A stretch of 32,884 nucleotides of DNA from Nitrospiria bacterium. Lineage in GTDB: Bacteria; Nitrospirota; Nitrospiria; JACQBZ01. Each line of letters opens with the position of its first letter. The stretch's first letter is position 1. The notes under the pieces are model-generated. The model was not told where the DNA came from. It saw only the letters and a program-made list of their open reading frames with translations, and made no database searches. The stretch spans positions 1 to 32,884 of the forward strand of contig DATIYJ010000013.1 of NCBI GenBank assembly GCA_035517655.1. Reading direction: 5' to 3'. The position numbers and the translations under genes are program-made. This document shows, piece by piece, positions 1 to 32,884 of the stretch.

Positions 1-57
1 CGCCATCCGTCGAAGGTAAGGCTTGATGTAGGCGAACAGTCGCAGAAGGTTTTTCAT
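1..57 (-). CDS. ABC transporter permease/ATPase, N-terminus only (MsbA-like)
   Basis: Only the first 19 codons lie in the window; the gene runs off the left edge on the minus strand. The peptide begins MKNLLRLFAYIKPYLRRMA, the usual cytoplasmic lead-in (LLRLFxYIKPY) of half-size ABC exporters of the MsbA / lipid-flippase type, just before the first membrane segment. A GCAGG sequence about 6 bases before the ATG could bind the ribosome. A good sigma-70 promoter lies immediately upstream, so the gene is probably transcribed separately from the PAS/GGDEF/EAL gene before it. The assignment rests on a very short stretch; the substrate cannot be told. Confidence 0.6.
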   Translation of the reverse strand, partial: MKNLLRLFAYIKPYLRRMA

Positions 58-72
58 GGGATGCCTGCGACT

Positions 73-102
73 ATTATCTTATCGGCGGGATCGCTTTGTC
101 AA
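73..102 (-). promoter_or_regulatory. Sigma-70-type promoter for the ABC transporter gene
   Basis: On the minus strand TTGACA (102-97) and GATAAT (78-73) are separated by 18 bases. The predicted start of transcription is near 66, about ten bases before the ATG at 57. It sits in the 63-base gap after the PAS/GGDEF/EAL stop codon. Confidence 0.55.
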
Positions 103-120
103 TGGATGGGGCTAAGGAAT

Positions 121-3100
121 CTATTTTGTTGAGTGGGATCGGGCCTTCTTCAATCCCCAGGGCGAATCGGTCAGCCAGCGGGCCAATTCCTCGGCCGGAA
201 TCGGTCGGCTCATGTAATACCCCTGGGCCGCGTCGCAGCCCATCTCCACCAACCGCTCCAGGACCTCCCGGCTTTCCACGCCTTCGGCCACGACCTTCAG
301 ACCGAGGTTGTGCGCCAGATCGATCGTCGACCGCACGATCACCGCGTCGTCCGCGTTCGCGGCCATGCCCAGGACGAACGACTTGTCCACCTTGACCTCG
401 TCGACCGGCAGTTTCTTCAGATAACCCAGGGAGGAATAGCCGGCGCCGAAGTCGTCGATCGAAAAACGGATGTTCTTCGACCGCAGCCGCGTGAGGATCT
501 CCATGGCGCGCGCCGGATCGGCCATGATCGCGCTCTCGGTGATTTCCAGTTCCAACCCGGCCGGCAGGGCCCCGGAGCTTTGAAGAAGGCCTGTGATCTG
601 GTCCGGCAGCTGCGGATCCTGAAGGCTTCGGGCCGAAAGATTGACCGCGACCGAGAGATCGATCCCGCTCCGGCGCCACGCGCGCCATTGGCCGAGCGCG
701 TTTTCCAGGACCCACAACGTGAGCTGCTTGATAAAGCCGGTGTGCTCCGCGAGGGTGATAAACTCGTCCGGAGGAATCAGGCCGCGTTCCGGATGGCGCC
801 AGCGGATCAAGGCCTCGACGCCGGTGGTCTGCCGGGTCTTCAGATCGATCTTCGGCTGATAATAGAGGACGAATTCCCGGCGCTCGACGGCATGGCGCAT
901 TTCGGCCATCAAGGCCAAGCGGCTCGGGCTGTGCCGGTCGTGTTCCGAGACGTAGACGGCAAAACCGCTCGAGGACTGCTTCGCCGAGTACATGGCCACG
1001 TCCGCGCGCCGCATCAGCCTGTCGACGTCATCCCCGTGTTCCGGGAACAGGGCGATGCCGATGCTGGCCCCGACTTCGAGAAAGAACCCTTCCACGACGA
1101 AGGGCCGGTCCAGCGCCTCCAGGATTTTCTGGGCGGCCACGGTGGCGCCGTCGATGTCCGTCGCCGGCAGCAGCACCGCAAACTCATCCCCGCCCAGCCG
1201 TGCGACCGTGTCGGACTCCCGAAGCACGCTCAGGACGCGCGGCCCCACCTGTTTCAAGAGAAGGTCCCCGTGATGATGTCCCAGGGCGTCGTTGACGTCC
1301 TTGAAATGGTCCAGGTCCATGAGCAGCAGCGCCAGCGGCCGGCCCTCCCGATCGGCGGAATGAATCGCCTGCCGCAGGCGGTCCAAAACCAGCGTGCGGT
1401 TGGGCAGATCGGTCAAGGTGTCGTGCAGCGCCTGGTACTCCAGCGCGGCGGCCTGCGTTTTGCGCTCGGTGATGTCGCGGACGATCGTCAGCACTTCGTT
1501 CGTCCCGCTCACCACGATCCGGGCCTCGTAGTCCCGCCGGCCGCCTTTGACCAGAAGCGGGTATTCAAAGACCTGCGTCTCGCCGGTTTCGAGCGCCTGC
1601 CGCGTATAATGCATGAACGGCTCGGCGACATCGGGCGGCAGCACTTCCCGAACCTCCTTGCCTAAAAATTGATTGGGAGGGACAAAGGGCTCCAGGCCCT
1701 TGGCGGGAATGAAATCCAAGTAAACTCCCTCCCGGTTGATCCGGAACATCATGTCCGGCATCGCGTTCAGGAGGGCGCGGTTCTGAGCTTCGCTCTTGCG
1801 CAACGCTTCTTCGGCCTTCCGGCGCTCCGTGATGTCTTGGACCGTACCGATCATCCGAATCGGCTTGCCGGCCTGATCAAAAGTCACTTCGGCCTGTTCA
1901 TGAACAATGCGCTCCGCGCCGCTCGGCAAGACGATGCGGTGATCGATGCTGTAAGGTCGTTTCTTCCACAAGGCTTCATCAACCGACTTTGTGACAAACT
2001 CTCGATCCCCGGGATGAACCGTATTTAAGAAGGCCTCATACGTGGCGCCGAATTCCTGGGGAGACAAGCCGAAGATGCGATTAATTTCATCCGACCATTG
2101 CAATTCATTGGTTTGAATATTCCAGTCCCAGTTGCCCAGATGGGCGATGCGTTGCGCATCCGAAAGGCCTTTCTGGCTTTGGAACAGCGCCTCCTCCGCC
2201 TGTCGGCGATCGGTAACATCGCGAAAGCTCCAGACCCGTCCGACGCTTTTTCCTCCGATCCAATGAGGCTGGGAATAGCGCTCGAAGATCCTCCCGTCCT
2301 TGAATTCGAGCAGATCGAAGCTCTCCGAATCCGGTTGATCGTACAATGACCGCACTTTTTTAAGAAAGGCGTCGGGATCCTTCAACTGATCCAGAACAAA
2401 CGACAGCGGCTGCTTATGATCGCCCGCCGCCACCACGGATTCCGGAATCCGCCACAGCTTTAGAAACTTTTGATTAAAACTGACGATCCGGCCTTCATGG
2501 TCGACGACATATATCCCGTCGGCCGTCGATTCCAGCGTCGCCCGGAGCAAGGACACGGATTTCTCCAGTTCGGCCACGGCCTGCACTCGTTCGGAAATGT
2601 CTCTTGCAAAAGCGCAATTATACTCCTTTCCTTCGAATTCCAGATAATTCGCGTTGATTTCGACGGGGAAAATCCTTCCCGACTTTGTACGATGCCGGGT
2701 TTCCAAGGTGATGGAGCCGCGGCGTTTGAGTTCGCTCCACACCGGGGACCAGTTCTCGCGGGGAAAATCGGGATCAATATCGAAAACGGACATGGTGAGG
2801 AGCTCTTCCCTTGTATAGCCGAGAAAGCGGCTCGCCAACTCGTTGACGTTGAAAATGCGCGCGTCCGGTGTCAGCCAATAGATGGCGTCGCCGGCGCGGT
2901 CGATCGAAAACTGGGAAAACTTCAAGCGATCTTCCACGCGCTTCCGATCGGTGATGTCGCGGGCCACGCCGAAAAACCCGACCACTTTCCCCGTTTCACC
3001 GACCTGGGGCACGACCTTGTCTTCCACCCACCGGTATTCCCCCGTCTCCTTGTGGCGGAGGCGATACTCCCGTATGCCGGTCGACCGATCCTCCAGGATT

Positions 3101-3831
3101 TTCCGCGTCGATTCCGTCACGGTCGGAACATCTTCCGGGTGGAGGATTCGGAACCAGAGCCCCTCGTCTTCGATAAACTCTTCCGGCCGATATCCGACGA
3201 TATCCTCGGTCCGGGGGCTCATAAATTGGATCGTGCTCACCAAGGGATCTTCCTTGATGCCGACCGAGTAAATAATTTCCTCGATGTTGGTCAGGATTTT
3301 CCGAAGCTCTTCTTCGCTCTTCCTGAGTTCCTCCTCCGCTCTTATCCTTTCGGTCGTGTCGTGCACGGTGGCGATCACGCCGATGACCTCCCCCTGGTCG
3401 TTTCGGAACGGACCGTATCGGGCCGAAGTCCATCCCGTCCCGCCCGTTTTCTTGATGAAGACGGGGATATCCATGTACGCAAAGGTCTCGCCGGTCAACG
3501 CCTTTTCGACGCAGGCCTCGATGCCTTCCGCGATCTTTTTTTCGATCAGAAGCTTGCCGTCTTGTTCCAGGTAAAGGGACGGTAAATCCCTCGGACGTTT
3601 CCCCAAGACCGCCTCCGCCCGCAAACCGGTCAGTTCCTCCATATAGGGGTTCCAGACAAGGTATCGGAGCTGACGGTCATACAAGATGATGCCTTCCCGA
3701 ACATTCTCTATAATTTGCGTGTTGAACTGCTCGGATTCCCGGAAGCGCTTATCGATCGCGTTCGGAGCGGATTTGACGCGCGGGGTCCGCGCACGGGGAG
3801 CATCGGACGGCTTTCTGGTTTTTTTGGACAT
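121..3831 (-). CDS. Multi-PAS diguanylate cyclase/phosphodiesterase (GGDEF-EAL)
   Basis: This protein of about 1,236 residues makes and/or degrades cyclic di-GMP in response to signals sensed by PAS domains. Six PAS modules follow one another at roughly residues 30-150, 175-290, 300-420, 425-540, 555-670 and 685-790, most ending in a D-I/V/T-T-E/D-R linker. The GGDEF motif is intact near residue 879 and is preceded at the standard five-residue distance by RESD, the RxxD inhibitory product-binding site. The EAL domain keeps EALIRW (about 1004), the DDFGAGYSS loop and VVAEGVE, so the phosphodiesterase residues appear complete. No membrane segment is visible, suggesting a cytoplasmic sensor. The ATG at 3831 was chosen because the following MSKKTRK leads into a basic linker; an in-frame ATG at 3885 adds 18 unconvincing residues. 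Neither start has a clear ribosome site. Which activity dominates cannot be read from sequence. Confidence 0.93.
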   Translation of the reverse strand: MSKKTRKPSDAPRARTPRVKSAPNAIDKRFRESEQFNTQIIENVREGIILYDRQLRYLVWNPYMEELTGLRAEAVLGKRPRDLPSLYLEQDGKLLIEKKIAEGIEACVEKALTGETFAYMDIPVFIKKTGGTGWTSARYGPFRNDQGEVIGVIATVHDTTERIRAEEELRKSEEELRKILTNIEEIIYSVGIKEDPLVSTIQFMSPRTEDIVGYRPEEFIEDEGLWFRILHPEDVPTVTESTRKILEDRSTGIREYRLRHKETGEYRWVEDKVVPQVGETGKVVGFFGVARDITDRKRVEDRLKFSQFSIDRAGDAIYWLTPDARIFNVNELASRFLGYTREELLTMSVFDIDPDFPRENWSPVWSELKRRGSITLETRHRTKSGRIFPVEINANYLEFEGKEYNCAFARDISERVQAVAELEKSVSLLRATLESTADGIYVVDHEGRIVSFNQKFLKLWRIPESVVAAGDHKQPLSFVLDQLKDPDAFLKKVRSLYDQPDSESFDLLEFKDGRIFERYSQPHWIGGKSVGRVWSFRDVTDRRQAEEALFQSQKGLSDAQRIAHLGNWDWNIQTNELQWSDEINRIFGLSPQEFGATYEAFLNTVHPGDREFVTKSVDEALWKKRPYSIDHRIVLPSGAERIVHEQAEVTFDQAGKPIRMIGTVQDITERRKAEEALRKSEAQNRALLNAMPDMMFRINREGVYLDFIPAKGLEPFVPPNQFLGKEVREVLPPDVAEPFMHYTRQALETGETQVFEYPLLVKGGRRDYEARIVVSGTNEVLTIVRDITERKTQAAALEYQALHDTLTDLPNRTLVLDRLRQAIHSADREGRPLALLLMDLDHFKDVNDALGHHHGDLLLKQVGPRVLSVLRESDTVARLGGDEFAVLLPATDIDGATVAAQKILEALDRPFVVEGFFLEVGASIGIALFPEHGDDVDRLMRRADVAMYSAKQSSSGFAVYVSEHDRHSPSRLALMAEMRHAVERREFVLYYQPKIDLKTRQTTGVEALIRWRHPERGLIPPDEFITLAEHTGFIKQLTLWVLENALGQWRAWRRSGIDLSVAVNLSARSLQDPQLPDQITGLLQSSGALPAGLELEITESAIMADPARAMEILTRLRSKNIRFSIDDFGAGYSSLGYLKKLPVDEVKVDKSFVLGMAANADDAVIVRSTIDLAHNLGLKVVAEGVESREVLERLVEMGCDAAQGYYMSRPIPAEELARWLTDSPWGLKKARSHSTK

Positions 3832-3860
3832 GAGGTGGGCTCTTTTTATATAGCCGGGTC

Positions 3861-3923
3861 TTACGTGTCTACGGACCTCGTCCATCGTGACGATATAGGA
3901 GTCGGCCTTTTAGCCCTCGCCAT
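3861..3923 (-). CDS. Possible 20-residue leader ORF ahead of the GGDEF-EAL gene
   Basis: An ATG at 3923 opens a 20-codon frame (starting MARAKRPTP, ending RSVDT) that stops at 3861, between the two candidate starts of the GGDEF-EAL gene and overlapping the upstream one in another frame. The consensus -10 at 3935-3930 puts transcription start at about 3923, i.e. on this ATG, so it would be translated from a leaderless end. It is basic and resembles nothing I know. It may be a chance frame or a translational control element. Confidence 0.25.
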   Translation of the reverse strand: MARAKRPTPISSRWTRSVDT

Positions 3924-3929
3924 GATTTA

Positions 3930-3958
3930 AGTATATCTTTGGATGCGCAGGCTGTCAA
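3930..3958 (-). promoter_or_regulatory. Consensus sigma-70 promoter for the GGDEF-EAL gene
   Basis: Minus-strand TTGACA (3958-3953) and TATACT (3935-3930) are 17 bases apart, a near-perfect match. Transcription should start near 3923, giving a leader of about 90 bases to the ATG at 3831. Confidence 0.7.
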
Positions 3959-4016
3959 TCGGACTCCGCCCGCGCCGGGGGCCGCAACTGCCGGTGAAAC
4001 TTGACCAAAACCATCA

Positions 4017-4045
4017 TTGACATGGCGCATGGCTTATTCTATAGT
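4017..4045 (+). promoter_or_regulatory. Consensus sigma-70 promoter reading into a structured intergenic region
   Basis: Plus-strand TTGACA (4017-4022) and TATAGT (4040-4045) have the ideal 17-base spacing. No convincing coding frame follows for 400 bases; what follows is a series of GC-rich stem-loops. The promoter may drive a small RNA or a very long leader for the membrane-protein gene at 4473. Confidence 0.55.
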
Positions 4046-4051
4046 GGCCGG

Positions 4052-4160
4052 AGAATCGATATACCCGAAAGGGAGTCGGATCCTACGCCGACCCGGGCGG
4101 GATGACGGAAAATGGGGTCCGCCTTACGGCGCGGCGCAACGGTCGTAGGCTTTCGCCGCT
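4052..4160 (+). ncRNA. Candidate structured RNA (run of stem-loops) downstream of a consensus promoter
   Basis: Within 100 bases of the promoter the sequence can form CCC-GAAA-GGG (4064-4073), GTCGG/CCGAC with an 8-base loop (4075-4092), GGCGGG/TCCGCC (4096-4101 with 4118-4123), a competing CGCC-TTAC-GGCG (4120-4131), and GCGGCG/CGCCGC (4131-4136 with 4154-4159). The two middle hairpins share bases and exclude each other, as in a switch. I could not match it to a known riboswitch, 6S, 4.5S, tmRNA or RNase P consensus. There is no U-tract terminator, so the 3' end is unknown. The rest of the gap, 4160-4268, shows only weak open frames. High local G+C could produce some of these stems by chance. 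Confidence 0.3.
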
Positions 4161-4268
4161 GCTGCATTGATATCGGGACCCCGGAAGAATGGAACTCAAT
4201 GGAACTTGGGGTGGAATGCGAAGAGGTTGGTCTACGAAGGATGGATGGGACAAGAAAGCCGAACGCGA

Positions 4269-4358
4269 TCAGTCATCACTCATGCTGGTGACCACACCGG
4301 CCGTCACGAGCACGACGACCGCGACAATGAGAAGCAACCAAAGCGGAAGATACGACAT
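4269..4358 (-). CDS. 29-residue single-span membrane peptide
   Basis: This gene is too short for routine gene finders. It starts with ATG at 4358 and encodes MSYLPLW, then an uninterrupted hydrophobic stretch of Leu, Ile, Val and Ala (about residues 4-24) and a short polar tail ending SMSDD. A strong Shine-Dalgarno sequence (AAAGGGGGTG) lies 5 bases before the ATG, the best argument that it is real. The pattern is that of small single-pass inner-membrane peptides that act as accessory subunits or regulators of larger membrane proteins. No family is recognised. It is divergent from the membrane-protein gene at 4473 and shares its intergenic region, where a CCCCT/AGGGG inverted repeat lies. Confidence 0.55.
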   Translation of the reverse strand: MSYLPLWLLLIVAVVVLVTAGVVTSMSDD

Positions 4359-4403
4359 CGTTGCACCCCCTTTAAATGATTTTTCAGTATGATGAACTTT
4401 TAG

Positions 4404-4421
4404 CCCCTATATGTCAAGGGG
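4404..4421. promoter_or_regulatory. Inverted repeat in a divergent intergenic region, possible operator
   Basis: CCCCT (4404-4408) and AGGGG (4417-4421) form an inverted repeat with an 8-base centre. On the minus strand the centre includes TTGACA, with CATACT about 20 bases further on, a poorly spaced promoter for the 29-residue peptide. AAAAGTT flanks the palindrome on both sides in the same orientation. A regulator bound here could control the small peptide and the gene at 4473; this is inference from position. Confidence 0.25.
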
Positions 4422-4472
4422 TAACTTTTCGGACGGCTTGACGGATCGATCGAATCGGGGAGAAAATGATCC

Positions 4473-4850
4473 ATGTTCGAACTGTCGCTGGTTGCGGTGA
4501 TCGTGACGGCCGTCTTGGCCGTCCGATGGATCATGAACATCGGCTTCTCGGCCTCCACGTGGACGGAGTTGGGCTTGCTGGTCCTGGCGGCCGGAATCAT
4601 CGAGGGCATACCCGCCGGGCTTTATTATCACGTCGTCCTGTACCGGCTGCTCCATCCACGGGGCCAGCTTCCGTCCGGATGGTGGATTTCCCCCGTCCAG
4701 TACCACGTTTATCTGACCGCGGAGGAGACCCGGAGGGTGCGTCGGTGGTTTTTTCTGGGCGGTTTCGGCTTCCTTCTTTGCATCCTGGGAGGGATCCTGG
4801 CCCTCTCCGGAATGGCGTTTGGAGAAACGATTCATGGCCATATTGATTAG
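4473..4850 (+). CDS. Hypothetical membrane protein
   Basis: The 125-residue protein has three likely membrane segments: residues about 3-25, 32-58 and 92-115. Between the last two lies a hydrophilic stretch with Pro, Trp and a basic TAEETRRVRRW sequence, probably cytoplasmic. I do not recognise a family and see no catalytic motif. The ATG at 4473 is preceded by GGGGAG about 11 bases upstream; a nearby ATG at 4466 is in another frame. The downstream GNAT gene starts inside its last codons, so the two are probably co-transcribed. The assignment as a gene rests on its length, its hydrophobic pattern and this coupling. Confidence 0.7.
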   Translation: MFELSLVAVIVTAVLAVRWIMNIGFSASTWTELGLLVLAAGIIEGIPAGLYYHVVLYRLLHPRGQLPSGWWISPVQYHVYLTAEETRRVRRWFFLGGFGFLLCILGGILALSGMAFGETIHGHID

Positions 4851-5244
4851 GGAAGGACAGGATGTCGATGTAAAACAGCTTCAGGCCCTGTATCATCACG
4901 CCCCGTGGGCGAAGGGCCGCGATCCTGACGGCATCAAGCGGATGCTGGAGAACACGGATTATGTTTTTTCGGCCTGGGACGGCCCGCGGCTGATCGGGTT
5001 CGCGCGGGTTATGACCGACCGCATCTATCGCGCGACGCTCTGGGATGTGGTCGTTCATCCCGACGTTCAAGGCCGTGGCGTGGGGGAAACTTTGATGAAG
5101 ACGATTTTATCCCATCCCGTCCTGTCCCGGGTCCAGAAATTCTGGTTGAACACGCGGGACAAGCAGGCCTTCTACGAGCGTTTCGGCTTTGTCCGAAGCG
5201 ATCAGGGAATGGTCCGGGACAATCCCGAAGGGGGCGCCTCATGA
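4834..5244 (+). CDS. GNAT-family N-acetyltransferase
   Basis: A 136-residue single-domain acetyltransferase that would move an acetyl group from acetyl-CoA to an unknown amine. The acetyl-CoA pyrophosphate-binding motif A is clear: VVVHPDVQGRGVGETLM, containing the Q-x-x-G-x-G signature. The C-terminal AFYERFGF is the usual GNAT motif B ending. The ATG at 4834 is preferred because GGAG lies 10 bases upstream; a TTG at 4819 in the same frame would add five residues. It overlaps the upstream membrane-protein gene by 17 bases and the downstream peptidase gene by 4 bases (ATGA), so the three form an operon. Confidence 0.85.
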   Translation: MAILIREGQDVDVKQLQALYHHAPWAKGRDPDGIKRMLENTDYVFSAWDGPRLIGFARVMTDRIYRATLWDVVVHPDVQGRGVGETLMKTILSHPVLSRVQKFWLNTRDKQAFYERFGFVRSDQGMVRDNPEGGAS

Positions 5245-6374
5245 TTCGAGCGGAACGGATGTCCGCCGCCTTCCTCGAGTTGGTTCGGATCGACAGCCTT
5301 TCCCGCGAAGAAGGGAAGATCGCGGAGCGCCTGGTCCGTGAACTGAAAGCGCTGGGAAGCGAGGTTTACGTCGACGACGCCGGGTCCAAGGTCGGCGGAG
5401 AGACCGGAAACATCATCGCCCGTTTTCCGGGCGGCCGGACCGGAGAACCGGTTCTGTTGTCGGCTCATATGGACACGGTCGTCCCGGGCCGCGGGATCAA
5501 ACCGATTCGCGAGCCGGACCGGATCCGGACCGACGGCACGACGATCCTGGGCGCGGACGACAAATCCGGAATCGCGATCATTTTGGAAGTCCTCACGGTC
5601 TTGAACGAACGGGAAATTCCCCACCCGCCGGTCGAAGTGGTCTTTACGATCTGCGAAGAGGCCGGCCTGATCGGGGCCAAGCATTTGGATATCCGATCGC
5701 TCCGGTCGCGCCATGGACTGGTCCTGGACAGTTGTCCGGCCGACTCGCTCTTCACGCGCGGGCCGGCGGCGGATAAACTCGAATTCACGGTGCACGGTCA
5801 CGCGGCGCACGCCGGGGTCTGCCCGGAGGAAGGGCTCAACGCGATCCGGATCGCGGCCGAGGCGATCGCCCGGATGCGGCTGGGCCGGATCGATGCCGAA
5901 ACGACCGCGAACCTCGGCCTGATCGAAGGCGGTAGCGCGGTGAACATCGTTCCGGACCGGGTCGTGATCCGCGGCGAGGCCCGAAGCCACGACGAAGCCA
6001 AGCTCGCCGCCCAGTCGTCGCACATGGCGGAATGTTTTGAGACCGCCGCCCGCGCGCACCGCCTGATGAAGGACGGCCGGGAAATTCAGGCCCGGGTGGA
6101 GGGAAAGATCGAGCGGGATTATCCGCGCATGACCCTCGGCGATGACGCGCCGGTCGTCCAATGGATCAAGGCGGCCGCGGCAACGCTGGGCGTCTCGATC
6201 GCCTGCCGGAAAACCGGCGGCGGATGCGACGCGAACGTCTTCAACGGACACGGGCTGAACGTGGCCAATCTCGGAACCGGCATGCGCGAGATCCATACCG
6301 TCAAGGAGCATCTGCTCCTCCGGGAGTTCGAACAGACGGCCCGCGTGGTGCTGGAAATGCTCCGCGCGGTGTGA
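5241..6374 (+). CDS. M20-family metallopeptidase (PepT-like)
   Basis: The 377-residue protein belongs to the M20 peptidase/deacylase family, which uses two zinc ions to cleave small peptides or N-acyl groups. Metal and catalytic residues are in place: SAHMDTV (His76, Asp78), GADDKSG (Asp106 bridging), ICEEAG (catalytic Glu139 and metal-binding Glu140), the Asp of VLDSC (163), and a C-terminal EIHTVKEH. A dimerisation domain lies at about 175-285, beginning KLEFTVHGHAAHAG. Length and the TTILGADDKSG signature resemble peptidase T-like and YqjE-type M20 enzymes, but substrate cannot be fixed. The start overlaps the GNAT stop by ATGA, implying translational coupling. Confidence 0.88.
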   Translation: MIRAERMSAAFLELVRIDSLSREEGKIAERLVRELKALGSEVYVDDAGSKVGGETGNIIARFPGGRTGEPVLLSAHMDTVVPGRGIKPIREPDRIRTDGTTILGADDKSGIAIILEVLTVLNEREIPHPPVEVVFTICEEAGLIGAKHLDIRSLRSRHGLVLDSCPADSLFTRGPAADKLEFTVHGHAAHAGVCPEEGLNAIRIAAEAIARMRLGRIDAETTANLGLIEGGSAVNIVPDRVVIRGEARSHDEAKLAAQSSHMAECFETAARAHRLMKDGREIQARVEGKIERDYPRMTLGDDAPVVQWIKAAAATLGVSIACRKTGGGCDANVFNGHGLNVANLGTGMREIHTVKEHLLLREFEQTARVVLEMLRAV

Positions 6375-6391
6375 GATAATACGAAACCCGT

Positions 6392-6994
6392 ATGGAAATC
6401 GATCCGCAGCAGCTCAATCCCTCACAGGCCTACGACCTGATGATCAGCATCATCGTCCCGCGGCCGATCGCGTTCATTTCGACCCTGAACACCGAAGGAC
6501 TCCCGAACGCCGCCCCGTTCTCGTTCTTCAACGGGGTCTCGACCGATCCTCCGATGGTGGCGATTTCGATCGCGCGGCGCGGCCAGGAAAAAAAAGGGAC
6601 GCTGCGAAACATCGAGGACTCGGGGGAATTCGTGGTGAACGCGGTGGACGAGAATCTGGCGGAGGGAATGAACCGGGCCGCGGGAAACTATCCCCGGAGC
6701 ACGAACAAGTTCGAGGTCGCCGGACTCACGGCGAAGCCCAGCGTCAAGGTCAAGCCCCCGCGAATCGGCGAGTCCCCGATCAGCCTGGAATGCCGGCTCG
6801 TGCAGGTCATGCCGCTTCCGGAATCAAAAGACGCCCTGGTCATCGGTCGGGTCGTTTACATTCATCTGAATGACGCGCTTTGGCGTGACGGCAGCGTCGA
6901 CCCGGCGCGTCTTCGCGCCATCGGCCGCTTGGGCCAGTCCAACTATTGCCGCGTCCGGGATACGTTCCGCCTCGACCGTCCGCAGACGGGGTGA
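6392..6994 (+). CDS. Flavin reductase-like / flavoredoxin-type FMN-binding protein
   Basis: The 200-residue protein has the split-barrel fold of the flavin_reduct family. Typical blocks are PRPIAFISTLNTEG near the N-terminus, APFSFFNGVSTDPPMVAIS, and a later NKFEVAGLT stretch. Members bind FMN and act as flavin reductases, flavoredoxins or oxygen-reactive FMN proteins; the exact reaction is not evident. It starts 17 bases after the peptidase stop and has no clear ribosome site, so it may be read through from that operon. Its end is only 8 bases from the end of the convergent NUDIX gene, leaving no room for a separate terminator. Confidence 0.85.
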   Translation: MEIDPQQLNPSQAYDLMISIIVPRPIAFISTLNTEGLPNAAPFSFFNGVSTDPPMVAISIARRGQEKKGTLRNIEDSGEFVVNAVDENLAEGMNRAAGNYPRSTNKFEVAGLTAKPSVKVKPPRIGESPISLECRLVQVMPLPESKDALVIGRVVYIHLNDALWRDGSVDPARLRAIGRLGQSNYCRVRDTFRLDRPQTG

Positions 6995-7002
6995 CCTCTT
7001 TT

Positions 7003-7545
7003 TCAAGCCTTCCTGACACGGTGCTGATACCACAGCGCCGCCAGCATCGACTTGCTGTCCACGATCTGTCCGGTCACGGCCAGGCGGTAAAATTCATCAA
7101 AGGGCATCCTCACCCGTTCGATAAACTCGCCGTCGTCGGGAAGGAGGGACGAATCCTTCGCCAGCTCCGTCCCCAGATAGATCTCGATGTTGCCGGTCGA
7201 AAACCCGACCGAGTGGTAATACCGGAAGAGCCATTCCATTTTCGCCGGCCGAACGCCGGTCTCCTCCTCGCACTCCCGCCGTCCCGTCTCTTCCCTGGAT
7301 TCGCCGGGGTTGATGATCCCGGCCGGGATCTCGAGGATCACCTGCCCGATCGCCTGCCGGTACTGCCGGACGAGATGGACCGTTCCGTCGGCCTCGATCG
7401 GAAGCACCCCGACCGCGTCCGGCGGCCGGACGATCTCCCGCACCGCCTCCCGTCCGTCGGGCAGCCGGACGATCCGCTCCTCGGCCCGGACGTATTTCCC
7501 GTGATACACGGTTTTTGAGCGGAGCAACGTTTCCTCAAGAGACAT
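7003..7545 (-). CDS. NUDIX hydrolase, ADP-ribose pyrophosphatase type
   Basis: A 180-residue NUDIX enzyme. The complete NUDIX box GX5EX7REUXEEXGU runs from Gly76 to Val98 (with RECEEETGV at its end), so the metal-binding glutamates are all there. The overall layout (VYHGKYVRAEE, then AVGVLPI, VRQYRQAIG, LEIPAG, a C-terminal substrate loop) is that of ADP-ribose pyrophosphatases of the NudF/YffH group, which hydrolyse ADP-ribose or other nucleoside diphosphate sugars. It starts 8 bases after the glutaredoxin stop, with AGGGTG close to its ATG, and is the last gene of that minus-strand run. Confidence 0.9.
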   Translation of the reverse strand: MSLEETLLRSKTVYHGKYVRAEERIVRLPDGREAVREIVRPPDAVGVLPIEADGTVHLVRQYRQAIGQVILEIPAGIINPGESREETGRRECEEETGVRPAKMEWLFRYYHSVGFSTGNIEIYLGTELAKDSSLLPDDGEFIERVRMPFDEFYRLAVTGQIVDSKSMLAALWYQHRVRKA

Positions 7546-7553
7546 CGGACACC

Positions 7554-7793
7554 CTACTTTAACCCGCCGCTTCGGACCAGATCATAAAGCTCGTCGTCCT
7601 GGCCGATGTATTTTCCATCGATGAAAATCTGCGGGACGGTCCACTCTCCGGTCTTTTCGACCAGATCTTCCCGGACCTCGGGCGTCTCCGAGATGTCGAT
7701 CTCTTCGTAGGCGATCCCTTCCTGGTCGAGCAAGCGCTTGGCCCGGACACAGGATCCGCAAAATCGTGTCGTGTAAATCTGTACGGTCGGCAC
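7554..7793 (-). CDS. Glutaredoxin
   Basis: A 79-residue thioredoxin-fold protein of the GrxC size class. The active site is CGSC (Cys12-Cys15) in place of the usual CPYC, and the glutathione-binding TVPQIFIDG segment with its cis-proline follows. It should reduce disulfides or glutathionylated proteins in the cytoplasm. The start is GTG at 7793, supported by AAGGAG 8 bases upstream. The NUDIX gene follows 8 bases downstream. The Gly-Ser pair between the cysteines is less common and may shift its redox potential. Confidence 0.92.
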   Translation of the reverse strand: MPTVQIYTTRFCGSCVRAKRLLDQEGIAYEEIDISETPEVREDLVEKTGEWTVPQIFIDGKYIGQDDELYDLVRSGGLK

Positions 7794-7861
7794 TTTAAAA
7801 ACTCCTTCTTTTAAGAACCCATCGATCCCTTTTCTATTCTAACACAAACCAAGCGGCGGCG

Positions 7862-8533
7862 TCAGAATCGGCCGAAGCTCCCTCCGGCCAGAGGCTCCTC
7901 AAGGGGGATCCGGGAGAGAACCTCGTCGGGCAGAAAATCAAACGGACCGGGATAGGGACGTCCGGCCTGGTGGAAGGCCTCTTCCGTCAGTTGGTTGAGT
8001 CCCGCGACCGAACGGTTGATGTCCCGCGCATGATGAGGAGGACGATACAGGAGAAGATCGTATCCCGCAATGAGGTTGAAAGCCGGATAGACGCCGTTCT
8101 GAAAGGCGACCGCCGCCACCTCCGACCATTCCCCGCCGAGCCTCCCGCCGAAGCTCTCGAACTGCATCCCTTTGACGACGGCGATGATCGGGAGAATTCC
8201 AAGCCGGGGCCGTGATCCGACGCCCTCTTCGTCGCCCGCCGGCCCCATTGGAATGAATCCGGTGCGTGAAAACATCTCGACCAGCCGGCCGGGAGAGTTT
8301 TTGAGTCCCCATTCCCGGTATTCTTTGAAAGATAGAACGCGATCGGACGGGATGATTTCCTGTTCGAGTTGCAGCCGCAGCGCGGCGCGGACCTTCGCAG
8401 GATCTTCAAACGGCCGACGGAAATCACGACCTTCCCGCTGGATGCCGTAAAGGGCCGTCAGGACGATCGCGAGCGGAACCGCATGCGGGGCCTTGGGCCC
8501 TTTTTTGGTCTTTTTGCGTATTTTTTGGACCAT
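7862..8533 (-). CDS. Conserved-looking hypothetical protein
   Basis: I do not recognise this 223-residue protein. It starts with a strongly basic segment (MVQKIRKKTKKGPKAP), then a short hydrophobic stretch, and a body rich in Arg, Pro and Gly containing GFIPMGPAGDEEG and a YDLLLYRPPHHARDIN segment. No cysteine cluster or nucleotide-binding motif is visible. It begins 20 bases after the pyrE stop on the same strand and is followed after 68 bases by glutaredoxin, so it probably belongs to the pyrE transcript. No clear ribosome site precedes the ATG. Confidence 0.65.
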   Translation of the reverse strand: MVQKIRKKTKKGPKAPHAVPLAIVLTALYGIQREGRDFRRPFEDPAKVRAALRLQLEQEIIPSDRVLSFKEYREWGLKNSPGRLVEMFSRTGFIPMGPAGDEEGVGSRPRLGILPIIAVVKGMQFESFGGRLGGEWSEVAAVAFQNGVYPAFNLIAGYDLLLYRPPHHARDINRSVAGLNQLTEEAFHQAGRPYPGPFDFLPDEVLSRIPLEEPLAGGSFGRF

Positions 8534-8553
8534 GGATAACTCGGGGACCCGCT

Positions 8554-9132
8554 CTATTCCTTCAGCAGATCCTCGACCGTAAAGAGGCTCTCGACGGCAT
8601 AGCCCAGGGCTTCCAGGTGCTGACGCCCGCCCTCCTTTCGATCGACCAGCGCGATGACCTTCATGACGGTGCAGCCGGCCTCTTTTAGGATATGGATCGT
8701 CCGCTCGGTGGCCCGACCGCCGGTGAGGACATCGTCCACCACCACGACGCGGGCGTTCTCGGGAAGATGGCCCTCGATGTACGCCATGGGGCCGTCCGGC
8801 CGGCCGAAGGGCTTGGGCTCCTTGCGGATGATGAAGGCCGGGATCGGATGCGGCTCCCCGTAGCTCAAAATCGAAACGGACGTGGCGATCGGATCGGCCC
8901 CCAGCGTCATCCCTCCGATCGCGTCCGCCTCCAGATTCGAAATCGCGTCCAGGATCAGCTGTCCGACCAAGAAAGCGCCTTCGAAATCGAGCGTGACCTT
9001 TTTGCAGTCGATGTAGAAATGGCTCTTTCTTCCGGAGGAAAGCGTGAAGATCGGTTCGGTGTTGTAAACGAAGGAATCGCGGAGCTTCGTCAATAGACGC
9101 TGGCGAAAGTTGGCCCGTTCATGTTTGTCCAT
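8554..9132 (-). CDS. pyrE: Orotate phosphoribosyltransferase
   Basis: A 192-residue enzyme of pyrimidine synthesis that joins orotate to PRPP to give OMP. The PRPP-binding motif is clear: VVVVDDVLTGGRATERT. Other typical blocks are FTLSSGRKSHFYIDCKKVT near the N-terminus and GGMTLGADPIA in the middle. The start MDKHERANF (ATG at 9132) was chosen over an in-frame start at 9183, which would add basic non-family residues and overlap the promoter. No ribosome site precedes this ATG; the -10 element lies only nine bases upstream, suggesting a leaderless message. It is the first gene of the run pyrE-unknown-glutaredoxin-NUDIX. Confidence 0.93.
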   Translation of the reverse strand: MDKHERANFRQRLLTKLRDSFVYNTEPIFTLSSGRKSHFYIDCKKVTLDFEGAFLVGQLILDAISNLEADAIGGMTLGADPIATSVSILSYGEPHPIPAFIIRKEPKPFGRPDGPMAYIEGHLPENARVVVVDDVLTGGRATERTIHILKEAGCTVMKVIALVDRKEGGRQHLEALGYAVESLFTVEDLLKE

Positions 9133-9141
9133 AATTTTTAT

Positions 9142-9169
9142 AGTATAGGAGCCGGGGTGAAAATGCAAA
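9142..9169 (-). promoter_or_regulatory. pyrE promoter, apparently leaderless
   Basis: On the minus strand TATACT (9147-9142) ends nine bases before the pyrE ATG at 9132. A TTTGCA (9169-9164) stands 16 bases upstream of it. Transcription would start at about 9135, leaving two or three bases of leader and no ribosome site. Confidence 0.45.
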
Positions 9170-9199
9170 CGGCGGCGACGCACCGGGCCGGAAGACCCT

Positions 9200-9790
9200 C
9201 TAGAAGATCTCCGGATGCCGGAAGCAGCGGAGGGTGTGATCGTTGACCATGCCGACGGCCTGCATGAACGCGTAGCAGATGGTCGATCCGACGAAACGAA
9301 ATCCGCGACGCTTCAAATCCCGGCTCATCGCGTCCGAGGCTTGCGTCCGGGAAGCAACCGCGCTCGGCGATCGGCGCTTGTTCCGGACGGGTTCGCCCCC
9401 GACGAAGGACCAAATATAGGCGTCGAAACTCCCGAACCCGTCGCGGATCGCCAAAAGGGCTTTCGCATTGCCGACGGCGGAATCGATCTTCAAGCGGTTC
9501 CGCACGATGCCGGGGTCCGACAACAGCGCCCGCATCTTTTTTCGATCATAGCGCGCGATTTTTTCGGGATCGAATCCGTCGAACACCCGGCGATAATGAT
9601 CCCGCTTTTTTAAGATGGTCGACCAGCTCAACCCGGCCTGGGCGCCTTCCAGAATCAGAAACTCGAAAAGACGACGATCGTCATGAAGGGGAACGCCCCA
9701 TTCCCGATCGTGGTATTCGATCATCAAGGGATCCTTCCCCGCCCATTCGCATCGGATCTTGGTCCCGTTATTCTTCGCCCAACGATCCAT
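9200..9790 (-). CDS. tag: DNA-3-methyladenine glycosylase I
   Basis: A 196-residue base-excision repair enzyme that removes 3-methyladenine from alkylated DNA. The zinc-snap ligands of Tag are conserved with correct spacing: Cys14 and His27 near the start, His185 and Cys189 near the end. Residues matching the E. coli base pocket are also present (Tyr26, Glu48, Trp56). The blocks EYHDREWGVP and LSWSTILKKR are diagnostic. It carries about ten extra residues before the conserved start (MDRWAKNNGTK). GGGAGG lies 10 bases upstream of the ATG. It has its own promoter and is divergent from the esterase lipoprotein gene. Confidence 0.95.
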   Translation of the reverse strand: MDRWAKNNGTKIRCEWAGKDPLMIEYHDREWGVPLHDDRRLFEFLILEGAQAGLSWSTILKKRDHYRRVFDGFDPEKIARYDRKKMRALLSDPGIVRNRLKIDSAVGNAKALLAIRDGFGSFDAYIWSFVGGEPVRNKRRSPSAVASRTQASDAMSRDLKRRGFRFVGSTICYAFMQAVGMVNDHTLRCFRHPEIF

Positions 9791-9838
9791 CTTGGGAACG
9801 CCTCCCGCCGCGCTCTTCAGGCTTTCTTCCGTTTAGCC

Positions 9839-9867
9839 ACATTACAAAACCCGCCGGCCGAAGTCAA
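9839..9867 (-). promoter_or_regulatory. tag promoter
   Basis: Minus-strand TTGACT (9867-9862) and TAATGT (9844-9839) are 17 bases apart; transcription would start near 9832, about 40 bases before the tag ATG. Confidence 0.5.
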
Positions 9868-9920
9868 CCGAAGGAGCCCGGGCGCCGGGATTTGGCATTC
9901 CCACCGCCGCGATCGCTTTT

Positions 9921-9949
9921 TTGACTTTTCGAGCGCCGCGACGTAAGAT
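9921..9949 (+). promoter_or_regulatory. Promoter of the esterase lipoprotein gene
   Basis: Plus-strand TTGACT (9921-9926) and TAAGAT (9944-9949) are 17 bases apart, with start of transcription near 9956 and a leader of about 34 bases containing GGAGG. Confidence 0.55.
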
Positions 9950-9989
9950 GACGACGGGGCGGGAAACCGGCACACTCGGAGGCTTAACG

Positions 9990-11288
9990 GTGGGCATGCG
10001 TCGATGGAAAACTTTAGGAATGGTCCTGTTCCTATCGATATCGACGATGTTCAACGCCTGCCGAACCGCTCCGGGTTATCACGAGTCCGAACCCTCTCCC
10101 GAACTCCTCCAACGCCTGTCGGCGTTCCTCCAAGCCGATGACACGGAAGCGGAGCGACTCTTGCCGGCCCTTTCCAAGCGGCCCGTCGCCGAACTGGAAG
10201 CGGCGCTCCATCATGTTCTGGAGGCCTCCTTTCAAAAATCCGTCCCCACCGGCATGCAGCCCGGCCGGACCCTAAGCGTGGACGGCCGATCGATGCGCTA
10301 CGGACTTTACGTCCCGTCCGCTTACGACCCCACCCGGCCGTATCCGCTGATCCTCTGCCTGCACGGGGCCGGGTTCGACGGGGACGCCTACCTGGACCGA
10401 TGGCGGCCCCGTCTGGGCGAAGACTATGTCCTGGCCTGCCCCACCATGGAGGAAGCCGACTGGTGGACCCGTGGGGGAGAGGCCCTCGTTCTCGCGGTGT
10501 TATCCGAGGTCACGCGAACGTATCATGTGGACCCCGACCGGATTTATCTCACGGGCATGTCCAACGGAGGCATCGGAACCTTCCTGATCGGGCTGAACCA
10601 TCCGGACCGCTTCGCCGCGCTGGTCCCGATGGCCGGCGCATTTCCGGCGGCGTTGTTCCCCTTGCTCGACAACGCCAAAAACACGCCCCTCTACATCATC
10701 CACGGCTCGAAGGACCAGGTGATGCCGGTCCAGTACAGCCGGGACGTGGCGTCGTATCTGAAGCGAAACGGCTATCCCGTCACCTATCGGGAGCACGACC
10801 GCGTTCATCCCATGGCCGGCGGACATTATTTTCCCAAAGAAGAGCTTCCGGATCTCCTGACCTGGCTCAAAAACCAGCGCCGGACCCCGGAACCGAAGGA
10901 ACTGACGGTCGTCCGGGACCGCGACCATGCCGGACGTGATTTTTGGGTCCGGATCGATGAGATCGACCCCAAAGCGGGTTCCTTCTGGAGTTCGGAACAT
11001 GATCCGGAGGAGGGACGACGGCTCCAACAGGGCGCCTATGCCCGGCTCAAGGCCCGGGTTTCCGGGAATACGATCTTCGTGACAACGGAGCATGTAACCC
11101 GGTACCGTTTGCTGCTTCCCCCTCATTTTGTGGACCCGAGTAAACCTGTGGCGGTCTTCACGAACGGCCGGATCAGTTTCGAGCAACTTTTGCGTCCGGA
11201 CTCCCGTTCACTATTGGAAGAGGCGCGACGCCGACCCGATCCCCGTCAGCTTGTTTTCTCAACGATCGACATCCAAGTCCCGCCTTGA
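9990..11288 (+). CDS. Lipoprotein alpha/beta-hydrolase esterase
   Basis: The 432-residue protein starts with a lipoprotein signal: basic MRRWK, a hydrophobic core, and FNAC with the lipidated cysteine at residue 24. It should therefore be membrane-anchored outside the cytoplasm. The alpha/beta-hydrolase domain (about 85-300) has the oxyanion LHGAGFDG, the nucleophile elbow GMSNG, a likely acid in HGSKDQVMP, and a histidine in the HPMAGGH region. These resemble polyhydroxybutyrate-depolymerase/feruloyl-esterase-like enzymes. The last 130 residues form a second, unrecognised domain. GTG at 9990 has GGAGG seven bases upstream; ATG at 9996 is the alternative. The substrate is unknown. Confidence 0.82.
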   Translation: MGMRRWKTLGMVLFLSISTMFNACRTAPGYHESEPSPELLQRLSAFLQADDTEAERLLPALSKRPVAELEAALHHVLEASFQKSVPTGMQPGRTLSVDGRSMRYGLYVPSAYDPTRPYPLILCLHGAGFDGDAYLDRWRPRLGEDYVLACPTMEEADWWTRGGEALVLAVLSEVTRTYHVDPDRIYLTGMSNGGIGTFLIGLNHPDRFAALVPMAGAFPAALFPLLDNAKNTPLYIIHGSKDQVMPVQYSRDVASYLKRNGYPVTYREHDRVHPMAGGHYFPKEELPDLLTWLKNQRRTPEPKELTVVRDRDHAGRDFWVRIDEIDPKAGSFWSSEHDPEEGRRLQQGAYARLKARVSGNTIFVTTEHVTRYRLLLPPHFVDPSKPVAVFTNGRISFEQLLRPDSRSLLEEARRRPDPRQLVFSTIDIQVPP

Positions 11289-11336
11289 CCAATGAAATCG
11301 GCGAGATAGTCGGCGGTTCCCGGCCCGAGCGCGGTT

Positions 11337-11364
11337 TTGACAATTCCGGGGCGTGGGCTATACT
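11337..11364 (+). promoter_or_regulatory. Bactofilin promoter
   Basis: TTGACA (11337-11342) and TATACT (11359-11364) are separated by 16 bases. Transcription would start near 11371, 35 bases before the ATG, with AAGGAGG in the leader. Confidence 0.65.
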
Positions 11365-11405
11365 TGAACATAGCTTGTTACGCATCATGATAAGGAGGGT
11401 CTGCG

Positions 11406-11837
11406 ATGTTTGGAAACGGCAACGGGACCGGCACTCAGAAAGATTCGGAGGAAATGACGATTTACATGGGCAAGAATATCGAGTTCAAAGGGACGCTCAG
11501 CTTTGAGGGAACCGGCCGGATCGACGGGAAGGTGGAAGGGAAGATTTTAGCCAAAGGGGTGCTGTTGTTGGGGGAAGGAGCGGCCGTTTCATCCGAAATC
11601 GAAGGGGATACCGTGATCGTCGGAGGAAACGTGGAAGGCAAAATTACGGGCCGTCAAAGAGTACAACTCCTCAAGAGCGCCGTCGTGAACGCCGAGATCG
11701 TCGCGCCCGCTTTTTCCATCGAGGAAGGTTGCCGGTTCAACGGGACCTGCCGGATGCCGGGGGGCGCCGATGCCGCTTCGATCATCCGTCGATCCGAACA
11801 AGAAGAGAAATTTTCGCCCGTCATGGCGGCGAGATAA
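11406..11837 (+). CDS. Bactofilin (polymer-forming cytoskeletal protein)
   Basis: A 143-residue bactofilin. Members polymerise without nucleotides into filaments that position cell-envelope enzymes or polar machinery. The core (about 20-120) is the short beta-helix repeat pattern: GKNIEFKGTLSFEGTGRIDG, then VEGKILAKG, EIEGDTVIVGGNVEGKITG, with glycine and hydrophobic residues alternating. Short disordered tails flank it, the C-terminal one polar and charged. AAGGAGG stands eight bases ahead of the ATG and a good promoter precedes it. It ends six bases from the end of the convergent diguanylate cyclase gene. Confidence 0.93.
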   Translation: MFGNGNGTGTQKDSEEMTIYMGKNIEFKGTLSFEGTGRIDGKVEGKILAKGVLLLGEGAAVSSEIEGDTVIVGGNVEGKITGRQRVQLLKSAVVNAEIVAPAFSIEEGCRFNGTCRMPGGADAASIIRRSEQEEKFSPVMAAR

Positions 11838-11843
11838 CCCGCG

Positions 11844-12728
11844 TCAGCGCTCCCGTCTTTTGCGTTCGCCCGCTCCGCTTGTCACCGCCTCTTCCTTGAC
11901 CGCATATCGAATCCCGTTCTTCCCCTTGGTCTTTACGGAATACATCAGGATGTCGGTCTGGTCCAGAATATCGTTGACGTTGACCGGGCTTTTTACAAAG
12001 GTCATCACGCCGATGCTCAGGGTGACGGGCCATTCATTCTTTTGAAATGTTTCAAGGAGGGCGTCCCGCACCCGTCGGAGCACGATCGTGGCCGCCTCGG
12101 CGCCGGTCTCGGGTAAGAGAACGGCAAACTCATCCCCCCCCAATCGGGCCACGGCGTCGGTGGATCGGGTGCTCCGAATGATGGTCTGCACCACGGTTCG
12201 AAGAAGATCGTCCCCGGTGCGGTGGCCGCGGCAGTCGTTGACGGTCTTGAAATTGTCAATATCCATGTAGGCCACGGTAAAGGGACGGTTGTAGCGCTCG
12301 GCCCGGCGGCGCTCCGCTTCCAAGATCTCATGAAAATATCGACCGTTGGCCGCATTCGTCAGATCATCGATCCGGGCGAGTTGCTTCTCACGCTCCAAGG
12401 TTTCCCGCACCCGGGAGACCAGAAACGTCACCACAAGGAATATCATCAGCCTCGTCGCGGCGTTCCAGTATTGTATCACCGTATAGGAGTAGAGATGCGG
12501 ACCGACCGTATCCGCGGCCAGCCAGGCGACCGTGCCGAAACACGAGGTCACGATTCCCGATCTTCGCCCCGCGTACCAGGCCACCGCCAATACGGGCAGG
12601 ATGTAAAAAACGGTAAGGGAGATTTCCGTCCCCGTGGTATAGTCGATCACGCCCACCAAAAGGATGGTCGACACGCCCAGGGTCGTCACAAAGGTTTTGG
12701 ACTTGCGGCTGAGGAATCTTTCGAGCAT
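11844..12728 (-). CDS. Membrane-bound diguanylate cyclase (GGDEF)
   Basis: A 294-residue protein with about four membrane segments in its first 105 residues, a short coiled linker (ETLEREKQLARIDD) and a C-terminal GGDEF domain. The active site ARLGGDEFAVLLP is intact and preceded by RSTD at the standard distance, so both catalysis and product inhibition by c-di-GMP are expected. The first helix reads DDLTNAANGRYF rather than the usual DxLTGLxNRR, a small deviation. No sensor domain other than the membrane part is seen. The -10 element lies directly upstream of the ATG with no ribosome site, suggesting a leaderless message. Confidence 0.92.
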   Translation of the reverse strand: MLERFLSRKSKTFVTTLGVSTILLVGVIDYTTGTEISLTVFYILPVLAVAWYAGRRSGIVTSCFGTVAWLAADTVGPHLYSYTVIQYWNAATRLMIFLVVTFLVSRVRETLEREKQLARIDDLTNAANGRYFHEILEAERRRAERYNRPFTVAYMDIDNFKTVNDCRGHRTGDDLLRTVVQTIIRSTRSTDAVARLGGDEFAVLLPETGAEAATIVLRRVRDALLETFQKNEWPVTLSIGVMTFVKSPVNVNDILDQTDILMYSVKTKGKNGIRYAVKEEAVTSGAGERKRRER

Positions 12729-12736
12729 AGGTATGA

Positions 12737-12747
12737 ATTATAGTATA
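12737..12747 (-). promoter_or_regulatory. -10 element(s) directly upstream of the diguanylate cyclase start
   Basis: Overlapping TATACT (12747-12742) and TATAAT (12742-12737) end eight bases before the ATG at 12728. No good -35 is seen at 16-18 bases. Transcription would begin within two or three bases of the start codon. Confidence 0.4.
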
Positions 12748-12794
12748 CCAGATGGCGGACGGCCATGATCACGCGAAGGCGGCGGACTCGGGTT

Positions 12795-13763
12795 TTACAC
12801 CGCGATGCCAAAAAGGGTCCGTACGATCATCCCGATCCCGTAGGTGATTCCAACGGCGGCCGCGATGATGACCAGATTCATCAGGATGCGTTTTCGGATA
12901 TTCATGCCGGACAGGAACGCGAGGAGCATCGAGACCAGAATGACCGTAACGCCCCCGGTGAAGATCGAAATCAGGGCGGTCTTCGCACCGAACAGGACAG
13001 GAAGGATCGGAACGGCCGCGCCGACGAAATAACCCGCACCGACGATGAGGGCCGAGGAGAACGCGGGTTCTTCCGTCCCGGACGGCCCCGCGTCCTCGCC
13101 GAGGAACCGTTTCCGGCCCCGTTCCGTTCTCCGCATCTCGTTCTCGGAACTGGCCGCGACATAGGCCCCCGCCGCCATGGACAACGAACCGGCCGCGGCG
13201 GTGGTCAGCCCGGCGATCAGCACCAGCGACGCCGCTCCCAGGGCCGCGAAGAACCCGCTCACCGCCCCGAGAATCTCGACCAGCCCGTCGTTGAATCCGA
13301 GGAAGATGTTGCGGATGCGCTCCGGGTTGATCTTCCGCTCCGCCATCCGGCCGACGATCTCGTCCTCGTGCTTGAATTCGTCCTCCAGAATTCCTTTCAC
13401 CGCGACGCCCAGCGGCCCGTCCTTGTATCTTTCCCAAATTGAAAGATACTTGCGGACGCCGTACACCTCGATCGCTTCGAGAACCAGGTGGACCGCGGTC
13501 GCGCCGAACAACCGGCAGGTCAGGACGATCAGCCCGAGTCTGAACCGGCGCGGGAAATCGAGGCCGGACACCGTCGTATCGAAAAAGCGCTGCCAGAAGG
13601 CGAAGTGCTGGGTTTCGATCGAGATCAACTCGTCCAGCATCGTCTGTAAATCGGGGCCCGAAATCCCGCGCAGCGATTTGTAAAGCGTCAGGTCGAACAA
13701 CTCATCCAGAATCAGGGCTCGGGCCAGGCGGGGATCATGGGACGACGGATTGTTTTTATTCAT
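12795..13763 (-). CDS. Ferritin-like diiron domain fused to a VIT1/CCC1 iron/manganese transporter
   Basis: The 322-residue protein joins two modules. Residues about 12-140 are a ferritin-like four-helix domain with two ExxH pairs (Glu50/His53 and Glu129/His132), as in erythrin-type diiron proteins. Residues about 150-322 are a VIT1/CCC1 transporter domain with the conserved FLGFNDGLVEILGAVSGF start, the glycine-rich AGSLSMAAGAYVAASSE helix and three further membrane segments. The layout is that of MbfA-type iron exporters, where the cytoplasmic diiron domain senses or loads iron for export. The ATG at 13763 follows the stop of the Dph6-like gene by 25 bases; a longer in-frame start at 13895 would overlap that gene and adds unlike sequence. 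Confidence 0.88.
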   Translation of the reverse strand: MNKNNPSSHDPRLARALILDELFDLTLYKSLRGISGPDLQTMLDELISIETQHFAFWQRFFDTTVSGLDFPRRFRLGLIVLTCRLFGATAVHLVLEAIEVYGVRKYLSIWERYKDGPLGVAVKGILEDEFKHEDEIVGRMAERKINPERIRNIFLGFNDGLVEILGAVSGFFAALGAASLVLIAGLTTAAAGSLSMAAGAYVAASSENEMRRTERGRKRFLGEDAGPSGTEEPAFSSALIVGAGYFVGAAVPILPVLFGAKTALISIFTGGVTVILVSMLLAFLSGMNIRKRILMNLVIIAAAVGITYGIGMIVRTLFGIAV

Positions 13764-13788
13764 GCCCGTACTCTTCACTCGATTCCTT

Positions 13789-14460
13789 TTATGCCTCTTG
13801 CGGCCGAAGGTCGGCAAAAACAAACCCGTCGCGTTCGACGACCTCGCCGACGCGAATCCCGATCGGGGTTCGAAACATCGGCCCGTCCACGGCAAAGGTG
13901 TGAAACTCGCCGTACTCGCCGCAGGGGTCGATCGATTCCGGAAGCTCGTCCAGGAACGCCGATCCGAATTCCCGTCCCGCGAAACGGGCCGGAAGTTTTT
14001 TCGGATCGACGCAGGTGACGTAGGCGCGCAGGCCTTCCAAGATCATCTGCCGGGCCAGGCGGTCGGTCGGAATTTCCCAAAGCGGGAAAAGCGGCGTGAT
14101 GCCGGTCTCCTTCAATTTTTCCTCCCGGTAGGCCCGGATGTCCTGAAGGAAGAGGTCTCCGAAGGCCATGCAGCGTATTCCTCTTCCGCGCGATGCGTCG
14201 ACAAACGCCTTCATCACCGATTCGTACTGGAGATTGCTGCAGGGATGGGGAATGTTCAAAGTCTCAAGCGGAAGCCCGACCGCCTCCGCCTGGCGTTCGA
14301 GCAGCTCCAGACGAACCGCATGCATCGCCACGCGCCGGAACTCGGCATTAACCGTCGTGAACAATCCGACCACTTCGATGTCGTTCCGCTGCCGGAGCAG
14401 ATGCAGCGTCCAGGCGCTGTCCTTCCCGCTGCTCCAGCTCAGCAGGGTTTTCTTACGCAT
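13789..14460 (-). CDS. Dph6-like PP-loop ATPase (diphthine-ammonia ligase family)
   Basis: A 223-residue adenine-nucleotide alpha-hydrolase. The PP-loop SWSSGKDS is at residues 8-15 and the C-terminal DPCGEYGEFHTF...DGP signature is typical of the Dph6/MJ0570 family. In archaea and eukaryotes the family makes diphthamide on elongation factor 2; bacteria lack diphthamide, so the bacterial role is unknown and probably another amidation. The start at ATG 14460 has GGGGG a few bases upstream; a TTG at 14475 is in frame. It precedes the ferritin/VIT1 gene by 25 bases and likely shares its transcript. Confidence 0.85.
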   Translation of the reverse strand: MRKKTLLSWSSGKDSAWTLHLLRQRNDIEVVGLFTTVNAEFRRVAMHAVRLELLERQAEAVGLPLETLNIPHPCSNLQYESVMKAFVDASRGRGIRCMAFGDLFLQDIRAYREEKLKETGITPLFPLWEIPTDRLARQMILEGLRAYVTCVDPKKLPARFAGREFGSAFLDELPESIDPCGEYGEFHTFAVDGPMFRTPIGIRVGEVVERDGFVFADLRPQEA

Positions 14461-14506
14461 GCCATCCCCCGTCAATCAGAAAACCATGAAATTGAATCTT
14501 CCCTTC

Positions 14507-14536
14507 TGTATATTCCCATACACTTATATTTGTCAA
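14507..14536 (-). promoter_or_regulatory. Promoter of the Dph6-like / iron exporter pair
   Basis: Minus-strand TTGACA (14536-14531) and TATACA (14512-14507) are 18 bases apart, with transcription starting near 14500, 40 bases before the ATG. Confidence 0.6.
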
Positions 14537-14583
14537 CAGCGAGATTAGCCGATGGCCGGTAGAGGCTCCCCGATGTGGATGCC

Positions 14584-14688
14584 TTAAATAATCGGAGGGA
14601 TTCGGGCCGACACAGGGGCTTCACTCTTAAACTTCCGCATTTTCTTCTTCATAGGATTGGTAGATCCTCTTTTCCTTCCGACTCGCAT
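14584..14688 (-). CDS. Possible 34-residue basic peptide downstream of the Ehr operon
   Basis: An ATG at 14688 opens a 34-codon frame, 35 bases after the stop of the NuoB-like gene and on the same strand. The product is very basic in its first half (MRVGRKRGS, KKKMRKFKS) and ends SARIPPII. A second in-frame ATG at 14652 has AGAGGAT about 11 bases upstream. There is no family match I know of. It could be a chance frame in the 248-base gap, which otherwise holds only the promoter of the Dph6-like gene. Confidence 0.25.
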   Translation of the reverse strand: MRVGRKRGSTNPMKKKMRKFKSEAPVSARIPPII

Positions 14689-14723
14689 CTCTCGCGGTCA
14701 GTTTATTGAGAGGGGAAAACCCG

Positions 14724-15233
14724 TTACGATTGACGACCCTGAACCTTCCGCAGCGCATCGAGGATTTCGGACGGGCGCGGCGGGCAGCCCGAAATCTTGA
14801 CGTCCACCGGAATGTGCCGCTCGACCGGACCGGTCACGGCATAACTCCCCTTGAACATCCCGCAATCGCAGGCGCAGTCGCCCAGCGCGATCACCAATTT
14901 CGGATCCGGCGTCGCGGCATGAACGTCTTTCAGAGCTTTCTCCATATTCGCCGTGACGGGACCGGTGACCACGAGCGCGTCCGCATGGCGGGGAGAGGCC
15001 GCGATATGGATGCCGAACCGTTCCGCGTCGTAAACGGGGTTCATCAGCGCGTTCATCTCCATCTCGCAGCCGTTGCAGGAGCCGGTGTCCACCTCCCGAA
15101 TCGTGAGCGACCGGCCGAACGCCGAGGCCTTCCGGCGAACCGCATCCGAGACGTCCGGCCCGGGTTGGGTCGGCGCCGGGTACCGTCCGGTCACCTTCCC
15201 GGTCTTCAAGCTTTTCCGGATGATCCTGAACAC
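14724..15233 (-). CDS. NuoB/HyfI-like [4Fe-4S] subunit of an Ehr-type complex
   Basis: A 169-residue electron-transfer subunit. The cysteines for the proximal [4Fe-4S] (N2-type) cluster are conserved: SCNGC (Cys53, Cys56), GDCACDCG (Cys120, with Cys122 and Cys124 nearby) and SGCPPRP (Cys150). In complex I and group 4 hydrogenases this subunit passes electrons to or from the NuoD/HyfG active site at the membrane. It starts with GTG at 15233 with GGAGG seven bases upstream and follows the NuoCD-like gene by 27 bases. It is the last clear gene of the operon. Retained cluster ligands contrast with the loss of Ni-Fe ligands in its partner. Confidence 0.9.
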   Translation of the reverse strand: MFRIIRKSLKTGKVTGRYPAPTQPGPDVSDAVRRKASAFGRSLTIREVDTGSCNGCEMEMNALMNPVYDAERFGIHIAASPRHADALVVTGPVTANMEKALKDVHAATPDPKLVIALGDCACDCGMFKGSYAVTGPVERHIPVDVKISGCPPRPSEILDALRKVQGRQS

Positions 15234-15260
15234 GGTTGGTCCTCCTCTCGCCCTTTCGTT

Positions 15261-16850
15261 TTATAAATCGTTTCCGGCATAGGAAAGATCAAAACTTTTA
15301 TTGATCAGCGGAAAATCCGGGATAATATTCCCCAGCACGGCAAACTGAATCGCCGGCCAGATCACAAACGAAGGGTCCCGCACCTTGCATCGGTGGATCT
15401 TCCCCTCCTCGCCGGCCATCACGAAATAAAGAATCTCGCCCCGCCATCCTTCCACGGCCGAGAGGGCCCAGTCGCCGGGACGCGGCGCCGGCGGCATCGC
15501 AGCGGAAGTCGGCCCGGCCGGCAGGTTCTCAAGCGCCTGCCGAATCAAAGCGATCGTCTCTTGCACCTCGTCGATTCGCACCCGCAGACGGGCCCGGACA
15601 TCGCCGTAACGGTAAATCGGAACCTTGAAGGCAAGGCGGCCGTAGGCCGCGAAGGGCCGGTCCCGTCGGACGTCCCGGTCGATGCCCGCGGCGCGGCCGA
15701 CCAGACCCATCACGCCGTGATCCCTTGCGGTGCGCTCTTTGAGGATCCCCGTCGTCTCCAGGCGGTCGGTGAGCGATGCGTTATGAAAGAGTATCCGTGA
15801 CAGGTCGGAAAAATCCTCCTGAATCTCTTCCACCGCGTGTTCGATCCTCTTTGCGCCGTCGCCCGATAGGTCCACGGCGGTCCCCCCGATGACGTTCACC
15901 CCGCGCAGAAAGCGGCTGCCGGTGAGACGATCGTTGAGCTGCATGATCCGCTCCTTCATCCGGCCGCAGTGGGCCAGGGCCAGCGCATAGGCCGCGTCGT
16001 TGCAGATCGCGCCGACGTCGCCGATATGATTGTGCAGCCGCTCCAGCTCAAGGAAAAGGGTCCGGAGATACTCCGCCCGCGCAGGGACCTGAACTCCAGA
16101 AAGCGCCTCAACCGCCTGACAGTAACAGAGGCCGTGCCCGAACGACGTGTCGCCCGAAACCCGCTCCGAAAGCGCAACGCCTTCCGACCACATGAGGTTC
16201 TCGAAAAGTTTTTCAACGCCCCGATGTTTCCAAAAGTGCCGGACCTCCAACTGCATGATCGGCTCGCCGGCCACCGAAAACCGGAAATGCCCCGGCTCGA
16301 TGATCCCGGCATGAATCGGCCCGACCGGCACTTCAAACACGCCCTCCCCTTCGATCTGCCGGAAACGGTATTCTCCCACTTGACGACCCATGACATGATT
16401 CCAGGGAAAATCTTTTTTTAAGGGGTGCGTTCCTTTCGGCCAATGCTCGTGCCGGACCAGACGCCGGAGATCCGGATGCCCTTCCGCGATCAGGCCGAAC
16501 ATGTCCCGGATTTCCCGTTCGTACCACTTCGCCGCGTGAATGCGGGGCGTGATCGAGGGGAACAGACGGTCTTCTCCGGAAAGCTCCGTCTGAAGAATCA
16601 GCCACGGCCCCCCGTCCAATGCAAACAGGTAATAGATGCGGTACGCGGCCTGCCGGGGTCTCAAATCCACGGCCCATTGCAAAGAAAGCGTGCCCCGCAA
16701 ATCGGGGGCGCCGTGAATGTGGAAGGCGATCGCCGGAATGTCCTGTTTGGCCGCCGTCAGAACCGGGATCTCACGGCTATGGTCCACTCCAATAATCTTG
16801 GATCCAAAAGATTTTGTTATGGATTCGATCGCTTCATCCCGCTTCATCAT
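15261..16850 (-). CDS. NuoC-NuoD (HyfG/HycE-like) large subunit lacking Ni-Fe ligands
   Basis: A 529-residue fusion. Residues about 20-155 are a complex I 30-kDa (NuoC) domain with the signature WYEREIRDMFGL and HPLKKDFPW. The rest is a NiFe-hydrogenase-large-subunit/NuoD domain (VGPIHAGIIEPGHFRF, then HRGVEKLFE). In true group 4 hydrogenases the first CxxC reads R-x-C-G-x-C; here it is ERVSGDT (Ser232, Thr235). The C-terminal DPCxxC is replaced by FDLSYAGNDL (Ser523, Gly526). All four nickel-binding cysteines are gone, so it cannot be a normal hydrogenase. The organisation matches energy-converting-hydrogenase-related (Ehr) complexes. It starts 3 bases after the preceding gene, with GGAG upstream. 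Confidence 0.9.
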   Translation of the reverse strand: MMKRDEAIESITKSFGSKIIGVDHSREIPVLTAAKQDIPAIAFHIHGAPDLRGTLSLQWAVDLRPRQAAYRIYYLFALDGGPWLILQTELSGEDRLFPSITPRIHAAKWYEREIRDMFGLIAEGHPDLRRLVRHEHWPKGTHPLKKDFPWNHVMGRQVGEYRFRQIEGEGVFEVPVGPIHAGIIEPGHFRFSVAGEPIMQLEVRHFWKHRGVEKLFENLMWSEGVALSERVSGDTSFGHGLCYCQAVEALSGVQVPARAEYLRTLFLELERLHNHIGDVGAICNDAAYALALAHCGRMKERIMQLNDRLTGSRFLRGVNVIGGTAVDLSGDGAKRIEHAVEEIQEDFSDLSRILFHNASLTDRLETTGILKERTARDHGVMGLVGRAAGIDRDVRRDRPFAAYGRLAFKVPIYRYGDVRARLRVRIDEVQETIALIRQALENLPAGPTSAAMPPAPRPGDWALSAVEGWRGEILYFVMAGEEGKIHRCKVRDPSFVIWPAIQFAVLGNIIPDFPLINKSFDLSYAGNDL

Positions 16851-16853
16851 GGA

Positions 16854-18386
16854 TCACTCCGTTGAAATTGTCGCCACGGCCAGGCTCATCAGCCGTTTCA
16901 GAGGCTCCGGCATCAGAAACCCCAGAATCAGCAGCGCCCCGATGTTGAGGACGAGGGACAGATGCCCCCACCCCCAAGTTTCTCCCGTCCCGATTCCGGA
17001 AGGCGGATCTCCCCAGACCATCTTCATCACGCGAAACATAAGCCCTCCGAACACGACCACCGCGACGATCATGAAAAAGAAGACCAGTCCCAGATCCCGA
17101 ACCTCATCGGCAACGGTGATCGTCAAAAAATGTCCGATATGAATCGTGTCGGCGCCGTAGGCCTGCGTCGCCAGGGCAGCCGCGACCGAGAACTCGCTCA
17201 CAAACATCGATAGCGGCGGCATCCCCACCAGCGCCAGCGACGCCGCAAGGAGGGCCGCGGCCGTCAGCGGCTGGACCTTGAAGACGCCCCGCACCGAGGC
17301 GATCTCGCGGGTTTCGAACCGGATGAAAAGACGGCCGGCCGCGAAAAAGGCCAGGGACTTGGCGAGAGCGTGGTTTAAAAGATGGAAGAGGCCGCCGAAC
17401 GTGCCGAGAAACCCGCCCGCGCCGAACCCGACCATCGCGATGCCCATGTGCTCGATGCTCGAATACGCGAACAAGCGCTTGTAATCCCGCTGCACCAGCA
17501 TGAACAGCGCGGCCGTGACGAAAGAAAGAAATCCGAGCGCCAACAGAAAATTACCCGCATACCCCGGCGAGACCGTCGCGTCCACCACCATCTTGCACCG
17601 AAGAACGGCGTAGACCGCCACCGTTTCCAGAACACCCGCCAGCATGGCGACCACCGGGGCCGGCGCCTCGCTATAGGCCTCCGGAACCCAGGTGTGCATC
17701 GGGACCAGGCCGACTTTGGTGCCGTAGCCCACGAGGATGAACACGAAGGCCAGCTTCACCGCATGCGGGTCCAGCTGCGCCGCAACCCGCATCAGCTCGG
17801 TGATGTTCAACGTGGCATGGCCCTCCCCCAAGGCCCGGACGGAGGACATGTACATCAGCACCGTTCCAAACAGCGCGAGGGCGATCCCCACCGAGCATAG
17901 AATGAGATACTTCCATCCGGCTTCGAGCGAGGTCTTTCGTTTGAAAAAGTTGATCAGGAACGTCGTCGCCAGGGTCGTTCCCTCGATCGCCACCCAAAGA
18001 ATCCCGAGACTGTTGGCCAGGACGGCCAGATTCATGGCAAACACGAACAGGTGAAACAGAAAGAAGTATCGGCTCATCCGGGCCGGGGTCACGATCCCTT
18101 CCTTCCGGTAGTGCTCGAAATACGTCCGGGTATACAGGGCGGATGAAAACCCGATGACGGTGATCACGAAGAGAATGAAGCCCGAGAGCGCGTCGACCGC
18201 CATCAAGCCGTTAAAAAGCGTGAAATTCCCCTCGCGGAGGACCCGCCGGATGAGCACGGCCTCGGCCCCGATCAGGATCAGCATCACCGTCAGGTTGATG
18301 CCGTGCAAAATCCGGGGGCGCCGGGCGCCGAGACTGGCGAATCCGGCGGCCAGCGGGGCGATCAAAAGAAGCGCGACCGCGCTCAT
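16854..18386 (-). CDS. Second HyfF/NuoM-like antiporter-type membrane subunit
   Basis: A 510-residue protein with about 14 membrane segments of the proton-conducting antiporter type. It has the key TM5 glutamate (VAIEGTTL, Glu135) and TM7 lysine (GYGTKVGLVPMH, Lys224), and a VSEF glutamate in the TM12 region. At the TM8 position where the HyfB-like subunit has lysine (Lys262), this protein has Thr255, with Glu254 beside it. It is a close paralogue of the gene before it (GWKYLIL, GIALALFGTVL and RDYKRLFAYSSIEHMGI are shared almost unchanged), indicating tandem duplication. Its ATG overlaps the upstream stop by ATGA. It should form one of three pump modules of the complex. Confidence 0.9.
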   Translation of the reverse strand: MSAVALLLIAPLAAGFASLGARRPRILHGINLTVMLILIGAEAVLIRRVLREGNFTLFNGLMAVDALSGFILFVITVIGFSSALYTRTYFEHYRKEGIVTPARMSRYFFLFHLFVFAMNLAVLANSLGILWVAIEGTTLATTFLINFFKRKTSLEAGWKYLILCSVGIALALFGTVLMYMSSVRALGEGHATLNITELMRVAAQLDPHAVKLAFVFILVGYGTKVGLVPMHTWVPEAYSEAPAPVVAMLAGVLETVAVYAVLRCKMVVDATVSPGYAGNFLLALGFLSFVTAALFMLVQRDYKRLFAYSSIEHMGIAMVGFGAGGFLGTFGGLFHLLNHALAKSLAFFAAGRLFIRFETREIASVRGVFKVQPLTAAALLAASLALVGMPPLSMFVSEFSVAAALATQAYGADTIHIGHFLTITVADEVRDLGLVFFFMIVAVVVFGGLMFRVMKMVWGDPPSGIGTGETWGWGHLSLVLNIGALLILGFLMPEPLKRLMSLAVATISTE

Positions 18387-19867
18387 GGGATCTCCGCCAC
18401 GGCATGGAAAATGTGCGACATCGGAATGAAGAGCGCCCGGAGAAATCCCGGCATATGCATTCCGATATAACCCATCGCCACGAGATGGGCCGCGAGCGCG
18501 GCGGCGGTCAAACGGCCGCCGCCCGGCGTCATTGGACGACCCGTCTCCTTCGGTTCACCGAGGACCATCCGAAAGACCTGATACACGAGTGCGGCAAATG
18601 CCACGGCGAGAAGACCCAGGAAGAGATACGCGACCCACGGTCGTTCGTCATAAGCGCCGGCGGCGATCAGAAACTCGCTGATGAACAGGCCGAACGGCGG
18701 CATCCCGGCCAGCGCCAGCGCGGCCAGAAGCATCGCTCCGCCGACCAGCGGCATCTGCCGTAAAAGACCGGTGACGCCCTCGATGTTCTTGTGTCCATAT
18801 CGAAGCAGCACACGGCCGGCGGCGTAAAATGCCGTGGACTTGGCCAGCGCATGATTGATCATGTGAAACAAACCTCCGAAAACGCCGGCCGCCCCTCCGA
18901 CCCCGAAACCCACCAGGACGATCCCGACGTGCTCGATGCTGGAATAGGCGAAGAACCGCTTGTAATCGCGCTGGATCAGCATGAAGGTCGCGGCGATCGT
19001 CATGGACAACAGTCCCAACCCCACCATGATGGATCCCGCGAATTCCGACCCGACGGCCGGGTCGACAATGGTTTTGAGCCGGAGCACGGCGTAGAGCCCC
19101 AGGTTGAGCATGAGACCGGACAAGACGGCGCTGATCGGCGTGGGCGCCTCGGCGTGCGCATCCGGCAGCCAGGCATGCATGGGCGCAATTCCGGCCTTGG
19201 TGCCGTATCCGATCACGATAAAAATGAAGGCCAGCTCCAGCGCGGTCGGGTTCAGGTCCGATGCGACGCGGTGCAACGCGCTCCACTGCAGAGCCTCCAT
19301 TCGGACCCCCAGAACATGTTCCGAGGCATAATAGACCAGGACGGTGCCGAACAGGGCCAGCGCGATTCCGACGAAACTGAGGATGATGTATTTCCAGCCC
19401 GCCTCCAACGCCGTTTTGGTTCTCTCGAAGTTGATCAGGAGAGCGGCCGAGAGGGTCGAACCCTCGATAGCGATCCACATCAGGGCGATATTATCGAGAT
19501 TGACCGCGAGCACCATCGCGAACAAAAACAGATCGAAATAGACAAAGAAGCGCCGGTAGCGCAGAAACTCCACCTCCCCGCGCGAGAGTTTTTCTCCCAT
19601 GTAGCCGACGGCATAGAACAGCGCCGTTCCTCCCACGAAGGCGAGCATGAGATCCATAAATGCGCTCAGGGCATCGGCGCGCAGAAGGGATCCGAACGAC
19701 ACATCGTCACCCGCAGCGACGCCGGCGACGACCGCGGCCATGGCGGCCCACAACACCACGGCATGACCCAGTTGAAGCCGCTCCATGGACCTCCGACTTT
19801 TCGTGGCCAAGCTCAACAGAGCGGAGAACAACGGGGCGGCGATCATCCCGATCAGGGCCGGATCCAT
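18383..19867 (-). CDS. hyfF: HyfF/NuoM-like antiporter-type membrane subunit
   Basis: A 494-residue polytopic membrane subunit related to HyfF and NuoM. TM5 carries Glu135 (IAIEGSTL), TM7 Lys224 (GYGTKAGIAPMH) and the TM12 region ISEF. The canonical TM8 lysine is replaced by Asn255 (GLMLNLGLY). The family motif AHAEAPTPISAVLSG follows TM7. It starts at ATG 19867, two bases after the HyfE-like stop, with AAGGAG just upstream, and overlaps its duplicate by ATGA. Such subunits move protons or sodium when the complex turns over; direction is not given by sequence. Confidence 0.9.
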   Translation of the reverse strand: MDPALIGMIAAPLFSALLSLATKSRRSMERLQLGHAVVLWAAMAAVVAGVAAGDDVSFGSLLRADALSAFMDLMLAFVGGTALFYAVGYMGEKLSRGEVEFLRYRRFFVYFDLFLFAMVLAVNLDNIALMWIAIEGSTLSAALLINFERTKTALEAGWKYIILSFVGIALALFGTVLVYYASEHVLGVRMEALQWSALHRVASDLNPTALELAFIFIVIGYGTKAGIAPMHAWLPDAHAEAPTPISAVLSGLMLNLGLYAVLRLKTIVDPAVGSEFAGSIMVGLGLLSMTIAATFMLIQRDYKRFFAYSSIEHVGIVLVGFGVGGAAGVFGGLFHMINHALAKSTAFYAAGRVLLRYGHKNIEGVTGLLRQMPLVGGAMLLAALALAGMPPFGLFISEFLIAAGAYDERPWVAYLFLGLLAVAFAALVYQVFRMVLGEPKETGRPMTPGGGRLTAAALAAHLVAMGYIGMHMPGFLRALFIPMSHIFHAVAEIP

Positions 19868-19869
19868 GA

Positions 19870-20535
19870 TTACTCCTTTAACGCCGTGAGCTTGGTGGTG
19901 TCCACGCTGTCGAAGGTGTCCTGAAGCCGGTGGGTGTAGATCCCGACGATCAGTCCGGCCACGAGGACGTCGAAGAACACCCCGAGTTCCACGATCAACG
20001 GCATCCCGTAAGCCGCCGCCGTCGCCCCCAGAAACAGCCCGTTCTCGATCACCAGGAAACCGATCACCTGGGTCACCGCTTTTTTCCTTGCGATCATCGT
20101 AAAGAAACCGATGAGTACAATGGCGAGAGCGATTGCCAGGGAATCCTGGGTCAGGAGGAAGCCCAGACTGATAATCGGCTGCGTGATATAGAACGCCAGA
20201 ATGACCAACGCGCCGCAGACGAGGAGCGAGGAGGGGATGTTGATGTTGAGTTCCAGCTCCCGTTTGACGTTCAGACGCTCGATCACGGCTTTCAGAATGC
20301 GCGGAAGGACCACCACCTTGATGACGACCGTCAGAGCGGCCGCGACATAGATGTGATACGCCCCGGTCAGGAAGGCGACGAGGGCGGCCGTCACGGCCAG
20401 AAAAACGGACTGCAGCGCGAACAGGTCCACGCAGGCGGACAGGCGCCGCTGCGCGATGATCGCAAAACAGGTCAGCAACAGCAGCGCGGAGCAGAAATTC
20501 ACAAGCTGGGAACCAATATCGGGGTGGATGGCCAT
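19870..20535 (-). CDS. hyfE: HyfE-like membrane subunit
   Basis: A 221-residue protein with about seven membrane segments and no cysteine cluster. It matches HyfE of hydrogenase-4, whose C-terminal half is related to NuoK: the block TQVIGFLVIENGLFLGA carries the membrane glutamate that lines the proton path. A charged loop (RILKAVIERLNVKRELELN) separates the two halves. The gene lies 9 bases after the HyfC-like stop and directly before the first HyfF-like gene, the same order as in hyf-type operons. Confidence 0.88.
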   Translation of the reverse strand: MAIHPDIGSQLVNFCSALLLLTCFAIIAQRRLSACVDLFALQSVFLAVTAALVAFLTGAYHIYVAAALTVVIKVVVLPRILKAVIERLNVKRELELNINIPSSLLVCGALVILAFYITQPIISLGFLLTQDSLAIALAIVLIGFFTMIARKKAVTQVIGFLVIENGLFLGATAAAYGMPLIVELGVFFDVLVAGLIVGIYTHRLQDTFDSVDTTKLTALKE

Positions 20536-20544
20536 CGTACGCCG

Positions 20545-21495
20545 TCAGCCTCTCAAGATATAAAAGAAGATGATCGCCAGGAGCGAGAGAATAAACGCCA
20601 GCCCCAGAAAATCCGTCACGCGAAAGAGCCGGAGCTTCGCGAACATGGATTCAATGACGCCGATGAGCGCGGCCAATACGGAAATCTTGACCCACCAGAC
20701 CGCAAGCCCGAATCCCATCCAGACCGGCGCCGCTTCCGTCGCGATTCCCCACGGGGCAAAGATGTTGCTGAGCAGGGTCAGAAACAGCAGCAGCTTCATC
20801 GCGGAGGCCCACTCGACCAGGGCGAGATACCGGCCCGAATACTCTAAGATCATCGCCTCATGGATCATGGTCAACTCCAGGTGCGTCGCGGGATTGTCCA
20901 CCGGAACCCGCCCGGTCTCGGCGAGGGTCACGATGAACAGCGCCGCAAGGGCCATCAGATGCGGCGGAGGATCCGTCACGACTCCCTGCAGAAGAGCCGT
21001 CTTGTGAACGATCGTGCTCAGGTTGGTGGAACCGGCCGTCAGACCGACCGCGAAGATGGACAGAATCATCGCCGGCTCGGTCAGCGCGGCCACGATCGCC
21101 TCCCGGCTGCCGCCCATGCCCCCGAATGCGGAGCCGGCGTCCAGCCCGGCGAGGATGAGAAAGAAGGTTCCGATGGCGAGAAGATAGACCACGGTGATGA
21201 TATCCCCCGCGAAATTGAGCGGAACCTGCGATACAAAGACCGGAACGAGGAGGGCCGCCGCAAGCGTGGAGGCAAAAAGAATGTACGGCGTGGCGGTAAA
21301 GATCCAGGACGTGTGGGTCGAGGCCACCACGTCCTTGCGGAACAGTTTGGCCATATCATAGTAGGGCTGCAGGAGGCTCGGGCCCCGACGGCACTGAAGA
21401 TGGGCCTTCACCTTCCGGATCAGCCCGACCGGGAACGGCGAGACCGCAAGAATCACGACGGCTTGAACAACGATGATTAAAACGGCTTCCAACAT
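20545..21495 (-). CDS. hyfC: HyfC/NuoH-like membrane anchor subunit
   Basis: A 316-residue membrane subunit of the NuoH/HyfC family, the part that contacts the peripheral arm and, in complex I, forms the quinone chamber. Signature blocks are RRGPSLLQPYYDMAKLFRKD after the first membrane helix, GLDAGSAFGGMGGSREA in the middle, and AETGRVPVDNPATHLELTM followed by IHEAMILEYSGR. The acidic residues of these loops are intact. ATG at 21495 is 5 bases after the HyfB-like stop; a GTG at 21513 in frame would overlap that gene by 13 bases and add six residues. Confidence 0.92.
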   Translation of the reverse strand: MLEAVLIIVVQAVVILAVSPFPVGLIRKVKAHLQCRRGPSLLQPYYDMAKLFRKDVVASTHTSWIFTATPYILFASTLAAALLVPVFVSQVPLNFAGDIITVVYLLAIGTFFLILAGLDAGSAFGGMGGSREAIVAALTEPAMILSIFAVGLTAGSTNLSTIVHKTALLQGVVTDPPPHLMALAALFIVTLAETGRVPVDNPATHLELTMIHEAMILEYSGRYLALVEWASAMKLLLFLTLLSNIFAPWGIATEAAPVWMGFGLAVWWVKISVLAALIGVIESMFAKLRLFRVTDFLGLAFILSLLAIIFFYILRG

Positions 21496-21500
21496 GACGG

Positions 21501-23555
21501 TCACCGCACCCACAGCAGGAGAATGAGCAGGGTCAAAAAGATATAGGTCAGATACAGATGAAGGCTCCCGGCCTGCACGACGCGTAGCCGGTCCGCGATG
21601 CGGTTCAACATCCGAACCACGGGGTCGTACAGGACCTTCTGAAACACCGGCTCGATGTGCGTCTCAAAGCGCATCCGCTTGGCGAAGTAGTGCGATTCCT
21701 CCAACATTTCCGTTTCCAGCTTCACCGTCGGGCGATAGATCATGCTGAAGACCTGTTTGATCGGTTGTGAAAACCCGGTTGCGGTATACTCCATCCGCGG
21801 CTTCAGATTGATCCCGCAGCCCCAGGTATGGGAGTAGCGTTTGCGAAGCCTTCCTCCCAGAGCCGCCGCGGCGAGCAGACCCGCCGGAATCAGGATCACC
21901 AGCAGGATCGCCAGCACCGGCGTCGAGATACTGGCAAACCCGATCCCCATCCCGGGCATGAGCGCCAGCCCGCTTACGGAAAGGACGCGTCCCGCGATCG
22001 ACGCCCCGGTGTACGGCGCCGTGACCCGGTCGATCATCGGGACCACTCCCATCGGGGCCAGCCCCAGCGCCACACAAAAAAGCGCCATCTCCGCCATACC
22101 GATGCGCATCGCCCACGGCACTTCCCGGGCCTCCCGCGCGTGAGCGCTTCGCGGCATCGCCAGAAACGAGATTCCGAATGCCTTGGCGAAGCAGGCCAAT
22201 GCGAGCACGCCGGTCAGGGCCAGCATGGCCGCGCCGATCGGAAGCATGATCTTCATCAGGACATCCGGAATCTGGAAGCTCAGGAACAGGCTCTGGAACG
22301 TCAGCCACTCGCTCACGAAGCCGTTGCTCGGAGGAAGCGCCGAAATCGAGACGGCGCCCACCAGGAAGAAAAACGCGGTCCAGGGCATTTTCCGGATCAG
22401 CCCCCCGTATTCCTCCATGTTGCGCGTGTGCGTGGCATACAGCGTCGACCCCGCGCCCAGGAAGAGAAGTCCCTTGAACATGGCGTGATTGATCGTATGA
22501 TAGAGTCCGGCCAGAAGTCCGAGAGCCGCCAGATTGGACAGGCCGTAGGACTGGAAAATCATCCCGGCGCCGATCCCCATGAGAATGATCCCGATGTTTT
22601 CGACGCTGTGGTAAGCCAGCAGACTTTTCAGGTCGTGCTCCATCAACGCGTACATCACGCCGAGCAGGGCCGAGACGGCCCCGATGGCCAGGACGATGAA
22701 TCCCCACGTCCATGGAAAGCTCCCGCCCAGGAAATCGAAATAGACCCGAATCAGGCCGTAGATCGCGGTCTTGATCATGACCCCGGACATCAGGGCCGAG
22801 ACGTGCGACGGCGCGGCCGGATGGGCATAGGGCAGCCAGACGTGGAGCGGCACGATCCCGGCCTTGGTCCCGAACCCGATCAGCGCCGTCGCAAAGGCCA
22901 GCGTTCGGAATCCCTCCGGAAGCGGCGCGGCCGGATGTCGAAAAGCCTCGAAGGAGAAGCTTCCGGCCTGCTGGTAGAACACGAGGTAGGTCACGATGAT
23001 GAAGGCCGTTCCGACATGGGTCATGATCAGGTAGAAAAATCCGGCGTAGCGCGTCTCGGGTTTTTCATGCTCCGTGACGACGAGGAAGTAGGAGACCAGC
23101 GACATGAGCTCCCAGACGATCAGAAAGAAAAACCCGTCGTCGGCCAGAACCACGAGCGTCATTGAAAGCAGGAACGCATTGTAGAGGCCTCCGAGGACGC
23201 CGATGGAACAACGGCCCTCGAACTCCCGCACGTACCCCATCGCAAATTGCGACACCGAAAATCCGGCCAATGAAATGATCAGAACAAAAAAGGATGCCAG
23301 AGGATCCACGCGAATCTGAAATTCAAGCAGCGGCAGGTTGGAGGGAAGCGAGAAGGTCGCGGCCGATGGAGCGAAAAGCCCCGCGAGGCCCAATACGACG
23401 CCCGCGGCGGACGCGGCCGTCGCGGCCCCGTGGGCCACAAGATTCTGGAGATGGGCGTTCCGGTAGAAAGCGAAGGGAAGGATGATTCCTATTCCATACA
23501 GGATGACGACGCTTAGAAAGGCCCAATGAATAATCCAGGACAGGTCAAACGACAA
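21501..23555 (-). CDS. hyfB: HyfB/NuoL-like membrane subunit
   Basis: A 684-residue antiporter-type subunit with 14-16 membrane segments. Pump residues are complete: TM5 Glu149 (IVWELMS), TM7 Lys231 (GFGTKAGIVPLH), TM8 Lys262 (GVMIKTAIYG), a lysine in NHAMFKGLLFLGAG, and a glutamate in FVSEWL. The C-terminal 120 residues (SHTWGCGINLKPRMEYTATG onward) are the extension found in HyfB/HycC and end in a last membrane helix. The start is TTG at 23555, supported by AAGGAG eight bases before it. It lies 40 bases after the CO-dehydrogenase-beta-like gene and opens the membrane part of the operon. Confidence 0.92.
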   Translation of the reverse strand: MSFDLSWIIHWAFLSVVILYGIGIILPFAFYRNAHLQNLVAHGAATAASAAGVVLGLAGLFAPSAATFSLPSNLPLLEFQIRVDPLASFFVLIISLAGFSVSQFAMGYVREFEGRCSIGVLGGLYNAFLLSMTLVVLADDGFFFLIVWELMSLVSYFLVVTEHEKPETRYAGFFYLIMTHVGTAFIIVTYLVFYQQAGSFSFEAFRHPAAPLPEGFRTLAFATALIGFGTKAGIVPLHVWLPYAHPAAPSHVSALMSGVMIKTAIYGLIRVYFDFLGGSFPWTWGFIVLAIGAVSALLGVMYALMEHDLKSLLAYHSVENIGIILMGIGAGMIFQSYGLSNLAALGLLAGLYHTINHAMFKGLLFLGAGSTLYATHTRNMEEYGGLIRKMPWTAFFFLVGAVSISALPPSNGFVSEWLTFQSLFLSFQIPDVLMKIMLPIGAAMLALTGVLALACFAKAFGISFLAMPRSAHAREAREVPWAMRIGMAEMALFCVALGLAPMGVVPMIDRVTAPYTGASIAGRVLSVSGLALMPGMGIGFASISTPVLAILLVILIPAGLLAAAALGGRLRKRYSHTWGCGINLKPRMEYTATGFSQPIKQVFSMIYRPTVKLETEMLEESHYFAKRMRFETHIEPVFQKVLYDPVVRMLNRIADRLRVVQAGSLHLYLTYIFLTLLILLLWVR

Positions 23556-23595
23556 TGAAATTTCTCCTTACCGTCGAACGACAGACATGCTTCGC

Positions 23596-24513
23596 TTAAG
23601 CTTTCGCCTGTCCTCTTATTGCCCTGCCCATGGATCGGATGTCCGCCCCTTTCAGGAAATAGTGGTCATAAACAGCCTCCAAAAACAGTTTACCATCATG
23701 GAGATAATATTTACAACCATCCAGACCGGCCACCCCGGTTGCATTAAAACGGGCCGCCAGGTCGGGCGCATTGCATAGGACGACGCCGTCCTTGAGTTTA
23801 AAGACGACGCCGATTCGATCCGGAAAATTGATCACGACTTTTTGCACGTGGCTTGTCCCTTCTTCGACGGCCGCACGCTTATGATTTTTACTTCTGTCTC
23901 TCTTCGCCGGCGTCTGCCGTTTCTCGCGACCGTCGCCGTGAGGCTCCGATTTTAACCGAGCAACCGCTTCGGCCAGACTCAGGATTTTCCGGGCGGTGAG
24001 ATCACGGATCGTGATGTTCGCCTCCTCATCGCCGCTGAACGTGCACAAAGCAATCGTATAGCAGGCGGTCCCGCCGCGAATCATCTTAAGCGCGATGTTC
24101 GACGGATGGCAGTGAACGCCGACAAAAAGGCAGACATCGATCTTGTTGTGCCAGATCGTCAAATTGGGGTGATTCGGGTTGATCTCCACCGCCGGATTGA
24201 CTTTCGGATATTTCGGGCGGTAATCGGCCATCGGAATAATTCTCGCGGGGATGGAGTCCGCCAGAATCTTCACCGCCTTGGCCTCCGCCGAAGCCTGCTC
24301 GCTCCATTTCCACAGCACCAGCGGACCGGGAAAAATGGCCGGCATCTTTGCCCCAAGCAGTTTCCGCGCGGCCGTCTCGATGGCCTTGTCTTCCGGAACA
24401 ATTTCCCCCTCAAGCAGGGCCTGCCCCGGCTCGGCCAGAATCACTCCCATCATCGCAGCCGCGGGAGGGAGATAGGCTTCCGGTCCGGGCAAAACGCGGT
24501 ATGGTTCTCTCAC
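23596..24513 (-). CDS. CO-dehydrogenase beta / acetyl-CoA synthase epsilon-like protein with extra C-terminal domain
   Basis: A 305-residue protein. Residues about 1-190 resemble the CO dehydrogenase beta / acetyl-CoA synthase epsilon family (Rossmann-like DHS fold): PAIFPGPLVLWKW, then a NKIDVCLFVGVHCH strand-loop and IRGGTACYTIALC. A basic linker (about 195-225) leads to an 80-residue C-terminal domain (VVINFPDRIGVVFKLKDGV) that I do not recognise. Catalytic CODH subunits are absent, so the name reflects fold only; such genes occur beside 2-oxoacid:ferredoxin oxidoreductases, for which an accessory role is plausible. GTG at 24513 overlaps the upstream stop by 4 bases and has AAAGGAG seven bases before it. 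Confidence 0.65.
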   Translation of the reverse strand: MREPYRVLPGPEAYLPPAAAMMGVILAEPGQALLEGEIVPEDKAIETAARKLLGAKMPAIFPGPLVLWKWSEQASAEAKAVKILADSIPARIIPMADYRPKYPKVNPAVEINPNHPNLTIWHNKIDVCLFVGVHCHPSNIALKMIRGGTACYTIALCTFSGDEEANITIRDLTARKILSLAEAVARLKSEPHGDGREKRQTPAKRDRSKNHKRAAVEEGTSHVQKVVINFPDRIGVVFKLKDGVVLCNAPDLAARFNATGVAGLDGCKYYLHDGKLFLEAVYDHYFLKGADIRSMGRAIRGQAKA

Positions 24514-24857
24514 GCTTGCGCTCCTTTCAATCGGCCGGCGTTCAACCGGCTTAATGGGTTTTCAATGTCGAGGGGATTTAAATGAGTCTTCCCCCCGTTC
24601 ATATGAATCTGCACCGGTGTCAGTTTCACCGTTTTGCCGCCCTTCGGCATGGGGATCTTCAATTCCCCTCGGACGCGTCGGAAAATCTCAATAATGTGGT
24701 CCATCTTCTTGACGTCGAAATCGCGCACGCTCAGCATCGCATCTTCATGGGCATCGTGACAGATCACGGTCGTCAAGCAATTCGACCCGGCCCGGATGAT
24801 CCGGAGGGTCAGGTTGGCGTAGTGACAATGCACGCCGATGAAGAGACAGACCTCATC
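24510..24857 (-). pseudogene. 5'-truncated paralogue of the CO-dehydrogenase-beta-like gene
   Basis: The readable frame from about 24857 encodes DEVCLFIGVHCHYANLTLR and onward for about 115 residues. This aligns with the middle of the following gene (GVHCHPSN..KMIRGGTACYT against GVHCHYAN..RIIRAGSNCLT), but the first 120 or so residues of the family are missing. Upstream of 24857 the same DNA instead encodes the gamma subunit in another frame. A GTG at 24833 could still start a short product of 107 residues. The 3' half, including its own C-terminal segment (TPVQIHMNGGKTHLNPLDIE), looks undamaged and couples to the next gene by GTGA. Confidence 0.6.
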
Positions 24858-25048
24858 CGGAGTTGGAACGCGACCTCGCCTCCCCTGATTTCCGGCGTAA
24901 ACGTCGATTCGGCTAAAACACGCATTCCGCTTTGGGCCGCCGCTCGCTGGAGCACTTCCCCGGCGGTAACAACGCCCTGACCTCCTTCGCCCGCAATGCG
25001 AATGATCAGATCCTCCCGATCCATGGCCGCGTTCATATCAAAAGACAA
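24809..25048 (-). pseudogene. 3'-truncated 2-oxoacid:acceptor oxidoreductase gamma subunit
   Basis: The first 65 or so residues match the gamma domain of pyruvate/2-oxoglutarate:ferredoxin oxidoreductases: LIIRIAGEGGQGVVTAGEVL is the glycine-rich nucleotide-binding start and STFTPEIRGGEVAFQLR the next conserved block. The family normally runs to about 180 residues; here homology stops near 24855 and the frame ends 15 codons later. No alpha or beta subunit is present. AGGAG precedes a TTG at 25048 by seven bases; ATGs at 25036 and 25024 are alternatives. It would be the first gene of the Ehr operon transcript, opposite the Fur-family gene. Confidence 0.65.
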
Positions 25049-25074
25049 CAAACATCTCCTTGCGGTTTATTGAA

Positions 25075-25188
25075 GGGGCTCACGTCGCCCCCTCCACACA
25101 TCGGCTGCAAACCGCCGAGTGCAAGCCGGCGAAGCCGGACGGAGCCTCCCCCTCTCGCTCGCTTTGCGAGCCGGGTAGATCCCTCTAC
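25075..25188. repeat. Cluster of four short stem-loops (REP-like)
   Basis: Four perfect hairpins lie within 115 bases of non-coding DNA: GGGGC/GCCCC (25075-25091), CCGGC-GAA-GCCGG (25126-25138), GCTCGC-TTT-GCGAGC (25157-25171) and GTAGA-TCCC-TCTAC (25175-25188). They would sit in the leader of the operon reading left. No poly-T follows on either strand, so they are not typical terminators. Confidence 0.4.
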
Positions 25189-25239
25189 TCATATTTGGAT
25201 CGGAACCCTGCACGAGCCGTACAACAGCTTACCAGATTA

Positions 25240-25271
25240 TTGCATCATGTTGCAAATAGTTATTTGTTGCA
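25240..25271. promoter_or_regulatory. TTGCA-repeat operator between the Fur-family gene and the Ehr operon
   Basis: TTGCA-T-CATG-T-TGCAA (25240-25255) is a palindrome in 14 of 16 positions. A third TTGCA follows at 25267, and CAAATA-GT-TATTTG (25253-25266) is a second, perfect inverted repeat. Fur-family proteins bind such AT-rich dyads; TTGCAA half-sites are known for the nickel regulator Nur, though the spacing here is one base shorter. The site overlaps the predicted -35 of the Fur-family gene, pointing to autoregulation. Confidence 0.45.
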
Positions 25272-25295
25272 TTTAGAAAGCGCTTCGTGTAGCAT
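25267..25295 (+). promoter_or_regulatory. Promoter of the Fur-family regulator
   Basis: TTGCAT (25267-25272) and TAGCAT (25290-25295) are 17 bases apart. Its -35 coincides with the third TTGCA repeat of the operator. Transcription would start near 25302, 45 bases before the ATG. Confidence 0.4.
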
Positions 25296-25346
25296 CAAAG
25301 GCAACCGACGTCCCTTGAACAAACGACCCCCGAGGAAACATACCCC

Positions 25347-25778
25347 ATGAGAAAGCACAAAGACCTGCTCGCCGTTTTGCGGCATAACCGCCAGCGCGTC
25401 ACCCCCGCGCGCCGGTTCCTGCTTCAGCTCTTCATCGACAACCACGCCCGCTCGCTCTCGCTTCCCGAGATCCAGACGCATCTTCAAGACCGCCTCCCGG
25501 GGATCAACCGGTCCAGCATCTACCGTAATCTCGAAATGCTCAAAGCGCTCAGCATCATTCAAGAGCTGCGCGTGGCCCGCAAGGGTCGTCGTTATCAATT
25601 TGTGTTCGAACGCCCCGTGCACCACTTCATCATCTGCAAGGCCTGCGGCAAAGTGAGCAAGGGCAAGCGCGGCTTCTTCGAACGGGTCGAGCGCGCCCTT
25701 GAGGACATTCACGATTTTAAGAAGGCGAACCTGTCGGTCACCTTTTACGGATTCTGCAGCCGCTGCCGGGAGGACTGA
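25347..25778 (+). CDS. Fur-family metal- or peroxide-responsive repressor
   Basis: A 143-residue regulator. The N-terminal winged helix includes RQRVTPARRFLLQLF and the recognition helix NRSSIYRNLEML. The C-terminal domain has the two structural zinc pairs CKAC (Cys97, Cys100) and CSRC (Cys137, Cys140) and a PVHHF sequence supplying regulatory metal-site histidines. Whether it senses iron, zinc, nickel, manganese or peroxide cannot be decided; the reduced histidine content (HH rather than a longer His run) is unlike classical Fur. GAGGA lies about 12 bases before the ATG. It is divergent from the Ehr operon with a palindromic site between them. Confidence 0.9.
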   Translation: MRKHKDLLAVLRHNRQRVTPARRFLLQLFIDNHARSLSLPEIQTHLQDRLPGINRSSIYRNLEMLKALSIIQELRVARKGRRYQFVFERPVHHFIICKACGKVSKGKRGFFERVERALEDIHDFKKANLSVTFYGFCSRCRED

Positions 25779-25814
25779 GGCGTCAAAAATCCCTCGATCT
25801 TCCGAACCGTATCC

Positions 25815-25843
25815 TTGATAAAAACCCGTCACTGTGTTAATTT
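25815..25843 (+). promoter_or_regulatory. leuS promoter
   Basis: TTGATA (25815-25820) and TAATTT (25838-25843) are 17 bases apart in the 101-base gap before leuS. Start of transcription would be near 25850, 30 bases before the ATG. Confidence 0.5.
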
Positions 25844-25879
25844 AAAAGCCCTGACAAACCGCGCCGTACGAGAACTTCG

Positions 25880-28516
25880 ATGACAAAAGAGACGACTCCA
25901 CTGCCGCCCGAAGCCTACAATCCGCACGCGGTCGAGCCGGCCTGGCAGCAACGCTGGGAGGCGAGCAAGGCCTTTCGCGTCGCGAAAGATCCGAAGCGGC
26001 CGAAGTACTACTGCCTCGTGATGTTTCCCTACCCGTCCGGCCGCATCCATATGGGCCACGTCCGCAACTACGTGATCGGCGACGTCGTCGCGCGATACAA
26101 AAGCATGCGCGGTTACAACGTGCTGCACCCGATGGGCTGGGACGCCTTCGGCCTCCCGGCCGAGAACGCCGCGATCGAACGGGGCGTTCATCCATCGGTC
26201 TGGACGGACGAAAACATGCTCTACATGCGGACGCAGCTCAAGCGAATGGGTCTCTCCTACGATTGGGAGCGCGAGCTCGCCACATGCAAGCCGGAATATT
26301 ACAAATGGAACCAGTGGTTCTTTCTCAAAATGTACGAGCGCGGACTGGCCTACAAGAAAATGTCCTCGGTCAACTGGTGCCCGTCGTGCGAAACAGTGCT
26401 GGCGAACGAGCAGGTGATCGACGGGGCCTGCTGGCGATGCGGCAGCACCGTCGTCCCGAAGGAGCTTGAGCAGTGGTTCTTCAAGATCACGGCCTACGCC
26501 GAGGAGTTGCTGTCGGAATGCGATCGTCTGACCGGATGGCCCGAGCGGGTGCTGGCAATGCAGCGGAACTGGATCGGAAAGAGCGTCGGCGTCGAGGCGG
26601 ACTTCCCGCTGGCGGACCGTTCCGACAAGGCGATACGGATCTTCACGACCCGCCAGGACACGCTGTTCGGCGCGACCTTCGTGACGCTCGCGCCGGAGCA
26701 TCCGATGGTGGACGAGATCATCCGCGGGAAAGAGGAAGCGGCCGCCGTCCGGACCTTCGTGGAACGGATCCGGAAGCAGGACAGGACGGCTCGGACCTCG
26801 GAGAACGTGGAGAAGGAGGGGATCTTTACCGGCGCCCATGCAATCAACCCATTGACGTCCGAACACATCCCGATCTGGGTCGGTAATTTCGTTTTAATGG
26901 ACTACGGCACCGGCGCGATCATGTGCGTGCCGGCGCATGACCCGCGCGATTTCGAGTTCGCCAAAAAATACAAGATCCCCGTCCGCGTCGTGATCCAGCC
27001 CGCCTCAGGCGGGGCGGAGGGAACGCTGCAATCGAAAAACCTTGCGGCGGCCTACGTCGAGGAAGCCGGACGGCTGGTCGACTCCGGAAAATTTTCCGGG
27101 CTGACTCCCGGCGAGGCCAAGATAAAGATCGCGGACTTTATCGAATCCGAAAAACTCGGGACGCGCAAGATCAACTACAAACTCCGCGACTGGGGCATCT
27201 CCCGGCAGCGGTACTGGGGCACGCCGATCCCGATCGTCTATTGCGAAAAGTGCGGACCGGATCCGGTCCCGGTCCCCTACGACGACCTGCCCGTCACGCT
27301 TCCCCGGAACGTCGCTTTCACGGGAAAGGGCGGCTCGCCGCTGGCCGCGGACAAAAACTTTTGGAACGTGAAATGCCCCGAATGCGGAGGCCCCGCGCGC
27401 CGGGAAACCGATACGATGGACACCTTCGTCGATTCCTCGTGGTACTTCCTCCGCTATCTCTCCCCCCGGCTCGATTCCGCTCCGTTCGATCGCCCGGAAG
27501 CGGATTACTGGATGCCGGTGGACCAATACATCGGCGGGATCGAGCATGCGGTGCTGCATCTGCTCTACGCCCGATTCTTCACCAAAGTGATCCGCGACCT
27601 GGGACTGGTGAAAATCAACGAGCCGTTCACGAACCTATTGACGCAGGGGATGGTCTGCATGGAGACCTACCGGTGCGAAGAACACGGCTGGCTGTTTCCC
27701 GGCGAGACGATCGGCTCGGAGAAGGACGGCTGGCGCTGCCCGCATTGCAAGCGTCCCGTCGAGCGGGGCCGGGTCGAGAAGATGTCCAAGTCCAAAAAGA
27801 ATATCGTGGACCCCGAGCAACTCATCGCGAAATACGGCGCGGACACGGCCCGATTGTTTTCGCTCTTCGCCGCGCCCCCGGAGAAAGACCTCGAATGGAA
27901 CGACGCGGGCGTCGAAGGCGCCTCTCGGTTCTTAAACCGCGTCTGGCGCCAGGTCGTGAATCGTCCGGTGACCGGCCGGGCCGTCGATGCCGCGGCCGAC
28001 CGGGCGGACGAATCGAAACGGGGCGGGGCCCTTCGACGGGCGACCCACCGGACGATCCGAAAAGTCACGGAGGACCTGGACCACAACTTTCAATTCAACA
28101 CGGCCATCGCCTCTCTGATGGAGTTCTACAACACGATCACCGAATGGGAACGCGAAGGCGGCCGGGCGGGCGACGGCGACCCGATCCACGAGGCGATCCG
28201 GACGCTGGTCATCCTGCTCTCCCCCTTCGCCCCGCATATCGCGGAAGAGCTTTGGAGGCGGCTGGGCCGCGCCGACAGCGTCTCCCGGCAGCCCTGGCCG
28301 AAATGGAACGAGGAGGATCTCAAAACCGACGAACTCACGATCGTGATCCAGATCAACGGAAAGCTCCGCAGCCAGATCCGCGTCCCGGCCGATCTCGACG
28401 AGGCCGGCGTACGGAACCGGGCCTTGGCCGACGGGAAAATCAAGGACTGGCTGAAAGGGCAAGCGCCCCGAAAGGTGATTTACGTCAAAGGGAAATTGGT
28501 CAATATCGTCCCATGA
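25880..28516 (+). CDS. leuS: Leucyl-tRNA synthetase
   Basis: An 878-residue class I aminoacyl-tRNA synthetase that charges tRNA-Leu. The HIGH motif appears as HMGH in [15 protein letters not shown] (about residues 50-64) and the KMSKS loop as [12 protein letters not shown] starting at residue 634. A zinc-knuckle (CPSC...CWRC) follows at about 167-190. The CP1 editing domain (about 225-415) keeps [12 protein letters not shown] and the [15 protein letters not shown] acid loop. The anticodon-binding domain and the short C-terminal domain complete the protein. Length and order are normal for bacterial LeuRS. It is the first gene of the leuS-lptE-holA operon and overlaps lptE by ATGA. Confidence 0.98.
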
Positions 28517-29037
28517 AAAATTTATTATTCCTCCTCACCCCTTGCGCCTTACTCCTCGCGGTTCTCGCCGGCTGCGGCTACCATCTGTCCGGCGGCAACC
28601 GGCTTCCGTCCGACGTCGAGACGATCGCCGTTCCCGTTTTTCACAACGACACCTTCGAGCCCGCGCTCGAGAACGCCGTGACCTCGGCCGTGAAGCAGGA
28701 ATTTCTGACGAACAGCCGGCTTAAGGTCGCGAACGATCCGGATCAGGCGGATCTCGTCTTGAAGGGGACGATCGTCTCCTACGGCCTCGAACCCCTTTCC
28801 TTCGACCGCACGCAGAGCGTGGTGCTGGAGTACCGCGTGCATATTCGGGCGGTCGTCACCCTGGAAGTCCCCCGCACGCAGAAGGTGATCTGGAAGGATA
28901 CCAAAGTGGAATCGTCCGCGGAATATCTTGCCAACCCCGACCCGGCCGCAAACCAAGTCGCGGAGAATCGCGCGATCGCGGAGGCCAGCCAGCAGCTCGC
29001 CGAGAACCTCGTCCACAACGTCCTGGAAGGATTTTGA
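28513..29037 (+). CDS. lptE: LPS-assembly lipoprotein LptE
   Basis: A 174-residue outer-membrane lipoprotein. The signal peptide ends in LAGC, with lipidated Cys21 followed by GYHLSG, the hallmark start of LptE. The mature part has [16 protein letters not shown] and a C-terminal helix ([16 protein letters not shown]). LptE plugs the LptD barrel and helps place lipopolysaccharide in the outer leaflet, so the host should make LPS. The position between leuS and holA is the common one for this gene. It overlaps leuS by ATGA and holA by one base. Confidence 0.93.
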
Positions 29038-30101
29038 TGCCCCCCCGCCCCGGCGCGCTGAGCTACCCCGACTTCATCCGGGCTCTGGAGCGCGGAACCG
29101 TCGCCCCGGTCTATCTCTTCACCGGCGAGGAGGAATTCCTGATCCAGGCCGCGCTCGAGCGGCTGGTTCCCGCCGCCGTCGATCCCGCAACAAAGGACTT
29201 CAATTACACCATCCTGGACGGCGAATCGGCCTCGGCCGACGCCATTTTAACGGCGGTGGAAAGCCTCCCCGCCTTCGCCAAACGGCGGCTGGTCGTGCTC
29301 AAGAGCGCCGAACAGCTTCCGGCCTCCGAGGCCAACCGCCTTGTGCCCTATCTCAAGGACCCCTGCCCGACCACCTGCTTCGTCTGCGTCGCGCCGAAAT
29401 TCGACGCGCGACGGTCGTTCTTTCAAGCTTTGAAGATGCAGGCCGCGGTGCTGGACTGCCGCCCCCTCTCCGACGCCCAGGTTACCGTCTGGCTCAAGGC
29501 CCAGGCGAAATCCCAGGGCCGCGCCATCTCGGAAGACGCCGTGCTTTTCTTGAAGGAACGGGTCGGGCGCGATCTGTTCCCGCTTCAGAACGAACTGACC
29601 AAGGCCGTCCTCGGCAGCGACCATCCAAAGACGATCGAACTGGAAGACGTGCAGCGGGCGTGCAGCGCTTCGGGCGAGGTTTCGGTGTACGATCTTCTGG
29701 GGTCCCTGGCCCGGCGTCGTCTGGAGCCCTCGATCCGTACGCTCACGCGCTTGATGGAGGACGGCGAACCGCCGCTGAAGATCTTGTCGACGGTAGGATA
29801 CCGGTTCCGGCTGGTTTGGAAAGTAAAACGCGCGATGCAGGCCGGCCATTCCGACGCGGCCCTGATGCGGATGTTTGGAATGGGCCAATGGGCCGCCGCT
29901 TCCGTCATCGCCGCGGCCAAGGCGTATTCCGAGAAGGATCTGCGTTGGGCCTTTCAGCGTTTCATCGAAACGGACGCCGGCCTCAAAGGCGGCGCGCTCC
30001 CGCCCAAACTGCTTATGGATCTCTTGATTTTCGACCTCTGTTCCGGAAAACAGAAAGGGCTACGTCGCTTTCTGGGTCGGCAACCCCTTCTTTACCTTTG
30101 A
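29037..30101 (+). CDS. holA: DNA polymerase III delta subunit
   Basis: A 354-residue clamp-loader subunit that opens the beta sliding clamp. It shows the HolA pattern: PVYLFTGEEEFLIQ at the N-terminus, a degenerate AAA+ domain with RRLVVLKSAEQL, and a C-terminal collar with VSVYDLLGSLARRR. ATG at 29037 shares a base with the lptE stop (TGATG); a TTG at 29034 is possible. The last 42 bases overlap the end of rpsT on the opposite strand, so the final residues (about LRRFLGRQPLLYL) are encoded antisense to the ribosomal protein tail. Confidence 0.93.
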   Translation: MPPRPGALSYPDFIRALERGTVAPVYLFTGEEEFLIQAALERLVPAAVDPATKDFNYTILDGESASADAILTAVESLPAFAKRRLVVLKSAEQLPASEANRLVPYLKDPCPTTCFVCVAPKFDARRSFFQALKMQAAVLDCRPLSDAQVTVWLKAQAKSQGRAISEDAVLFLKERVGRDLFPLQNELTKAVLGSDHPKTIELEDVQRACSASGEVSVYDLLGSLARRRLEPSIRTLTRLMEDGEPPLKILSTVGYRFRLVWKVKRAMQAGHSDAALMRMFGMGQWAAASVIAAAKAYSEKDLRWAFQRFIETDAGLKGGALPPKLLMDLLIFDLCSGKQKGLRRFLGRQPLLYL

Positions 30102-30341
30102 GGTCAGGCGGGAGATCTTGCGGGACGCGGTGTTCCGGTGCAGGACGCCTTTCGTGACGGCGCGGTCGAAGGCCGAGGTGGCCTTGTCCAAAAGGGCTTT
30201 CGCCTCATCCAGCTTTTTGGAAGCCATCGCGGCGTTCATTTTTTTGACGAGCGTTTTCAACGAGGATATCACGAGCTGGTTTCGGGCGTGGCGCTTTTTC
30301 GATTTTCGTGCTTGTTTGATCGCGGACGCGTGATCGGCCAT
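30060..30341 (-). CDS. rpsT: 30S ribosomal protein S20
   Basis: A 93-residue basic helical ribosomal protein that binds 16S rRNA early in 30S assembly. It starts MADHASAIKQARKSKKRHARN and contains VLHRNTASRKISRL, both typical of S20. AAGGAG is placed five bases before the ATG. At 93 residues it is a few longer than many homologues; the extra tail (KKGLPTQKAT) lies in the part overlapping holA. It is the only leftward gene in this region and has its own promoter facing away from murJ. Confidence 0.97.
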   Translation of the reverse strand: MADHASAIKQARKSKKRHARNQLVISSLKTLVKKMNAAMASKKLDEAKALLDKATSAFDRAVTKGVLHRNTASRKISRLTSKVKKGLPTQKAT

Positions 30342-30395
30342 TTAAACTCCTTGTCGTACCGATGATTGTGATTTCAGTTTCATCCAAAGAGCCTG

Positions 30396-30425
30396 TTTTT
30401 ACCACGACCGTGTTATAACTGTCAA
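30396..30425 (-). promoter_or_regulatory. rpsT promoter
   Basis: Minus-strand TTGACA (30425-30420) and TAAAAA (30401-30396) are 18 bases apart, giving a leader of about 48 bases. The -35 lies within the presumed ribosome-binding region of murJ (start 30432), so the two divergent genes share control DNA. Confidence 0.45.
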
Positions 30426-30431
30426 GGGATT

Positions 30432-32027
30432 TTGCATCATTTGACCCAGGAAAGCCGACAAATTGCCAAGGCGGCCGGATTGATCGGCCTGGCCACCTTT
30501 TCCAGCCGGATCATGGGCTTCGTCCGGGACATGATCCTGGCCCGGCTCTTCGGCGCCGGGATGGCGGCCGACGCCTTCTTCGTCGCCTACCGGATTCCCA
30601 ACATGCTCCGCGAACTTTTCGCGGAGGGATCGATGTCGGCGGCCTTCATCCCCGTTTTCACCGAATACCTCGGCAAACGGACCAAGGAAGAGGCCCGCGA
30701 GCTGGCCTCGGCCGTCTTCACGGTTCTGCTGGCCATCGTGGCCGTGATCTGCCTCCTTTCCATCCTCGCCGCCCCCTGGATCGTCCGGGCCATCGCGCCG
30801 GGTTTCGCGAGCGAGGCGGGCAAGTTCGACCTGACCACGATGCTGAGCCGGTTCATGTTCCCCTATCTCCTGTTCATCAGCCTGGCCGCGCTCACGATGG
30901 GCATGCTCAACTCGCTCCGGGCCTTCGCGGTCCCGGCCTTCTCGCCCGTGATGTTCAACGTCTGCATCATCGCGGCCGCGCTGTGGCTTTCCCCCCGCCT
31001 CACCGAGCCGATCTTCGGCGTCGCAATGGGCGTCGTGGCCGGAGGCGCGGTCCAGTTTTTTATGCAGCTCCCCAGCCTCCGGCGGCATGGGATGATGATC
31101 GAATTTCGATTCGACCCTTTTCATCCGGGCGTGAAGCGGATCGGGCGCTTGATTCTTCCGGCCATGGTCGGTTTGTCCGTAACGCAGGTGAACATCCTGG
31201 TGAACACGCTCCTGGCCTCGTACCTTCCCGAAGGCAGTCAGACCTATCTGTTCTACGGGATGCGGCTCGTCCTTTTTCCGCTGGGGATCTTCGGCGTCGC
31301 GCTCGGGACCGCCATCCTTCCCACCATGGCGAAACAGACCTCCGACGGCCAGATCCATGAATTGAAGAAGACGATCTCGTTCGGGTTGCGGTTGGTTCTC
31401 TTCATCATCATCCCGGCCATGATCGGTCTGATGACGCTCCGCATTCCGATCATTCATCTTTTCTTCCAGCACGGCCGCTTCACGGCGCAGGCGACGCTCG
31501 GCACGGCCGCCGCCTTGCTGTATTATTGCGTCGGACTGCCGGCCTTCGCGGGGATCCGGATCGTGGTGGCCGTCTTCTATTCGTTGCAGGACACGAAGAC
31601 GCCGGTCAAGGTCGCGGTGGCCGCGATGGCGGTCAACATCGTTCTGTGCCTGCTGCTGATGCGGCCGTTGCTGCACGGCGGCCTGGCCTTGGCCACTTCC
31701 CTCGCGGCCGTCTTGAATTTCGGGCTTCTGGTCAAAATTCTGGACCGCCGGCTGCACGGCATCGAATGGCCCGTGATCCTTCGTTCGGTCGGGAACACGA
31801 TCGCGGCCACCGTCCCGGTCGGCGTGATCGGTTGGGCCGTCGGAAATTTATCGATCTGGTCCTTCCCCGGCCAATGGGACGTTAAGGCGACCTGGCTGCT
31901 CGGCGCGATCGCGCTGTCGCTTCTCAGTTACATTGCCGCCAACCGCCTCCTGCGTTCCGAAGAGCAGGCTTTTCTCTGGGACATGGTCAAGACCAGGATC
32001 GAGAAGAAATGGGCCCGGCCGTCATGA
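30432..32027 (+). CDS. murJ: Lipid II flippase MurJ
   Basis: A 531-residue MATE-like protein with 14 membrane helices that flips lipid II for peptidoglycan synthesis. Characteristic segments are FSSRIMGFVRDMILARLFGAG, FFVAYRIPNMLRELFAEGSMSAAFIPVF and GVALGTAILPTM. The extended arginine/aspartate-rich first helix region and the cavity arginines (SRIMGFVRD) are intact. There is no ATG at the N-terminus; TTG at 30432 or TTG at 30441 must serve, with AAGGGA at 30424-30429 fitting the latter better. It overlaps dtd by ATGA. Confidence 0.95.
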   Translation: MHHLTQESRQIAKAAGLIGLATFSSRIMGFVRDMILARLFGAGMAADAFFVAYRIPNMLRELFAEGSMSAAFIPVFTEYLGKRTKEEARELASAVFTVLLAIVAVICLLSILAAPWIVRAIAPGFASEAGKFDLTTMLSRFMFPYLLFISLAALTMGMLNSLRAFAVPAFSPVMFNVCIIAAALWLSPRLTEPIFGVAMGVVAGGAVQFFMQLPSLRRHGMMIEFRFDPFHPGVKRIGRLILPAMVGLSVTQVNILVNTLLASYLPEGSQTYLFYGMRLVLFPLGIFGVALGTAILPTMAKQTSDGQIHELKKTISFGLRLVLFIIIPAMIGLMTLRIPIIHLFFQHGRFTAQATLGTAAALLYYCVGLPAFAGIRIVVAVFYSLQDTKTPVKVAVAAMAVNIVLCLLLMRPLLHGGLALATSLAAVLNFGLLVKILDRRLHGIEWPVILRSVGNTIAATVPVGVIGWAVGNLSIWSFPGQWDVKATWLLGAIALSLLSYIAANRLLRSEEQAFLWDMVKTRIEKKWARPS

Positions 32028-32461
32028 AGGCCTTGATCCAACGCGTGCTGGAGGCGCAGGTGAGCGTGGAGGGTCGGGTCGTCGGACGGATCGGTCCGGG
32101 GCTGGTGGTTCTTCTCGGCGTGTCGAAAGAAGACGCCGACGGAAACGCCGACCGGCTCGCGGAGCGGATTCTCGCCTACCGGATCTTTGACGATGAGAAC
32201 GGCCGGATGAACCGCTCGGTTCGGGAGATCGGCGGACAGATCCTAGCCGTCTCCCAATTCACGCTAGTGGCCGACGTCGCCAAGGGCGCCCGTCCGAGCT
32301 TTACGCCGGCCGCGTCGCCCGATCTGGCCGAGCGCTTGTACCGGCGCTTCGTCGATCGACTGATCGCGGCCGGCCTCACGGTCGAGACCGGCGTCTTCGG
32401 CGCACGGATGATCGTCTCCCTTCACAACGACGGCCCGGTGACGTTTCTGCTGGAGAGTTAA
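32024..32461 (+). CDS. dtd: D-aminoacyl-tRNA deacylase
   Basis: A 145-residue DTD-fold enzyme that hydrolyses D-aminoacyl-tRNAs (and Gly-tRNA-Ala), preventing D-amino acids from entering protein. Both active-site signatures are present: SQFTLVADVAKGARPSF and the C-terminal NDGPVTFLLES (the NxGPVT motif). The N-terminal MKALIQRVLEAQVSVEG is standard. ATG at 32024 overlaps the murJ stop by 4 bases; an in-frame ATG at 32009 lies inside murJ and is less likely. It is the last housekeeping gene before the AT-rich right edge. Confidence 0.96.
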   Translation: MKALIQRVLEAQVSVEGRVVGRIGPGLVVLLGVSKEDADGNADRLAERILAYRIFDDENGRMNRSVREIGGQILAVSQFTLVADVAKGARPSFTPAASPDLAERLYRRFVDRLIAAGLTVETGVFGARMIVSLHNDGPVTFLLES

Positions 32462-32584
32462 ACCGTTTTAATAATAGCGCGGATGCCCCGATCCACCTTC
32501 TCGCGGACATAAAATGGTGCCATTGCGGCGGGATGCAATGAGGAACACGACACAAGAGCCCAAAGCCCACGGAAGAAATAATAA

Positions 32585-32652
32585 TAAATAGGGACAGACA
32601 CTATTTAAGCTTTTTAAAAGCGGAGCGACGAGGAACGAGGAGCGCAGCTTTT
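32585..32652. repeat. Palindrome cluster at an AT-rich boundary
   Basis: TAAATAG and CTATTTA enclose a 9-base centre (32585-32607). A perfect palindrome GCTTTTTAAAAGC follows at 32609-32621, and its AAAAGC half pairs again with GCTTTT at 32647-32652 around a tandem ACGAGGA-ACGAGGA (32628-32641). There is no coding sequence in 32462-32675. The pattern resembles debris of a REP-type or miniature mobile element, but no transposase is in the window. Confidence 0.4.
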
Positions 32653-32675
32653 TGCTGTCCGAGTGCATGCGATTG

Positions 32676-32884
32676 TTATGCCTTTTTGTCATCCTTGTTC
32701 TTTGCTGATCCGTGATTTCTATGCTCGCTAAGAGGCTCTTGGCACTCATGAATAATTTCACCCGTCTCAGGGTCGGAGATAACTTCTTTATATTGATCAT
32801 TGTCTTTATCAATGATCCGTTCCTTCTTATACCACTTGCCCGATTTTTTATGTAAATCATCGCCGTGGAAGAAATCTCTTCTTA
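32676..32884 (-). CDS. C-terminal part of an unrecognised conserved protein
   Basis: A minus-strand frame enters from the right edge and stays open for 68 codons to a TAA at 32678. The peptide is hydrophilic and looks like a genuine protein tail: HGDDLHKKSGKWYKKERIID, then DPETGEIIHECQEPLSEH and a lysine/aspartate-rich end. No catalytic motif is visible and I cannot name the family with confidence. The DNA is clearly AT-richer than all genes to its left, with many AAA, GAT and ATT codons, suggesting different ancestry. An overlapping frame on the same strand (to 32468) has no such features. Confidence 0.5.
   Translation of the reverse strand, partial: RRDFFHGDDLHKKSGKWYKKERIIDKDNDQYKEVISDPETGEIIHECQEPLSEHRNHGSAKNKDDKKA

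Follow-up and report, generated by a model that had tools for sequence, protein, structure and literature searches.

A hydrogenase-4-like Ehr complex without Ni-Fe ligands and its OFOR-derived gene neighbours in a Nitrospiria bacterium

Introduction

What can a hydrogenase-like membrane complex do when none of its Ni-Fe ligands is left, and with which soluble partner would it exchange electrons? The question is raised by a gene cluster on contig C13 of a Nitrospiria genome (2.65 Mb in 71 contigs); the whole stretch analysed, 32,884 nucleotides, is called the window here. Complexes of this kind were named Ehr in Geobacter (PMC7894505) and occur in about half of Nitrospirales, where their function is unknown (PMC12342949). 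An earlier note on this DNA had classed the cluster as Ehr-type, with the Ni-Fe ligands lost and the substrate not established, a description that agrees with both the conserved absence of the ligands and the separate clade formed by the large subunits, as set out below.

Gene content of the locus

Genes and sites of the locus are given with coordinates, strand and the basis of assignment.

14724..15233, minus strand: small subunit (NuoB/HyfI-like) with one [4Fe-4S] site (C53, C56, C120, C150); Oxidored_q6, 117 bits
15261..16850, minus strand: large subunit, a NuoC-NuoD fusion (EhrL/HyfG-like) of 529 aa without Ni-Fe ligands; Complex1_30kDa and Complex1_49kDa in one ORF
15273..15284, minus strand: codons 523-526 (S-Y-A-G), at the place of the second Ni-Fe CxxC; HycE alignment
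16146..16157, minus strand: codons 232-235 (S-G-D-T), at the place of the first Ni-Fe CxxC; HycE alignment
16854..18386, minus strand: HyfF2, antiporter-like; Proton_antipo_M and tree clade
18383..19867, minus strand: HyfF1, antiporter-like; Proton_antipo_M and tree clade
19870..20535, minus strand: HyfE (NuoK/J-like); hydrogenase 4 membrane subunit, 107 bits, below the curated cut-off of 136
20545..21513, minus strand: HyfC (NuoH-like anchor); NADHdh, 167 bits
21501..23555, minus strand: HyfB (NuoL-like); hydrogenase 4 subunit B, 753 bits, above cut-off
23596..24513, minus strand: delta2, PF02552 (OFOR delta/CdhB-like), fused to a small domain X; PF02552, 120 bits
24510..24833, minus strand: delta1 remnant, the C-terminal part of a second PF02552 gene; PF02552, 30 bits, and L010 alignment
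24809..25051, minus strand: OFOR gamma stub, the first ~50 positions of PF01558; PF01558, 47 bits
25347..25778, plus strand: Fur-family regulator, divergent from the Ehr operon; PF01475, 65 bits

Ehr subunits were identified with Pfam/NCBIfam models, and both HyfF proteins match hydrogenase-4 F. The Ehr genes overlap by 4-13 bp or are separated by short gaps, which suggests that they form one operon. Its composition as described in the earlier note (HyfB, HyfC, HyfE, two HyfF, a NuoC-NuoD fusion and NuoB) is borne out by ORFs at the positions given there and by the domain models. The span of 14724-23555 holds for the Ehr genes and fails as the upstream limit of the cluster, since the same strand continues to about 25051 with genes derived from a 2-oxoacid:ferredoxin oxidoreductase (OFOR). 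The Fur-family protein (25347-25778) is a possible regulator of Ehr.

Loss of the Ni-Fe ligands and the remaining pocket

Alignment of the large subunit with E. coli HycE places S232, T235, S523 and G526 opposite C241, C244, C531 and C534, respectively, in agreement with the earlier report that both CxxC pairs are replaced (Ser232/Thr235 and Ser523/Gly526). S232, G233, S523, Y524, G526 and D528 are invariant in 82/82 Nitrospirota Ehr large subunits, which were selected for their homology to the window protein. The stretches D512-F-P514 and N517-K-S-F520 are likewise invariant in this set; position 235 is Thr in 70 of the 82 and Ser in 10. Invariant residues are enriched between positions 507 and 528, a segment picked after viewing the alignment. 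A sequencing error is rejected as the source of the missing cysteines, which are absent from all 82 proteins. The large subunit ends in G-N-D-L, and the C-terminal tail of HycE/HyfG is absent. The small subunit, which carries a hydrogenase-type CxxC, had been said to keep its [4Fe-4S] cysteines, and it does: C53, C56 and C120 are conserved in 81/81 sequences and C150 in 80/81.

The His/Tyr pair of the NuoD quinone site is replaced by I184 and G233. Residues of the proton route common to formate hydrogenlyase (FHL) and complex I, whose roles are taken from PMC9474812, are kept: H180, E185, H275, R386 and E428 in 62/62 Ehr proteins and R470 in 61/62, E185 being the hydrogenase-type residue at its position. 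The canopy Asp position (codon 521, 15288-15290) is occupied by Asn in 55/62 Ehr proteins, and D521 of the window is the only Asp in the set. An AlphaFold2 model of the large subunit, built from three sequences, reached a pLDDT of 40. Judged from the alignments, the predicted pocket represents a third outcome for the site that hydrogenases and complex I have in common: it lacks both Ni-Fe and the quinone pair known from complex I, and the proton route is kept.

Ehr as a separate and widespread family

In a 38-row tree, Ehr large subunits form a 100/100 clade apart from HycE/HyfG, NuoD and CxxC-bearing group 4 enzymes; the references are from E. coli and Nitrospirota only, the CxxC-bearing ones coming from another Nitrospirota family (L106-L108). 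This separate clade, obtained by the alignment and tree that the earlier note had outlined, rejects nesting inside true group 4 hydrogenases. Ehr of Nitrospirales, Geobacter, Sulfobacillus and others has the same Hyf-like membrane subunits, ligand-free NuoC-D-like large subunit and single-cluster small subunit. The window differs from other Ehr loci in its second HyfF and its OFOR-derived upstream module, a comparison in which Geobacter is represented by its description rather than its sequence.

The complex shares the gene order B-C-E-F-G-I with E. coli formate hydrogenlyase/hydrogenase-4 (HycE, HyfB-I), and FHL subunit 5 is the top hit in the PDB (E 6e-86). Ehr differs from the E. coli HycE/Hyf enzymes in having no Ni-Fe ligands, cleaved C-terminal tail or HyfA/HyfH ferredoxin subunits. 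The absence of the four Ni-Fe cysteines and of the maturation-cleaved tail rejects an identity as [NiFe] hydrogenase, and that of HyfA/HyfH and formate dehydrogenase from the operon an identity as formate hydrogenlyase. NuoB/C/D/H/L/M-like parts are common to Ehr and complex I, and the second HyfF recalls the extra antiporter-like subunit of the 2M complex I of Nitrospira (PMC6606698). Complex I itself is rejected because the NuoD quinone residues are replaced and the NADH module (NuoE/F/G) is absent from the operon; the hydrogenase-type CxxC of the small subunit is a further difference.

Ammonia-oxidising archaea also have Ehr, as do plasmids of soil Pseudomonadota/Actinomycetota, and the family is widespread, not one peculiar to the Nitrospiria source genome. 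Plasmids from Cupriavidus, Rhizobium, Methylocalor, Rhodococcus and Burkholderia (L168-L172) carry Ehr cores of six genes in which the pocket motifs are the same. The source genome has a second, very divergent Ehr-like operon on contig C56 (L007 7007-13765; branch length 3.5), whose small subunit has an N-terminal ferredoxin-like piece and a His in place of the last cluster Cys.

When the window was compared with L010, L011 and L053, dN/dS was 0.05-0.24 for every intact Ehr gene and 0.18 for delta2. The Ehr complex seems, because of these low values, to be maintained despite its broken OFOR neighbour.

Membrane arm and duplication of HyfF

In HyfB, HyfF1 and HyfF2 alike, TM5 and TM12 have the Glu and TM7 the Lys of antiporter-like subunits; the Lys of TM8 is present in HyfB only. 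HyfF1 and HyfF2 each form a clade that spans several families, the former with support of 100/100 and the latter, less firmly, of 87/100. On the simplest reading of this tree, the duplication would predate Nitrospiria, one copy having later been lost in many Nitrospiraceae. Lengthening of HyfB alongside the second HyfF, as in NuoL of 2M complex I, was not seen; HyfB has ~675-685 aa with one or two HyfF. Three antiporter-like subunits are not new in number, because E. coli hydrogenase-4 has HyfB, HyfD and HyfF.

An OFOR-derived module upstream of Ehr

On the start side of HyfB, separated by 40 bp and on the same strand, lies delta2, with the delta1 piece and the start of a POR-gamma gene further upstream. 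PF02552, the domain of both deltas, marks the delta subunit in OFORs that have five subunits (PMC10052474, PMC2607301). A PDB sequence search with delta2 returned no match. In L010, which together with L011 represents close relatives (groundwater MAGs labelled 'Nitrospirae bacterium'), the order at the equivalent place is gamma-alpha (POR and POR_N), beta (TPP_enzyme_C), delta1, delta2, gene X and then Ehr, such that domain X, fused to delta2 in the window, is a separate gene. Relative to L010, a deletion of ~2.9 kb cuts the OFOR module of the window, in which no complete OFOR alpha, beta or gamma is found and gamma is a stub; the deletion junction may be an assembly fault. Relocation of the OFOR gene to a different contig is not supported, the L010 gamma-alpha query matching only the stub at high identity genome-wide.

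The module varies among relatives. L053, of the same genus, has no part of it at the equivalent place. In L055, from a different family, a beta gene accompanies a gamma-alpha gene that includes POR_N. L064, the tested example for several similar Nitrospiraceae loci, retains delta1 and delta2 along with a gamma-alpha protein from which POR_N, the TPP-binding domain, is missing. G131 has the module on the downstream side of Ehr. Like the five-subunit OFOR of Hydrogenobacter and Aquifex (PMC10052474), it contains a PF02552 delta and POR-gamma, with alpha and beta in L010/L055; it differs in its fused gamma and alpha, its two deltas and its incompleteness in the window, and no epsilon ferredoxin was seen in the L010 operon.

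PF02552 genes lie upstream on the same strand in 12 of the 43 Nitrospiria Ehr loci with readable upstream DNA (families f1, f2, f4 and f5), against an expectation of ~0.15% per locus, a rough estimate for loci that are related. They are also found near Ehr in another class (L104), and the L104 copies fall within the Ehr-linked delta2 clade (99/99). Copies from G077 and G108, labelled OFOR in the tree, fall in the delta2 clade too and both sit in the same kind of module, and the delta2 of L058 lies outside the Ehr-linked clade. The module accompanies 6/9 loci with two HyfF and 6/34 with one (Fisher p 0.008, which ignores kinship and is one of several comparisons). A literature search of limited reach found no earlier report of a gene link between OFOR and Ehr; what is described here is an OFOR-derived module upstream of Ehr, complete in some relatives and without the TPP domain in others.

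Other genes recur at these loci. Many Nitrospiria have, beside the Ehr/OFOR module, a sensor kinase paired with an NtrC-type sigma-54 regulator (L076 3-2329, L185 13843-16497 and L186 1609-4361); the window operon has no such pair beside it. In L058 1-6020 (G271), genes for DabA-type inorganic-carbon uptake and a NuoL-like partner immediately precede the deltas and Ehr. Between delta2 and HyfB, several Nitrospiraceae encode a protein (c3) of ~310 aa with a weak fn3/CarboxypepD_reg match (L064 4952-5905 and relatives).

Metabolism of the source organism

The source genome encodes ATP-citrate lyase and has two OFOR loci in which a PF02552 gene adjoins the alpha gene (contigs C14 and C44); the organism is therefore probably an rTCA autotroph. 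Contig C45 encodes a complex I that has four antiporter-like frames and in which NuoC and NuoD are separate. For Nitrospira, the literature names 2M complex I as the candidate that reduces ferredoxin (PMC6606698, PMC3578206).

Discussion

We propose, at a probability of roughly 0.4, that Ehr is an ion-translocating oxidoreductase between the 2-oxoacid/ferredoxin couple and probably quinone. The lone [4Fe-4S] cluster would relay electrons between a low-potential partner in solution and, in the metal-free pocket, an organic acceptor that is probably a quinone. Quinone is a guess because the NuoD quinone residues are absent, I184 and G233 standing in their place. The conserved residues of HyfB, HyfF1 and HyfF2 suggest that electron transfer would be coupled to ion movement through these three subunits. 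The ancestral soluble partner may have been the OFOR of the same cluster; with that partner lost in the source strain, the likeliest link would be a ferredoxin shared with the remaining OFORs. In the reverse direction, quinol and the ion gradient would yield reduced ferredoxin for CO2 fixation, and in an rTCA-type autotroph this seems slightly more likely than the forward direction.

The proposal as a whole is supported by the ligand loss fixed in 82/82 proteins, the retained proton path, the separation from hydrogenases and NuoD in the tree, purifying selection and the retained antiporter charges, as well as by the adjacent OFOR genes at 12/43 loci, the PF02552 genes near Ehr in L104, the complete subunits in L010/L055 and the delta2 clade (99/99). 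The presence of ATP-citrate lyase is a further point in its favour. Several observations count against it. No OFOR gene adjoins Ehr at 31/43 Nitrospiria loci, G108 has the module and no Ehr, and the module is catalytically incomplete in the window and in most loci that retain it. The Ehr operon has no NuoI- or ferredoxin-like subunit to join a partner to the small subunit. Finally, because the 2M candidate is published and a complex I is present on C45, Ehr would be a second system.

The OFOR neighbours might share no more than regulation with Ehr, the donor or acceptor being some other soluble compound or protein, such as a sulfur compound as in Pyrococcus MBS or a small redox protein. We regard this as possible, at well under even odds: six-gene Ehr without a partner gene occurs on the soil Pseudomonadota/Actinomycetota plasmids, many Nitrospiria Ehr loci have no OFOR module and the pocket motif resembles neither hydrogenase nor NuoD, whereas the Ehr-linked delta2 proteins, from several families and a second class, group in a clade of their own, and in the window the module sits on the same strand, 40 bp from HyfB. 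A formate-linked Ehr, in effect formate hydrogenlyase minus hydrogen, in which formate dehydrogenase donates, quinone accepts and ions are pumped, is a serious rival, if an unlikely one. All Ehr subunits of Geobacter sulfurreducens are more abundant on formate than under hydrogen-containing conditions (PMC7894505), an FDH-Ehr complex has been proposed in Margulisbacteria (PMC6349859) and formate dehydrogenases occur in many Nitrospirales (PMC12342949); against this, neither a formate dehydrogenase nor HyfA/HyfH-type ferredoxin genes were found in the window operon or among the listed neighbours of OFOR-linked loci.

Loss of the active-site metals and erosion of the OFOR neighbour could also be signs of a decaying or non-redox complex that only moves ions in the manner of an Mrp-like antiporter, as the antiporter-like subunits alone could do. 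Such a complex is made very unlikely by the [4Fe-4S] cysteines and the pocket, which rank with the best-conserved parts, and by the low dN/dS of all subunits. The proposal for Ca. Nitrospira nitrosa of a CO-dehydrogenase-linked complex gaining energy from CO draws on a 'CODH' gene reported to adjoin the hyf-like operon of that organism (PMC5596200). At the loci examined here, however, the CODH-like genes beside Ehr are PF02552 genes that group with OFOR deltas in a tree of which the Ca. N. nitrosa sequence is not a member, and no CooS/CdhA catalytic subunit is present in the window or among the listed upstream genes of OFOR-linked loci. PF02552 is found in 126/127 genomes sampled in the class, mostly in two copies; its counts were set against Ehr presence by visual inspection alone and carry no weight here. 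At the loci examined, OFOR is the better reading of the PF02552 genes, and a CO-linked role for Ehr is extremely improbable.

In the most specific form of our proposal, which we consider quite unlikely, Ehr would be an overlooked quinol-to-low-potential step of CO2 fixation in Nitrospiria: a three-pump, metal-free complex feeding an OFOR (through its deltas) or the ferredoxin of the OFOR, with a new kind of organic acceptor site at the position of the Ni-Fe centre in hydrogenases. The recurring link to OFOR genes gives Ehr a definite partner to test and counts against the CO dehydrogenase reading. It also bears on how nitrifiers obtain reduced ferredoxin for CO2 fixation.
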